In this document: positions 1 to 64,000 of the stretch, piece after piece
Position numbering within the stretch: the first letter of the stretch is position 1
Layout of the letters: every line of letters begins with the position of its first letter
Assembly: GCA_031835245.1 (NCBI GenBank)
Contig: JAVKOQ010000117.1
Coordinates: 1 to 64,000 of the forward strand
Origin: Balamuthia mandrillaris
Taxonomy: Eukaryota > Discosea > Longamoebia > Balamuthiidae
Reading direction: 5' to 3'
DNA length: 64,000 bases
Notes under the pieces: model-generated
Told to the model about the DNA's origin: nothing
Databases searched by the model: none
What the model saw: only the letters and a program-made list of their open reading frames with translations
Made by a program: the position numbers and the translations under genes

Positions 1-200
1 TGCACTTATCCTTCTCTCACCTCTCTTTGCCCCTCTCTCCACTCGGTCTCTCTACGTGAAATTGAAAAAAGAACACACACAAAAAAGGGTGTGTTAGAAC
101 AAGAACCAGAGCCAGCTTACCTTGGGATTAAGCGTCTTGGAGGTTAAAAACAAAAATAAAAAAGGCTTTGTCGCGCATGCACAGCAGCCTCTTCTTTCAT
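1..200 (-). CDS. Possible 5' end of a gene running off the left edge
   Basis: On the minus strand an ATG at 200 can be followed by three very small exons that stay in frame: MKEEAA, then TLNPK (ending at a GTAAGC donor near 120), then RDRVERGAKRG (ending at a GTGAGA donor near 20). Acceptors are preceded by T-rich tracts. Two GTCGAC sites, at 374 and 494, lie 174 and 294 bp upstream, the usual place for this element in the window. The product is not recognised and the exons are too short to prove coding. The alternative is that this is only 5' UTR or intergenic sequence. The rest of the 201-519 stretch holds nothing else I can identify. Confidence 0.25.
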
Positions 201-519
201 CCTTTCCTGCTACGTTTTCTCTTCTTAATTTTTAATTTTAATTTTTTTTTGGCTTGTGATTTTACAAAGTCGAGGGTTGCGGAGTTTGACGTCGGACATA
301 TTAAACTACAGTACCCCTCATGTGTTCTCTCTGACTTACCAACGCGCAATGGTTTGGTTTGGCGGTGGTCCTTGTCGACACTAAATTTTCCCGCTAGAAG
401 TAGCAGGGAAGCTCAGGGACTTGTTTTGCTGCCCTTTTCTCCCTTGCCATTTCTCTTCAGCCAAATGAAAAATACAAAAAAAAAAACGTGAATGTCGACA
501 AAAACACGTGCGCCATTCG

Positions 520-1835
520 CTAGATAAGAATACATCGAAAGCCGCCCACCTTGCTTCTTCCTCGTTTGCTGCCGCTCTGCTCTTGCTCGGCGTCGCCCTC
601 CCCGCGGGCCGCTCTCCTCCGTTCGGCATCGATGGCCCTGGCGACGGCGTGAAAGACCTCCTGCACGTTGACGTTGTTCTTGGCGCTGGTCTCGAAGAAG
701 CCGACCTGCCACCGAGCGGCTTCGGCCTCTCCTTGCTCACGAGTGATCGCTCGTTGCTCTTCTGGAAGGTCACATTTGTTGCCAACTTGTTTGTTTAAAG
801 TGTTAAAGTTGCAGCAAAGCAGATGAGAATACAAGAAAACAAGTAACAGAGAAAGGATAGCAAAAGAAGCAAAAAAAAGTAAAGAAAACATACCAAGAAT
901 CATCGGTATGTTGTCTTTGTCCTGAACCCGTTGGATTTGACGGCGAAAGCTCTGCGCTTCCTCAAAAGTAGCTTCAATGTTGACGGCGTAAACGATCACG
1001 AAACCTTCTCCAGATTGCATGTACTGGAAAAAAAGAAAGAAAGAGAAGAGGGAAGGAAAGGAAGGAAAAATACGACAGGAAGAAGAACAACGTGAGGGAC
1101 ATAGCCAAGAAGAAGAGGAAGAAGAAGAACAATAGCAAGGACAAGGACAAGAGCAAGAAGAGGAAGGACAAGAAAGGAGAGGAAAGAAAAAGAAAAAGGA
1201 AGGACAGAGGAAAAATAAAACGAAAGCAACATAAGAAAGAAGTAACACAAAGAACTTAGTGCCTTGAAATACAATGACGAGAGAAGAGAAAGAGAACAAG
1301 AAGAAGAACAGAAAAAAGACAGGAGAGAACGAACCTCGTCTCTCATAGCACTAAACTGCATTTTTTGCACGTCGTGGCCGTCATTGTAGCTCCATATGTT
1401 AAACACTCAAAAAATAAAAACACAGAAGAGAAGGAAAGAACGAAACGAAAAGAAAAAAATAAAGAAAGAAAGAAACGGCAAGAAAGAAACGACGAACCCC
1501 TTCTTGCCCTGCCGTGTCAAGAATGTCCTATAGGAACAGAACGTTACGAAGACGAAATCGAAAGAGAGAAAAAAAATCGAAACGAACCAAAATGATGCTC
1601 TTTCCGTCCAAATCGATTTGTTTTCTGTACGAGTCCTCTATTGTTGGATCATATTCCTGCAAAAAACAAAAAAAAAAATCAGACGAAAAAAAAAATAAAT
1701 ATAAATAAACAGAAAAATACATACGTCGCTAAAACTTTGGTTGAAGAAACGGAGGGTAAGACAGGACTTTCCTACACCTCCGCTGCCCACTACACATACT
1801 TTGTACATCAACCCGCCGTCGGTAGCTTCCCGCAT
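520..1835 (-). CDS. Ras-family small GTPase (Ras/Rap type)
   Basis: A membrane-anchored signalling GTPase of 208 aa in six exons: complement of 1725-1835, 1588-1656, 1498-1527, 1335-1355, 894-1023 and 520-785, which sum to a whole number of codons. All G-box motifs are visible: P-loop GSGGVGKS, effector loop EYDPTIEDSY, DTAGQ, NKCD and ETSAK. The protein ends in a polybasic stretch and CILI, a CAAX box that predicts prenylation. Two internal exons are only 21 and 30 nt long. Position 62 (Ras numbering), just after the catalytic Gln, is Gly rather than the usual Glu. Start at 1835 gives nine residues before the MYKVCVVG core; the internal Met at 1808 is an alternative. Three GTCGAC sites lie 127-220 bp upstream. 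Confidence 0.93.
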
Positions 1836-2796
1836 TTTTTTTGGTTCTTTTGGTGTTCTTCTTTCTTCCTTTCCGGTTGCAGGTTTTATTTTTTGATTTT
1901 TCAAATTTTTTGAATAATAATTGAGTGTATCGATATTTGCAAAACACGATCGAGATTATTCGTCGACAAAACAGTAACCAAATTTATTCATGTCGACGTG
2001 AGTGTGAAATTAAGTTTACGTTGTTGACGTCGTCGTACCAGTGTTTCATGTCGACATCTTACGTTCGCCCTCTCCAGCGGGATCCCTCCTCTCGTTATGC
2101 TACCCTGCTCTTTCTTCCGCTGGTGTTAGGCTCTTCCAAGTCTTCCGCCTTTTCTTCCCAACAACCTGCTCGTCTTTAATTTAATTTTATTGCCACTCCA
2201 GCGACGGCTTTCCCCGATGACCTTCTGCGAACAAAAACCGATTCCAGTACTTTTCCAGTCCCACAAACCAAACCCGCCCGACCCCTCCCGATAAGTCGCC
2301 CGTATGCCCCCAGTCCAAAAACTCATTCTTACCTGTCTCCTTTCCACTCGCTCATTCCTTGCTTTACTCCTGGCGCCAAGTTTCTTCTTCTCTGTGCTTT
2401 CGCGAGAACGCAAAAGAAAAAAGGAACAAAGCCTTGGAGAAGGAGGAGTGGGGATTGTTGTTCTTGGCCTCTGCCTTGGCAAACGTTTATTGCTCACGAA
2501 GAAACGTTTTGTTGGTGAGGGTCGAGAATCGTCCCAACTTTGCGAAAAAGTTTGGCAGTGGACGCCCGCGAACTACTGGTTTGCGGGAGAACACTTTTTG
2601 ATAGCTGGGGTGTGTTCGCTCACCCCTCTCTTTTTACAAACCAAAGACAAACACCTCCTTTTTTTTGGTAAGAGAACACAGATAAAAGGAGCTTATATTC
2701 ACATGTGTATGCATAGAAAGCAAGGAAGAGAAAATGGTCGTATATTGTAGGAGGGAGCTTGTTTGAGCTGTGGGGGGTTCATGATTGCTCCCTGGC
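1836..2796. promoter_or_regulatory. Ras upstream region and unassigned sequence
   Basis: GTCGAC palindromes at 1962, 1992 and 2050 sit upstream of the minus-strand Ras start and probably belong to its promoter. From about 2180 to 2780 I find no convincing gene. A minus-strand ATG at 2355 followed by a strong GTAAGA donor (2332) and an acceptor near 2225 would encode only about 24 residues (start MSEWKGD). Plus-strand open frames at 2304-2750 are low complexity and unlike any family I know. Confidence 0.4.
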
Positions 2797-3627
2797 TCAC
2801 ATTTCTTCTTCATCCGGTCCGTTGTCTCCTCTGTACAAGTATTCGTTTCCCTCCTTTTCATCCTCCTCCTCTTGATCCTCATCAGCGATCAATTCTGCAT
2901 CATCCCACAACTCGTCCGCTTCTTCGTCTTCTTCGAACACAGCCTCTTCGCCTTGTTCGTCACCTTCGTTTTCAGCTTCCCCCTTTTGAACTTCTTCTAA
3001 CTTTACCTCCAACTCCTCTTCCAGCTCTTCCAACTCCTTCAACTCTTCCTCCAACGTTTCATAGTTTTGCTCCGCTGATAGTTTCTGGTCGAACTCCTCT
3101 TCCGTGTCCTTTATCTTCTCCAACACTTGGTTCAACTTCTCTTCCACCTCTACCATTTGGGCGTCCAAGATGTCGTTCATCTCCTTTTCCGCTGGCTCGT
3201 ATTCTTCCAGCTCCAACAGAATCTTTTCTAGCTTCTCTTTCATCTCTTCATATTCTTCTTCCTTTTCTACCAGCTCGGCGAGCTCCTTTTCTAAAGCTTG
3301 TCGGCTTCTCTCGGCTTCCATCCAGGCCAATCGATGCATGCTTACACTCTCTGCCTTGGCGTTGTCAGGCTTGTCTGCATCTTCCGCTTCCTGAAGTTTG
3401 GCGGCGGAGGCCTGGGCCATCCGCTGCTTGAGCAGAAGGTGCCCACGAACGACCTTCATCTTCTCCGCAATGGTCAGATCCACGGGGGAAGGCACTTTGG
3501 CATGCTCCCCGCCGTATCCCTCCGGGAAATCGGGCTTTTTCTTTCGAAACGCCTGTCCAGAGGGAACCAGCACAAGTACAACGCACACCAGGCCAAGAAA
3601 CACCCGCAGTTGCCACAAGCTCGCCAT
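2797..3627 (-). CDS. Secreted or ER-resident acidic coiled-coil protein
   Basis: A single-exon 276 aa protein. Residues 1-25 form a signal peptide (hydrophobic FLGLVCVVLVLV core, likely cut after SGQA), so the product enters the secretory pathway. Residues 70-215 are strongly heptad-like and rich in Glu, Lys and Leu, predicting a long coiled coil. The last 60 residues are almost all Glu/Asp. No enzyme motif is visible. A calcium-buffering or scaffold role in the ER or secretory vesicles is only inference. The acidic tail carries no KDEL-type signal. It shares a divergent promoter region with the F-box/ankyrin gene at 3906. Confidence 0.75.
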   Translation of the reverse strand: MASLWQLRVFLGLVCVVLVLVPSGQAFRKKKPDFPEGYGGEHAKVPSPVDLTIAEKMKVVRGHLLLKQRMAQASAAKLQEAEDADKPDNAKAESVSMHRLAWMEAERSRQALEKELAELVEKEEEYEEMKEKLEKILLELEEYEPAEKEMNDILDAQMVEVEEKLNQVLEKIKDTEEEFDQKLSAEQNYETLEEELKELEELEEELEVKLEEVQKGEAENEGDEQGEEAVFEEDEEADELWDDAELIADEDQEEEDEKEGNEYLYRGDNGPDEEEM

Positions 3628-3905
3628 AACGATGCAACGCTTTGCTCTTTTCTTCTGTTTAAACAGAAAATAAAAATTTGTTGTTCGAAGCGGCGCCTCT
3701 GCCTTTTCCCGTGGTGACGTGGATTGTTTTTCGTGTCGTCATGATAATATGTTATTTTCGTACCCGTCGTGTCGTCCTTGGAAATTTGATATCTGTCGAC
3801 AAACACACGTCATCCCTTTCTTTATCAGAATATTCGTCGAAAGTATTATCCCGAAGTTCAACCTATTAGGTAACAAACACACACCAAGAGAAGATCGAAA
3901 ATAAA
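3628..3905. promoter_or_regulatory. Bidirectional promoter region with GTCGAC element
   Basis: The 278 bp between two divergent starts contains a GTCGAC palindrome at 3795, 168 bp from the secreted coiled-coil start and 111 bp from the F-box/ankyrin start. A CACGTCA sequence lies near 3805. No TATA box is obvious. Confidence 0.4.
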
Positions 3906-4841
3906 ATGGAGTTGTTGGACTTACCAGTGGAGCTGTTGATGGCCATCCTGCAGCATGCCCTCCCCACAGACCTGGTCACCGCCTCTCTCGTTTGCAAGGC
4001 ATTGAAAGACTGTAACTTTCTTTCTTTCTATTTTCTTAGAAAAAAAAATCCTTCCGAAAAAAAACAAATCACATTTACAAAAAAAAAATTCAGGTGCTGA
4101 AGATGAGGTTCTGTGGAAGACGCTGTACGTGGAGCGAGTGGCCTCCACGCCGTCTCCGACGAGGGCCTCTCGTGCGGCCCTTCAACCCATCCCTCCTGCC
4201 TCCCAACTGCCGAAAAGAACGACCACCACCTCCAGCCCGAAGGAGGCGGAGGAGGAAGAAGCGGAGGGAAGCCTCCTCCAAGCATTGGGATGGAAGGAAA
4301 AGGAGGAGGAGGAGGAGCAAAGAATCCATTGGAAGAAAGAGGTGCTGCAAGCGTACCTCAAGGAGAGGCGATATTTTGAGCCTATGCCCGTTCCGCCTAT
4401 TCATGAGATTTCTGGTTTTCTTTTCTTTTCTTTTCTTTTCTTTTAAATTTTTTGTTTCTTTCTTTCTTCTCTGCTTCTCTGCTTCTCTGCTTCTCTTCTT
4501 CTCTGCTTCTCTGCTTCTCTTCTTCTCTTCTTTCTTCAGCACCGCTTTCTTTCTGTTCTTTCTTGTCCTTCCTTGTCGTTTCTTTCTTTCTTTTCGTTTT
4601 TCTCTAAATGGTAGAAAAAAAAAATGAACAGAGATAGATTCAGAGGCGACAAAAGCAGCGAAGCTGGACCAGATCTACTTTCCTAAACTCCTGTGGTATT
4701 GTTTTACTGCTCTTTCTTTCTTGTCGTGTCTTCTTGTTCTTGTTCTTGTTCTTGTTCTTGTTCTTCTTCTTCTTCTTCTTCTTGTTCTTGTTCTTGTTCT
4801 TGTTCTTGTTCTTGTTCTTCTTCTTGTTCTTCTTGTTCTTC

Positions 4842-4875
<34 letters not shown>

Positions 4876-5981
4876 GCTCTCTCACACACACACACACACA
4901 CTCTCTCTCTCTCTCTCCTCTTCGCTTTCTCTTTTCTTATATTCGGTTGAACGCAACACCAAAAAGGGCGACAAGAGAGGGGTATGACAAGATAGCAGAG
5001 AAGATCATCGCCGAGCGAGGCAGCCAAATCGTCAACCTCCACTGGCAAATCATGGACCTGGGCGACCCTGACCAGCGCTATCCGTGGTTCGACCGGACTC
5101 TGTATAGCTCCATTATAGCCTATCAGGACACGTTGCTGCATGTGGCAGCGGCGAGGGGACATGTCGACATGGTTAGGCTGCTGTTGAACCACAAAGCGGT
5201 CGTCGATGCTCTTCCCTCCGATAGGGAAACGCCTCTTTATTGGGCGGCTCGTTATGGCCATGTTGAGGTTTGTAGTTATTATTCTGTTTTCTCTCTCTTT
5301 TGTTAAGTTGTTTCTCTCTTTATCTGTTCTTATCTCTTTCTTTGCTACTTCCCTCCTTGCTCCTCACTTTTCTTCCTTCTCTCAAAACATAACAAAACTA
5401 ACACAAAACAGGTACTCTCTCTCCTTTTGGACAAAGGCGCCTTCATCGACGCTCCCAACACATCCGGCGGCACTCCCTTCCAACGCGCCGTGCGCGAAGG
5501 TCGCGTGCAGGCCGCCTCCTTCCTCATGTCACGCGGCGCCGACACTGCGCGTCTCTCCGGCTTTGTCCCCGTTCTCATCTACGCCCTCCAATGCATGACC
5601 GCAGGGAAGAATTCGGACGGGATGGAGCTCACGCCGCGTGTCTGCCTGGAGATGGTGCGCGTGTTGCTCCAAGGAAGCGAGGAGGTTCGTTTGCGCATCG
5701 ACAGCTTGGCGCAGTATTTCGATGGGCGAGAGCGATGGTCGGACACGGCGCTAAGCCTTGCCGCGAGGGAGCATTGGGAGGAGGTTTGCAAGGAACTCGT
5801 GGAGACGGGAGGTGCGAGCGTGGAGAAGGCGGTGGCTTGCTTGGAGGAGGAGAGGGAGAGGAATAGAAACACAGGGCCTGCCGTCCAGATGCTGAAGAGG
5901 CTGTTGAACGCGGAGAGCGCTTCCTCCGGTTCTCCCTCCTCTTCCTCCTCTGCTTCTGCGAGTGCTTCTATGTCGACATAA
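3906..5981 (+). CDS. F-box and ankyrin-repeat protein
   Basis: Predicted substrate receptor of an SCF ubiquitin ligase, 449 aa in five exons: 3906-4011, 4094-4414, 4644-4695, 4967-5267 and 5412-5981, closing exactly in frame. The first exon is the N-terminal F-box (MELLDLPVELLMAILQHALP), continued in exon 2 by CAEDEVLWKTLY. A Glu-rich linker follows, then classical ankyrin repeats around residues 200-300 (DTLLHVAAARGHVDMVRLLL; TPLYWAARYGHVEVLSLLLD; GTPFQRAVREGRVQAASFLM). The C-terminus is Ser-rich. This ankyrin type is the common 33-residue one and differs from the CPW repeats of the F-box genes at 18.6 and 59 kb. Introns 2 and 3 consist largely of pyrimidine microsatellites. Confidence 0.85.
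4737..4915 (+). repeat. Intronic (TTCTTG)n/(CT)n/(CA)n microsatellite
   Basis: Within intron 3 of the F-box/ankyrin gene there is a run of TTCTTG/TTC units, then CT dinucleotides, a short CA run and more CT. All are pyrimidine-rich on the coding strand. Confidence 0.95.
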
Positions 5982-6147
5982 ATATAAAGTTTTCAATATT
6001 TTTGTAATTTTTTAAATCTCTATTACATTTATTGATTGTTATCGATACTTTTAAACCACAACGATAATTGTAATAAACTGCATAATTATTCAAGATTCCA
6101 GATAAATTATTCCAGATCTTGTAAAACAGAACTACCAATTGCAAAAC

Positions 6148-6982
6148 ATGGATGGGCTGTGGACCTTGCTGAAGGTGGCCGTTGCTGTGGGCACCATAGG
6201 GGTTCTCTACTCGTGGTCCCAAAAAAATGACAGCGAACAACAAGGCCAACGAAGACAATCACAACAACCACCCCAACAGCAACAAAAACCACCACCACCA
6301 CAGCCACAACAACTCCAACCAAACCAACGAGCACCACCCCCAGCACCCCAAAAGCCACCACCACAACAAGTTCTGCAATTACAACAACAACCAAAGTCAT
6401 GGGCTCAGGTGGCGGCCACGGGCAATCAAAACCATCAACACCAGCAGCAGCCAAAGCCATATAGCTATAACCCGGCAACAATCCATGAAGAGGATGAAAG
6501 CTACCATGAGGGCGAATACTCTAGCGAAAGTGAATATAGCGAGTATGATGAGTCAAATGAAGGCGAGTACACCGACGACCAGCAAGAAGAAGAGGACGAA
6601 GAAGATGAAGAGGATGACAGCTGTGACTGCGGTCGCCCATATCTGCTTATTCGTGGTGTGCATATTTGTAGATACTATGGCCGGTTCCAAGTTTGTGTTC
6701 TCTTCCTCTTTTCTCCTTTCATTCTCTCGCCCTGCTACTTCTAACAACTGTTCGTTCTTCTGCAAGTGTCAATGTGGCAATCGATGGACCAGTGCATACA
6801 CGTGGAGGGGGGAAACGCAGGGGTGTAGAAGTTGTGGCAGGGCATCACACCCTTGGAAAACGGAGCCTCTCGTTGGTGGCCGTGGTAACAACATTCAAGG
6901 TGCTCATGACAGATCAAGATGCAGCATGTGCCGCCGTTTGGGGATCGACTGCTCTCTTAAGTTTAATGACATTCGGCGCTGA
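6148..6982 (+). CDS. Membrane-anchored 3CxxC zinc protein, ZAR1-like
   Basis: A 252 aa protein in two exons (6148-6690, 6767-6982). Residues 4-25 are hydrophobic (LLKVAVAVGTIGVLYSW) and predict a single N-terminal membrane anchor. A Gln/Pro-rich stretch and an acidic Ser/Tyr/Glu segment follow. The C-terminal ~90 residues contain paired cysteines: CDC, YGRFQCQCGNRW, GCRSCG and SRCSMCRRLGIDC. This order, with GRFxCxCGNRWxSAYTW, matches the 3CxxC zinc-binding fold of the zygote-arrest (ZAR1) and receptor-transporting protein families. ZAR1 binds RNA in oocytes; RTPs carry a membrane anchor. Combining a ZAR1-like zinc domain with a membrane anchor makes a trafficking or RNA-tethering role possible, but that is inference. 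The ATG at 6148 is the first in frame after an AT-rich leader. Confidence 0.7.
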
Positions 6983-7160
6983 TGAAATTGGGTATCGGCA
7001 GTAATGCAACCAACCTAGCAATATGCTTCAAAGTTGTGGGACAAAGGAAGTACAATACTGGCACCAGAATCTCTCTCATTCTCTCTCTCCGACCACCATG
7101 GTTATCGTTGCTACGTGAAAGAATGGGTTTTCTCTCCCTTCTCGATCTTTCTAATAGTGT

Positions 7161-8163
7161 TTATAACATCCAAAAAACTTGCGAGGTGGAAGCAGAACTC
7201 TCTTGACTTGAAGTACTCCCAGAGCCATCCGAGGAGGAACTGCTGTCCTCCAAGCTTGACGTTGAAGAAGAAGCACTTTCTTGTGGTGTACATTCTCCCT
7301 CCGCCACGAAACGAATGGCATTCTCCAGCACTATCCTTTGGAGATCATTAAGCTCTCCTCCTGAGTTTTGGTACAAGAAGTCGTGGTTGATGTGAACCCA
7401 GATGGAGTCGCTCTGGTTGTTGGGACGACAGGAAAGGATGGGGACCTCCGTGGCGGAGGAGTTCTTACTCCACTCGACGTAGGCGATCACCACGGCATCT
7501 TCCTGAGCGATGACTTTGCTGGTACCTCCTTCCAATACCCCTTTGCATTTGTATCGTTAGAGAATAAGAAGTCGAAGGAAAAACGAAGAAGAAAGAGAAC
7601 GCGAAGCAAGAACATGCAAGAAAGAAACGACAAGAAGGAGGAAAGAAAGAATACTTACAGCCATCAGGAAGGCCGTCCAACAAGGGGTGTCCCTCGTAAC
7701 TGATGAAGGTTTGGTTGAAGGGCTTGTAGTCGTAGTCGGAGTCGAAGACTACGGGGCTCATTCCCTCCAGCTCGTTCGTATGACGGTAGATCAACCACTC
7801 GGTGAACACCACGTGCACGCCTCTCAAGCTCAACTCCGTCAACGCCTCAAAGGCTGTTGGGCAGGAGTCTGTTTCACGAAGAAGAAGAAGGTAAGAATGG
7901 ACTTTTTTTCATGTTTTGTTGAGCTGGAGGGAATGCTTACTGTAGTACTCTTCGCCTGGGTACAGCACCACGTCGGCGGTTACGTTCGGCAGTTGAGCGC
8001 AGTCCTCCTTGGCGATGAAGCCTTGGTATTCCAAGCCGGCGGTGCCGTTGAGAAAGGTTTCGTAGGCGTCCCGGTACTGCGCCGCATAGAGGACCACTCG
8101 GATGGACAAGGAGGGCGCCACCAACGCCGCCACCAGCCACAAGTACACAATGTAACGGCTCAT
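7161..8163 (-). CDS. Secreted ThuA/GATase1-like protein
   Basis: Three exons (complement of 7941-8163, 7659-7868 and 7161-7540) give 270 aa. A signal peptide occupies residues 1-20 (YLWLVAALVAPSLS). The mature part alternates strand and helix segments (RVVLYAAQYRDAYETFL; ADVVLYPGEEYY; LRGVHVVFTEWL) and has a GHPLLDGLPDG turn plus IWVHINHDFL, the general pattern of ThuA-like class I glutamine-amidotransferase-fold proteins. A catalytic Cys at the usual nucleophile elbow is not obvious. Several NxS/T sites fit an extracellular protein. The last 35 residues are Ser-rich. The family assignment rests on fold pattern only and may be wrong; secretion is well supported. Confidence 0.55.
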
Positions 8164-8553
8164 TTTTATTATTATTTTATTATTTTTTTTTAAAGTGATA
8201 AAAGAAAGAAAAGAGAAGAAAATACAGGAACGAAACGTGGTTTATCTATTTGCCTCATTGTTCATTTGGTGGCCATTAAGCGCTTATTAAAAACAACGAT
8301 AACCATTCCTGTCGACGTTGGGGATGGATGAACGAGCGGAACAGCTGCTGCCTGGCCTGGCTTGCTGTGACTTTCATTTGCGGTGCAGAGAACAAGCAGA
8401 AGAACAAGAACATCAAGTATTTGAATACAGTTGCAAAGGCAGACGGTTCGCTTCTGATTTAATTCCAACCAATCCGGAACGCGTTTTCGGTTGATTTTTC
8501 ACCAATCGGCATCGTGCATCACTATAGAGCATTTTTCTTTTTTTTTTATTGAT
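8164..8553. promoter_or_regulatory. Upstream region with GTCGAC element
   Basis: A GTCGAC palindrome at 8311 lies 148 bp upstream of the secreted ThuA-like gene. The remainder, up to the importin stop codon, contains no gene that I can support. Confidence 0.35.
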
Positions 8554-11500
8554 TTATTTAGCGATGCGAGTGTTCAACAACATCAACAGCTGTTGCAAAA
8601 CGGAGCTCTCCACCAACTGATCCAAGGTCAAAGCGCCGTTGCTCGCCGCCACGATCTCCCGCAGCTTTCCAACAAAGAACTGAATGATGTTCACCGAGTG
8701 GATGGAGCTGTTCTTCTCCCCCTCCAACAGCGCGTTCCGTTTGCTCTCCACAAAGTTTCGCTGATCGCTCACCGTCCTCTTGAGGAACGTTTTGTTCTTG
8801 CTCAGATCCTCCACAAACTGAATCAAGCCCAAGCAAACGTGAATCGTCTGCTTCAACTCTTGTACGGAAGAGGAGGGAAAAGTGGAAGAAGAGGAGGTGA
8901 GCAGTATGCAGAGCGCTATAACGGCCTCTTTGCGAGCGTGAATCGATTTCAAACGCTCCCTGCGAACGACCCTCAGCGGCGGTTGCTTTGGCAGGGCGTT
9001 TAACTTGATCAGCCATCGCTCCAGAAATCGTGTTATAATAGAAGAAGAAGAAGAGGCAGAGGAAGAAGATTGTTGTTCCATTTCGGCAAAGAAGCGATGA
9101 AAGAAACTGGCGTTGCGGAGGAGGAGCTGAGCAAAGAGAGAGCAGAACTGGAGGAGGAGATCGGAGTGGAAGTGGTGGCCCTCTCCTGCTTTGCTTTCTT
9201 GTTCGCTGATTGGCGTTTGTAACTTTTTGTTTTTCGTTTTGTGAGAAGAGAGAAGAGCGAAGAGCGAAGAAGAGAGAGAAGCGAGAAGCGAGAAGCGAAA
9301 GGCGAGAAGAGAGAGAGGAGAGAGAAGAGAGAGAAGAGGAACGACAGAGGGGGGAGAGAGAGAGAGAGAGCGAAGAACAGACATAGAGAAAAACAAAACG
9401 TACAATTAAACCAAGAACCAACTCAAAGATCTGATGGTCGTGCAACAGCTGCGGCATTCTCTCAGGATGAAGCAGCATCAACAGTTCCACCACTCTCACA
9501 GCCACCATCACGTTCTCCTCCATTTGCTTCTTCTTCTTCTCGTTCATCATTATCAATGGTTGCTGACTTTGTTGTTGCAGTTGTTCGTTCTTCCTCTGAA
9601 CATATTCCAAGTGTATCTGCAAAACTGCTTTCAACAAACGAACGATCGAAGTGAAATACTGCGAAAGAAAAGAGGCTGGAGATGAAGAAGATGAAGAAGA
9701 AGAGAGAATGAGATAGCATTCCATTATCTTCAAGCAAAGCCCTGTGACGGAGGTCTCCTCCTCCGACAAACTTCTCTCCGCGATAACAAGAACTCGTGGT
9801 AGCTTCATCTCTTGCAATATGTTATCATCCGTCGGCACATAACGCAATATAGTCAACCAGAGACTTAAGCCATCCTCCAAGAAATGAAGTTCAGCAGAAT
9901 CTGCCGAGCTTTCTTCTTGTTGGGAAGAGGAAGAAGCACAGCTGTGATGAAGAACAGGAAGTAGGAAGCGATAGAAATCGGTGCCTTGCGCGTTGAGGCA
10001 CTTGGTGAGGGTGCAGAGAGTACGAACGATGGCGCTGCGTTGAATGTTGTTGTTCTTGGAGCGTTCCCAGAGGACTGAGAGACAATCTAATACTCGTTCT
10101 GTGTATGGACGAATCTGATGACACAAAGTTAAACAAAAGGTTTAAATGAAAGTAAGAACAATAACACGACATTTTAAAAAAAGAAAGCAGAGAGAGAGAG
10201 AGAGAGAGGTACTTTGATGCCCATGTTTTGAATGAGTATGGAGATGATGTCCATGACTTGCAGGTTGGTGTCGCCATCACTGATGTCGGCCACTATACCG
10301 CAAATGCTTGCCACAGAGTCCTCCAAAAACGGTTGAAAGAGTTTCGCGTCAAAGTGTGTATCATCAATCACTATTAGTTTGTACATAATTAACAAATAAA
10401 TGATAATACATTTAAAGCGTTGAGAGAGAGAGAGAGAGAGAGAGAGAGGAATGGAAAGGAGAGAAATAGAGAATACATACAATTCTTCCAAGCAATGGCA
10501 GCATAAAGTCTAACCACGATGCAGGGGTCCCTCATCAACATAATGACCACACGAAAGACATCCGGCATCAACTCCTTCTCTTTGCTAAGATAACGTCCAA
10601 AGCTCTCTATGAAGTGCGCTAGTCTTCTTCTCACAAGTTTGCTCAGCGAAGGGGATGAAGCGTCATCCAAAGAAAACTCTCCTCTCGCTTTCATATTGTT
10701 CAAGTCGTTGAGAATGATGTTGTGGAACAAGTCAGAGGCTTTAAGATAGCCACCGTCTATGAGACGGTCACTTCCGGTAGCTAACGCCAAGTAGATGGCG
10801 TCTTTCTTGAGGTAAAAGCGGTTTCGCTCTTCCAGAGAGAATGTATCAAGTTTTTGTTCGGTTTCCATCACCTGTTTTTCATTTGGTTGGTGAGAAATAG
10901 CGAATTGAGCAGAAAGAGAGAACGAAACCGAAAAGTACACAAAAAAAAAGAAAAAAAAAGAAAAAGAAGAAAAGAAAAGAATAAACGAAAGCAAGAAAAC
11001 AAAAGAAAAAAAGGAAGCAAACGAGAAAAAAAAGACCTCCTGAAGGTGACTCATAAGAATAGGGCAGACAGTAGATTCAAAGGCAGAAACAACAGCAAAG
11101 AAAACTAGCTCAGCGCAGTTCTTCAAGCGTTGCGTCCACTCGCCGTGAATTTCTTCGTTGACGAGAGCCTCTCCCTCTTCCTCCCATTGAACGAGCTCTT
11201 CTTGAGAGGCTACGAAGAAACGAGTGAGGATGGCGGAGAGCAATGCTGTTCGTGCTTCCGTCGTCCAAAACGAACGTACATTTGTAAACGTTCGTTCACT
11301 GTTTTCAAAAAACGGTTTGACGAGATCAGAAAAAGAGACAATAACAAAGAAAGGAACTCACCTGTTTGCTTGCAAAACATAACGAATAAATATAAGGCAA
11401 GGAATGAGATAGTCATCAGGCAAGCCGCTAAGCTGCGTCACGTTATACACGCAAGTCGAAAGGTAAGGAGCCACGAATGGAGAAAACCCGTCCGACACAT

Positions 11501-13132
11501 CATCTTGAGCTCCCACAACCAACTTTCCAATACGATGATAGTACTTATCCAAATATCGAAGTGCTATGGAAGAGGGAGCCTCGTCTTCCTCCGTCGTTCC
11601 TCTTTCATCGTTGTTATTAACAAGCGTCAACCGCATCTTCACTAACTCTCCCCAAAACTGCAAAACTTTGGTCAAAACATCAGACAGCATCTCTCGACAC
11701 TTGTCTTCATTACCAGTTGGTAAAGGAGTTGACAGAGATGACGATGAAGATGGAGACGATGATGAGGAAGAGGATGACGAAGAAGAAGAAGAAGAGTCGC
11801 AACAAAGCTCTAGTAACCCAGCTCGAACAACTAGCACATGCAACATGTTCAACGTCAACTTGATCATCTCGGCAGTGCCTCCATGTTGATCCTGAAATAC
11901 AGCATTCGCTGCTGCGACTTTAGAAGAAGAGGCAACCCCAGAAAGCTGCTGCATCAAAGAGGAAAACAAAGCAGAGGCAGAAGCAAAACAGATGCTGGAG
12001 AGAAAGGGCAGAAGTTCAAGGGCGATGTTATGAATGCGAAGAAAGCGAGTTTGGTGCGTTGGCGAGAGGTGCCGTTTGTGAGGCTTGAGACGAGCTGCCA
12101 TTCGTTTGATGACTAGGTGAAGAACGAGAAGGGCGCGTTGGAGAGGCGAGTGGCGATTGCGTTGGCATTGGTCTGGCTCGTTGCTGCTTTGGCTCTGAAT
12201 GAGCCCTAACAGCTTTGGAAAGAGATCAGGCCTTTTTTTTTGTTTTAATTTGGTTAGTGAAGAAACAAGAAGAAAAGGAAGAGGATGAACAAGAAGAAGA
12301 AGATAAACAAGAATAAGGACAAGGACAAGAAGAACAGCAAGAAGAGAGAAGAGGTGAGAAGAGGAGAGAAGAAGAAGAAGAAGAAGAAGAACAAGAAGAA
12401 CAAGAAGAAGAAGAAGAAGAACAAGAAGAAGAAGAAGAAGAAGAAGAACAAGAAGAAGAACACGAAGAAGAAGAACACGAAGAACAAGAACAAGAACAAG
12501 AAGACAAGCAAGAACAAGAACAACAATGGAGCATGAACAACATGATAACAACGAAGCAGAACAAAAAGACGAGGGGCTCAAGGGCTTTACCAATGAGTGG
12601 GAAAGTCGAGGTCCGCAATGTGGGCCAGAGCAAGCGCCAACTGCAGCGCTATCTTGTCGTTGCCCTCCGCCACCACCTGCAGCAACTGCTCTCTCACTTG
12701 ACTCTTTTCCTCTTCCGGGATGAACTGATCGCTTCTCTCCCACGCACAAGAAAGACGGGATGAGTCATGAGAGAACGATGAAGAGAAGAGAAGGGAAGAG
12801 AATGATTACGTGGAATACGAATAGAGTCCTCTTTTGGCTTCGTCCTCGTCGTCCTCATCGTCGTCGCTGTCGCTCTCCAGCGTGGAGGGGTCAAAGCCCC
12901 AACGACGGGTGACCACGCGCTTGAAGTAGGAGGCGGCCAGGAAACGCAGCGTCAGCTCCGCCTCGGCGTTGAGGGAGAGGCGCAGCAGCAAGGAGGCGAA
13001 GGAGGGGAGGGAGGTGGCGGCCACTTCCAGGTTTTTCAGGGCGGTGGAGCGGGCCACGTTGTCGCTTGGGTTGACGGAGTCTCGCAGGAGGGCCACCAGC
13101 GAGGCCGTAGCCGAGGCGTCGGTGCTCTCCAT
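8554..13132 (-). CDS. IPO11: Importin-beta family karyopherin, importin-11-like
   Basis: A nuclear import receptor of about 1174 aa in eight exons: complement of 12810-13132, 12591-12731, 11362-12231, 11037-11298, 10481-10871, 10213-10370, 9404-10114 and 8554-9222, which closes in frame. The N-terminus is an importin-N Ran-binding HEAT domain (residues 5-75: RSTALKNLEVAATSLPSFAS, FLAASYFKRVVTRRWG), followed by IPEEEKSQVREQLLQVV and DFPTHWPDLFPKLLG. The next part resembles importin-11 (LVLHLVIKRMAARL; DDTHFDAKLFQPFL). The C-terminal half is HEAT-like helices with poly-Ser insertions that explain the extra length over human importin-11 (about 975 aa). The exon 8 acceptor at 9223 is provisional because several in-frame AG sites exist. 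Karyopherin identity is firm; the importin-11 subtype is likely. Confidence 0.8.
12250..12530. repeat. Purine-rich (GAA/CAAGAA)n intronic repeat
   Basis: Intron 2 of the minus-strand importin gene carries about 280 bp of GAA, CAAGAA and GAGAAGA units on the + strand, which is CTT-rich on the sense strand. Confidence 0.95.
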
Positions 13133-13308
13133 CCTTCCTTCAAAACACTTTTTTTCCAGTGTTCTGTTTTTAATACAGATTCCGGGACGACATGGTGTTA
13201 AGATCTATATTGTCGACAGATTGCTGTGATCTAGACCTTTTATGGAAAATTTTCGTTGCGTTTTTGATTTTTGATTGGTGCTTTGAAAGTGAATGACGAA
13301 AGAAGCAC

Positions 13309-13353
<45 letters not shown>

Positions 13354-13545
13354 CAAGAGAGGGCAAGAGCGAGTCTTGCAACACCTTTGTGGTCCACCAG
13401 CAAAAAAAGCAAAGATGAGAAGAGCAACGAATAAAAAAAACCTTACTGTTCAAATTAAAAAAAAACCACCTATATATTTCTTATGCACTGGCTCAATACT
13501 TCTCAACGACTGTTCCTTCTCCACGACTTGTGTGTTTCAATTGCA
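13133..13545. promoter_or_regulatory. Importin promoter and 3' flank of ATP synthase gamma
   Basis: GTCGAC at 13212 is 80 bp upstream of the importin ATG. A GA dinucleotide run occupies about 13307-13350. An AT-rich stretch near 13440-13480 precedes the ATP synthase gamma stop codon. No other gene is seen. Confidence 0.35.
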
Positions 13546-15012
13546 TTAATCCTCCTTGACTCCATCCTCCAAAGCGGCAGCACCGGACACGATCTCCGTG
13601 AGCTCCGTTGTGATGATGGCCTGACGCTGTCCGTTGTACTGCAGCCTCAGCCTGCCCAACACGTCGGTGGCGTTGTTGGTGGCGCTGTCCATGCTGCTCA
13701 TACGAGCGCCCAGCTCGCTGGCCTGACTCTCCATGAAGGCCGAGTAGAGCAAGTTGGCGATGGAGAATTGGTAGTAGTCGGTGAGGACCTCCTCGCGGGT
13801 CAGGTCTTCAAAGTCCAGCTCCAAAAAGTTCTCCGGCGCGGCAAAGACAGCGGGACCGGGCAAGGTCCTTCGCTTGACGGTGGAGGAGAGCACGCTGTTG
13901 AAGCGATTGAAGAGGATGGTGATGCGGTCAAAGTCCTGGGCGGTGATCTGCTCAGCCAGCTGGGCAATGTCGGTGAAGGAGGTCTTCTTGTTGCCACCAA
14001 CGTCGGCGGCGACGCTGACGATATCGGAGCCAAACTCCCTCACCAAAGCGGCCTTGGCCTTCTCTCCCACGACAAAGAACTTGCAGTGCTTAGGGTCTTG
14101 GCGGAACATGCGAATGCCAGCCTTGACGACGGCGCTGTTGACGCTGCCACAGAGACCACGATCAGAGGTGACCGGTACGAGAAGGTGCGTGGAGCCGCCC
14201 TCGGGGAGGGGCTGGCCAAAGCCAGAGGGCACGTCCTCGCCCTGAGTGATCTCCTCGCCGGCCTCGTTAACCTTGTAGCGGGGGTACTGCTCCTCCAGCC
14301 AGCGCTGGCTGCTCTCGCCGTAGGGGCGGTGTTCGTTGAGCCGCTGTTGGGCTTTGGTGAGCTTGGCCGCGGCAATCATTTTCATGGAGGTGGTGATCTT
14401 CTTGATGCTGGAAATGGAGGCAATGCGGCCACGAACTTTGTGTGTATAAAAATAAAAAAGAGAAGAGTAACAGAGAGAGGTAATGAAAAAGGAGAGCGTG
14501 CGAAGGAATAAGAAAAGGTGAAAGAAGGTGTTGGTATAGGACACGAGTAAGTGAATGAGAAGAGCAAAAAAAAAAGAAGGGAGGGTAGCAGAGAGTAGAA
14601 GAGAAAGAGAAAAGGGCATGCAGAGAGAAGAAACAAAGAGGGAGGCGGAAAGAGAGACAGAAGAACGAAGCAGCAAAGGGGCGGGAGGAAAGAGAGGTGA
14701 AAACGTACGTTCTTTCAAACCACCGCCAGGGTAGTGGCGGACGCCCATGGGGCTCAACATAACCAGGTCATTGCTTTGGGGGAAAACAATGAATGACAGA
14801 GGAGAGAGAGAGAGAAAGAGAACGAAACAGGTCATGCAAACGATCAAACAAAAGAGAGAAGAAACAAGAGGTGAGCGGAGAGAAGCAGAGGGATTGGGTT
14901 ACTTGAGTTGACCGGAGAGAAGTGAGGAGCCCTGGATGGGGTGGGCCTTCCGGGAGGAGGCGCGGAGGAGAGAGGAGCTGCGGAGGGCGGTTGAGGAGGA
15001 AGAAGCCATCAT
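13546..15012 (-). CDS. ATP5F1C: Mitochondrial ATP synthase subunit gamma
   Basis: The central rotor stalk of F1-ATPase, 354 aa in three exons (complement of 14903-15012, 14709-14773 and 13546-14435). Residues 1-45 form a Ser/Arg/Leu-rich mitochondrial presequence with no acidic residues. The core starts with LKELRGRIASISSIKKITTS and MKMIAAAKL, the coiled-coil N-terminal helix typical of the family. It also has LVPVTSDRGLCGSVNS, the conserved gamma signature, and ends with the long C-terminal helix (MSSMDSATNNATDVLGRLRL, YNGQRQAIITTELTEIVSGA). The first of two adjacent ATGs (15012) was chosen. Coding sequence is GC-rich while the introns are GA-rich on the + strand. Confidence 0.97.
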
Positions 15013-15040
15013 TTTTAATCTGCTCGTGCGGGTTTTTTTT

Positions 15041-15083
<43 letters not shown>

Positions 15084-15248
15084 AAATCGAAAGAAAGAAA
15101 GAAAAAGGATCAGCGCTACTGCTGCTACCAAAAAAAAAGATCACTACCCAATCCATCACAGGACAAACCACATTTCAAAAAAAATACTAATAAAAGGGGG
15201 GAAAAACACGAACAAGAAAAAAAAAGGAGGGGAAAAAAAAACCAAACA

Positions 15249-15301
<53 letters not shown>

Positions 15302-15689
15302 AAATCGAAATCACCGCACCTTCGCCTCTTACTTTTTTTTTTGATTTTGTGGCCCTTTCTTTCCTCCTCTCTTTTATTTTTTTTTCTTCGGTGACCAAAA
15401 CAAATTGAAAACTCTTTTAAGATTTTCAACCAAAATGAAAATATAAACTCGCTGATGTCATCCTGTGTCGACGATAAACGCCGTTCATGGTGACCTCGAC
15501 GTCTTCAGCATTGCTGCACACGAAGGGCCTTAAAATGGAACGCCTTAATAAAATTCTCCGAGGAAATGCCCTATTTCCCCGGCCTCTACTTTTTTTTTTT
15601 GGTGCATTTCAAACGAAAAGAAAAGAAACAAACGCACTTCACGCCGCTTTGAAACGGAAAAGGTGTGTATGTTCCCCCCATTTCGATTT

Positions 15690-15735
<46 letters not shown>

Positions 15736-15924
15736 CTCTCTCTCCCCTCTCCCTCTCCCTCTCCCTCTCCCTCTCTCATCTCTTTCTTCATTGTGTATGC
15801 CCACTCTCTGCTCTCGCTCTCTCTCGCGCGCGCGCTCTCTCTCCTCGCTAAAGTGTGCACTCATCTTGCTACGCTTTTTTTTTTGTGCTCTACAAAAAAA
15901 TCGGTAGAGATTTTGATTTTAAAA
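15013..15924. promoter_or_regulatory. Divergent region between ATP synthase gamma and thiolase
   Basis: The 912 bp between two divergent metabolic genes contain GA runs at about 15043-15080 and 15252-15299, a GTCGAC element at 15467 next to a TGATGTCA sequence (about 15454), and a CT run at about 15691-15732 followed by CTCCC repeats. The GA-to-CT strand switch mirrors the switch in transcription direction. No gene is seen. Confidence 0.4.
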
Positions 15925-17906
15925 ATGCAGCAGAGACAAGCCGCACACCGATTGGCCGTTTTGGCTGACCATCTGTCCGCCGCTGGCGCTGCCTCCGGCC
16001 CTTCCCCCCTCGAGACCGGTTTCACTGCCGCCACCTCCCAAAAGTGCCCTGATGACATTGTGATCGTGAAGTACCGTTTTCTCCTCCTCCCTCTCTCACA
16101 TTTCTCTCTCCCTTCTCCTTTCTCTCTTCTCTCTCTCCTCCCTCTTTTGTCTTTCTAATCATTTTTACCCACTCCCTCTTCATCTCAAAACAATAAAAGG
16201 TCTGTTCGCACAGCCGTCGGCAAAGCTGGCCGCGGCTCCTTCAAGGACACCGCTCCCGACAACCTCCTCGCCCCTCTTCTCAAGCACGTCCTGGAGACCA
16301 CCCCCCAAGTCAAGCCCGAGCAGATCGGCGACGTGGTGGTCGGCATGGTGCTCCCCAAGGGAGGCCAAGGCGCCACTGAGGCCCGCATTGCCTGCCTCCT
16401 CGCTGGCATCCCTCAGGAGGTTCCCGTGACCACTGTCAACCGTCAGTGCTCCTCTGGCCTGCAGGCTATCGCCAACGTGGCTGCCGCCATCAAGGCCGGC
16501 TTCTATGAGATTGGCATTGCTGGTGGCGTGGAGTCCATGTCCATGAACAGCATGGGCTGGGATGGAGCCGTAAATCCCGAGGCCTTGAAGCATGACCTCG
16601 CCAAGAACTGTTATTTGCCTATGGGCATCGTATGTTTGCACTTTTTCTCTCTTTCGTCGTTCTCTCTCTCTCTCTCTCTCTCTTCTTTTGTTGCTCTCCT
16701 GTTTTAAAGTTACAATTCTCATTTTTCCATTTTTTTTGTGGTGTACAAAGACATCTGAGAATGTGGCAGCCAAATATGGCATCTCGAGGGAGAAGCAGGA
16801 TGCCATGGCCGCTGACTCCCACCGCAAGGCCGCCGAGGCCATCAAGAGCGGGCGATTCAAGGACGAGATCGTGCCCATCACCATCAACGTAGAGGACCCC
16901 AATACCAAGGAAGTCAAAACTATCACCGTCTCTCAAGGTATATTTCTTTCTTTATTGCACTTTCTTTGTTTTGTGTTTTCTTTTTCTTTTTTTCCCTTCT
17001 CTCTTTCTCTCTCTCTTTCAAAGATGAATTGAACGAATGAAAGATTCACATTCACAAAAACACATGATTATAACCAAATCATCGCTGCGTTCTTTCTGAT
17101 AACTTTTTTTCCTTGCTCTTTTTTTCTTGTTTTTATTCTTTCCATCCTTTTTCACTTTCTTTCTTTTCCTTCTATGTTTTATTTATTCGATATTTTCTTT
17201 GAACCAATTCAGACGAAGGCGTTCGTGAAGGCACCACCGCGGAGAAGCTGGCCAAGCTCCGCCCCGCCTTCAAGCCCGACGGCGGCTCCACCACCGCTGG
17301 CAATGCCAGCCAGCTCAGCGACGGCGCCGCCGTGGCCCTCCTCACCAAGCGCTCCACCGCTGAGCGGCTGGGCCTTCCCATCCTCGGCACGCTGCGCAGC
17401 TTCAGCGCTGTGGGCGTGGACCCCGCTGTGATGGGAATCGGACCGGCCGTGGCCATTCCCGATGCCGTCCGCCGGGCGGGCCTGAGGTTGGAGGACATCG
17501 ACGTCTATGAGATCAACGAGGCCTTTGCCTCGCAGGCCACCTACTGCGTGGAGAAGCTGGGCCTGCCCATGGAGAAGGTCAACCCGAACGGAGGAGCCAT
17601 TGCTTTGGGACATCCTTTGGTTTGCTTCTTTTCTTTCTTTCTTTCTTTCGCTTCCTCTTTGTGGTGTAGTTTTTTCTAACTTTTCTCTCTTTTTAAAAGG
17701 GATGCACTGGCGCCAGAATGACTGCCACTTTGCTTCACGAGTTGAAGCGCCGCAAAGCGTACGCTTCCCTCTCCTTTGTCTTTGTCTTTTTCATTTCTGA
17801 TTTTTTTCTTTTTTGATTACAAAACAACAACAGCCGTTATGGAGTGGTGTCGATGTGCATCGGAACTGGCATGGGCGCTGCTGCCGTCTACGAAGCTGAG
17901 CTCTAA
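15925..17906 (+). CDS. ACAA1: Peroxisomal 3-ketoacyl-CoA thiolase
   Basis: Last step of peroxisomal beta-oxidation, cleaving 3-ketoacyl-CoA with CoA. It is 433 aa in six exons (15925-16070, 16200-16629, 16751-16937, 17213-17619, 17700-17758, 17834-17906). The N-terminus carries a clear PTS2 signal, RLAVLADHL, fitting the R-L-x5-H-L pattern, so the protein should enter peroxisomes through PEX7. Catalytic motifs are present: the acylated Cys in [36 protein letters not shown], and the second Cys in [13 protein letters not shown]2 on thiolase implies a PEX7/PEX5 import route in this organism. Confidence 0.96.
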
Positions 17907-17964
17907 TAACCTATACAGTACAAGAAACAAAGATCACCTTTTTCGAATTTTGATTTGTAAATGT

Positions 17965-17984
17965 TCTCTCTTCTTTCTTTCTCC

Positions 17985-18083
<99 letters not shown>

Positions 18084-18372
18084 CTTCTTTCTTTCTCTTC
18101 TTTCTTTCTCTTCTTTCTTTCTTTCTGTCTTTCTCTTCTTTCTTTCTTTCTGTCTTTCTCTTCTTTCTTTCTTTCTTTCTTTCTCTTCTTTCTTTCTTTC
18201 TTTCTTTCTTTCTCTTCTTTCTTTCTTTCTGTCTTTCTGTCTTTCTTTCTCTTCTTTCTTTCTTTCTTTCTTTCTCTTCTTTCTTTCTTTCTTTCTTTCT
18301 TTCTGTCTTTCTGTCTTTCTTTCTCTTCTTTCTTTCTTTCTCTTCTTTCTTTCTCTTCTTTCTTTCTTTCTT
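17965..18372 (+). repeat. (TTTC)n microsatellite block
   Basis: About 400 bp of TTTC tetranucleotides, pure from about 17990 to 18080, then interrupted by TCTTC and TGTC variants in a higher-order pattern. It lies immediately 3' of the thiolase gene and upstream of the F-box/CPW gene. The variant blocks repeat, which suggests unequal exchange or slippage of longer units. Confidence 0.98.
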
Positions 18373-18570
18373 TATTTTGAAATACCCTCCCCATCATTGA
18401 TTTCGATTCATTTTGCCAAGAGGCCACGTTCCCACTTGTAAAAGCAACGAAACCGATAGATCGCTGTCGCGCGTTGGAGGGAGAGGGAGAGGGAGAGGGG
18501 AGGGAGAAGAAGAAGATAAAACAGGGGATTGAAAGGTTTTTTAAAAGAGACAATTGAAAAAAAAAAAGAA

Positions 18571-20964
18571 ATGACGGACATACACCTCTCCTCCTCCGCA
18601 ACTGCAACCGCCACAACCCCCACAAAGCCCAAGCCATGGAAGGTCACCGGAGAAGAACGTCATTGCAACCCATCGCCCTCCTCTCCGCCGTTCTTCGAGT
18701 CCTCTGTTGTTGTTGCTCAAACCGACCACTCGGAGGAAGAGGAGTGTTTGTTTTTGTGGCTGCCCGACGAGCTGCTGTGCTACCTCTTGGGGATGCTTCC
18801 CAAGAGCCACGTGGCCGCGGCGGCAAGGACCTGCCGCAGGTGGTATGCCTGCAGCCCTCCTCACCTTCGACAGAGGCTCTCCCTGGAGTGGGCTGGTAGC
18901 TCTCGCGCTACCATGCGGTGGGCACGCCTTCATAACCCAGGCCTAACCCGGGACTCGACTAAAATATGCACCGCAGCCGCTGCGAGTGGCAACTTGGACC
19001 TGTTGCAACGGGCCAGAGATAATGGATATAGCTGGGACCAGGCGACGTGTGCTGCAGCAGCGCGGAACGGCTATTTGGAGGCGTTGAGGTGGGCCAGAGA
19101 GAACGGATGCCCTTGGAACATCAAGGCTTGTACTGCAGCTGCGGCGCATGGGCATTTGGAGGTGTTGCAGTGGCTCAGAAAGAAGAGATGCCCTTGGGAC
19201 AAAGAGGTTTTAGTTGCAGCTGCAACAAATGGCCATTTGGAGGTGTTGAAGTGGGCCAGAAAGAACGGGTGTCCTGGGAGTCGGAAGGCTTGTGCTGCAG
19301 CTGCACAACACGGCCATTTGGAGGTGTTGAAGTGGGCCAGAAGAAAGGAGAAATACTTGGATGAAGAGACATGCGCTGCTGCTGCAACAAACGGGCGGTT
19401 GGGGGTATTGAAGTGGCTCAGAAAGAATGGATGCCCTTGGGACTGGAACACTTGCGCCAGGGCCGCACTACATGGCCATCTGGCGGTGTTGAAGTGGGCC
19501 AGAGAGAGCGGATGTCCTTGGAATGAATGGACCTGCGCTGCAGCTGCAACGAATGGCCATTTGGAGGTGTTGAAGTGGGCCAGGGCGAATGGCTGCCCTT
19601 GGAATGTTGGTACTTGCAGGGCAGCTGTTAAAAATGGCCATTCGGAGGTGTTGCGGTGGGCCAGAGAGAACGAGTGTCATGGGGAATGTGAAGGAAAAGC
19701 ACCGAGCTGGGCCAACTTTGTTCGTGTCCCCTGGAACGAACAGAGCGGCTTGAATGAAGAGACGACGTGTGCTGCAGCCGCAGCAAGTGGGCAGTTGGAG
19801 GTGTTGAGGTGGCTCAAAGAGAGAAAATACAGGTGGGATGCACGGACTTGTGCTGCTGCAGCGTGGAACGGCCATTTGGAGGTGTTGAAGTGGGCCAGGG
19901 CGAATGGCTGCCCTTGGAACCAAGGGGTTTGTGTCGGTGCTGCACAGAATGGCCACTTGGAGGTGCTGAAGTGGGCCAGAGCGAACAGGTGCCCTTGGGA
20001 GCGGAAGACTACTTGCACGGCGGCCGCGCAACATGGCCACTTGGAGGTGCTGAAGTGGGCCAGAGCGAACAGGTGCCTTTGGGACAATGAGCTTTGTACT
20101 GTAGCAGCGCGGAACGGCCATTTGGGAGTGCTGAAGTGGGCCAGAGAGAATGGATGTCCTTGGAACGAAGAGACTTGTGCCGCAGCAGCAACGAATGGCC
20201 ATTTGGAGGTGTTGCAGTGGGCCAGGGAGAATGGCTGCCCTTGGGACGAGGAGACCAGCGAGGCAGCTGCCATGAACAGACATCCAGCCGTGTTGAAGTG
20301 GGCCAAGGAGAACGGATGCCCTGCGGACGAACGCTATTGGGTGTACTGCGCTGCGATGAGGGACGATTGGCCAATGGTGAGGTGGTTGATAGAGAATGGA
20401 TGTCCTTGGATACCGCAAGTTTGCGCCGCTGCCGCCATGAAGGGTGACCTTGACGTGCTGCAATGGGCCAGAGAGAACGGCTGCCCTTGGAGCAAAGACA
20501 CTTGTTGTGCTGCTGCAGAGGGCGGGCATTTGGAGGTGCTGCAGTGGGCCAGAGCCAACGGATGCCCTTGGGATAGGTGGACTTGCAAGTCAGCAGCGAT
20601 GAATGGCGAGTTGGAGGTGTTGCAGTGGGCCAGAGAGAATGGATGTCCCTGGGACAAAGAAACCTGTTGTGCTGCTGCAGAGAATGGATATTTGGGGGTG
20701 TTGCAATGGGCCAGAGAGAATGGATGTCCTTGGAACAAGAGGGTTTGCAAGTCCGCAGCAATGAACGGCTATAAGGGGGTGCTGCGGTGGGCCAGAGAGA
20801 ATGGATGCCCTTGGACCAAAGCGGTCTGTTCCGTGGCCGCAAAGAATGGTTATTTGAAAATCTTGAAGTGGGCCAGAGAGAATGGATGCCCTTGGGACGA
20901 GACAACCCGCAAATTAGCTGCAAAGTACGGGTATGTAGAAAGTGGTCAAGTGGGCAACGAATAA
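18571..20964 (+). CDS. F-box protein with 23+ CPW ankyrin-like repeats
   Basis: An intronless 797 aa protein. An F-box lies at residues ~63-95 (LPDELLCYLLGMLPKSHVAA, then RTCRRWYACS). It is followed by at least 23 tandem 27-residue repeats with consensus GHLEVLKWARENGCPWDEET then CAAAATN. This CPW variant of the ankyrin fold is abundant in free-living amoebae, oomycetes and amoeba-infecting giant viruses such as pandoraviruses. The N-terminal F-box suggests a substrate adaptor for SCF ubiquitin ligases; targets are unknown. The last repeat is disrupted by an apparent one-base insertion near 20940 (see findings). The first in-frame ATG is 18571. A paralogue lies at 59070. Confidence 0.85.
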   Translation: MTDIHLSSSATATATTPTKPKPWKVTGEERHCNPSPSSPPFFESSVVVAQTDHSEEEECLFLWLPDELLCYLLGMLPKSHVAAAARTCRRWYACSPPHLRQRLSLEWAGSSRATMRWARLHNPGLTRDSTKICTAAAASGNLDLLQRARDNGYSWDQATCAAAARNGYLEALRWARENGCPWNIKACTAAAAHGHLEVLQWLRKKRCPWDKEVLVAAATNGHLEVLKWARKNGCPGSRKACAAAAQHGHLEVLKWARRKEKYLDEETCAAAATNGRLGVLKWLRKNGCPWDWNTCARAALHGHLAVLKWARESGCPWNEWTCAAAATNGHLEVLKWARANGCPWNVGTCRAAVKNGHSEVLRWARENECHGECEGKAPSWANFVRVPWNEQSGLNEETTCAAAAASGQLEVLRWLKERKYRWDARTCAAAAWNGHLEVLKWARANGCPWNQGVCVGAAQNGHLEVLKWARANRCPWERKTTCTAAAQHGHLEVLKWARANRCLWDNELCTVAARNGHLGVLKWARENGCPWNEETCAAAATNGHLEVLQWARENGCPWDEETSEAAAMNRHPAVLKWAKENGCPADERYWVYCAAMRDDWPMVRWLIENGCPWIPQVCAAAAMKGDLDVLQWARENGCPWSKDTCCAAAEGGHLEVLQWARANGCPWDRWTCKSAAMNGELEVLQWARENGCPWDKETCCAAAENGYLGVLQWARENGCPWNKRVCKSAAMNGYKGVLRWARENGCPWTKAVCSVAAKNGYLKILKWARENGCPWDETTRKLAAKYGYVESGQVGNE

Positions 20965-21079
20965 GCCGACAAAGGAGAGCGAGAGAGCGAGAGAGCGAGA
21001 GAAGCGAGTGGGCAACGAACAACTGTAACAAAAACAAACAAACAAAAAAAAAGAAGAAAAAGAAAAACAAAACTTGCCT

Positions 21080-23610
21080 TTAAAAGTAAAATGAAGAACC
21101 TCCGCCACCTCCTCCATGATGATGGCGATGATAACGTGGGCCACCTCCACCACCACCAAATCCACCACCAAACCCTCCGCCTCCAAATCCTCCACCACCA
21201 CCAGAGAAGAAGACGTTGAATATGTCGTTCACGTCCATGCCTGCCCCGCCAAATCCACCTTCATGTTGCAAATCCATGGTGTCAGCACCTTGGTCGTATC
21301 GCACTCGTTTCTTCTCGTCGGAGAGAACGCCATACGCTTCGCCTACGTCTTTGAACATCTCTTCTGCCTTTTGTTTGTCTGCTTCGGAACCTTGGTGACG
21401 ATCTTTTTTTTTTTGTTTGTTTGTTGTTTTTCGTTATAAGAAAGAAACAGAAAAAGACAGATGAGATGAAAGTAAGGAGAGAGAGAGAGAGAGAGAGAGA
21501 GAAGAAAATACCAGGATGCCACTTGAGAGCTAATGAGCGATAAGCTTTCTTAATTTCAGCATCGTCAGCGTTCTTTGGCACCCCCAAAATCTTGTAATAG
21601 TCTTTTCGTTGTGACTTTTTCAACTCCAGTTTCGCCTCTCTTAAACTGTTTCTAATATCTGTGTTTCATTGGTTCGTTTACACAAGAGAAAGATTTAGGG
21701 TCAGCATAAAACAACAAAAGAAAATATTGACGGAATAAGAACGAAGAAAGAACCTCTGTTTTCGGGATCCAACTTTTTGGCCGATTCATAGTCCCTCACC
21801 GCCTCTTCATATTTCTCAGTGAGGGTGTACAACGTCGCCCGACGAAGAAATGCTTTTGTGTATGTGTTATCCAAATCCAACGCCCTCGTGCAGTCCCTTA
21901 TAGCTTCCTCATATTGTCCCAACTTATGAAAGAACAAACAAATCGAGCAGAAATGAGAAAGTGAAGCAACAAGGCAGGAAACATAAGGAGAGGGCAACAA
22001 AAAAAAGCGGAACGAGCAAGAAACGATAAGAAAGTAGAGACAATAACAAACCTTAGTACCAGCAGCAGCCCTGTTACAATAGAGCTGCGCATTCGTGGTT
22101 TTATTGTCCGGATCCACTTGCAGTGCCTCCGAATAGGCATCAAAGGCTTCCTGATACCTGCCCGCTCCAAAAGCGTCGTTGCCTTCCTTCTTCTTTCTCT
22201 CCAATGTCCGAACCATCTTCAGCTCCACTCTCGCTTTGGCAAAGTCTGGATCAAGTTTGAGGGCTTGGGTATAGAAGTTGAGGGCTTGAGCAAAGTTGCC
22301 AGAGAAGTAGAACGCTTTGCCTTTGATGAAGAGCGCTTCTACGTTGTGTGGATCTTGTTTTAACACTTGGCTGAAAGAAGAGAGAAGCAAGAGTAAGAAC
22401 AAAGACAAAGCAAAACGCAAAGAACAAACGAAAAGGCAGTCAGACGTCTGGAAATAACACCAGAAAGAGAAAGGAAAAGCGTCATGAAAACAAACCTTGC
22501 AAGCTTTGTAGCGATGCTGTATTGCTGCAAGCCAAGCAAAGCGTTGGCTTTCATCATCAAAATAGGATTCGACTCCTCGCATTCGTCCAATACTCCCTCA
22601 AAGATGTGGAGAGCAGCTCCGAATTGTTTTTCTTTGAGAGCTTTTTTGCCCTCTGAAATTTTTTGTTTTATAGTTGTTGCAAGTTTCAGCTGTTTGTTTG
22701 TTTGAAAGTGAGATATGCGTGTTCCTTTGATAAGAAGGAAAGAAGAAAGAAGAAGACGAAAGAACAACGAAGGAAAGAACGAGAGAAACAAACGTCTTTC
22801 TTGGCTTCAACGTTGTTGGGCTCCAAGTGTAAGGCCTTTTCGTATTGTAACTTGGACCGAGTAAAGTCTCCCAGTCTTAAATAGCATTTGCCTGCCCGTA
22901 AATAGCCCTAATAATAAAAAAAATAATGAATAAAGTGGAAAAAAGAAAACAAAAAAGAAGAAAGCCACAGAGGGAGAAGAAAGACCTTGGTGAAGGAAGG
23001 ATCCTTGGCGGTGGTGACCAAGGAGTCATCGAGGGCGGCTCGCCAGTCTCCCTCCATAATGTAGGCCGCTGCTCTGTTTCCATAATAGGCTGCTGTGTCT
23101 GGCGAAAACTCTGTGCCGAGGCAAGGAGGGAGAGTGAGCAGAAGAAGCACAATAAATAAACAACAGTGTGAAACGAGGAAGCAAAGAGAAGAGCGGACGA
23201 GAGAATGAAAGAAGAGAAAACGAAAGACAAGAGAACGAGAGAGAGAGACGAGAGAGAAGGAGGAGAGCAGCGAAGCAGAGGAAGAAAGAAAACGAAAGAG
23301 AAATTGAAACGGACCGATGGCTTTTGAGTAGAAGGCGACGGCTTTGCGGTAATTACCGGCCAAGTACTCCGTGTTGCCCAACTGTTTGAATCGCAGTGCC
23401 TCTTTCTCCTTTTCTTCCGTTGTCAGTTCTTTCGGACTTGATTTTTTTTCACGCATAGAGAGAGAGTGTAACAAGTCAGTGAACTGAGATTTTTTTTGGT
23501 AAAAAAGGCACGGAAAAAAACGTGGGAGAGGGGAGGAAAAAAAAAACGAACGCTTGTTGTTGTTGAACCACCTCTTCCTCTTGCATCGCTTCTCGTTCAT
23601 GCCCGTCCAT
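21080..23610 (-). CDS. DNAJC7: TPR-DnaJ co-chaperone, DNAJC7 homologue
   Basis: An Hsp70/Hsp90 co-chaperone of 523 aa in nine exons: complement of 23552-23610, 23315-23436, 22986-23110, 22794-22907, 22496-22689, 22052-22370, 21754-21922, 21512-21658 and 21080-21402, in frame throughout. Two TPR clusters are visible (first [20 protein letters not shown]; second [31 protein letters not shown]). They are followed by a C-terminal J domain ([20 protein letters not shown]) with the HPDRH motif created across the intron 8 junction. The end is Gly-rich with a short His run. Domain order and the [17 protein letters not shown] linker match animal and plant DNAJC7/TPR2. Three GTCGAC elements lie 139-232 bp upstream. 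Confidence 0.95.
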
Positions 23611-24000
23611 CGTTAGTTCCGTTTGCAACAACAAAAGATCTGATTTCTTCTTTTCTATTTTTTCTTTTTTTTCCTTTCTTTTTTTTTTGTTTACGAACCG
23701 AGGGTTCGTTTAGGTTGAAATGACATCATCCAAGAATTTAAAGAATTTGTCGACATTTCATTAATAATCACTACAGACGTCATTCGTCCCCAGAAAATGT
23801 CGACATGATGTAACATTAAAGATCAAAAATTTTAAGAATGTGTCGACAAATTTCCAACTTACGTCAGCAAAATTTCCCGCCTTTTTTAACACTCACCCGT
23901 AATCCCAGCGACAACAAACGGTCTGTTTTATATCTATATTTTCCGGTTTTTTTGTGGGGAAAAACAAAAAGAAAAAAAAAACGATACGGGGGGGGGAGGA
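23611..24000. promoter_or_regulatory. Divergent promoter with three GTCGAC elements
   Basis: GTCGAC palindromes at 23749, 23799 and 23842, all in the context TGTCGACA or close to it, lie in the 390 bp between the divergent DNAJC7 and SPC24 starts. TGACATCAT (about 23721) and ACGTCA sequences (about 23777 and 23864) resemble bZIP/CRE sites. Confidence 0.5.
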
Positions 24001-25000
24001 ATGAATTTAAACCTGAAGGAAGCCACTTCGATCTTGAGCGAGCTCACGGCGGTGTTTCAGGACGCCAAGGATGAGAAATGCCTCGCCACCATTTTGGACC
24101 TGGAGATGGAGTTGCGGAGGAAAGCGGAGGCGAGACAACGGGGTTTCAAAGAGCTCATTCGAGGTGAGTTTTTGTCTCCTTTCTTTTTGTTTGATTAAGT
24201 AATCCAACCGATCTCATCTTGCTACTCTTTTTTTGTTGATAGCTTTGACTTCGGAGGTGGATAAAGCCGAAGACGAGGCGAATGATGACGAGCTGTCCGT
24301 CAGCCAGTTACACCGCATGGATAGACTTAAACAGGAAAAGAATTTCGTGGAGCAGAACCTGAAGGCTCTCGATAAGCAGATGAAGTATATCTTTCTCTCC
24401 TCTTCTCTCCTCTCCTCTTTACCCCTTCTTTTCTCTCCACTCCTTTGTTCTCTCGCACTCTCTCTTCTCTTGTTCTCCCTTTGCCTCTTATGCCTCCCAT
24501 GCCTCCCTCTTTGTTCATTTCTCACCTTTCTCTTCTCTCTGTCACACGTGTACACTCATTCTTACTGTTGTTGCACCTTGCTTCATGGTTGATCTTTCAG
24601 GAGTCTTCGGCTAGCCTCTCAAGAGATAAGCAAAGCGGAAGTACAAATCAAAGCTAAGGAGGTTGCTGTAGATCAGGAAAGTCGTGTGGAGATCCCCCGA
24701 GTGAGGCATCTGCTCAGCCTTTACGACCAGATTACCAAGCTCCGATGGGATTATGACTCCAAACACATCAAAGGATGTACGTTTACCTCCTTCTCCTTTT
24801 CTTCTCTTTTCGCTTGCTCTCTTGTTCTCTGTCTCTTCTCGCTCTTCTCTATTCCGCCTATTCAAACACTTTCTTAAAACTACACAGTCGTTTCCTTGCC
24901 CGATGACCTTCGTCCATTCGACATCGACCCCGCTAAACACTCTCGCCAGGCCATCGCCGACCACCTTTGGGATCTCATGGATGAAGACAACAAACTGTAA
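24001..25000 (+). CDS. SPC24: Kinetochore Ndc80-complex subunit Spc24
   Basis: 197 aa in four exons (24001-24163, 24243-24384, 24601-24776, 24888-25000). The N-terminal two thirds is a helical coiled-coil-like region (SELTAVFQDAKDEKCLATIL; SQLHRMDRLKQEKNFVEQNL). The C-terminal globular domain has the Spc24 signature: VRHLLSLYDQITKLRWDYDS, HIKGFV, then RQAIADHLWDLMDED at the end, closely matching animal Spc24 (LYxxISxIxWDY...KG...SDYLWSL). Spc24 pairs with Spc25 to attach the Ndc80 complex to the inner kinetochore. Spc24 is usually hard to detect outside animals and fungi, so this is a useful marker of a conventional kinetochore here. Confidence 0.88.
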
Positions 25001-25253
25001 AAAACGAATTGAGTTGGAGCAAGAATAAAAAGGAGGACGGAAGGGAAGAAGGTAACGAACTTAAAGAACAGCAACACAAAGGAGAGAGAAGAGGATTCTT
25101 TCTTTTTGTTGATGAAGAAGAACGAAACAGAACAGCAACTTAAATAAGAAACATATTTTTTTTAAAAAAACAATATATAAAACTGTACAGCTACACTTTA
25201 ACACTATCCCTCTTTCTTCTCTCTTCTCACTTCTTCTGTTGTTGAAGCCCTTT

Positions 25254-25847
25254 TCAGAAAATGGTGCACTTGCCGCTCTTCTTCTGCTTGGTCTTGGCCA
25301 CAGGGGGGTTCAACACGATCCGGATGGCCTCGTCAAAGACGGACTTGAGGCCTTGCTGCGTAAGAGCGGAGCATTCCAAGTACTTTGCCGCTCCGATCTC
25401 CTTCCTCATCTGCTCGGCCTGGGCCACGCTCACGGGGGCCATCCTCTTGTCGGCCAGCCTCTCCAGGGTGTCCTTGTCCTCCCTCAGGTCCACCTTGGTG
25501 CCGACCAGCAGCTTGGGGGAGGTGGGGCAGTGGTGGGTGATCTCCGGGTTCCACTTGGCGCGCACGTTCTCGAAGGAGGGCGGGGAGACGATGGAGAAGC
25601 AGAGCAGGAAGACGTCGGTCTGGGGGTAGGAAAGCGGGCGCAGCCTGTCGTAGTCCTCCTGGCCGGCCGTGTCCCAGAGCCCCAGGTTGATGGCCTTGTT
25701 GTCCACCATGACGTTGGCCGAGTAGTTGTCAAAGACGGTGGGGATGTACTCTCCGGGGAAGGCGTTGGTGGTGTAGGAGATGAGGAGGCAGGTCTTGCCG
25801 ACGGCTCCGTCGCCGACCACCACGCACTTGATTGCTTGCATCGCCAT
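25254..25847 (-). CDS. Rac-type Rho GTPase
   Basis: An intronless 197 aa Rho-family switch protein controlling actin. Motifs: P-loop GDGAVGKTC, effector [38 protein letters not shown] (the Rho/Rac form of NKxD) and [10 protein letters not shown]. It ends KKSGKCTIF, a polybasic region plus CAAX box for prenylation. Sequence through the switch regions is almost canonical Rac1. It is very GC-rich, unlike the flanks, as expected of a highly expressed gene. It is convergent with SPC24. Confidence 0.97.
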
Positions 25848-26581
25848 GGTTTGGTTGTGTGATTCTTGTTGTTTTGTCTGGTTGGAGTAAGAAAGAACAG
25901 TGGTCTTGTTCTTGTTTTTGGGTTGGTTGGTTTGTTTTGTTTGGTTGAGGGGAAGAAGAAGAAGAACGAAAAGGATCCGCTATTTATACAAAGGAAATCT
26001 TGGATAAAGAAAGTTGAAGAGATCTATTTTTGAAGAATGGTTCAAGCAAAAAGTATATGCTATTTGTCGACTTTATCATAACGTTCCATGAACCGCGTCC
26101 TGAACTTGCAACCAATCCAACGCCCCGACCAAAGCGGAGCAATGAATTTTTGTCGACGTGAAAGATCTCTGCTAGAGATGAGACAAAGAAAAAGACAACA
26201 GAAAATGGCCTTTTTATGGTAAGATAAAGCCTCTGTTTTGATTTTTGATTGGTGGTTTGAAACTTTCAGTAACCGATCGAAGCCGCTTTTCCGCCCCGAC
26301 AACACAATATACTTTTTGTGGACATGCCACGTCAGATGTCGACAATTAAGAATCCTAATACGGTCATCCGACGAAGATTATTGGTTGGAAATCAAAAGTG
26401 TAGATTAGATGATCTAAGTAAAATAATGCAGTTCACGGAATCAAAAAAAGTTGGAAGAAGAAAAAGAAAGACAGCAAAGAGAGAGGGAGACACGGTAACG
26501 TAGCGGCTACTTTTTTTCCTTCCTTCCTTGCTTCCTTCTTTCGTTCATTCCCTCCCTCGTATTCCATCCTTTCAGGTAACC
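25848..26581. promoter_or_regulatory. Divergent region between Rac and the copine gene
   Basis: GTCGAC elements at 26066, 26152 and 26338 lie in this 734 bp gap. A possible 5' UTR intron of the copine gene runs from a GGTAACG donor near 26495 to a TTTCAG acceptor at about 26576. No other gene is seen. Confidence 0.4.
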
Positions 26582-27393
26582 ATGTTGGACGGTTCGTTGC
26601 AAGAAAAGACCGGCGAAGCAGAACTGTCCGTTCGATGCCAGTTGCGTAACACACCCCACCCATATTCTTTGTTGGCTTTCGTGCAGCGCATCCTTTTTTT
26701 TTGTTAAAATACGTAGTGTTGAGATGATGACTGAAACTGATTTTTTTTCATTCTTTTTCTTTTCTTTGTTTTTGTAGTCTCTCCCAAAAACCCAAAGGAG
26801 AAGTCTACGTTGTGCTATACGTTCCCACCTATGGCCATGACTCTTGGCAAGAGCTGGATCGCAGCGAAGGACTCAAGTTTGGTTTTTTCCCTTCTTCTTC
26901 TCTCTCTTTTTTCATTTTTTTGCATTTTTTTTTTGCATTTTTCTTTTTTTCTTTCTTTCTTTTTTTTCTTTTTTTTCTTTTTTTCTTTTTTTCTTTTTTT
27001 CTTTTTCTTTTTTTCTTTTTTCTTTTTTTCTTTTTTTCTTTTTCTTTGTTTTATTTATTTATGTTTCTTTTGGTTGTTTCCATCTTTCTTGCTCTGTTAT
27101 TTTATTTCTGCTACTATCTCTTCTTTGAGCTGACTGACCCATATATGAATGAACTGCAAACAAAACAGAGACAGCAGCGTGGATCTATCATTCGTTCATG
27201 GCTTCGTTACGGACTATTACTTCAACGTGGTGCAGCCGCTAAAGTTCTCGCTCTACCAAGGCAATGCGCACGACATGGGTGCTGCTACGACTTCATCCTC
27301 GTCTTCAAGCTCTCAACGTGTTCTCCTTGGTGAGATCGTATGTAGTTGCCTTCTCTATTCTGCCTTCATTCTTCTCTCCTCTCCTCACACACA

Positions 27394-27426
<33 letters not shown>

Positions 27427-30400
27427 ATTACGTTGCCCACTAACGTAATTTGATGGCAGCGAGCGAACTTGGGAGAAATTCTAGGTAACGAAGGCCAATG
27501 TTTGCAAAGAGAACTAAGGTATCTTCTTCACTGCCTCAAGTCTTGTCTCCTTTTTGCTCTCTTCTTCCATGTTTCACACTGCTTAAACGCTTATTACAGC
27601 GGGGGCATGCTGCAAGGCACAATGGCCATTCTGGCTGAAGAAATGACCGAAGACGAAACTGAGACCGCCATGGAAAACGTTCTTGAGTAAGCTCGCTGCC
27701 TCTTTCTTCTTCTTTTGCTTCCTCTTTTCTCACTTGGCAAACAAAATGTAAGTTTACACATATGGGCAGCTAAGCTACACAAACATTCAAAGTTTAGCAG
27801 TGCAAATCCATATCTCGTCATTTCTCGTCTCCGTGAAGACGGACAAAAAGTTCCTGTCTACCAGACGGAAGTCAAGAAAAAGACTGTAGACCCCAATTGG
27901 AATCCTTTTACCGTTGCTCTCAATCGTCTTTGTAACGGCGATAAGGATCGGCCCATCCACTTTGATGTATTTTCCTCCAAACGAAAGAAAGTAGACCAAC
28001 CTATGGGCAGTACTTCGGTTAGTCCTTTTCTCTTGTTTTCTTTTGTTTTCTTTTGTGGTGACCAAGAAAAAAAAAAAGGCAACCATACGACAAATATGTG
28101 ATGAGCGCAAGAGAGACCTTCCTCTCTTTCTTGATAGCCACAAGAAAGGTTCTCGTATTCAGGTATTTCTTTACCTTTGCCATCTTTTCTTTTTTTACTT
28201 TTTTTTTTGGCCTTCTTCTCTCAACCCGTAAAACTAAATCTCCCTTTTATTAAAAAGACGGGAGTATTAAAAATAGCAGATGTAAATGAACGAGTTCAAG
28301 AAAGAGGAGAGCACAACGTCATTCCAAAGAATTACATTAAACACACTACTGCTTACAAACAGTATCACAACTCTCATAGCTTTATGGAGTATCTCGCTGG
28401 TGGCTGCGAGATATCTCTCATAGTAGCGATTGACTTTACAGTCAGCAATGGGTTTGCCTTTCTAATGCTCATTCTATCAAATTTATGCTTATCGTACTTC
28501 CTTTCCAACTTCACAACAATAACCAACACTTCTTCAGAAATCCAACGAGTCCCTCATCGCTTCACAACATCACAAATCCATTCGAGCCAAACGAATATGT
28601 AAAAGCTATAACTGCAGTAGGAGAGATCCTCGCCAATTACGACAAGAACAAGCTGTTCCCAGTTTATGGCTTTGGTGGAAAGATGCCGCCTGGAAGCCCT
28701 GTCTCTCACTGCTTTCCACTTACTGGCGATCCTTCTCATGTATGTTTCTTTCTTGCTTCTATCTTTGCGCTTTTCTTTTCTTCTTTTTTCATACCTTTTC
28801 TATTTTAACAGCCGGAATGTAGAGGCGTAGAAGGCATTCTTTCAACTTACTGGTACATTTCTCTTCCTCTCCTTCCTCTCTCTCACTCTCTCTAAACTTC
28901 TATCAAAATACAATGAAACGGAATAACAGTAATGCATTGAACGTTATCGAGTTGTCTGCGCCAACTACTTTCACCGACGTTATCAAACATGCCGCCTCCA
29001 AAGCTTCCGAATACATCACGCAAGACCACCAAAAGTACTTTGTGTTGCTTTTGCTCACTGATGGCGCAATTACAGATATCCTTTTCTTTCTTCTTTCCTT
29101 CTATCTTCTTCGTTCTGTTTGTTACTTCAATGTTTTCTACTCTTTTTTTCCCCCCTCTTTTTCCTCAGTTTTTTCTATATTGCTTTCCTTTTCTTTCTCC
29201 TTGACCAAAACGTGAACAGGGAAATGGAACAACGTATCTCGAAGAAACAATTCGTGAAATACTTCTCATCTGCCGCTTTCTATAGTGATAGTGGGAGTTG
29301 GCAACGAGAACTTTGATCAAATGGAGTTGTTAGATGCCGACAAAACTCCCTTAGTTACTTCTTCTGGTGATGTGGCAGACAGAGACATTGTTCAGTTTGT
29401 GCCGTTTAGAGAGTACAAGAACCAATCCCCACAGGGTACTTTTCTTTTTGTTCATTTCAAACTGTTTAAACGTGGCTAACTCTATTTAAATATATTTAGT
29501 GTTGGCAAGGGATGTGTTGGGAGAGATTCCAAACCAACTGTTGACGTTCATGGCATCCAGAGATATCAAACCGAATCCCAAGATCCGCCACACTGTACTC
29601 TCTCCTCTCCTCTTGCTTCCATGCTCTCATTCTCTCTCCCTCTCTTTTGTTATTCGACGTTCTTATTCTTTGTATGTTGTTAAAAAGGTAACAATTACAA
29701 CGACAACGTACAGTGCGGCATCGTCCTCGTCATCTGGTCCTTCCACAGCAGCACCATCATGGACCACTGGAGGAAGTGGAATTCAGCAACAGCAACAACC
29801 TCTGCACCAACAACAATTTCAACAACAGCAACCATATTACTACCCTCCACCAGCTTCTCACATGCAACAGTTTTATCCACAACAATATCCACCTTATTAT
29901 CCTCCTCATCAACAACCACAACAGCAAGGACCGGGTAGCAATGAAAAAGGAGGAAGTGGAATTCAACAACCACCACCAACAACAACTACATGGACACCGT
30001 TCCCCCAGCAGCAACAGTATTTGCCGCAACAATACCCACCACAACAGTATCAACAACAAGGAAGTGGAAGCGGAAGCGGGGGTGGAAGCGGAAGTGGAAT
30101 TGGAGGTTCTTCAGGAGATTTACTCTCTGTTCCTGGCTATCAACAGCAACAAGCACCGCTTTCGCCACCGGGAAGCGGTGGTAGTGGATATTACAATCCA
30201 ACAACAACTTCCGTGTCCAACACAGATACCTCAAACAATCCATTTTATACCGCGTCTCCATCACCTACAACCTCTCCCCATCATTCGGGCAGCGGAAGTG
30301 GTAGCGGCAGCGGACCAACTCCTTTCTTTCCCTATCCACCATCACAACAGCCACAACAAGGGGGAGTGAGTGGAATTCAGCAACAGCAACAGCAACAAGC

Positions 30401-31465
30401 TCCTTATTACATGCCTCCTCCTTCTGGGTATTTCCAACAACAACCTTTTCCTCAACAACAATTTTCTCCACAGCAGCAACAACAGCAACAAAGTGGAACT
30501 CCTTTCTCCTATTATCCCTCTCCACAACAGCAACAGCAACAGCAACCACAACAGGGAGGAGGATCCTATTATCCTCCTTCTCCCTTCGTCCCTCCTTCCC
30601 TTCCACAAACTTCTCCCACTTCCTCTTTCTCTTCTTCATCCTCCTCCTCCTCCTCGTCGTCTTCTTCTTCGTCCTCCTCCTCTTCTGCTTCCTTCATTCC
30701 ACAACAACAGCAAGCACCAGTTGGCAAAAACGGGCTTCCTATCATCGATAAACGTATTACCACAACTACTTCATCTTCTACCTCCTCTACAGCTGCTTCT
30801 TCTCCGGTCGTTTGGTCATGGATGGGAGACGATGGGGGATGGATTCCCTATGACACTTGGCAAAGTCAGGACATCGAGGCAGCCTACCAGAAGAGGGCAA
30901 GCGGAACGGGCAGAGTGCAGGTGGACTCGCAGCGATTCGTGGACTTGAATGCCCTCGTGCAAAAGCGTTACGATGACTCGAACGGTACAGGAAGAAAGGT
31001 CAAGAGAGAAGGGGGTGGAGGCAGTGCCTCTGTTGGCCAGGTCATCAGTTCTCTTTCCCAGCTTTCTGTTCATGATGGTAAGTTTTATCTTCTTTTTCAT
31101 TTTCTCTTTTCTTTTTCTTTTCTTTTTTCTTTTTTCTTTTTTCTTTCTTTCTTTCTTTTTTTCTTTTTCTTTTTCTTTTTCTTCTAACAACAAACAAACA
31201 AACAAAAGATCCACAACTCAGAAGAGACAAACAAACCTACAAAAGCCAACTGGAAAAGCTGGAGATGATGGGCTTCACCGAAGCCAAGCTCTGCTGCCGC
31301 GTCCTCAAGGGGGTGAGCGGCTCCGTCGAGCAGGCGCTCGACCGACTGCCTGCCTTGCAGCAGCTCAACGCGATGGGCTTCCAGGACGTGGACAAGAACA
31401 TCCGTGTGTTGGCGGAGTGTAAAGGGGACGTGCAGGCTGCCATTGCTAAACTTATTGGCGGATAA
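26582..31465 (+). CDS. Copine fused to WWE and UBA-like domains
   Basis: A large copine in about 15 exons. Those I could fix in frame are 26778-26876, 27169-27337, 27460-27518, 27600-27686, 27753-28017, 28079-28162, 28258-28451, 28538-28739, 28812-28852, 28930-29075, then after an AT-AC intron 29218-29435, 29500-29594, 29688-31077 and 31209-31465. The first exon (ATG at 26582) has an uncertain end. Order: C2A ([20 protein letters not shown]), C2B ([14 protein letters not shown]), copine vWA ([52 protein letters not shown]). A ~350-residue Gln/Pro/Ser/Gly-rich linker follows, then a WWE domain ([22 protein letters not shown]) and two UBA-like helices ([36 protein letters not shown]). Copines bind membranes; WWE binds poly(ADP-ribose); UBA binds ubiquitin. 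An apparent frameshift sits in the vWA domain near 29260. Confidence 0.85.
29076..29217 (+). other. U12-type AT-AC intron
   Basis: The intron begins ATATCCTTTT, the classical U12 AT-AC 5' splice site, directly after ...GGC GCA ATT ACA G. It contains TCCTTGAC at 29198-29205, matching the U12 branch-point consensus. The AC at 29216-29217 lies 13 nt after the branch adenosine; an alternative AC ends at 29211. No GT donor would preserve the [10 protein letters not shown] motif. Both possible acceptors keep the next exon in the same frame (EETIREIL). Confidence 0.8.
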
Positions 31466-31536
31466 TTGTTTTTATAAATGATAAAACGGAGTATAAAGTG
31501 AATAAGGTGGAATAAATAAAGAGAGAATCTTTCAAA

Positions 31537-32907
31537 TCACTCTGCTTTTTCGTCTTTCTTCTTGGCGGCCTCCTGCTCCTCCGCCAACACCTCCTTGACC
31601 ACCCTCATCACCTCCTCGTGGATCTTTCCGTTGGTGGCCACCACGCCCTGGTTCCTGCTCAACGTCCTGCCCATGCCAAAGTCCAGCTTCTCCCCCTTCA
31701 AGTCGCAGACCTCTCCGCCGGCCTCCTTGACGATGACCACCCCGGCAGCGTGGTCCCAGATCTTTTCCTGGTAGTTGCTGCTGCTGAGGCGCAGGTAGAT
31801 GGAGGCCTCACCGCGGGCGATCAGCGCGTACTTGCACTGGCTGTCGATGCGGATGGGCTCCTTGGAGACTTGGAGGCGCTTGGCGATCTCGGCAGAGGCG
31901 CCGTGGCTGGAGTGGCTGCTCTCGAAGCTTTCGGTGAAGTTGGCTTCGGCGGTGGAGGTTATGTCGCTGGTGTGGATGGCGTACTCTTCCTGTTTTGTTG
32001 TGGTGGTATTTGTTTGTAAGAGAAAAAGAGTGAAGAGTGAAGAGCGAGAGGAAGAAAAAGAAACGAGGAAAGAGAGAAGCGTACATCAGAATCGAAGTCA
32101 CGAATGAAAGCGCCTTGTCCACGAACAGCAACCAACAGGCAACCAGTCTTTTCCTCGCCTTCTTCTTCCTTGTTGCTTTCCTGTTGCTGTTCAGAGGACG
32201 ATGAGCCCTCCACTTCTTTGCCCTTTCCTTCTTCTTGTTCTGTTGTGTTTTCTTTTTTGTTGGCGGCAGCAGGACGACGGAAGGACAGATTGGGGCAACC
32301 CAACACGCCGAGCACTGGCTCGTTGTCTTCCATCAGAGCCAAACACACGGCGTACTGTCCCTTTCGAAGGAAGCCCAATGTTCCATCTGTGTTTTTTTGT
32401 GTGAAGAAAAGAGTGAGTGAAAGAAAGTAAGAAAGAGAAAGAGAGGAACAGAAACGAACCAACGGGATCAATCGTCCACCACAACTTTGTGTCACTGTCG
32501 ATCTTCTTGTTCTTGCCCTTGTCAATGGTCTCAAGCAGCTTCTCCTCCTCCAGGTAGGGCAGGACCTGGTGGACATGGCTCCACACTTTCCTCCTGAGGT
32601 CCTCTTGCTCGGCCAAGGCCTTGCTGTTCTCCTCCGCGATGAAGGGGTACCTGGGGAAGGCTTTGGTGAGCTCGCTGATGATGACCGCCTGGGCGGCAAA
32701 GTCAGCCACCGTCACGGGGGAGCGGTCCTTCTTCTCGATGGTCTCCTCGGAGACGAGGCTCTCCTGCACCTTACGGCAGAGAAGGCTGGCCTTGAGGACG
32801 GCTCGGATGGCGGCGGCCCTCTCCTCAGCGTACTCCCTCAGGTCCTCGTCCAAGACCTTGGTGGGGAGGCCCTCGGCGCGCATGCAGTTCTGAATGGTGT
32901 TTCCCAT
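31537..32907 (-). CDS. 3'(2'),5'-bisphosphate nucleotidase (HAL2/SAL1 type)
   Basis: Removes the 3' phosphate from PAP/PAPS, protecting sulfur metabolism and RNA exonucleases. It is 400 aa in three exons (complement of 32460-32907, 32085-32386, 31537-31989). Inositol-monophosphatase-fold motifs: DRSPVTVADFAAQ, FIAEENS, the metal-binding WWTIDPVDGTLGFLRKGQYA (split by intron 1), VLGVLGCPNL and the C-terminal KIWDHAAGVVIVKEAGGEVC. GFLRKGQYAVCLA is specific to the HAL2/SAL1 branch rather than inositol monophosphatases. A Glu/Lys/Ser-rich insert of ~45 residues follows GCPNL. The N-terminus MGNTIQNC is compatible with N-myristoylation. The inhibitory Li+/Na+ sensitivity of the family is likely but not visible. 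Confidence 0.92.
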
Positions 32908-33579
32908 GGTGAATATGCTTCTTCTTCTTCTTTGCAACAACAACAACAGTGCTCCTCCTGCTCCTGGTAGTGGTCGTGGTCGTGGAAGGGATGAGAAGAG
33001 GAAGAGACGTCTCGTCGTTTTTGCTTTCTTTTCTTTTTCTTTCGTGCTACGCTTTTTTTTTTGGTGAATTTCTAAATCCCAAAATTTCCAAATTTAGAAG
33101 AAATCTCATTAGTTTTTACCTTAATTGTGAAGTGACCACGTCATCAGTGATGATGTCAGCAGTACGAAATTTCACTTCATCCACGTTTTTCTTGAATTAT
33201 TATCGTAACAATCGATAATTTTATTGAGATGAAATTATCGATTGCAATGATCCGATAATTTTATTGCAATGAAATAAACCACAGCAAGTCTCAGTATGGG
33301 AGAGTATGGGCGGCGCGAAGCGATAAAAGAGCGGTGGATCAAGAAGAGATAGAAAAGAGAGGAGAGCAGACCGCAAGAGAAAGATGAGGCGAAGAGGCGG
33401 GTATCCAGTGGAGAGCAAAAAATAAATAAATATTAAAATAAAATAAATAGATCAGCGCAACAGGAAAGGAATCACTGATTTGAGTCGCGTTTGCTGCTCG
33501 CTCTTCGAAGTGGAAAAGCGGTCTCTTAAGGGTATGTGAGGTGAAGCAGTATTGGTATTAGAATAAACATATTGTATCA
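32908..33579. promoter_or_regulatory. Upstream region with CRE-like sites and an AT-rich direct repeat
   Basis: Includes CCACGTCATCAGTGATGATG (about 33137-33156), an inverted CRE-like pair, and two copies of a 23 bp element beginning CGATAATTTTATTG at 33213 and 33253 (40 bp apart, 21 of 23 bases identical). There is no GTCGAC here. The HAL2/SAL1 gene fires leftwards; the kinase gene ends at 33580. No gene is found. Confidence 0.4.
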
Positions 33580-36042
33580 TTAATGGGAAGCTTTGTCCTC
33601 TTTCAACATTTTGATGATATCTTTGAAGGATGGTCTTGTTGAAAAAAAGAAAAGTCAATAAACGTTAGGCATGATCATTTGAGGAAGAGGTTGAAACAAA
33701 AAAGTACCGTTGTTGAGGGTCAAACTGGAAGCACTGAGCGGCGATGCTTCTCAACACTTCCGGCGCATTCTCATCAAGCTTCAACACTTCTCCTGGAGAT
33801 AAACAATTTCGTTCAGCGAAGGTAAAAGAAAAAAAAAAAGAAAGAACAAAAAAAAAAAGAGAGAAAACAATGAACAAAAGCAAAGTACCATTAAGCACAG
33901 CCGTGATGACTTGTTCGCTTGTCATTTTGCTGTATGGCATTTGCCCAAAGTTCACTATCTCCCACAACAACACGCCATAACCTTCATTGCAGCAATCATC
34001 GATGTACCGGTCAGAAGAAGGAAGAAACAAGAATGTTTTTCAAAAAAAAGCACGTACTCCAGACATCGGCTTTCTTGTCAAAGGTTCGTTTGGAGAAAAA
34101 TTCGGGTGGTGTCCAACGAATAGGAATGGTTTGGGCCATCTCTTCATCGCTTTCTAACGTTGACAACCCGAAGTCTTATCATAGCGTTTTTAGTTTAAAG
34201 AGAAGGAGAAGGAGAAGGAGAAGGAGAAGGAGAAGGAGAAAGAGAAAGAGAAAGAGAAAGAGAAAGAGAAAGAGAAAGAGAAAGAGAAAGAGAAAGAGAA
34301 AGAGAAAGAGAAACTACGAAAGAGAACGAACCAGCAACTTTGACTGTAAAGTCACCAGTTAAAAGAATGTTTCTTGCGGCCAAGTCTCGATGGACGATGT
34401 TCTCTGAATGCAAATGATGCATTCCAGCTGCGATCTCTCGGGCCATTCTCACGGCCATCTTCTTGAACACTTCGTCTCCTGCTTGTTGTTTGCCTTTGAG
34501 GTTTTGGAGAAACTGAAGAAGATTACCAGCAGCAAGGAACTCCGTGACCAAACACCATGGCGTGCTTTCTTCCATGGACACTCCGAACAGTTGTGTCACA
34601 TTCGTGTGTGGTCTCAAGTTTCTGATGTGACCAAATAAACGGGTTAAATGAGAAAAGCAGAGGAGGAGGCGAACAAGAAGAAATGAGAGAAGTTACTTCA
34701 TGATTTCACTTTCGGCCTTGAAGTTGGCTTTAGAAGTCTTGGAATCCATTATCGAGTTGAACTGTTTTAACAACAACAATTAAAAAAAAAAACAGTCAAC
34801 CAAGCATGAACCATCAACAAAGCCCAACAAGCATAAAAATGGAAACAAACCATCTTGATGGCAACTCTGGTTTCTCTCCATGTTCCTCGCCATACTGTCC
34901 CAAAGCATCTGACATTATGAAATGAGCCATTTGAGAAAGAAAGCAGAAGAGAAAGAAGAAGCTGTGTTACCCTTGTCCTATCTGTTCATCAAATTCGAGC
35001 TCCGAGAAGGGAATCTGCCATTGCAAGCTGCCGTTGTCTTTTTCGTTCTTCAACTCGGTTCTGTTCCTGGCATTATTTGAAGCAGCTCCAACAGCATTAA
35101 GGTCTCCCGTTGCATACAGCTCCATTGAATCTTCTTTCGCATTCATGTCCTCATGTTGTCTCTCCAGACGGGCTCGTTTCTTCCTCCTTCGCAACAGCAC
35201 CAAAAGAATGGCCAATCCCACCAACAAAAGCACAATGGGAACACCCAAACCAATGGCCAAACCTATGGGAAGAGCCATGTTGCTGTCGCTTTCCGAATTG
35301 TTCTTGTCTTGTTGCTCTCCATCGCCGGCTCCATTTGAAGATGTGGAAGAGGAAGGCGTGTCTCCATCCACTGCATCCACTTTATGAAGGAACAAACAAA
35401 GAGGCTTATTAATGAAATAAAGAGCAAGAGAAAGAAGGAAACGATAAAGCACAAGAAAAGGAGAAGGAGCGATGAGAAATGAAAGAAGAGAAGGCAAAGA
35501 AAAAAAGCGCAAAACAAAGAACAAGAACAACGTGGCATTGAACGAACCGTGAAGGAAACGCAAAGATTGTTGAGCCACGGGATTGGAAAGGCTGTTCAAA
35601 AAGTCGCTGTGACAGCTGATAGTAATGTCCAGCCCTCTCAACCTTGGATCCACTCTGGCCAACAACTCTCTCGTTGTGGAAACGTCGTGCCTCAGGTTCT
35701 CAAAATTACATTCCAACAATCGAGTTCCTGCAGAGGGACCCAAATCTCGACAGGCAGCAGCAGAAGGAAGAAAGGTGAGCAAGATAGCATCACCTCCGCT
35801 GAATTCCAGCCCACAGGTCACATTTCTGGTGTGAGAAGGGTACTTGTCGTTTGTGGCTTGAAACAAGTCTGGCATTAACAACAGAAACATCCACACCCAC
35901 GCCTTCCAATTCTTCCACCAGGCGTTGGGTTGGTTGGGCTGATGGACTGGAAGGTGAAAGCGGCGTCCACAATCACCACGAGATCGCCATACAGCACGAA
36001 GAAGAAGCAGAGGAGAATGTAGAAGAAGAATAGAGTTCTCAT
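33580..36042 (-). CDS. Receptor-type tyrosine-kinase-like protein
   Basis: About 538 aa in ten exons: complement of 35919-36042, 35548-35868, 34971-35379, 34851-34908, 34697-34761, 34332-34621, 34058-34174, 33889-33981, 33708-33792 and 33580-33634. The modelled frame is continuous. Signal peptide ([16 protein letters not shown]), an extracellular part with Cys and NxT sites, a membrane segment ([20 protein letters not shown]) and a basic stop-transfer RRRKK. The kinase: [58 protein letters not shown] and the WTPPE/WMAPE-like segment are tyrosine-kinase features, uncommon outside the animal lineage but known in some amoebae. The first junction implies a 50 bp intron and is provisional. The extracellular domain is unrecognised. 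Confidence 0.8.
34196..34315. repeat. (GAGAAG)n/(GAGAAA)n intronic repeat
   Basis: About 120 bp of hexanucleotide purine repeats in a kinase intron; pyrimidine-rich on the sense strand. It starts 20 bp from the exon encoding DFGLS. Confidence 0.95.
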
Positions 36043-36519
36043 TTAAATTGCGTGCAACGCAGCAAGAAGGAAAGCAGCTGGTTGTGTGTTGATAGTCGCA
36101 CTTGTTCTATTCGTTGTAGTTGCAGGAATCCAAACTTGGTGGCACCGGTGCGGAGCGTCGACGTGCATTTACGGAGTTGGAGCTCCAATGAAGCATTCAT
36201 TATACGCCGGAGACTGCATAGCATGAACCTCCATGTATCTCGCTTCTTTCCTTCCGGCCCCAACGAATAGCAGACATCCAATTTACGTTTAACGACAACA
36301 AAAAAGAAAGATAGCGTACGGTAACGGATGCAGGCACCTGCTTGTGGGCCGCTCACTGGAAGGTGCTGAAATGGGCCAGAGCGTGCGGATGTCCTTAGAT
36401 AGCAGGAGCGGGATCATCCATCAAATGTTATTTTTGTTGACCATGGAAGAACAAAGACAGAGAAAACGTAAGCAGAGAGGAGAAGGAGCAGAGAGGGAAA
36501 TAGGTTTTTGGAAGAATGT
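36043..36519. other. Region between receptor kinase and RCC1-like gene
   Basis: Contains a GTCGAC element at 36157 (115 bp upstream of the kinase start), the orphan CPW-repeat fragment listed separately, and the 3' flank of the RCC1-like gene. A minus-strand open frame at 36039-36356 has a leucine-rich look but no recognisable domain or start context. Confidence 0.35.
36351..36403 (+). pseudogene. Orphan CPW ankyrin-like repeat fragment
   Basis: Plus-strand sequence reads HWKVLKWARACGCP and then a stop, a single degenerate copy of the 27-residue unit of the F-box genes at 18.6 and 59 kb. The nucleotide match to those repeats (GTGCTGAAATGGGCCAGAGC) is close. No F-box or neighbouring repeat surrounds it, so it looks like a relic left by deletion, gene conversion or insertion of a larger CPW gene. 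Confidence 0.65.
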
Positions 36520-38657
36520 TCAAACAAAAGCAAGGGTGATGTCCATGCCACAGCTGATACCAATGCAGCGCTTGTTATTTGGCAATTGCAAGAGTCTAGG
36601 TTCCTTCTCGTTGCGGGCTTCAGGAAAACCAAGTGTGCCATGCTAGTTTTGTTTTTTGTTCGTACGTTGGTTTTGTTGAGAGAGAGAGAGAAGTGCGCGC
36701 TAAGGAAACGTAAATAAGAACTGACGTACCTGACCAAAGCCCCAAGTGTAAACATTTCCGTCCTCTACGTATCACTTGTTAGTAAAATAGGACCAACAAA
36801 ACAGACAACCCCAAACCAGTCAATAAACAAACCTGTTCGAACAGCAGCATGATCAGTGCCACAGGACACCTCACACACCCGTTTCTCTTTGTCAAACAAA
36901 GGAATACGGCGCGGCCGTAGTATATCTTCTTTGACATCTCCCAAACCCGACTTGTCGTCTTTAACGCTTCCCCACACGTAAACTTGTTGTTTGTTGAGAA
37001 GAATAAGAAGAAAGAAGGAAGAAATAAGAAATAAGAAATAAGAAAGTAGAAGTACGAAAGAAAACGAAGGAAGGAGAAGACAAACCTTCTCTTGAATCGC
37101 GAGTAAGTGCCAACGAATAAGAACCGCCACAAGAGACCATGGCCACGGGCTGGTCCGCAAGGGCTTCAACTAATCGTGGAAGTATGACGCTCTCTTCCTT
37201 CGTCCCAATCCCGCATTGGCCATGCAAGTTGCTGCCCCATGCATACACTTTTGTGTTAAACAAAGCAAAGAAACATAAGTGGAGAGATGTTGTATTAAGT
37301 AAAGAGAAAAAGTGAGAAAAGTAGACGGATGAGGAAAGGAGAGAAGTACCTTTGGATCCAACTAACATCAGGCTATGCCCCCAACTGCATGAAGTCGAAA
37401 CATGTAACATTCGCTTAAGCCGGACATAAATACAACAACGACATCAAGAAAGAGTTACCATACCCACAAGCGATATGTTGTAGGTCTCCCGCGTCCTCCA
37501 TGATAGCCGACACTTTCTCCATCAACTTAGGGCGGAACACATCCTCCGGGGATGTTGATGATGACACATCAAGCTTCTTCCTATTGCCAAAGCCAAAAAC
37601 GCCTTCCTCGGTGGCTACTATGCTAAAGTCATCTCCTGCTGCCATTCCTTTGATCCGTTTGCCGCGAAGGGCCTCCACTTCAGTCGGTTGGAGCGTGTCC
37701 TCCGTTGTGCTGAGCCCGGTTTGGCCTCTCATCCCTCTTCCACAGCTGTACACTCTGTCATCTTTGTGCAAGAAGAAGCGAGGAACACGCAGACAAAGAC
37801 GAAAGAAGAAGACGAAGATGAAGAACAAGAAGCAGAAGTTAGAGGAAGAAGAGGAAGAAGCAGAAGAAGAAGCATAACGAGAGCAGACGCAAAAAAACAA
37901 ACCAGAAGCAAATAAGGCATGATTGCGACCAAGAGCTATGGTGCGAAGGCGCCCCCTCTCCTTGACGGGCCAGCGCCAAGAGGAGGCCTCCCCCCAAAAC
38001 CGCTTTTGGCGGTCCCCAAGGCCCAGTTGTCCTCTGTCGTTGTTGCCCCAACTCACCACCTCTAAAAGAAATATTCAGCATAACAAAAAGAAGAAAACGA
38101 AGAACAAGAAGGAGAAGGAGAAGGAGAAGGAGAAGGAGAAGGAGAAGGAGAAGGAGAAGGAGAAGGAGAAGGAGAAGGAGAAGGAGAAGGAGAAGGAGAA
38201 GGAGAAGGAGAAGGAGAAGGAGAAGGAGAAGGAGAAGGAGAAGGAGAAGGAGAAGAAGAAGAAGAACAAGAACGAGAAGGAGAAGGAGAAGGAAAAGAAG
38301 GAGTAGGAGGAGAAAAGAACCTTGCTCAGTGCCATCCTCGTTCTCGTAGACCACCACCATAAAGTCCCCTTGCGATAATTGCACGCTCTTGTTACTACCA
38401 CCGCACAGTTCGCTCGCTCTCTTGCAAGCAGAAGAAGATGAAGTAGAGGCCAAGTGAGGCGAAGGCAGGTCAAAACATCGCGGCGTGGCGTCCATCACGC
38501 CGGGCTGCTCCAATCCCATGCCCCACGCGTAGACCTCCTTCTTCGCAGCGGCTGCCGCGGAAAACCGCCGACGTCGCCCTGTGGGCAGAGCAAAGGAGCA
38601 GCGCCAACCGTTTGTGCCGTGTGCTGCATGCGCCGTTGCCGTTCCTCTTCGCAACAT
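36520..38657 (-). CDS. RCC1-repeat protein, probably mitochondrial (RCC1L-like)
   Basis: A seven-bladed-propeller RCC1 protein of 432 aa in eight exons: complement of 38321-38657, 37903-38061, 37464-37761, 37350-37384, 37086-37247, 36833-36982, 36731-36765 and 36520-36642. Exon boundaries rebuild RCC1 motifs across introns: YAWGMG, VVSWGNNDRGQLGLGD, VYSCGRGMRGQTGL, CGWGHSLMLVGSKVYAWGSN, VYVWGSVKDDKSGLGD, CGTDHAAVRT, NVYTWGFGQHGTLGFPE and SCGMDITLA. The first ~45 residues are Arg/Ala/Ser-rich without acidic residues (MLRRGTATAHAAHG; RRRRFSAAAAAKKE), a typical mitochondrial presequence. RCC1L acts in mitoribosome assembly and fusion in animals; the same role here is inference. Confidence 0.85.
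38106..38292. repeat. (GAGAAG)n intronic minisatellite
   Basis: Intron 1 of the RCC1-like gene holds about 25 near-perfect GGAGAA hexanucleotides on the + strand, CTTCTC-type on the sense strand. Confidence 0.97.
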
Positions 38658-38936
38658 CTTTTTTCTTTTTCTTTTGTTGCTCACACCTGGATTCGAACCG
38701 GCGCGCCACTATCGATAAATTATCCAGATTTCTCGGAAAATATCGCGGATTATCTTCTCATATCTGATATATGGAAATTATCGTCTCTGTGGTTGAAAGT
38801 TTACATTGGTACCAATTATGTCCAAAATTGAGAATTTTTCGAAAAATATTGTAGATTATCCGCAAGCCGATTATTACACTTTTTTTTTTGTTTTCTTTTC
38901 ATTTTTTTTAAAAGAAGAATGAAGAAACAAAAGAGC
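38658..38936. other. RCC1-like upstream region
   Basis: AT-rich sequence with TATCGATAAATTATCC at about 38711 and GCCGATTATTACA at about 38864; the latter 13-mer recurs at about 50114. There is no GTCGAC. The T-arm-like GGTTCGAATCC at about 38690 (minus strand) has no tRNA body around it. Confidence 0.35.
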
Positions 38937-39488
38937 TCAAGTCCATCGACTCCGTCGGCGACCGGCTGGTGATGGTGGTGGTTCTGTGGAGAGTGATGGC
39001 TTCTCGTCCAGGCATTGGTGGTGCCATAGCATTTGCTTTGGCTGGGGCGTTGTGCTTCCATCCAAGTTGTGTTTCTCACTCATCCACCAAATCTTAAACT
39101 CGAATAACGTTTCACCATCTTTTTTTTTTGTTATGTTATAAAAAGAAGAAAGAAACGACATCAAAGACACGATAAGAGAGAAAGAAAGAACGCAGACCTT
39201 TATGCCGTTGGTTCCATTCACGACAAATAAAGCGACCAAAGGCCAGCCTTATCTTGTCATGAGCCACGTGACTGTTCAGCTGCTCATAAAACTTGTACCA
39301 ACGATGACTCTTATATGTGGGCGCAAAGGGGGAAGGCTTGGACCAATCGCCCAAGGGATTGCCTTGCCACCGTTGCATGCCTTCGTTTCGGTGAAGCTCT
39401 ACGGTGGATCCATTTACGAGCCATGCCTGTTGTTTGGTAGGAAAGGGAGAGAGGAAGAACATGACAGAAGGAAGAGGGGCGAAGGAAG

Positions 39489-39526
<38 letters not shown>

Positions 39527-42074
39527 GAAATTCATCCACCAAAGAAAGAAATGGTGATAGAAGCAGAAATAAGAAGCAGCTCAGAAAATCGAGAATTTTG
39601 TTCAACAGTTACGTTATTGTGTCATGTGAACGGTTCTTCCAGAGGATGAATGAAGTTTACATGATGTTACCCACATAACATATTCTTTTGACATGGTCTC
39701 ATCATTATTTTGGAAATAAAGATGGAAGCAAGAAGCGAAAATAAAGCAGAAGAAAAGAGAGAAGAAGAAAGAGTACAAGAAGAGGAGGAGAGGAGAAAAA
39801 ACGAACCTCGATAATGTACCACCAATCATAGTCAGGAGGGTCTGGAGAGAACATGTTCCAATTTTGGTCCAACCGCAACGTGTAGACCAATGGATGATAG
39901 TTCAACGGTGTTGTCCACGTGTAAACAGCGATGTTTCCCATGTTCCACGTGAAGACCAGCAAAAGACATCCAATACAAAAGCAAAACTTTGTCCAACGAA
40001 GTAAATATCCCAAAACACGTTCCACCGATAACGAAGAGTAAAATGAAGTAGGGGAAGAAAAAATAGAAAAAGATGAAGAAGAGAAAGGAGATGGGGATGA
40101 AGATGGAGAGAGTGAAGTAGAAGTAACAGTTTGTTGTCCGAGCTCTAGAGTTGTAGCACTTACTTTCTTTTGCTGATAACGTGCAGCAATCCGCCTTTCT
40201 CCCTCTTCTCCAAGAAAGAGAATAAGCGATAGGTCCTTCAAAAAGGTGAGCACTGCTCCTATCCTTAGGAGAAGAGGGTACAAACGTTTCTGACGAGAGA
40301 GGAAAGAAAGCAGCCATGCTATAGGCCAAAGCAGCGGTGACTCAGCGAAAATGCATGTGAAAACTGCTACTGGATCCGTTAGTAGACGGCCATTACAAGG
40401 ATCGATGACTGCTATTCCGGTGTTTGTGGAAGAGGAAGAAGAAGGAAGAGACAGGACTTGAGAATCGGGTAAAAGGCAAAAGTTGGCGATGATATTGGCA
40501 AGAATCTCCCACCGAGCATCCAACCACAAAGACCAACAATTGTTAGTAATTCGTCGTCCACCACCCAATGCCTTTCGCTCCTCTTTAGAGAAGTAGATCG
40601 TCAATCCTCTTCCTTTCCGTCCTTTCTTTCTTGCGCCTCCTCTTGATTCCTCAATGTCTACTTCATCTTCGTCATTCTGTAGCTGCATTTGTTGTTGCCA
40701 ACGTCTTTTCCTTACCTGATTGCGAAAACGACGCAAACAGGGCAAAACGAGTCCGTCCCAGAAGAAAGCTGGCAGCAAAGCTGTAAGTGCTGCAATAGAG
40801 ATCCAAAAAAAGGTTCCCAGACGAAGACACAACGCAAATCCCAGGTGCATCATCATGTAACCAAACACCGCAAAGGTTCTTATCCCGCCATCCCCTTCCT
40901 TCGCCCATGCCACATTTTCCGTTTCCTTTTCTTCTCTCTCCGCTTGGTCCTCCTGTCCCTCTTTCGCTTTTTCTCTTTCTTTCTTCTCCATCTCATCTTG
41001 TTCTTGTTCTGCACGCTGAGAGAACATTGTTCTCCTGATAACGGTTGTTAGCTTCTCTTCGTCCTCATCATCATCGCTTCTGTTGGTGTGCCGTTGTTTC
41101 TTGTCCTCATCAACGCTTCTCCGCCACTTATTCTTTCTTGTTGTTGATACTTGTCCTTCGCGTTGATGATTAGTGAAACAGCAACAGCACAAGAAGGTTA
41201 TGAAGGAACCAAGGAGAGGAGGAAAGAAGAGCAGAACCCCGCCCAACCATTCCCACGTCCACACCGCACTAGTTAACCATGGTAACCAAGTAGGATGCAA
41301 CCAGTACAACAAGAACTCGCCCAGCGGCATTCGAAAGTAGTCCAACTGAAGAGCGTAGAACGTAGCCGTGCCTTCCTCCATCCACGTCTTGCCTGACTTG
41401 TGATGGACAGAAGTAATGTACATGATCGCCACTTGTACCGTCATCGCAAAGGTGCCTGCTGACAAAACAACATAATGACTCTGACTCTTTCTTCCATGTT
41501 CCTTGCTTTGCGCATGTGGTTTTGGATTCTGAAGCATCCTCACGATTGAGTCGAGAGCGTAGCAACTACTCAATGGTAGAAACATGGCCCAGAACAAGCA
41601 CATTCGTAGGTACACATCGCCTGCATGCAGCACCAACACGTTGCGAGCGTGCAGGGAGCAGGTCATCAACCACAACCCAAACGTGGAGAGCGCGGTGCGA
41701 CGACCCACAAGCAGCAGGCAGGCCAGCCAGGCATGCACTAGGAAGAGCATGGCCTGGAACCACAGAGCGCCGCTCATGTTGTGGAAACAAAAGGTGGTGG
41801 CATCCACAAGGCTGCCAACAGCAGCGACTGCGGTTCCTCTGGGAGCAGTAGGGTCGACCTCTTCAGCAAGGTTCTCGCTGCCGCTGCTCCCCAAGGCGGT
41901 GCTGCGTGGGAAGACGCCCAGGTCGGTGTAGTGGTAGCGCAGGTCCATGGAGCGGTCCAGAAGGTCGCCTAGCACGGTGAGCGCCAAGCAGACCCGGAAG
42001 AGGGCGTAGCTGCGGAGGTCGCCGCCGAGGCTGAGGTAGAGCCATCGCCGGAGGAACCGAAGGAGGTGAGTCAA
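38937..42074 (-). CDS. HTTM-domain (vitamin-K gamma-carboxylase-like) membrane protein
   Basis: About 890 aa in three exons (complement of 39807-42074, 39198-39426, 38937-39118). Repeated hydrophobic helices and motifs fit the HTTM family: RSYALFRVCLALTVLGDLLD, RYHYTDLGVFPR, WLMTCSLHARN, LHAGDVYLRM, ATFYALQLDYFR, QNWNMFSPDPP and SHRWYKFYEQL. HTTM proteins include vertebrate gamma-glutamyl carboxylase, but most protist and bacterial members have unknown activity. A long acidic/basic, Glu-rich cytosolic-type insertion of ~130 residues separates the membrane blocks. The start is unresolved: the open frame begins upstream of 42074 without an in-frame ATG until MDLRYHY (about 41950). The ATG near 42110 is out of frame, so a short 5' exon is probably missing. 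Confidence 0.8.
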
Positions 42075-42571
42075 GAGCCGTGGGACTTTTCTTCGTCTCT
42101 ATTCATTTTTAAAAGTGAGTAAAACGGCATCAAGTCACAGTAGGACAGAAGAGATTAGAAAAGAAGAAGAGCGAGGGATCCAACCTTTGGCCAGAACAAG
42201 CTTCGGCCATGCTGCGAGGTGGCTGATGGCCGCATTTCTTTCCTTTCACTTTCGCGACTTCACGGCCATTGTTGCATTCGTCGGTTCGAGGCTCGACTTT
42301 AACAAAGTTCGTTTTTAATATGATTTTGTCGACTACGCGAGTTCGACGCCCACCGCATTCAGATCAATCAATTTTTGTGGAAAACGCGAGTTCGACGCTC
42401 GACTGTTACAAGGTTGGTTTTTAATATGATTTTGTCGACTACGCGAGTTCGACGCCCACCGCACTCAAATATTTTGGTGTAATTTCGGGGGATATGGGTT
42501 CGACGCCGGTTGGTGTCAATGATATTTTTCGGCAAAAAAAAAAAGAAAGTGAGAAAAGAAAAAGAAAAGAG
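42075..42571. promoter_or_regulatory. Divergent HTTM/NOP9 region with 106-bp tandem duplication
   Basis: Two tandem copies, about 42283-42388 and 42389-42494, share an identical ~47 bp core (42311-42357 and 42417-42463). Each core contains GTCGAC (42328, 42434) and the sequence GAGTTCGACGCC. A third related GGTTCGACGCC occurs at about 42489. These resemble a Pol III B box but have no tRNA body. The NOP9 ATG is at 42572. Confidence 0.6.
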
Positions 42572-42776
42572 ATGGACAACTACCGGCAGCACGACCGCAG
42601 CAGCAGCGGCAACAGGAACCACGACCCCAGAAGGAACGCTCACAAACAGATCGACAACGAGCTGCTTTCCTACCTTGAGCATGTGCAACAACTTTTTGAC
42701 AAGAACGAATTTGAGGATGACGAAGGTACTTTTGATTTTCCTCTTTCATCGGACTTTATCTCTCTCTTCTCTCTCT

Positions 42777-42807
<31 letters not shown>

Positions 42808-45122
42808 GCCCTCCCTCTCTCATCGAAAAAATAAAATAAAATAATAGAACGAGACATCTTGATAAACAATGTGTTCTCGGAGATGAGGGGCAAAGAGTTC
42901 AACCTCGCCATGCACCATAGGGTCAGCCGGATCGTGGAGAAGCTCATGCCCGCGTTTCCGCTCTCTTATCTTCGGCTTTTCTTCTACAGACTTGGAGACA
43001 AGTGAGCCTCCTTCCGTTTCTCCTCGCTCTTGTTCTCCCTTCCCTCTCTCCTCCTTCTCCTTCTCCTCCTCCTTCTCCTTCTCCTTCTCCTTCTCCTTCT
43101 CCTTCTCCTTCTCCTCCTCCTTCTCCTTCCGTTCTCCTCCTCTTCTTCTCCCTTCCCTCTCTCCTCCTTCTCCTTCTCCTCCTCCTTCTCCTTCTCCTTC
43201 TCCTTCTTCTCCTTCTCCTGCTTCTCTTGCTGCTTCTGCCGCTCCTGCCTCTCTTCTCCTTCTTCTCCTTCTTGCTTTCTTCCTAACTGTATTTGTGTCC
43301 CTTTCGAAATAGAATATTGCAACTATGTTTCAGTTGCAGCGGCTCTCACATCGTCGAACAACTCCTCCGTTTGCTCTTGTCTAAACTCTCTCAAGATGGC
43401 AACACTTCTTCTTCTTCTTCTTCTTTCTTTGAAGACCGAAGTGGCACTTCGTCTTCTTCATTCGATCATCAAGAAGAATACGATGAAAGCTATGAAGCAA
43501 ACAACGAAAGAGGAGTCGAAGAAGAGGCTTATAACGCTCCTTCCGCCGAACAACTCATTCTTCGCTTTGCACAACAAGTCTTTGCGAATTGGGGAGACCT
43601 TATCACCGACAACTACGCCAGTCACGTCGTCCGTACTCTGTTTTACACGCTTCGTGGTCGTTTACCTCCTTCTCCATCTTCTCCTTCTCACTCCGCTTCA
43701 ACGGAAGAAGAAAAGCAGAAACAAAAACAATTAACATCTTTTCGAGTGCCGAAAACGTTCCGAGCAAAGCTGGTGGAAATAGTGGAAGATATGTTGAGGG
43801 CAGGACCAGATGCAGACTATAACGTTGTCGGACTTTGCTTCGAGCCGAGTGCGTGCCTCGTGTTTCAAGTGATTGTTGATGTTCTCGTTGACGATGATAA
43901 AGATGAAAACGAAGAAGAGGAGGAGGAAGAAAGCAATGAACTAAAGTTGTCAGACTTAAGAGCTCGATTCGTGGCGAGAGCGCTGAAGATGGAAGAAAGT
44001 GATGATGATAAGAAGAACAAAAAGAATGATAGCGGAAAGCAGAAAGAGGAGGATGCGATGGTAACGGCTCAGAAGGCACACGTGAGAAGCATGGTAAAAA
44101 ATAATATTGCCAGCCATCTTGTTGAGAAGATCTTGGAGGTTACTTATCTTTCCTTGTTCTTCTTTCTCTTTGTTTTCCTTTTTTTTCAAAGTTCGGTCTG
44201 ACCTTTTTTTTTTTCCTGCAACAAGACTTCAAGCACAGAGCTTTACACCAAGTTATACACAACCCACTTCAGAGGACAGTTGATGGCTCTCTGTTGTGAC
44301 AATGTTTCAAATTTCGTGATACAACAGCTCATAGCTTCTGCTCACAATGCTGTTCATCTCCAACTTATTTTTCAAGAGTTTTACGAGAATAACACTTCGT
44401 TCAAACAACTGTTTGGTAAGTCGTTTCCTTGCTGTCTGTCATTGTTCTTTTCTCGTTTTCCTCCTTTTCTCTAATATTGATAGAAAACAAAGGCATGGGG
44501 AGAGGAGGAGTGATACTTAAACTTGTGGAAGGTTACGCCAAATCCAAAGCAGTTGGCGAAGATGAACGAAAGAAGCTGGTCAAGTTTTTGATAGAGTCTG
44601 TAACTCAGATATCTTCTCCTCATAACAAATCAACAAAAGACGAAGAGGAGGAAGAGGAAGAAGGACAAAAGAAGCAAAAGAAGCAAAAGAAAGGAAACTC
44701 GTTCGAGGTGAAGGCTTTGTTGGAGCTATCTTCTTCTTTTGGTGATGGAGGAAGAAGAGAACAGAATCGTGGCAACCAAAACTTTAACAACAAGAAGAAA
44801 CGAAAAGGAAGAGGAGCACCGGCTTCCGCTTATTCTTCGGTTGGGTGTCTGATCGTCAAGTCATTGTTCTCTTTCCCTTTCAACTACGTCAATGTTGTTA
44901 TCAACAGGTAACTCTGCATTCTTTCCCTGTCCTTTTCAATGTTCTTACTTGCTTTCTTTCTTAGTTTCGCGAAACTAGATAAAGAGTATTTGTTGACGAT
45001 GGCGAAAGACGTTATAGGCAGCAGAGTGGTAGAAGCCTTCTTGGTTGAAACAAGTTCCGCTCCTCCAAAGAAAAAACTTCAAGTTGCTGAAGCTTTTGCT
45101 GGCTATTTTGCTGAGGTAATTT

Positions 45123-45169
<47 letters not shown>

Positions 45170-46114
45170 TCGTTCGCTCCCTCCCTTTGTGCGTTCCTTG
45201 CTATTCTTGTTTTCAAGCGCTAATATGAGTGTACTCTTCTGTTACACTTAAGCTTGCTGCCCACAAATACGGAAGCCACATTGTGGACAGTTGTTACAGA
45301 AACACGACGGTTGAAATCAAGGTACAATTCCTCTTTCTTCTCCGCGTTCTTCCGTACTCCTTCTTTAACTCTTTTTGTTCATCCTTTTTTAAAGGAAATG
45401 ATCGCAAAAGAATTGCTGGCAGCAGAGAAAGAACTCGACAAAGAGCATTACGGCCGCATGGTGCTGTACAACTGCAAGATCGGACAGTACAAACTGAAAC
45501 AGGACGTTTGGTTGCAGAACGTTGCTGCCAGCCAACGCAAACGACAAATGTTTGCCGACATCTTGACGGAAGCCGCTGAGGCAGAAGCGGAAGCAACGGC
45601 AAAAGCAGAAGAGGAAAAGGAGCAAAACTCGAAAGCGAGCGCAGTGAACAAAAAAAGTACTCGCTCTTTTCATCTCGCTGTTCAATTTTCAATGCTTCAC
45701 TCGTTCTCTTCTTCCCCTCTCCTTCCTCTCTTTCTCTTCTCCCTTTCTATCTTCTTTGCTTATGTTCTCTATTTGCTTCTCTCTTCATCAGCCAAAAACC
45801 AAACAAAAGAGAAAAAAGCAACAAAGAAGAAACCAGCTGCAGATGACATGATGAGCGTGCTCGGCTTCAGCCACAAAGAAAAGGCCTCCTCCAATGGACG
45901 AGACGAGAAGAAAAGAAAGCGAAAGCGAGCTGCCGCGGATGAACAAGAAGAAGAAGAGGACGACCAAGAGTCGCTCAACTTTATAATGGACGCTATAGCA
46001 GCCACGAAACAAACCACAAGCGAGAAGGAAGCGACAAACGAGGCCAAAAAGAAGCAGACAAAGAAGCCAAAGAAACCAACAAAGAAACAGAAAAAAGCAA
46101 AAGCACAACAATAA
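42572..46114 (+). CDS. NOP9: Pumilio-repeat ribosome biogenesis factor NOP9
   Basis: 850 aa in nine exons: 42572-42725, 42848-43001, 43313-44138, 44226-44415, 44484-44907, 44965-45115, 45253-45321, 45395-45656 and 45792-46114. Pumilio-type helical repeats are interleaved with acidic Ser-rich loops: CSGSHIVEQLLRLLL, NYASHVVRTLF, NNIASHLVEKILE, DNVSNFVIQQLI, GSRVVEAFLVE, HKYGSHIVDSCY, YGRMVLYNCKIGQYK. Spacing and the terminal WLQ plus Lys-rich tail match NOP9, the nucleolar factor that binds pre-18S rRNA and delays ITS1 cleavage during 40S maturation. The C-terminus is a long Lys/Ala-rich nuclear or nucleolar localisation region. Confidence 0.9.
43050..43245 (+). repeat. (CTCCTT)n intronic repeat
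   Basis: Intron 2 of NOP9 is dominated by CTCCTT and CTTCTC hexanucleotides, pyrimidine-rich on the sense strand. Confidence 0.95.
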
Positions 46115-46134
46115 ACTTACCACAACGGTTGGCT

Positions 46135-46608
46135 TTAAGAAAAACTCAGCATTCGTTTACTTGTCACTTGGGTGCAACGTGTGGGAAGGGGCCGGTGGAG
46201 GCAGCTCTGGCTGCAACACAACAGCTCCCACCACACTCTGCTTTCCTCGTCCCAATGCCTTCTCACCACTTGCCTTGCTTGCCCTTCTGCTGCCGCTTTT
46301 CCCTCCTCCGCCTCTTCTTCTGCTTCCAAAAACAGCTGTGCACAAAAAACATCACATCTTCTCTGTAACCTTTCCAGTCTTTCCTTCGCTTCTTCCGGGG
46401 TGTAAGTGGTGAGAGCGGTGAGCTGACCAAGCAGGTCAGTTTGTTGTGGTGGAGGTTGCAGGGGATGAGAGCGGTGAGCTGACCAAACTCCCTCGGCAAG
46501 GAGGTCAGCTGGTTGTTGGAGAGGTTGCAGGGCTTTGCTTTCCTCCTCCTCCTCCTCCTCCTCCTCCTCCTCCTGCTTCTCCTCCTGCTTCTTCTCCTCC
46601 AGTTCCAT
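46135..46608 (-). pseudogene. Degenerate leucine-rich-repeat gene fragment
   Basis: Minus strand. One frame starts at an ATG (46608) with MELEEKKQEEKQ and a poly-Glu run and continues to 46135. The recognisable leucine-rich repeats (NLSNNQLTSLPREFGQLTAL; NLHHNKLTCL) are in a different frame from the start, and a third LRR piece (LLGQLTALTTYTPEEAKERL) returns to the first frame. At least two small indels therefore separate the parts. It is either a pseudogene or a rapidly evolving gene whose product no longer forms LRRs. It lies tail-to-tail with NOP9. Confidence 0.5.
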
Positions 46609-47024
46609 GGCGTCGAAAACAAAAAAAAAAGGTCGTCACCAGCGAGAGTCGAACCGCGTGGCTCCGATCGTTGCGCTTCGGAGGCGGAAAATTACCCAGC
46701 GGGTTGGGCGGTCCCTGCCCGGACAGATCGCCACGCATTCCCACCACCGACCGGTCCCTATCAGAAAAAGCGAAAAGAGAAGAAAGTCGAACGAAGTTTG
46801 CTCTTCTCTCTCTTTCTCACTCTTTCTCTCTTGGCCTTGTATCAACGGTAACCACCAGTTCGTTCCCTGTTCCATGCGGAAGGAATAAGCAGCGAGGAGG
46901 AGGGATTATCATTATTTTTGTTATTTTTCTTGTGGTGTGATTCTTCAGATTTAAGTGTGGTGCAGCGTAGCGATCCCTCTCAATTTTTTTTTAAAGATAT
47001 TGAAGCTGAAGAGAGCAGAAGAGA
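46609..47024. other. Region upstream of the FYVE gene with tRNA-like sequence
   Basis: On the minus strand, GCGGTTCGACTC (about 46655-46666) resembles a tRNA T-loop/B box and is followed by a run of ten T (about 46621-46630), a possible Pol III terminator. A CTCCGA/TCGGAG hairpin lies upstream of it. I could not pair a T stem or acceptor stem, so it is at most a degenerate tRNA-derived element. The plus strand at 46930-47000 is probably the FYVE gene's 5' UTR. Confidence 0.25.
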
Positions 47025-47830
47025 ATGCAAAGCGAACGGAGCAAGGCACAAAGGCGCAAGGCGGAGGAGGCGCGTCAGAAGCGCATGCAGGAGCAGCGGG
47101 AGAGGATGGAGCAGCGACAAAAGGCCGCTCGCGACCAGTACCTCACCCACATGGCCCGCAAGGTGGCGCACTACCGAGCGGACGTCCAGCACGAGGTCCT
47201 TGCCAGACGCCCCGACTGGGTGCCCGACTCCAAGGCTCCCCATTGCATGGCCTGTTCTGCCAAGTTTGTGCCCGTTTTTCGTCGGGTACTCTCCTTATCC
47301 CCCGTTGTTGCTTCTATCCATCTCCCTTCCTCATCTCATCTCTGATCCCACTTGCAACAACAAAACAAAAGAGGCATCATTGTCGCTCCTGTGGCAGAGT
47401 GTTGTGCAAGCAATGCTGCGCCAACTGGAAGGTGCTGCCCGAGCTAGGCTACTTCGCCACCCCGGTGCGTAGCTGCAACGACTGCCACAGACAAAGGGAG
47501 GGCACCCCGGGCTCGGCCTCTGTCTCCACCAAACCAGCGCTGCAACAGCTGGCGCAGAGCACTGGCGGTGCCCCGACAGCATCCTCCAAAAAGGAGACTG
47601 CTGCTGCTTCTTCTTCTTCTTCCTCCTCCTCCTCTCCTTCTTCTTCTTCTTCACGGGCCAATGCCAATGGCAGCAGCAACAGCAGCAACAACAAAGGGAA
47701 GGGAAAGGAGGAACACCATGAGGAAGATACCGGCGCTGGTATGAGGATGCAAGTGGTAGCGGCCAACTCCGAGGAGCAGAACTTTTCATCCTCCTCTGCC
47801 ACGGAAGGAGAAGAAGAAAAGTTGGGTTGA
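47025..47830 (+). CDS. FYVE zinc-finger protein
   Basis: 239 aa in two exons (47025-47285, 47372-47830). A basic coiled helix occupies the N-terminus (QRRKAEEARQKRMQEQRERM). The FYVE finger follows: WVPDSKAPHCMACSAKF, then the PI3P-binding RRRHHCRSCGRVLCKQC assembled across the intron, and PVRSCNDCHRQ. Eight Cys/His ligands and the R(R/K)HHCR motif are intact, so binding to phosphatidylinositol-3-phosphate on endosomes or phagosomes is expected. The C-terminus is Ser-rich and acidic without a second domain. A preceding helical region may dimerise the protein. Confidence 0.9.
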
Positions 47831-48063
47831 GGAAGCGAATATTTTCTGGAAAACAAGGGGAGCGAGAGAAGAGAGACAAGAAGATGAAGAAGGAATGCAT
47901 GCGGGTAAGCAATCTAACAAGCTCGCTGTTAACAAGAACAAAACAATAGCTGTTAGCATTAAATGTACTTCAAAATCATTTCCCATCGCTTCTCCCCTCT
48001 CCTCCTCTTCTCTCTTCTCTCTTCTCTTCTTAAAAAATATCAATGCCTGTCTCGCATAATACC

Positions 48064-49013
<950 letters not shown>

Positions 49014-49256
49014 CTCTCTCTCTGGTTTTTTCTTTTTATCGTTCCGTTTTTGATTTTCGATTCGTGTTGGTCTTTGGTGTCGACGAAAATTCAATGTGTT
49101 TTGATTTTTGATTCGTGATTTGAAATGGGATCGGTTTGAGAACCAACAAACATTCATAGTTTATTGATCTAGATCTTGAAGATTAGGTTTACAGCACAAA
49201 CTGAGGAGATTTTGAGCACCGCATCAATTAACGAACCAAAAGGAAAAAAGAGAAAG

Positions 49257-50000
49257 ATGGATTTGCTGCAACGGCCGAGCCATGTGATCACGGACGTTAC
49301 CGATGACACCCTGCAAGACCCTCTCATCGAACGTATTTTGCAGAGAGTGCGTATTGCTCTCCTGTAGGTTGCCGTTTGTTCTTTTGCCATTCTCTTTTTT
49401 TTGTTGGACTCATCACACACAAAAAAAAAGGCGTTTGTGCTCTCTGAAATCTCTGGCAGTGAAGTGCTGGCGTTGGTCTATGTCCGAGGAAGCCTTCGCT
49501 GCTTTGCCTCTCGCAAGCTGAAACCCATGTTGGATGACAAGGGAGGACGCACTATGATCGGCACTCTGCTCGTCAAGAAAGAAGAGAGCCAGGAGGACAA
49601 AGACAAAGACGTAGAGCAAACAACAACCACAGAACAAAAAAAGGAGGGGGAAGAGAAAGAACCAGAACTATCCGCAGAGGAAAGGGAGAAGTTTGAGAAA
49701 CACAGAGAGAAACTGTTGGAAGGCTTCGAGGAGGAGGACCTGGAGAAAGTCTCCTTCATCCTACAGCCCGACCAGAGAGAAAAGGAGTTCAAGGCTCGCC
49801 TGGCCGCCCTGATGCAAAAGCTGAGGGACATCTCCGTCCAGTCCTCCCTTCCGGACGCCCTCTACAAGGCCGAGGTCCTGCTGCTGGTCGCCACCCCATC
49901 GCACCAGGTGGCCACGATGGCCACCCCGAAGCTCAAGCCCATCATCACCACCGAGCAAGGCAAGAAGCTCATCACCACGCTGCTCAACTCTTCCATCTGA
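49257..50000 (+). CDS. Protein with two MADS-like half domains
   Basis: 219 aa in two exons (49257-49346, 49431-50000). Residues ~29-79 align with the dimerisation part of SRF-type MADS domains: AFVLSEISGSEVLALVYVRG, then FASRKLKPMLDDKGGRTMIG. Compare SRF/Mcm1 AYELSxLTGTQVLLLV...FxTxKLxPxxTxxxGxxLIQ. Residues ~170-218 repeat the pattern more closely: AEVLLLVATPSHQVATMATP, KLKPIITTEQGKKLITTLLN. The basic N-terminal helix that contacts DNA in MADS factors is replaced by acidic sequence (DVTDDTLQDPLIERILQR) in the first copy and is not basic in the second. A Glu/Lys-rich linker joins the copies. The product may dimerise, perhaps with true MADS factors, without binding DNA. The start is the first ATG; upstream in-frame sequence lacks one. 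Confidence 0.6.
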
Positions 50001-50269
50001 TAAAATATCAATAATTATTTTTATCGTCGACTTTTTTGCATATATTCGTTGATTATTCAACTTTTTTCTGGTTGATGGAACTCTTTCATAGATTATTTAT
50101 CTTTTGCCGATTATTACATATTTTAGAGGAAAAATTTTCCTTATTGGTCAAAATTTTGCGAAATATCGACAGAAAATGGATTAATAAAGAGGAGATGTCT
50201 CTTTGGTGAACTTTGTACAGAAAATTTTTCAACAAGGGGGAAGGCAGGAGAGAGGTCTCTCTCTCTCAT

Positions 50270-51072
50270 TCAAGCCTTGCCAGCCATCTTCCTGCCCAAG
50301 TCCTTCATCCTGTCCATGAAAGACGCCAACGGCGCCGCCATGGTGTTCCAGGGCGGGGTGTTGGGTGCGCTGGGGTGAGGGTGCGTCGGGGCCATGGGCT
50401 TCAGCGTCTCGATCAGGGAGCCCATGTCCTCCAGGTCCTGCGCTCCCATCCTCTGCTTGAGCACCTCAAAGACCTCCCCTTCCTCCTCCTCGATGTGGTG
50501 GAGGGTCTCCTCCTTGAGCTGCTTGAAGGTGGCCATGAACTCGCGGTCCCCCACCCGGTCGCTGGGCGTCTGGTCCAGCTTGTAGAGCGCGTCCTTCATT
50601 CTCTGGTGCTCCGTCAGGGAGCGGTCGGCCAGGTCGGGCTTGCCGGAGAGGTTGCGGAGGGCCGGGTAGAGCACCTGCTCCTCCAACTCGGCGTGCTTGC
50701 TGAGGTTTTCCACCAGCAGCTGGAGGTGCTTGGAGATCTCGTTTTGGTCTTTGGCGTTCTCGATGCTGGAGAACAAGCGTTTGACTGGGATGTTTGGTTG
50801 GGAGGAGTGCTTTCAGTCTGAAGAACAGGGAGAAGAAGAACAAGAAGAAGAAGGGGAGAGAGAGGGAGGGAGGGAGGGAGAGAGAGAGAGAGAGAGAGAG
50901 AGGAAGAGGATCTACACAGAAACAAACCTTCTTTGTGGTCATTAGTGAGTACGTCGACGGCGTGGGCGTAGCCGCGAGAAGAAGAGGCCAAAACGGCCAT
51001 ACGGTGGGGTGTGGAGGCCACCACCGGCCTCACACAAAGCAAGCTGCCTCTCTGAAGCGCTGTGCGATACAT
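50270..51072 (-). CDS. Hemerythrin-domain protein, probably mitochondrial
   Basis: 219 aa in two exons (complement of 50928-51072, 50270-50784). Residues 1-40 lack acidic residues and are rich in Arg, Ser and Ala (MYRTALQRGSLLCVRPVVAS), a likely mitochondrial presequence. The hemerythrin HHE four-helix domain follows: TNDHKEVKRLFSSIE, LSKHAELEEQVLYPAL, EHQRMKDALY and the HHIEEEEGEVFEVLK helix, supplying the His/Glu diiron ligands. The C-terminus is Pro-rich. Members of this family bind oxygen, NO or iron or act in redox stress defence; the exact role is unknown. It faces the endonuclease III-like gene across a promoter with two GTCGAC sites. Confidence 0.88.
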
Positions 51073-51458
51073 TTCTTTCTCTCTTTGTGTGTTTTATTAT
51101 GAACTCTTTCCTTCCCACAAACTCGGCTTTTTGTAGTTGGATGACGAAAACATGTGGAGAATCCAAAGGCAAAGGGCTCCAAGGGGGGGAAGGGGACCAG
51201 TTGTACTACTTTCGTTGTGCTTTCTCAGGAAATGAAGGCCGCGTGCCATCGACTTGCTGCTGATTTTCTTGCTGCCTTCTCCCCCCTTCTCTCTCTCCAT
51301 CAGCTTCATTTCTTGTCGGCATAAATTCACCAAGTTTCCGTCGACAAAAATCCTTGTCCGCAACAAATAAAATTGTGTCGACAACCCAAGTTCCCTCGTA
51401 GTCAGTGGAATCGATCTATTATGTTGGAGACAGAAGGAAAGAAAGAAAATAGACCAAC
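51073..51458. promoter_or_regulatory. Divergent promoter with two GTCGAC elements
   Basis: GTCGAC at 51340 and 51377, 119 and 82 bp upstream of the DNA glycosylase ATG. Both are followed by AA or AC, giving TGTCGACAA-like contexts. No additional gene is seen. Confidence 0.45.
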
Positions 51459-53057
51459 ATGCAACGAAGAACGACGACACGACAAAGACGTAGCAGCGAT
51501 GCTGCGGTGCTCATCCGCTACGCAGAAGAGGAGGAGGAGGAGGAAGTAGTGGAGGAGGAGGAGGAAGAGGAAGAGGGAGTGAGTGATGGTTCGGACTTTG
51601 AATGGGGACACGATAAACGAAAACGCGCCACAACGACGCCCAGACGAAGAAAAAGTTGGCCACAAAAGAGGCAAAAACGGAGCAGCAGCAACGCCAGGAA
51701 AACCAAAGTCAAGAAAGAAGTAGCAGAGAAGGGAGAAGAGGAAGAAGGAACGGTTGTGGATGAGGCCCTTCTTCGGTGGGATGGTTTGGAGGGTGCAGCT
51801 GCAGCGGAGGCCCATCGGGCCGTGCATGCGTTGCTTGTGGGGCTGTATGGCAGGCCGGAGCCCCGGCAGGATCCAGAAGGAGGGAGCAGGAGCAGCGCCA
51901 ATTGTTGCGGGCGCAAAGAAACAGTGTTGGAAGCGCTCATCAGCATCGTTCTCTCCCAAAACACTTCGGATCGCAACAGCAGAGCAGCTTATCGTGGCCT
52001 AAAGACCCGTTTCCCTTCCCCCGCTGGCAACGAAGAAGTGAAAGAGGAAGCAAAAGAGGAGACCAGCGATGCGACTGCTAATGCCAACCAAGCAAAGGAG
52101 AAACGACTTCTTCCTGTGAAGAAGGAAAAGAAAGAGGATGGCGAAAGCGAGAACTACACAGAAAATAAAATAAAGGAAGAAGAGGAAGAAGAAGAGGAGA
52201 AAGATGACAAACGGGAGGTGAAAGTGAAAAAAGAAGCAAGCACAACGATCGACATGGAGGCCGTTCGCTTGAGCAAGGTGGAGGACATAGAGGATGCCAT
52301 TCGTCCTGGAGGTTTGGCCAAGACAAAGGCCAGACGCATCAAAGCGTTGCTGCAGCAGATCCATGAAGAACGTGGAGGAAGTACCAGTTTGGAGTTCCTG
52401 AGGGACATGCCGACGGAGGAGTTGAAGGGGTACTTGCGGAAGTTTGATGGAGTTGGGCCAAAGACCATTTCTTGTCTATTGTTGTTCACGCTATGTCGAG
52501 ACGACATGCCAGTGGTAAGTTATCCTTTCTCCTGCCGTCTATTATTCATCTGTTTTCATCGTTCCTCTTACTCCATTATTCTTTATTTTCGTTCTTCTTG
52601 ATTCCGTCTCCTTCGTATTACTTTTTCTATCTTCCTTCTTCGTTGTTATCAACAGGATACGCATGTGGCAAGGGTTTCTCGGCGATTGGGGTGGGTCAAA
52701 CACAATTCCTCTCGAGAGGGCGCCTATGAGCATCTAAACCTACACACGCCCGATGAGCTAAAATACGACCTTCACAACCTTCTCATTGCTCATGGACGAA
52801 AGCTGTGCAGGTCGTCTAATCCTATTTGTGAGCAATGCCCTTTAAGGCAACAACATTGCTTGTATTACAAGCACGCTATCGAAGGAAAGAACGACAGCAG
52901 TTCAACAAAAAAGTCACAGAAGATACAACTGGATGAGAACTACTTCAGGTCTGCTTTGGCACAGATTGAAGAAAAGCTTGAAGATGAAGAACTGAAACGC
53001 AAGAAGACCACGACTGTGAAGAAAGAGAGGATAAAACGGGAGAAGAAAGACGCATGA
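51459..53057 (+). CDS. Endonuclease III-family DNA glycosylase with 4Fe-4S cluster
   Basis: 485 aa in two exons (51459-52514, 52656-53057). An Arg-rich, acidic disordered N-terminus carries nuclear-localisation-like KRKR and RRRK runs. The HhH-GPD core starts at ETVLEALISIVLSQNTSDRN. It contains the hairpin GVGPKT with the catalytic Lys and, across the intron, VDTHVARVSRRLG with the catalytic Asp. The cluster motif is CRSSNPICEQC plus PLRQQHC (C-x6-C-x2-C-x5-C). A ~90-residue Glu/Lys-rich insertion interrupts the core after GLKTRFPSP. Both catalytic residues imply a bifunctional glycosylase/AP-lyase acting in base-excision repair. It could be an NTH1-like or a plant DEMETER-like enzyme; NTH-like is favoured by size. 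Confidence 0.85.
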
Positions 53058-53345
53058 TAACTGACTCACTTGCGCTTTCATTCGTTAGAACTTACCTTTA
53101 TCCTTAGCTTCAAAAGTTGAAGTAGATGCAGATGCTCCTTCTAGCCAACCTTCTCGTCTTCTTTTTGTGTTATGGTTTGATCCCAAAATATCGGGAACAA
53201 TCGTGAACTTTTCAAAGCTATCAACATTATCAGAGGATATTATCAATTTTTCATTTTATTGTTTGTTTCCTGGAAATAATTTAAAAATAATATAAACAGC
53301 AAAAAATAATCGCAGCCGGAAGAAAGCAGAAACACACCACACAAG

Positions 53346-55000
53346 ATGAATGCACGCGAGCGGCTCAAAAAGAAAATAGCTGGCAAAGGCGGCTCTTTGA
53401 AGCAGTTTAGTTTTTTTCTCTTTTCTTTTTTGTTCTTCATCTTTTATTTCTTTCTTTCTCTCGTTTTAAACGACTCGTAACGCCTGATGATGATTACAGA
53501 GCGCGAGCGCAAGATGGCAAGCAACTTTGTGTCAAGTGCAAAAAACCAACCGCGTGCTTCTTGCCGCTCATCTCCACTGCCGCCTGCAAGAACTGCCAGA
53601 AGGAACACAAGGAGCTGCAAACCATCAGCCGCAGCGCCGCCAAGAAGGAGCTCCTCGCCACGGATGCCGTTCTCGACGAGCTGCCCTCCTCCGACAAGCC
53701 GAACCCTTACAACCCAAAAGGTGCTCCCATGAAGACCTACATGAGGTCCGTTGGTTGCTCTATTTCTCCTCGTTTCTTTTTTTCGTTTTCGTTGTTGTTG
53801 TTGTTGTTAACACTGTGGACCAAACAAAAAGACAAGAGGTGGAGAAGGCCATGATAAGAGTGTATGGTGGACGAAAGGCTTGGAAGGCAGCTGTCCTCAA
53901 AGCTCAGTCCAAGTCTGCTTCCTCTTCTGCGTCATCCTCCTCTTCTGCTTCCACTCCTGCCATGAAAGGTCCGGCTCCGATTCTCTACTTCTCTCTCTTC
54001 TCCCTTGGTCTCACATTCTCTCTCATCTCCACTTTCCCTTTCTCTCTCCCCCTTATTTTGTCCCTCATTCTCTTTCTCTCTAGTTTGTTTCATCCTAAAC
54101 CTTTGGTTTTTAAATACAGAGGTAAATCCTCAACCAAAAGAAGTTTCGTTTTACTCTTCCAAAGACCGACCCTATGGCTGTTTCTCCAACTCTTCCGCCC
54201 ATCCCATTACGCTCCACGACAAAGAATGGCCTACTGTGGTTTGCTCCTCTCTGCCTTCGTCCTTCTTCCTTCTTCTTTCTTGCTCTTAAACTGAAAAACA
54301 AACACACAAAAAAGGAGCATTACCTACAAGCTCAAAAGTTTGCAGGTTTACCAATGGAAGAGCAGATACGCGGTGCCATCAGCGCCAAAGAAGCAAAGAG
54401 CTTGGGCTCCACCAAGGAAATCCCCAAACGTCGTGATTGGGATAGGGTCAAGGACAACGTGCTCTATGAGGCCGTGCTGGCAAAATGTAGGCAACACAAG
54501 GACGTGTCTCGTCTTCTGCTGTCCACTGGCAATGCACCTATCCACTATTGTTCTCCCGATGGTCTTTTTCATTTTGCTTCTTGTTCTTTCTCGTTTCTTC
54601 TCTTTCTCATCCTGTGTCTCGTTTTGCCTCACCGTCCACAGATGCTTATTGGGGAAATGCAGGCGATGGGACTGGAAGAAATCAGTTGGGCAAAACGTTG
54701 GAGGTAGTCAGAGGCAAGTTGAGGCGAGAGGCAGAGATGAAGGCCATGAAAAAGAAGCACTCTTCTACAGGAAAGAAGAAGCGGTATCGAAGTGATGATG
54801 ATGACGAAGAGGAGGAAGAAGAAAACGGCGTTGAAGGTAGTGAAGAAGACGAAGAAGAATACAAGGAACGACAACCACGAAAGAAAAAGCATAAGCAGCA
54901 GCAAGACAATGGCAAAGAGAAAGAAAGCAAACAGAAAGAGAAGGAGCAGGAAGGCAAGAAGCCAACGCTGAAGGAGTTTGACATTAGCGATGTACTGTAG
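53346..55000 (+). CDS. XPA-type zinc finger fused to NADAR domain
   Basis: 388 aa in six exons (53346-53404, 53500-53745, 53832-53968, 54120-54238, 54315-54561, 54642-55000), in frame throughout. N-terminal part: a four-Cys zinc site (CVKCKKPTACFLPL, ACKNCQKEH) followed by SAAKKELLATD and APMKTYMRQEVEKAMIRVYG, the arrangement of the XPA damage-recognition core. After a Ser-rich linker comes a complete NADAR/YbiA domain: VSFYSSKDRPYGCFSNSSAH, WPTVEHYLQAQKF, RDWDRVKDNVLYEAVLAKC, YWGNAGDGTGRNQLGKTLEV. NADAR enzymes are N-glycosidases acting on ribosylated substrates; some reverse guanine ADP-ribosylation in DNA. The tail is acidic then Lys-rich, possibly nuclear. Linking DNA-damage binding to an ADP-ribose-removing domain suggests a DNA repair enzyme (inference). 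Confidence 0.82.
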
Positions 55001-55067
55001 CAAAAACAAACAAGTAACAAAAACAATCGCCTACTGCCTCTCGCCTCTCTCTTTCCTCCAGTGAGAG

Positions 55068-55250
55068 TTAACAGTGGGGCTGCCTTTCGCCCGTCGCTTG
55101 GATGGCTTCCAACATGCGCACTTGCGCTCTCAGTTGGTGCACCGTCTCCTCCAGCTGGGACAACCTGCGGAGCGCCCTCTCGTGGGCCCGTTCTAGCGCT
55201 TCCAAACGCAAAGTAACCGCTCGCAGAGCTGCATCCAATGGCCGGTTCAT
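55068..55250 (-). CDS. Small coiled-coil protein
   Basis: A 60-residue intronless reading frame whose composition looks coding: GC-rich, and leucine every three to four residues in a continuous heptad pattern (LRLEALERAHERALRRL; LEETVHQLRAQVRML). It is not recognised. It could be a small subunit of a helical complex or a chance frame; the latter is less likely given the regular heptads in an otherwise AT-rich gap. Confidence 0.45.
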   Translation of the reverse strand: MNRPLDAALRAVTLRLEALERAHERALRRLSQLEETVHQLRAQVRMLEAIQATGERQPHC

Positions 55251-55762
55251 CTCTTTTTTTTTTCCTGCTTCGTGTTAGAATGGAACAAACAACAACAACA
55301 ACAACAGAACAGTGAAAGGGAACTGGTACGGTGGATACGACGAAGAGTTTGTCTTTGTTGGATGCTTCTTTCTTGCGCACTGGCTGCTACGTTTTTCTTT
55401 CTGCAACAACAGCTTGAGCGCCACTACGTTTTCGATAAACAAAAACATTATGGATCGAAAGGGCGGAATAATTTTCGATATTTAATTAATATATTACCAT
55501 ACAAGGAAAGTTATAATCGAATGTATGATTTTCCATTGGCTAGGACAAAAAATTCCAAAAATAAATCGGACCGAAAAAAACGAAATGCCAAAAATAAACA
55601 TCATGGGAGGGAACTGGGAAACTGGTTAGTACGAAATGTAGCAACCCAACCTCTCTCTCTCTCTCTTGAGACACGACGAAACCTTTCCTTCGCTCAGTGA
55701 CTTGCCTATATATTTTTGTTTTCCAGTTTGCAAAGGACTTTGTGCGCACCACCAAAACAAAC
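55251..55762. other. Upstream region of the ankyrin gene
   Basis: AT-rich sequence with TTTTCGATATTTAATTAATA at about 55472 and a CT run near 55650. There is no GTCGAC and no gene that I can support. Confidence 0.3.
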
Positions 55763-57273
55763 ATGGAGAAGAGGGAAGAAGAAAGACTGCCGGGCTACCT
55801 CAGGGACGACTTTGACTGGTGCTGCCACCGCATCGCCCAGCTCCAGAAGGAGACGGGCGGGGTGGCGCTGCCGCTGGTCCGCTGCCCAGAGAACGACTAC
55901 TCCCATGTCACCAACTTTCGCACCTTTTGCAAGTACGGGCTGTTGAGGAAAGTGAAAGAGATGGTCGCCTGGTGGAACGAGCAAGGGAAAGATCAAACGC
56001 TGCTCTTCAGGGCTGGCAACCGTTTTGGAGAGACCGCATTGCTGCTGGCCGCCAAATACGCGCAGTTGGAAGTGGTCGACTACCTTTTAACATTCAAAGG
56101 CAGTTGTGACCCAAACTTTAGTGCCATCACCCCACGGAGAACACGTGACCAGCTGCCCCTGACCAGCGCCTGCAAAAGCTACAGCCGTGCTTGCTTTGCC
56201 AGAAAGCAAACGCGCCACATAGAGACCGTTTTGAGCCTTTTGGAAGCAGGAGCGAGAAGCAGCGTCAACGACCCTTCGGACCTGACGACGGCTCTTCGTG
56301 CCGCATCGTGGACTGGGTCACAGACCTTGCTGAGACTGTTGTTGTGTTATCAGGTCGCGGAGAACTCGCGGAAGAAACCTACGTTGGCGGAGGCGATGGA
56401 CTGGATCGAGCAGTTAAAGGATTGTCAGGCAGTTGCTGTACCGAAAAGTACTATGGGGAAAGAAATCTTTCGTTTGAAAGGACGAGCCCATCACGCAAGG
56501 CATCTCCTTTTAACACGAAGAAGGAGAGAGGGAAATGAAATGGAAGCAGAAGAAAACGAAGAGGAAGCGGAAGAGTTTGACGCAAACGAGGAACAAGACG
56601 AAGTGCAGAAAGGCCGCTACAGAATATCACCGTTAGAGTTTGCATGCAGAGAAGGCTATTGGAACGTTGTGACTGTCATGTTAGCAAAAGAGTCCATACG
56701 AGAACGTATGCAACAGGACCAAGTCAAATGGATCCGACGACGTCGCCCGCATATGACCCCTTTACATTTTGCTTGTTTGTACGATATCCTCTCTTCGTTC
56801 TCTTCATCGTTCTCTTCTCTTCATCGTTCTCTTCTCTTCTCTTCTCTTCTTTTCTCTTGCTTTCTCTCTTGTTTTACCGCTTTATGCTTGCTTTTTCTTG
56901 TTTCAACGTGGAGTTATTCTTGTTCTCGTTGTACTTCTTTTCTAGTTCTTCTTTATTTGGAGCCATGAACTGACGATTGTTGCGAAACAGAAATGACCAC
57001 CTAGTAAACCAAGCCACACTTATAGAGCAGCTAGTAGGAGCAGGAGCCAGTCTTTGGATACCCAACCAAAAGGGACAGCTGCCGTTCGACCTTGCCAGCA
57101 AACCAACCACCAGGCGCATCTACCACGTGGCCATCACTCTGTGGGCTGGTTGGCGGTGGAGCTGGGAGGACCCAGAGACACACCCCGACTGCCCGTTGGG
57201 CATGCTGCCAAGAGAGATGATAGCCCTCATCCTCGGTGCAGCACTGCGAATGGAACACCACCACAAGTTTTGA
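55763..57273 (+). CDS. Ankyrin-repeat protein
   Basis: 432 aa in two exons (55763-56778, 56991-57273). Ankyrin repeats: FGETALLLAAKYAQLEVVDY, TALRAASWTGSQTLLRLLL, YRISPLEFACREGYWNVVTV and, across the intron, MTPLHFACLNDHLVNQ continuing to EQLVGAGASLWIPNQKGQLP. An acidic spacer (~residues 260-285) separates the repeat groups. The C-terminus (PLGMLPREMIALILGAALRM) resembles an F-box or SOCS-box-like helix, so a role as ubiquitin-ligase adaptor is possible but unproven. The intron uses a GTACGA donor and AACAG acceptor; the overlapping ATATCCTCT at 56782 is not needed. Confidence 0.75.
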
Positions 57274-57368
57274 GAGTCTTACTATCCTTTGTGTACAGAA
57301 AGTAAAGTTTTATTTTTCAGTTTCTTGAAAACATATAGGGAAACAAAAACTAGCTGCAACCAAAGAAG

Positions 57369-58851
57369 ATGAAAGCAGCAGCACCCAGAGTGGGCATCAT
57401 AGGCACCGGTTGGGGCCTCCAGGTAAGCCTTTATTCACCACCCCCCACTGTTTATTTTTTTGAAGCAGTAGCAACCACTTTACAAGCTTTGGTGACCAAA
57501 CAACAACACAACCACTACCAAGGTTCAAGCACCAGCCTTTCGAGCTGCAGGATGGCAAGTGACCGCCTTGTGCGGCCGTGGCAAGGAGAAAACGGCAGAG
57601 CTGGCCCAAAAGAACGACATCCCTTTCTACACTTGCGACCCTGAGGAACTCATTCGCCATGAAAACGTTGTGTAAAACCACACCTGCTTTGGTTGCTTTC
57701 TTTCCCTGACGCCAAGTGTTGATGTGTATAGGTCGACTTGGTGAGTGTGGTGTACCCTCCCAACGCCCACGCTGAGCTCTCCATAGCCGCTCTTAAAGCT
57801 GGCAAGCATGTGCTGTGTGACAAACCCACCGCACTAAACGCCAAAGAAGCTGGGCTCATGTTTGAGACCGCGAAGGTTTGTGTTTCTTCATTTTCGTCTC
57901 GTCTCCTTCTTCGTTCTTCTTGTCCTTGTCATTGTTCTTGTCCTTGTCCTTGTCCTTGTCCTTCTTCGTCATCTTCTTTTTCTACTTCGATCCTTTCTTT
58001 CTGATCACACCGCACTACAGTCCCACCCAAGCCAACTCTCCCTCATCGACCACGAGCTCCGCTTCCTCCCCAGCCTCCGTCGCGCTCGACAGGTCATTCA
58101 AAGCAAGCAACTTGGCGCCGTTAAGCACGTCCACTGCGAGTTCTTCAGCTTCATGAACGTCAACCCAGCGTGGCACTGGTGGTGGGACCGAGAGTTGGGA
58201 GGAGGCTTGATGGGCGCCATCGCCTCTCATATCATCGACAATGTCTCTTGGGTGCTCGGTCACAGAGCCAAAGCCGTCAACGCTCACCTTCGTACTCTTG
58301 TTAAGCACCGTGGTGAGTCTTCCTCTGCCGAACAACTGGATCACGAAGTAACGGCAGATGACTCTGGAGCTCTCCATTTGAGGTTCGAGGATGACCTCCG
58401 TTGTGACATCTCGTTGGAAATGTATGCCACTGGAGCAGCTTCAAAGAGGAAGAAGGAATGTAGATTCATCTGCGAAGGAGGAGTGCTGTACTTTGACATC
58501 GACTCTGGCGTGTTGGAAGGCTACTTGAATGCTCTGCCTGGCTTCAAGCCGAGCGCTTCTTTAGGAGAAGGCCTTTCTCACAGCGATCCTTTCCTGCGAG
58601 TGGACTTGAACGAAGAGGCGGGTGAAGGGGAAGAAGCAAAGAAGAAGGTGGAGATACCAGAGGCTGTGTCACCGAATCCGTTCAGCTATGGAACGTGGAG
58701 AATGGCGCTTGCACTGAGGAACGCCCTCGAGGAGGCCTCCTCGCTGGAGGGCGCAGCCACCTTTGCGGATGGGCTGTACGTGCAGAGAGTGTTGGATGCT
58801 GCTCGTCGCAGCAGCGACCAAGGAAGCGTTTGGGTGAACATCGACCTCTAA
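57369..58851 (+). CDS. Gfo/Idh/MocA-family NAD(P)-dependent oxidoreductase
   Basis: 391 aa in four exons (57369-57422, 57523-57669, 57732-57875, 58021-58851). The Rossmann motif GIIGTGWG is assembled over intron 1 (GLQVQAPAFRAAGWQV). VDLVSVVYPPNAHAELSIAA and the catalytic-type CDKPTALN (E/D-K-P motif) mark the family, and the C-terminal alpha/beta domain includes DRELGGGLMGAIASHIIDN with the usual active-site His region. The substrate is not predictable; relatives oxidise sugars, inositols or dihydrodiols. No signal peptide is present. Located between an ankyrin gene and the second F-box/CPW gene. Confidence 0.9.
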
Positions 58852-59069
58852 AACCAACCCTCTTGAAGAGCACGTTTCCTGCACGAGAGGCCTATAGTAG
58901 GTAACACGCAAAAGAATTCGGAAAAGTTCACAAAAGTAAGAGGAGAATGAATGAGAGAACAGAAAAAAGAACGAGGAAAGAAAACTCCTCTCTTTTTTTT
59001 CCCCTCTTCTAAGAGAATGACGAATACAGAAACTCCTCTTTCTCTTTTGCTCTCTTCTTCGTTTTTCAA

Positions 59070-60539
59070 ATGATGAACAACAAGCAGAGCGGTGGGGCCT
59101 CGCTTCTTCCGGACGAGCTGGTGCTTCTGGTGTTGGAGGTCCTCCCCAAAGAGTATGTGGCATTGGGGGCCAGGACCTGTCGGCAGTGGTACGCTTGCAG
59201 CCCGCAGTCACGACGAGACCGCTTGTACTTGGCAGCCTTGTTGAGCGGCAGGCCTGCTACAGACTTTGAGGCGCTGTTGGACTGGGCTGTTGATAACGGT
59301 TGCTCTTTCGACGAGCAGTTTTGTGCAGGCCTTGCCGCTGCTGGTCACTTGGAGGCTCTGCAATGGGCACGGTCCAAGGGGTGCCCTTGGAACGAAGAAA
59401 CTTGCTCCAAAGCCGCTCGGCATGGACACTTGGCGACCCTGCAGTGGGCAAGAGAGAACGGATGTCCTTGGGATGAACTTACTTGCAGTGCTGCCGCAGC
59501 CGGAGGCCACATTGAAGCACTAAAGTGGGCTCACGAGCAAGGCTGCCCTTGGGATAAACACACCTGCAGCGCTGCTGCAGGAGGAGGACACTTGGAACTG
59601 CTATGCTGGGCCAGAGAACGGGGCTGCCCTTGGAACGAAGAGACCTGCCACAATGCTGCGCTGCGTGGCCATCTCTCCGTGCTCAAGTTCGCCATGGCCA
59701 ACGGCTGCCCTACAGATGCCATGCTGGTTAGTCGCAAAGCCGCCCAAGGAGGACAGTTGAACGTTTTGCGGTGGATGCAACGCAACGGTTTGCCCACAGC
59801 CCCCTTACATGTGTGCAACGCAGCCGCTCTTGCTGGTCGTCTCTCTGTGCTGCAGTGGGCATGGGAGAATGGGGTTTGTGCCTGGTCGGTCGTCACCTCT
59901 TCCGACCGAACCTGCCTCAACGCAGCCCGGGGAGGACACTTGGAAGTATTACAGTGGGCTGTGGAGAGAGGATGTCCCCTGGACGAGAGGACCAGCAAGG
60001 CAGCAGCTCAAGCTGGCCATTTGCAGGTGCTGCAATGGCTCGCTGAGAAGGGATGTCCTCTGGCAGAGCCTCAACTCTGCCAGCTTGCTGCCGCTGCGGG
60101 GCATTTGGAAGTGCTGCGGTGGGCGAGAGAGAAGAGAGGATGCCCTTGGGATGAGCACACCTGCATCGCCGCTGCTGCGGAAGGGCGCTTGCAGGTGTTG
60201 CAGTGGGCGAGAGAGAACGGATGCCCTTGGGATGAGCTCGTTTGCAGTGCGGCCGCAGAAGGGGGACACCTGGAAGTGCTGCAATGGGCCAGAGAGAACG
60301 GATGCCCTTGGAACGCTCTCACCTGCAAGAAGGCGGCTTATCGTGGCCATTCGGAAGTGCTGCGGTGGGCCAGAGAGAACGGGTGTCCTTGGGACGAGGA
60401 CGCCCTCAGAGACGAAGCGAGTGTTGAGCGGGCCAAAGAGAATGCCCTCTGCCATCCATCCACCGCAGCCGCGAAAGAGAAGGACGGGACGCGTGGGAAC
60501 ATAAAAACAGCCAACCACACCACCTGCCTTCTCAGCTGA
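59070..60539 (+). CDS. F-box protein with ~14 CPW ankyrin-like repeats
   Basis: An intronless 489 aa paralogue of the gene at 18571. An F-box opens the protein (LLPDELVLLVLEVLPKEYVA, then ARTCRQWYACS). About 14 repeats of the 27-residue CPW unit follow (HLEALQWARSKGCPWNEETC; RLQVLQWARENGCPWDELVC). The ARTCR(R/Q)WYACSP end of the F-box is shared with the paralogue, which argues for common origin. The C-terminal 40 residues after the last repeat are unrelated. Likely an SCF ubiquitin-ligase adaptor; no target is known. Confidence 0.85.
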   Translation: MMNNKQSGGASLLPDELVLLVLEVLPKEYVALGARTCRQWYACSPQSRRDRLYLAALLSGRPATDFEALLDWAVDNGCSFDEQFCAGLAAAGHLEALQWARSKGCPWNEETCSKAARHGHLATLQWARENGCPWDELTCSAAAAGGHIEALKWAHEQGCPWDKHTCSAAAGGGHLELLCWARERGCPWNEETCHNAALRGHLSVLKFAMANGCPTDAMLVSRKAAQGGQLNVLRWMQRNGLPTAPLHVCNAAALAGRLSVLQWAWENGVCAWSVVTSSDRTCLNAARGGHLEVLQWAVERGCPLDERTSKAAAQAGHLQVLQWLAEKGCPLAEPQLCQLAAAAGHLEVLRWAREKRGCPWDEHTCIAAAAEGRLQVLQWARENGCPWDELVCSAAAEGGHLEVLQWARENGCPWNALTCKKAAYRGHSEVLRWARENGCPWDEDALRDEASVERAKENALCHPSTAAAKEKDGTRGNIKTANHTTCLLS

Positions 60540-60765
60540 GAGGAGGAGAACGACTGCTTTGTTGTGTGTGTAACGCTCCCCATTTGAAGAAACTAAAAAG
60601 AAAATAACAAGAAAACCAGAAGCAACTCGGTGTAGAACTGCTGTTTCAACCAGCACGTGCTGCTATAGCAGTTTTTAAAAAAAAAAAAAAAACAAAAAGC
60701 AACCAACAAGCAAGCAGAACAGAAACAACAACGTCTGGCTGGCCTAGGCTGACACGAACGAAAAC

Positions 60766-61389
60766 ATGAAGAACGAAGAAGGGGTGGAGCAAAAGTCATC
60801 CAAAGAGTTGAAGGAGGAAGCCGTCGAATCGGGGGAGAGGCTCAAGGCCCTCCTCCAAGAGGAGCAAGGCGGGGCGGGCAAGGGCTGCACCCTCTGGATG
60901 GTCGGCTTCGATGGCAGCCCGCAGAGCTTCGAGGCGCTCAGCCACTGCCTCCACCTGGCCGACCCGGAGCGGCGGGACCGCATCAGCCTCGTCTCCGTGC
61001 TGGAGCGGCACAGCAAGACCAGCCGGGAGAACCTCAAGCCGCAGGTGGACAGGGCCAAGGAGATGGTGCGGGAGTGGGCCAGCAGGCGGCAGCCCAACGA
61101 CCCCTCCGAGGCGGAGAACAGCGTGGAGTACCTCTACGACGAGTACGGGGAGCGGCCCGAGGTGGGGCTGTGCAGGATGGCGCAGAGCCTCCGCGCGCAC
61201 TACCTGGTGATCGGCAAGGGGGACAAAGCGGGCAAGGTCGCCCAGCTGCTGGTCGGCTCCATCAGCGAGTACGTGGTCAAGCACTCGCCTTGCCCCGTGC
61301 TGGTGGTGCGCGGCCAGAACAAGAACCTCAACGAGGAGGCTGCCGCCGCCGCCACCGCCGCCGCCGCCGAGGAAACCAAAACAGATTAA
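60766..61389 (+). CDS. Universal stress protein (UspA fold)
   Basis: An intronless 207 aa protein. The Usp core runs from TLWMVGFDGSPQSFEALSHC to the C-terminal ATP-binding loop VIGKGDKAGKVAQLLVGSIS and EYVVKHSPCPVLVV, which shows the G-x-G-(9-10x)-G-S pattern of nucleotide-binding Usps. The N-terminal 35 residues are acidic and helical; the C-terminus is an Ala run. Codons are strongly GC-rich compared with the flanks and with most other genes here, resembling Rac and ATP synthase gamma, so it may be highly expressed. Usp proteins respond to stress or hypoxia in bacteria and plants; a bacterial origin is possible but not shown. Confidence 0.85.
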   Translation: MKNEEGVEQKSSKELKEEAVESGERLKALLQEEQGGAGKGCTLWMVGFDGSPQSFEALSHCLHLADPERRDRISLVSVLERHSKTSRENLKPQVDRAKEMVREWASRRQPNDPSEAENSVEYLYDEYGERPEVGLCRMAQSLRAHYLVIGKGDKAGKVAQLLVGSISEYVVKHSPCPVLVVRGQNKNLNEEAAAAATAAAAEETKTD

Positions 61390-61540
61390 GCTCTGTTTTT
61401 TTTTTGTTTTAAAGTTTTTTTTGTTTATATGTTTCATTCATACAAGTTCCATCCGGAGCTTCTCATCACTTCATCCTTTTCTTTCTTCCTTGCTTTCGTT
61501 CTTCCTTTCTTTCTTTCATCTTCTTTTGTTTGTTGTTCGG

Positions 61541-64000
61541 TTAGATGGCGCTAAGGGCTTGGTCAGCGTAGAACTTGACGTCGCGGTCCTTGTCCTCGTG
61601 CAGCTTGGTGAGGCAGGGCTTCACCTTGCTCTGGATGGTGTTGCTGTCGAGGTGTTTGAGGAGCTTGTGGAGGGTCTTGGCCACGTTGAAGCGGATGTTG
61701 GGGACGGGGTCCTCCGCCATTCTCAGCACCAGCGGCAGCATGCTGTTTGTGACGACCTCCGCCTCCTTCATTCCTTGCACCTCTGATAACACCTGTTTCA
61801 GAAGGGAAAGAGAAGCAGTCAGTTTAGAAACACAACAGAAATAAAATTACAAAAAGAAGAAAAGAAAGAAAAGCACGAAAGAGAACATACCCCAATGGCA
61901 AACAGAGTGGTCATGCGATAGAGATAATTAGGATGAGTGTGCAGGGCCAAGACCTTAGGGATGATGTTGTTCTGGGCCCACTCCACGCCAAACACCTCCG
62001 TCAGCTTCTTCAGATTCATGGTGGCCGCATCACGAATGGAGAACACCGAGTCGCCCAACCAGCTCATGCAGAGGCTATCCAGCTTTTCGTCGAAGAACTT
62101 GACGCCCAGCTGGGAGGCCAGCAGGGGGATGTACTCGATGATGGCCAGGCGCACGCGCCACTGTCGGTCCTCGGCAAGCTCCACGATGGCCGGGAGGAGC
62201 GATTGGGAGAGCATCTCCACGCCGATCACCTTGTTGACCTCGTCCAGCTTGGAGATAATGTTGAGGCGAACCTCGGGGAAGTCGTCTTTCAGCAGCTGCA
62301 GGAAGAGGTCCAGCAGGTGCTCCAGCGTTTTCTCCTTGCCAAACACAGGGGCCAATCCCATTATTACAGAAGCCAATGCAGCTATTTTTTGTTTTTCGGT
62401 TAGTTGGTAAATAAAAGATAGAAAGAAAGAAAGAAAAGGAGAAGAGGAATGCAAAAAGGAAGGAAAGAAACCTCTAGCGTGCTGTGAGCCATCTGAAACG
62501 AGTTCCTTGATGCAGGGAAGGATATGTTTAATAGATACTTCCACGGGCAACTTTTTGCAAACGCCGGTAACCTTGAAGGCACCCGCCGTCCTGACCTCTG
62601 CCTCTGTGTCCTTCAACAAACGCACGAAAGCGGGCACGAGTTCTGCCTCTGTTGTCTCCGGTCCCAAAGCATCGCACAACTGTTATGCAGTTAACAAAGA
62701 TTAGAAAGAATTGTTCTGAATGCGAACAAAAAAATATAAACCAAATAAAACAAAAGTTAAAGTAACACTTGCCTCGACAAACTTCTCGGCCATCATGTAG
62801 CGAACTCGCCATGATCGGTCAGTGGCACAGGCACGCACGATGGGAAGTACGTATGTGCTCCTCTCCTCCGCGTTGAACAGCTTGCCCATAGAGACACAAG
62901 TCTCAACGACGAGCAAGCGGACAGAGTCCTGCTCGTCTTTGGCAAGTTTGTGGAAGATCGGCACCAGCTCCTCAATAATGTGTTCTTTGGATGCAGCAGG
63001 TACAAAGTTCTAAGAGATATATTTAAAAGTTAGAACATCAAAAGCAATTAAAAAGAAAGAGAAAAACAAGCTAAGAAAAGATAAAAAAGTGAAAAAATAT
63101 ATACCTTCAAAGCAGAAGAACTTGCCCGGCGGACCATTGGTGTTTCATCATCGCTTAATTTTTTGAACAGGGCGCGCATCTCCTTCTGGATTGCAGGGTC
63201 AGAAATGCGGGGATAGGCAGAGGCAAAGAGACCGCATGCAGAGGTGCGGCAGGTGAACCAATCACCCGTAGCCAAACGTTTGATGAGGGGGATAAAGTCC
63301 GAGTTGAAACGTGCGTCTGGCAAAACCTCTTCCACCAAGCAAAGTGACTCTACAGCCTACAAAAATAAATAAACAGAAACGAAATAAGTTCATGGCATTT
63401 GAAGAAGTGAACAGGAAGAAGAGGGCCAGGAGGGAAAAAAGGGGAGAGAGAGAGAGAGAGAGAGAGAGATGAAGAGAGGAGAAACTTACTTTTTCTCTTA
63501 CAACAGTCTCTTCCACAGTGGCAAGCGTTTCCAATGGCGTAAGAAGGCAATAAGCTTCCTCAGGTCCTCCCACCAAGTCTACAAACTTGCCCAATTCCTC
63601 CGCCAAAGCCAACAAAACCTCGTCTTCATCATCCACACAGTCTTTTTTTGTATTTAAAGGAAGGAACAAAAAGCAGAAGGAGAATAGATACCGAATTGCG
63701 TTAATGAATTGACATTTAAAAAAGCAGACGGAAAAGGAACAAGGAAGGAGAGGAAAAGGAAAGAAAGAGAGAAGAGACGAGGGAGGAAGAGAGGAGGGAC
63801 GTAGAAGACAGAGGAAGAACAAGGGGGAAAATAAAAATCTGTTGTTTGGTTGTTGATAAGAAGGAGAAAGAAAGTACCGTTTGTCAGGTAAGGAAGCAGC
63901 TCCGAGCGAGTCCGTTCGGGACCCAAGGCGCGGGCAATGGAGCCCAGACGATGGATGGAGTTCAGTCGGAGTTGGATGTCCTCATTTTTAAGTTCGTCTA
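61541..64000 (-). CDS. PPP2R1A: PP2A scaffold subunit A (HEAT repeats), 5' end cut off
   Basis: Scaffold of protein phosphatase 2A that holds the catalytic and regulatory subunits. Visible exons: complement of 63878-64000 (continuing off the edge), 63490-63641, 63105-63356, 62773-63009, 62472-62679, 61891-62381 and 61541-61792. HEAT repeats are nearly canonical: [83 protein letters not shown], ending [11 protein letters not shown]. Only about 20 N-terminal residues are missing compared with animal PP2A-A. The intron between 62773 and 62679 starts with a GCAAGT donor (GC-AG class). Identity is certain from the repeat sequence. Confidence 0.96.

Follow-up and report, generated by a model that had tools for sequence, protein, structure and literature searches.

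A Balamuthia mandrillaris gene joining an XPA/Rad14-like core to a NADAR domain with tyrosine at the catalytic position

Introduction

NADAR proteins, one eukaryotic member included, hydrolyse the linkage between ADP-ribose and N2 of guanine (PMC11543638), and their catalytic position is occupied by Glu, Asp or His (PMC11125620). In the P. nicotianae NADAR this residue is E125, whose structural equivalent in the E. coli C7 NADAR is D171; the substitutions D171A and D171N abolish efficient guanine de-ADP-ribosylation, and reversal of pierisin's own product by NADARs is, according to the same authors, assumed rather than tested (PMC11543638). The roles of eukaryotic NADARs are described as an open question (PMC11125620). 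One nuclear use in a eukaryote is that of C. elegans SNA-3 in trans-splicing, a protein with three NADAR domains of which domain 1 lacks the critical residues; the available text on SNA-3 mentions no XPA-type core, unlike the gene described here (PMC9303266).

XPA protein binds preferentially to pierisin-treated DNA bearing N2-ADP-ribosyl-guanine, an adduct that is a substrate of nucleotide excision repair (PMC11359729). Trp175 of human XPA stacks at the junction of single- and double-stranded DNA (PMC9739396, PMC6599211), and XPA has been argued to mark the lesion less than it marks the edge of the bubble (PMC6599211). XPA is reported missing from plants (PMC3969565). Since XPA prefers DNA carrying N2-ADP-ribosyl-guanine and NADARs hydrolyse that linkage, a protein pairing the two makes sense, both parts being directed at the same adduct. 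This chemical logic had been put forward in a preliminary description of the present locus and is borne out by the literature (PMC11543638, PMC11359729); the accompanying remark that no protein with this pairing had been described agrees with our literature searches, which found no paper on XPA–NADAR.

Results

A single gene of six exons

The gene lies in a 64,000-nucleotide stretch of DNA from the brain-infecting amoeba Balamuthia mandrillaris, the whole of which was analysed and is here called the window; its contig (C116) belongs to an assembly of 64.79 Mb in 775 contigs. As judged by splice sites and open frame, positions 53346-55000 of the forward strand comprise six exons joined in one frame by five GT-AG introns, giving 388 amino acids and a stop codon. 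This upholds the earlier proposal of a eukaryotic gene with six exons and a single frame across both domains; four introns had been listed, and the count of six exons needs the fifth, at 54562-54641. At NCBI the product is named simply NADAR domain-containing (P0001 and P0002, Balamuthia mandrillaris). Three Balamuthia strains have been annotated with Funannotate and RNA-seq reads (PMC10471605), and we infer that this annotation is the source of both records. P0002 ('variant 4') is a shorter form that begins at Met97 and runs on into the last intron, and a fusion transcript retaining that intron may exist. The features of the gene are as follows.

53346-53404, 53500-53745, 53832-53968, 54120-54238, 54315-54561, 54642-55000 (+): exons, from splice sites and frame; the same in the second haplotype (L014)
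53405-53499, 53746-53831, 53969-54119, 54239-54314, 54562-54641 (+): introns, GT-AG
53349..53393 (+): N-terminal motif NARERLKKKIAGKGG, residues 2-16; P0001 and P0010 are identical at 12 of 16 positions over residues 1-16
53528..53596 (+): C4 finger, CxxC-x15-CxxC in the sequence, residues 30-52; spacing equal in P0010
53528..53895 (+): XPA/Rad14-like core, residues 30-123, split by intron 2
53720..53722 (+): Gly94, aligned with the hairpin wedge, Trp175 in human XPA (role of Trp175: PMC9739396, PMC6599211) and Phe in Rad14
54149..54724 (+): NADAR domain (Pfam PF08719), residues 158-297, split by introns 4 and 5
54546..54548 (+): Tyr265, where the P. nicotianae NADAR has its catalytic Glu (E125) in the 8bau alignment
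54725..54961 (+): last part of a long helix, with a Lys/Glu/Asp-rich low-complexity tail; highest dN (0.040), pLDDT mostly below 70 past residue 310
54962..54997 (+): C-terminal peptide PTLKEFDISDVL, residues 377-388; identical at 8 of 12 positions in P0010 and 7 of 12 in P0003

The second haplotype (L014, on C59) has the same exon structure, and its spliced translation is P0001. Between the two copies, identity is 96.7% in exons and 84.7% in introns, with 3 exonic and 71 intronic gap columns. The whole gene shows a dN of 0.0149 and a dS of 0.109. Both halves change slowly at the protein level, albeit on small counts: the XPA part has a dN of 0.0069 and a dS of 0.104 (2 non-synonymous and 8 synonymous changes), the NADAR part a dN of 0.0058 and a dS of 0.096 (2 and 9, respectively). 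In the tail, dS is 0.158. The matching exons of L014 and the recurrence of the fusion in other sources confirm that this is one gene and not an artefact of the gene model.

Directly upstream and on the same strand lies a gene (51453-53057, +) with an HhH-GPD base-excision match slightly below cut-off (E 3.8e-5), which adjoins the fusion in the other haplotype as well; its cysteine cluster resembles that of endonuclease III. An ankyrin-repeat gene (55670-56965, +) lies downstream, and elsewhere in the window there is a 93-base tRNA-Val (aac) at 2469-2561 (+).

The XPA-like half lacks the wedge and the TFIIH-reaching end

Homology of the N-terminal half to XPA, as proposed earlier, is supported by profiles, structures and a fold model. 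XPA_C (PF05181) matches residues 60-105 of the window protein with an E-value of 6e-4 and 20.1 bits, under its cut-off of 25; P0001 likewise stays below, and among the related proteins introduced below the score is 25.8 bits in P0006, 25.4 in P0010, 24.8 in P0011, 21.5 in P0003 and 19.1 in P0012. The rad14 model TIGR00598 matches residues 40-123 of P0001 (E 7.1e-11, 42.1 bits), under its equivalog cut-off of 113.15, and the fusion matches stop at positions 100-109 of the 171 in the model. XPA_N (PF01286) is absent from the profile matches of the fusion protein. Rad14/XPA chains in the PDB match the XPA part with E-values of 7.1e-6 to 1.9e-3 when a single sequence is used, and at best 1.1e-10 with a profile of the fusions.

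An AlphaFold2 model of P0001, the structure prediction that had been suggested, contains both an XPA-like and a NADAR fold. The model resembles Rad14/XPA from about residue 27, and structural alignments reach about human residue 231; a fold family missing from these matches is not thereby excluded. The four zinc-binding cysteines and the predicted fold of the XPA/Rad14 DNA-binding domain are present, the finger spacing is close, and Met-Lys/Arg follows the hairpin as in XPA and Rad14. In the alignment to 1xpa, Gly94 stands opposite human Trp175, with Gly likewise in P0010, P0003 and P0006, so that the wedge (Trp175 or Phe) is replaced. The XPA end past about human residue 231-232, which reaches TFIIH, has no counterpart, a linker and the NADAR domain standing in its place.

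The NADAR half carries tyrosine in place of the catalytic acid

The proposed NADAR homology is supported as well: PF08719 matches residues 158-297 with an E-value of 2.6e-32 and 112.8 bits, well past its cut-off of 35.1, and the modelled half adopts the YbiA fold. Active-site residues were numbered as in PMC11543638 through an alignment to 8bau, in which chain position minus two fits the named residues checked by eye. The alignment held 78 of 82 retrieved proteins (P0002, P0006, P0012 and P0017 were left out), 73 of them non-fusions. At the E125 position, Glu is found in 71 of these 73 rows, the others being Lys (P0008) and one gap; the fusion was the query that retrieved these rows, a large number of which are from cyanobacteria, and they include few or no NADARs of the Asp and His types. 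All five aligned fusion rows (P0001, P0003, P0005, P0010 and P0011, from three genes) have Tyr, as do P0002 and P0012 outside the main alignment; P0006 and P0017 end short of the site, and P0005 is broken beyond its Tyr.

Two further positions vary. R79, which contacts the pyrophosphate, is Arg in 61 of the 73 non-fusions, Ser219 in Balamuthia and Glu in the other fusions, while the R93 position, Lys or Arg in 72 of 73, is Lys in Balamuthia and Gln in the other fusions. The equivalents of E43, K50, W89, D130 and W133 are kept as Glu188, Lys195, Trp229, Asp270 and Trp273. The four residues that we read as critical to the YbiA N-glycosidase, by way of their homologues in SNA-3 (PMC9303266), namely Glu, Trp, Asp and Trp, are all retained. 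Compared with YbiA-type NADARs (E. coli YbiA, 2b3w; P. nicotianae NADAR, 8bau), the whole domain is alike by profile and fold, with five pocket residues equal, whereas the fusion has Tyr265 for Glu125, Ser219 for Arg79, an added XPA-type core and a long charged tail. It also differs from the DarT1-NADAR antitoxins, which have Asp171 at the acid site. The preliminary description had judged both domains to look intact; the change of the acid to Tyr, of R79 to Ser or Glu, and of the Trp175/Phe wedge to Gly contradict this.

Among the 18 NADAR-matching stretches of the assembly, with exons and haplotypes counted apart, eight loci were translated over the E125 site: it is occupied by Glu at five of them (L001, L003, L005, L006 and L008), by Tyr at two (L004 and L007) and by Gln at one (L002). 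On a tree, L007 groups with the fusions (98/88), and the Tyr forms make up one clade, to which the Glu-bearing P0004 is sister (100/97). The branch of L007 is long and its exact placement unsure, and the fusions by themselves are not one clade on that tree. In this Tyr-bearing paralogue (L004/L007, on C372 and C214), no XPA-like stretch was seen by eye in a 623-aa open frame. In P0009, a NADAR protein from another source, a weak S1 RNA-binding match (20.9 bits, slightly below cut-off) precedes the NADAR domain. A profile search of the genome for DarT found none.

The same fusion occurs in other gene lineages

A search for the same fusion, as had been proposed, did find relatives: protein homology searches yielded P0003, P0005, P0006, P0010, P0011, P0012 and P0017 (a short piece), which carry parts of both halves and represent at least two gene lineages besides that of Balamuthia. 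Identity to P0001 is 48% for P0010, 49% for P0011, 47% for P0003 and 40% for P0006; in the read-through records it drops to 33% (P0012) and 36% (P0017). The full-length P0010 (374 aa) has finger, XPA_C, NADAR (E 8.9e-33) and both end motifs, and its cysteine spacing matches; the architecture is thus kept in a distant lineage. When residues 1-150 alone were used as query, just P0001 and P0002 came up among 1317 candidates, and no canonical XPA was retrieved.

P0012 and P0017 appear to be translated from unspliced sequence. In protein alignments inspected by eye, P0012 has extra stretches beginning where Balamuthia introns 2, 4 and 5 lie but none where intron 3 lies, and one extra stretch of P0017 begins at the intron 4 site; P0012 and P0003 also have stretches at points where the Balamuthia gene is uninterrupted. 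The Balamuthia gene and its relatives therefore probably have intron sites in common, which would argue for a single origin of the fusion. A viral source was considered as well: in a scan of viral contigs with P0001, no relative was confirmed among 600 pattern matches.

At its extreme end, the protein has the conserved pattern E[FW]DI[SC]D[VI]L. Assembly-wide, the fusion gene in its two haplotypes is the sole site of an exact DNA pattern for the last residues of this peptide. A docking motif common to other proteins was rejected on account of this confinement; that the peptide is a docking motif is possible.

Repair genes elsewhere in the genome

When the assembly was searched, one exon at a time, with PF05181, PF01286, TIGR00598 and the core of P0010, the fusion and its second haplotype came up and no further convincing XPA core. 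A canonical XPA is thus likely absent from the Balamuthia genome, as far as exon-by-exon searches can tell. ERCC1 (E 8e-20) and XPC (BHD_3, E 1e-14; gene on C1/C90) were both found. Candidates for a second XPA were set aside: L011 was judged spurious (22 positions, 16.4 bits), L012/L013 had a PF01286 match of just 16 positions (E 2.3), and L016/L017 turned out to be the end of the XPC gene. In the last exon of that gene (L016, 1501-1914, minus strand; haplotig L017), the final 40 amino acids match positions 132-171 of TIGR00598 with an E-value of 7.2e-5.

Discussion

Our preferred reading, a tentative one, is that the gene encodes a DNA-tethered NADAR protein which acts mainly as a reader or adaptor, or else as a slow or altered hydrolase, rather than as a standard eraser of YbiA type. 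It is favoured over the standard eraser because the usual acid is Tyr while the equivalents of the five other pocket residues are kept. In such a protein, the C4 finger and core derived from XPA/Rad14, devoid of wedge and TFIIH-reaching end, would hold the protein on DNA, as its fold suggests. By analogy with its family, the NADAR pocket would engage ADP-ribose on nucleic acid, most likely at guanine N2, and the role of the protein would presumably be nuclear. The conserved N- and C-terminal peptides might, as a guess, dock partners, perhaps repair factors. Several observations pull against a reader. Retention of the YbiA-critical residues means that activity may survive, and given that the catalytic site varies, with Lys in P0008 and Gln in L002 among non-fusions, Tyr may be functional as well. 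With the pyrophosphate Arg gone, and with Gln for R93 in the non-Balamuthia fusions, the ADP-ribose binding that a reader needs could also be weakened. Wedge loss likewise counts against a DNA-bound reader, whose DNA binding is predicted from the model.

The preliminary description had proposed a single-protein system that finds and repairs ADP-ribosylated bases, perhaps as a defence against bacterial or viral ADP-ribosyltransferases. Its homologies and its logic stand, whereas the intactness of the domains does not, so that a reader or altered enzyme is no less probable than a complete find-and-repair system. An active eraser, a direct-reversal repair enzyme with its XPA-like core locating the bulky lesion and its NADAR domain hydrolysing ADP-ribose off guanine, fits the retained fold and several pocket residues, the YbiA-critical set as we read it, and the preference of XPA protein for N2-ADPR-dG DNA (PMC11359729); with Tyr for the catalytic Glu and Ser or Glu for Arg79 in the fusions covering these sites, and with the XPA wedge gone, we consider it unlikely. 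The protein could alternatively be the sole XPA-family member of the amoeba, serving nucleotide excision repair with NADAR as a module for contacting protein or DNA. Three profiles and one protein query did leave no other convincing core in an assembly where ERCC1 and XPC were found, and the XPC gene ends with an XPA-like tail. Such a role is nonetheless improbable, as nothing in the protein corresponds to the wedge or to the XPA end past about human residue 232, the TIGR00598 score of 42 falls short of the cut-off of 113 and its matches stop at 100-109 of 171, and the absence of another XPA is based on exon-by-exon searches.

Quite improbable, too, is a NADAR that acts on small molecules or RNA as an N-glycosidase, beside an XPA-like core that binds nucleic acid or protein in a generic way with no link to DNA damage: the acid is changed at the catalytic site, and an XPA-type partner points to DNA. 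A wrong gene model joining two adjacent genes might be read into P0002, which starts at residue 97 and extends into the last intron; that record crosses the join nonetheless, and the fusion is found also in the second haplotype, P0010 and P0006, making an artefact exceedingly unlikely.

A more far-reaching proposal, which we hold to be speculative and rather unlikely, is that XPA was split in the lineage of this amoeba, with its TFIIH-binding end now on XPC and its DNA-binding core on NADAR. The fusion would then be a dedicated sensor or processor of ADP-ribosylated guanine, linking ADP-ribose chemistry to nucleotide excision repair in a eukaryote.

For the NADAR family, conserved joining to a core from DNA repair is evidence from nature that DNA is what one eukaryotic NADAR works on. 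Given the change of Glu to Tyr in the fusions, purified protein would allow a direct test of whether they are readers or erasers. If the lineage has no canonical XPA, the gene also bears on how nucleotide excision repair proceeds without XPA.
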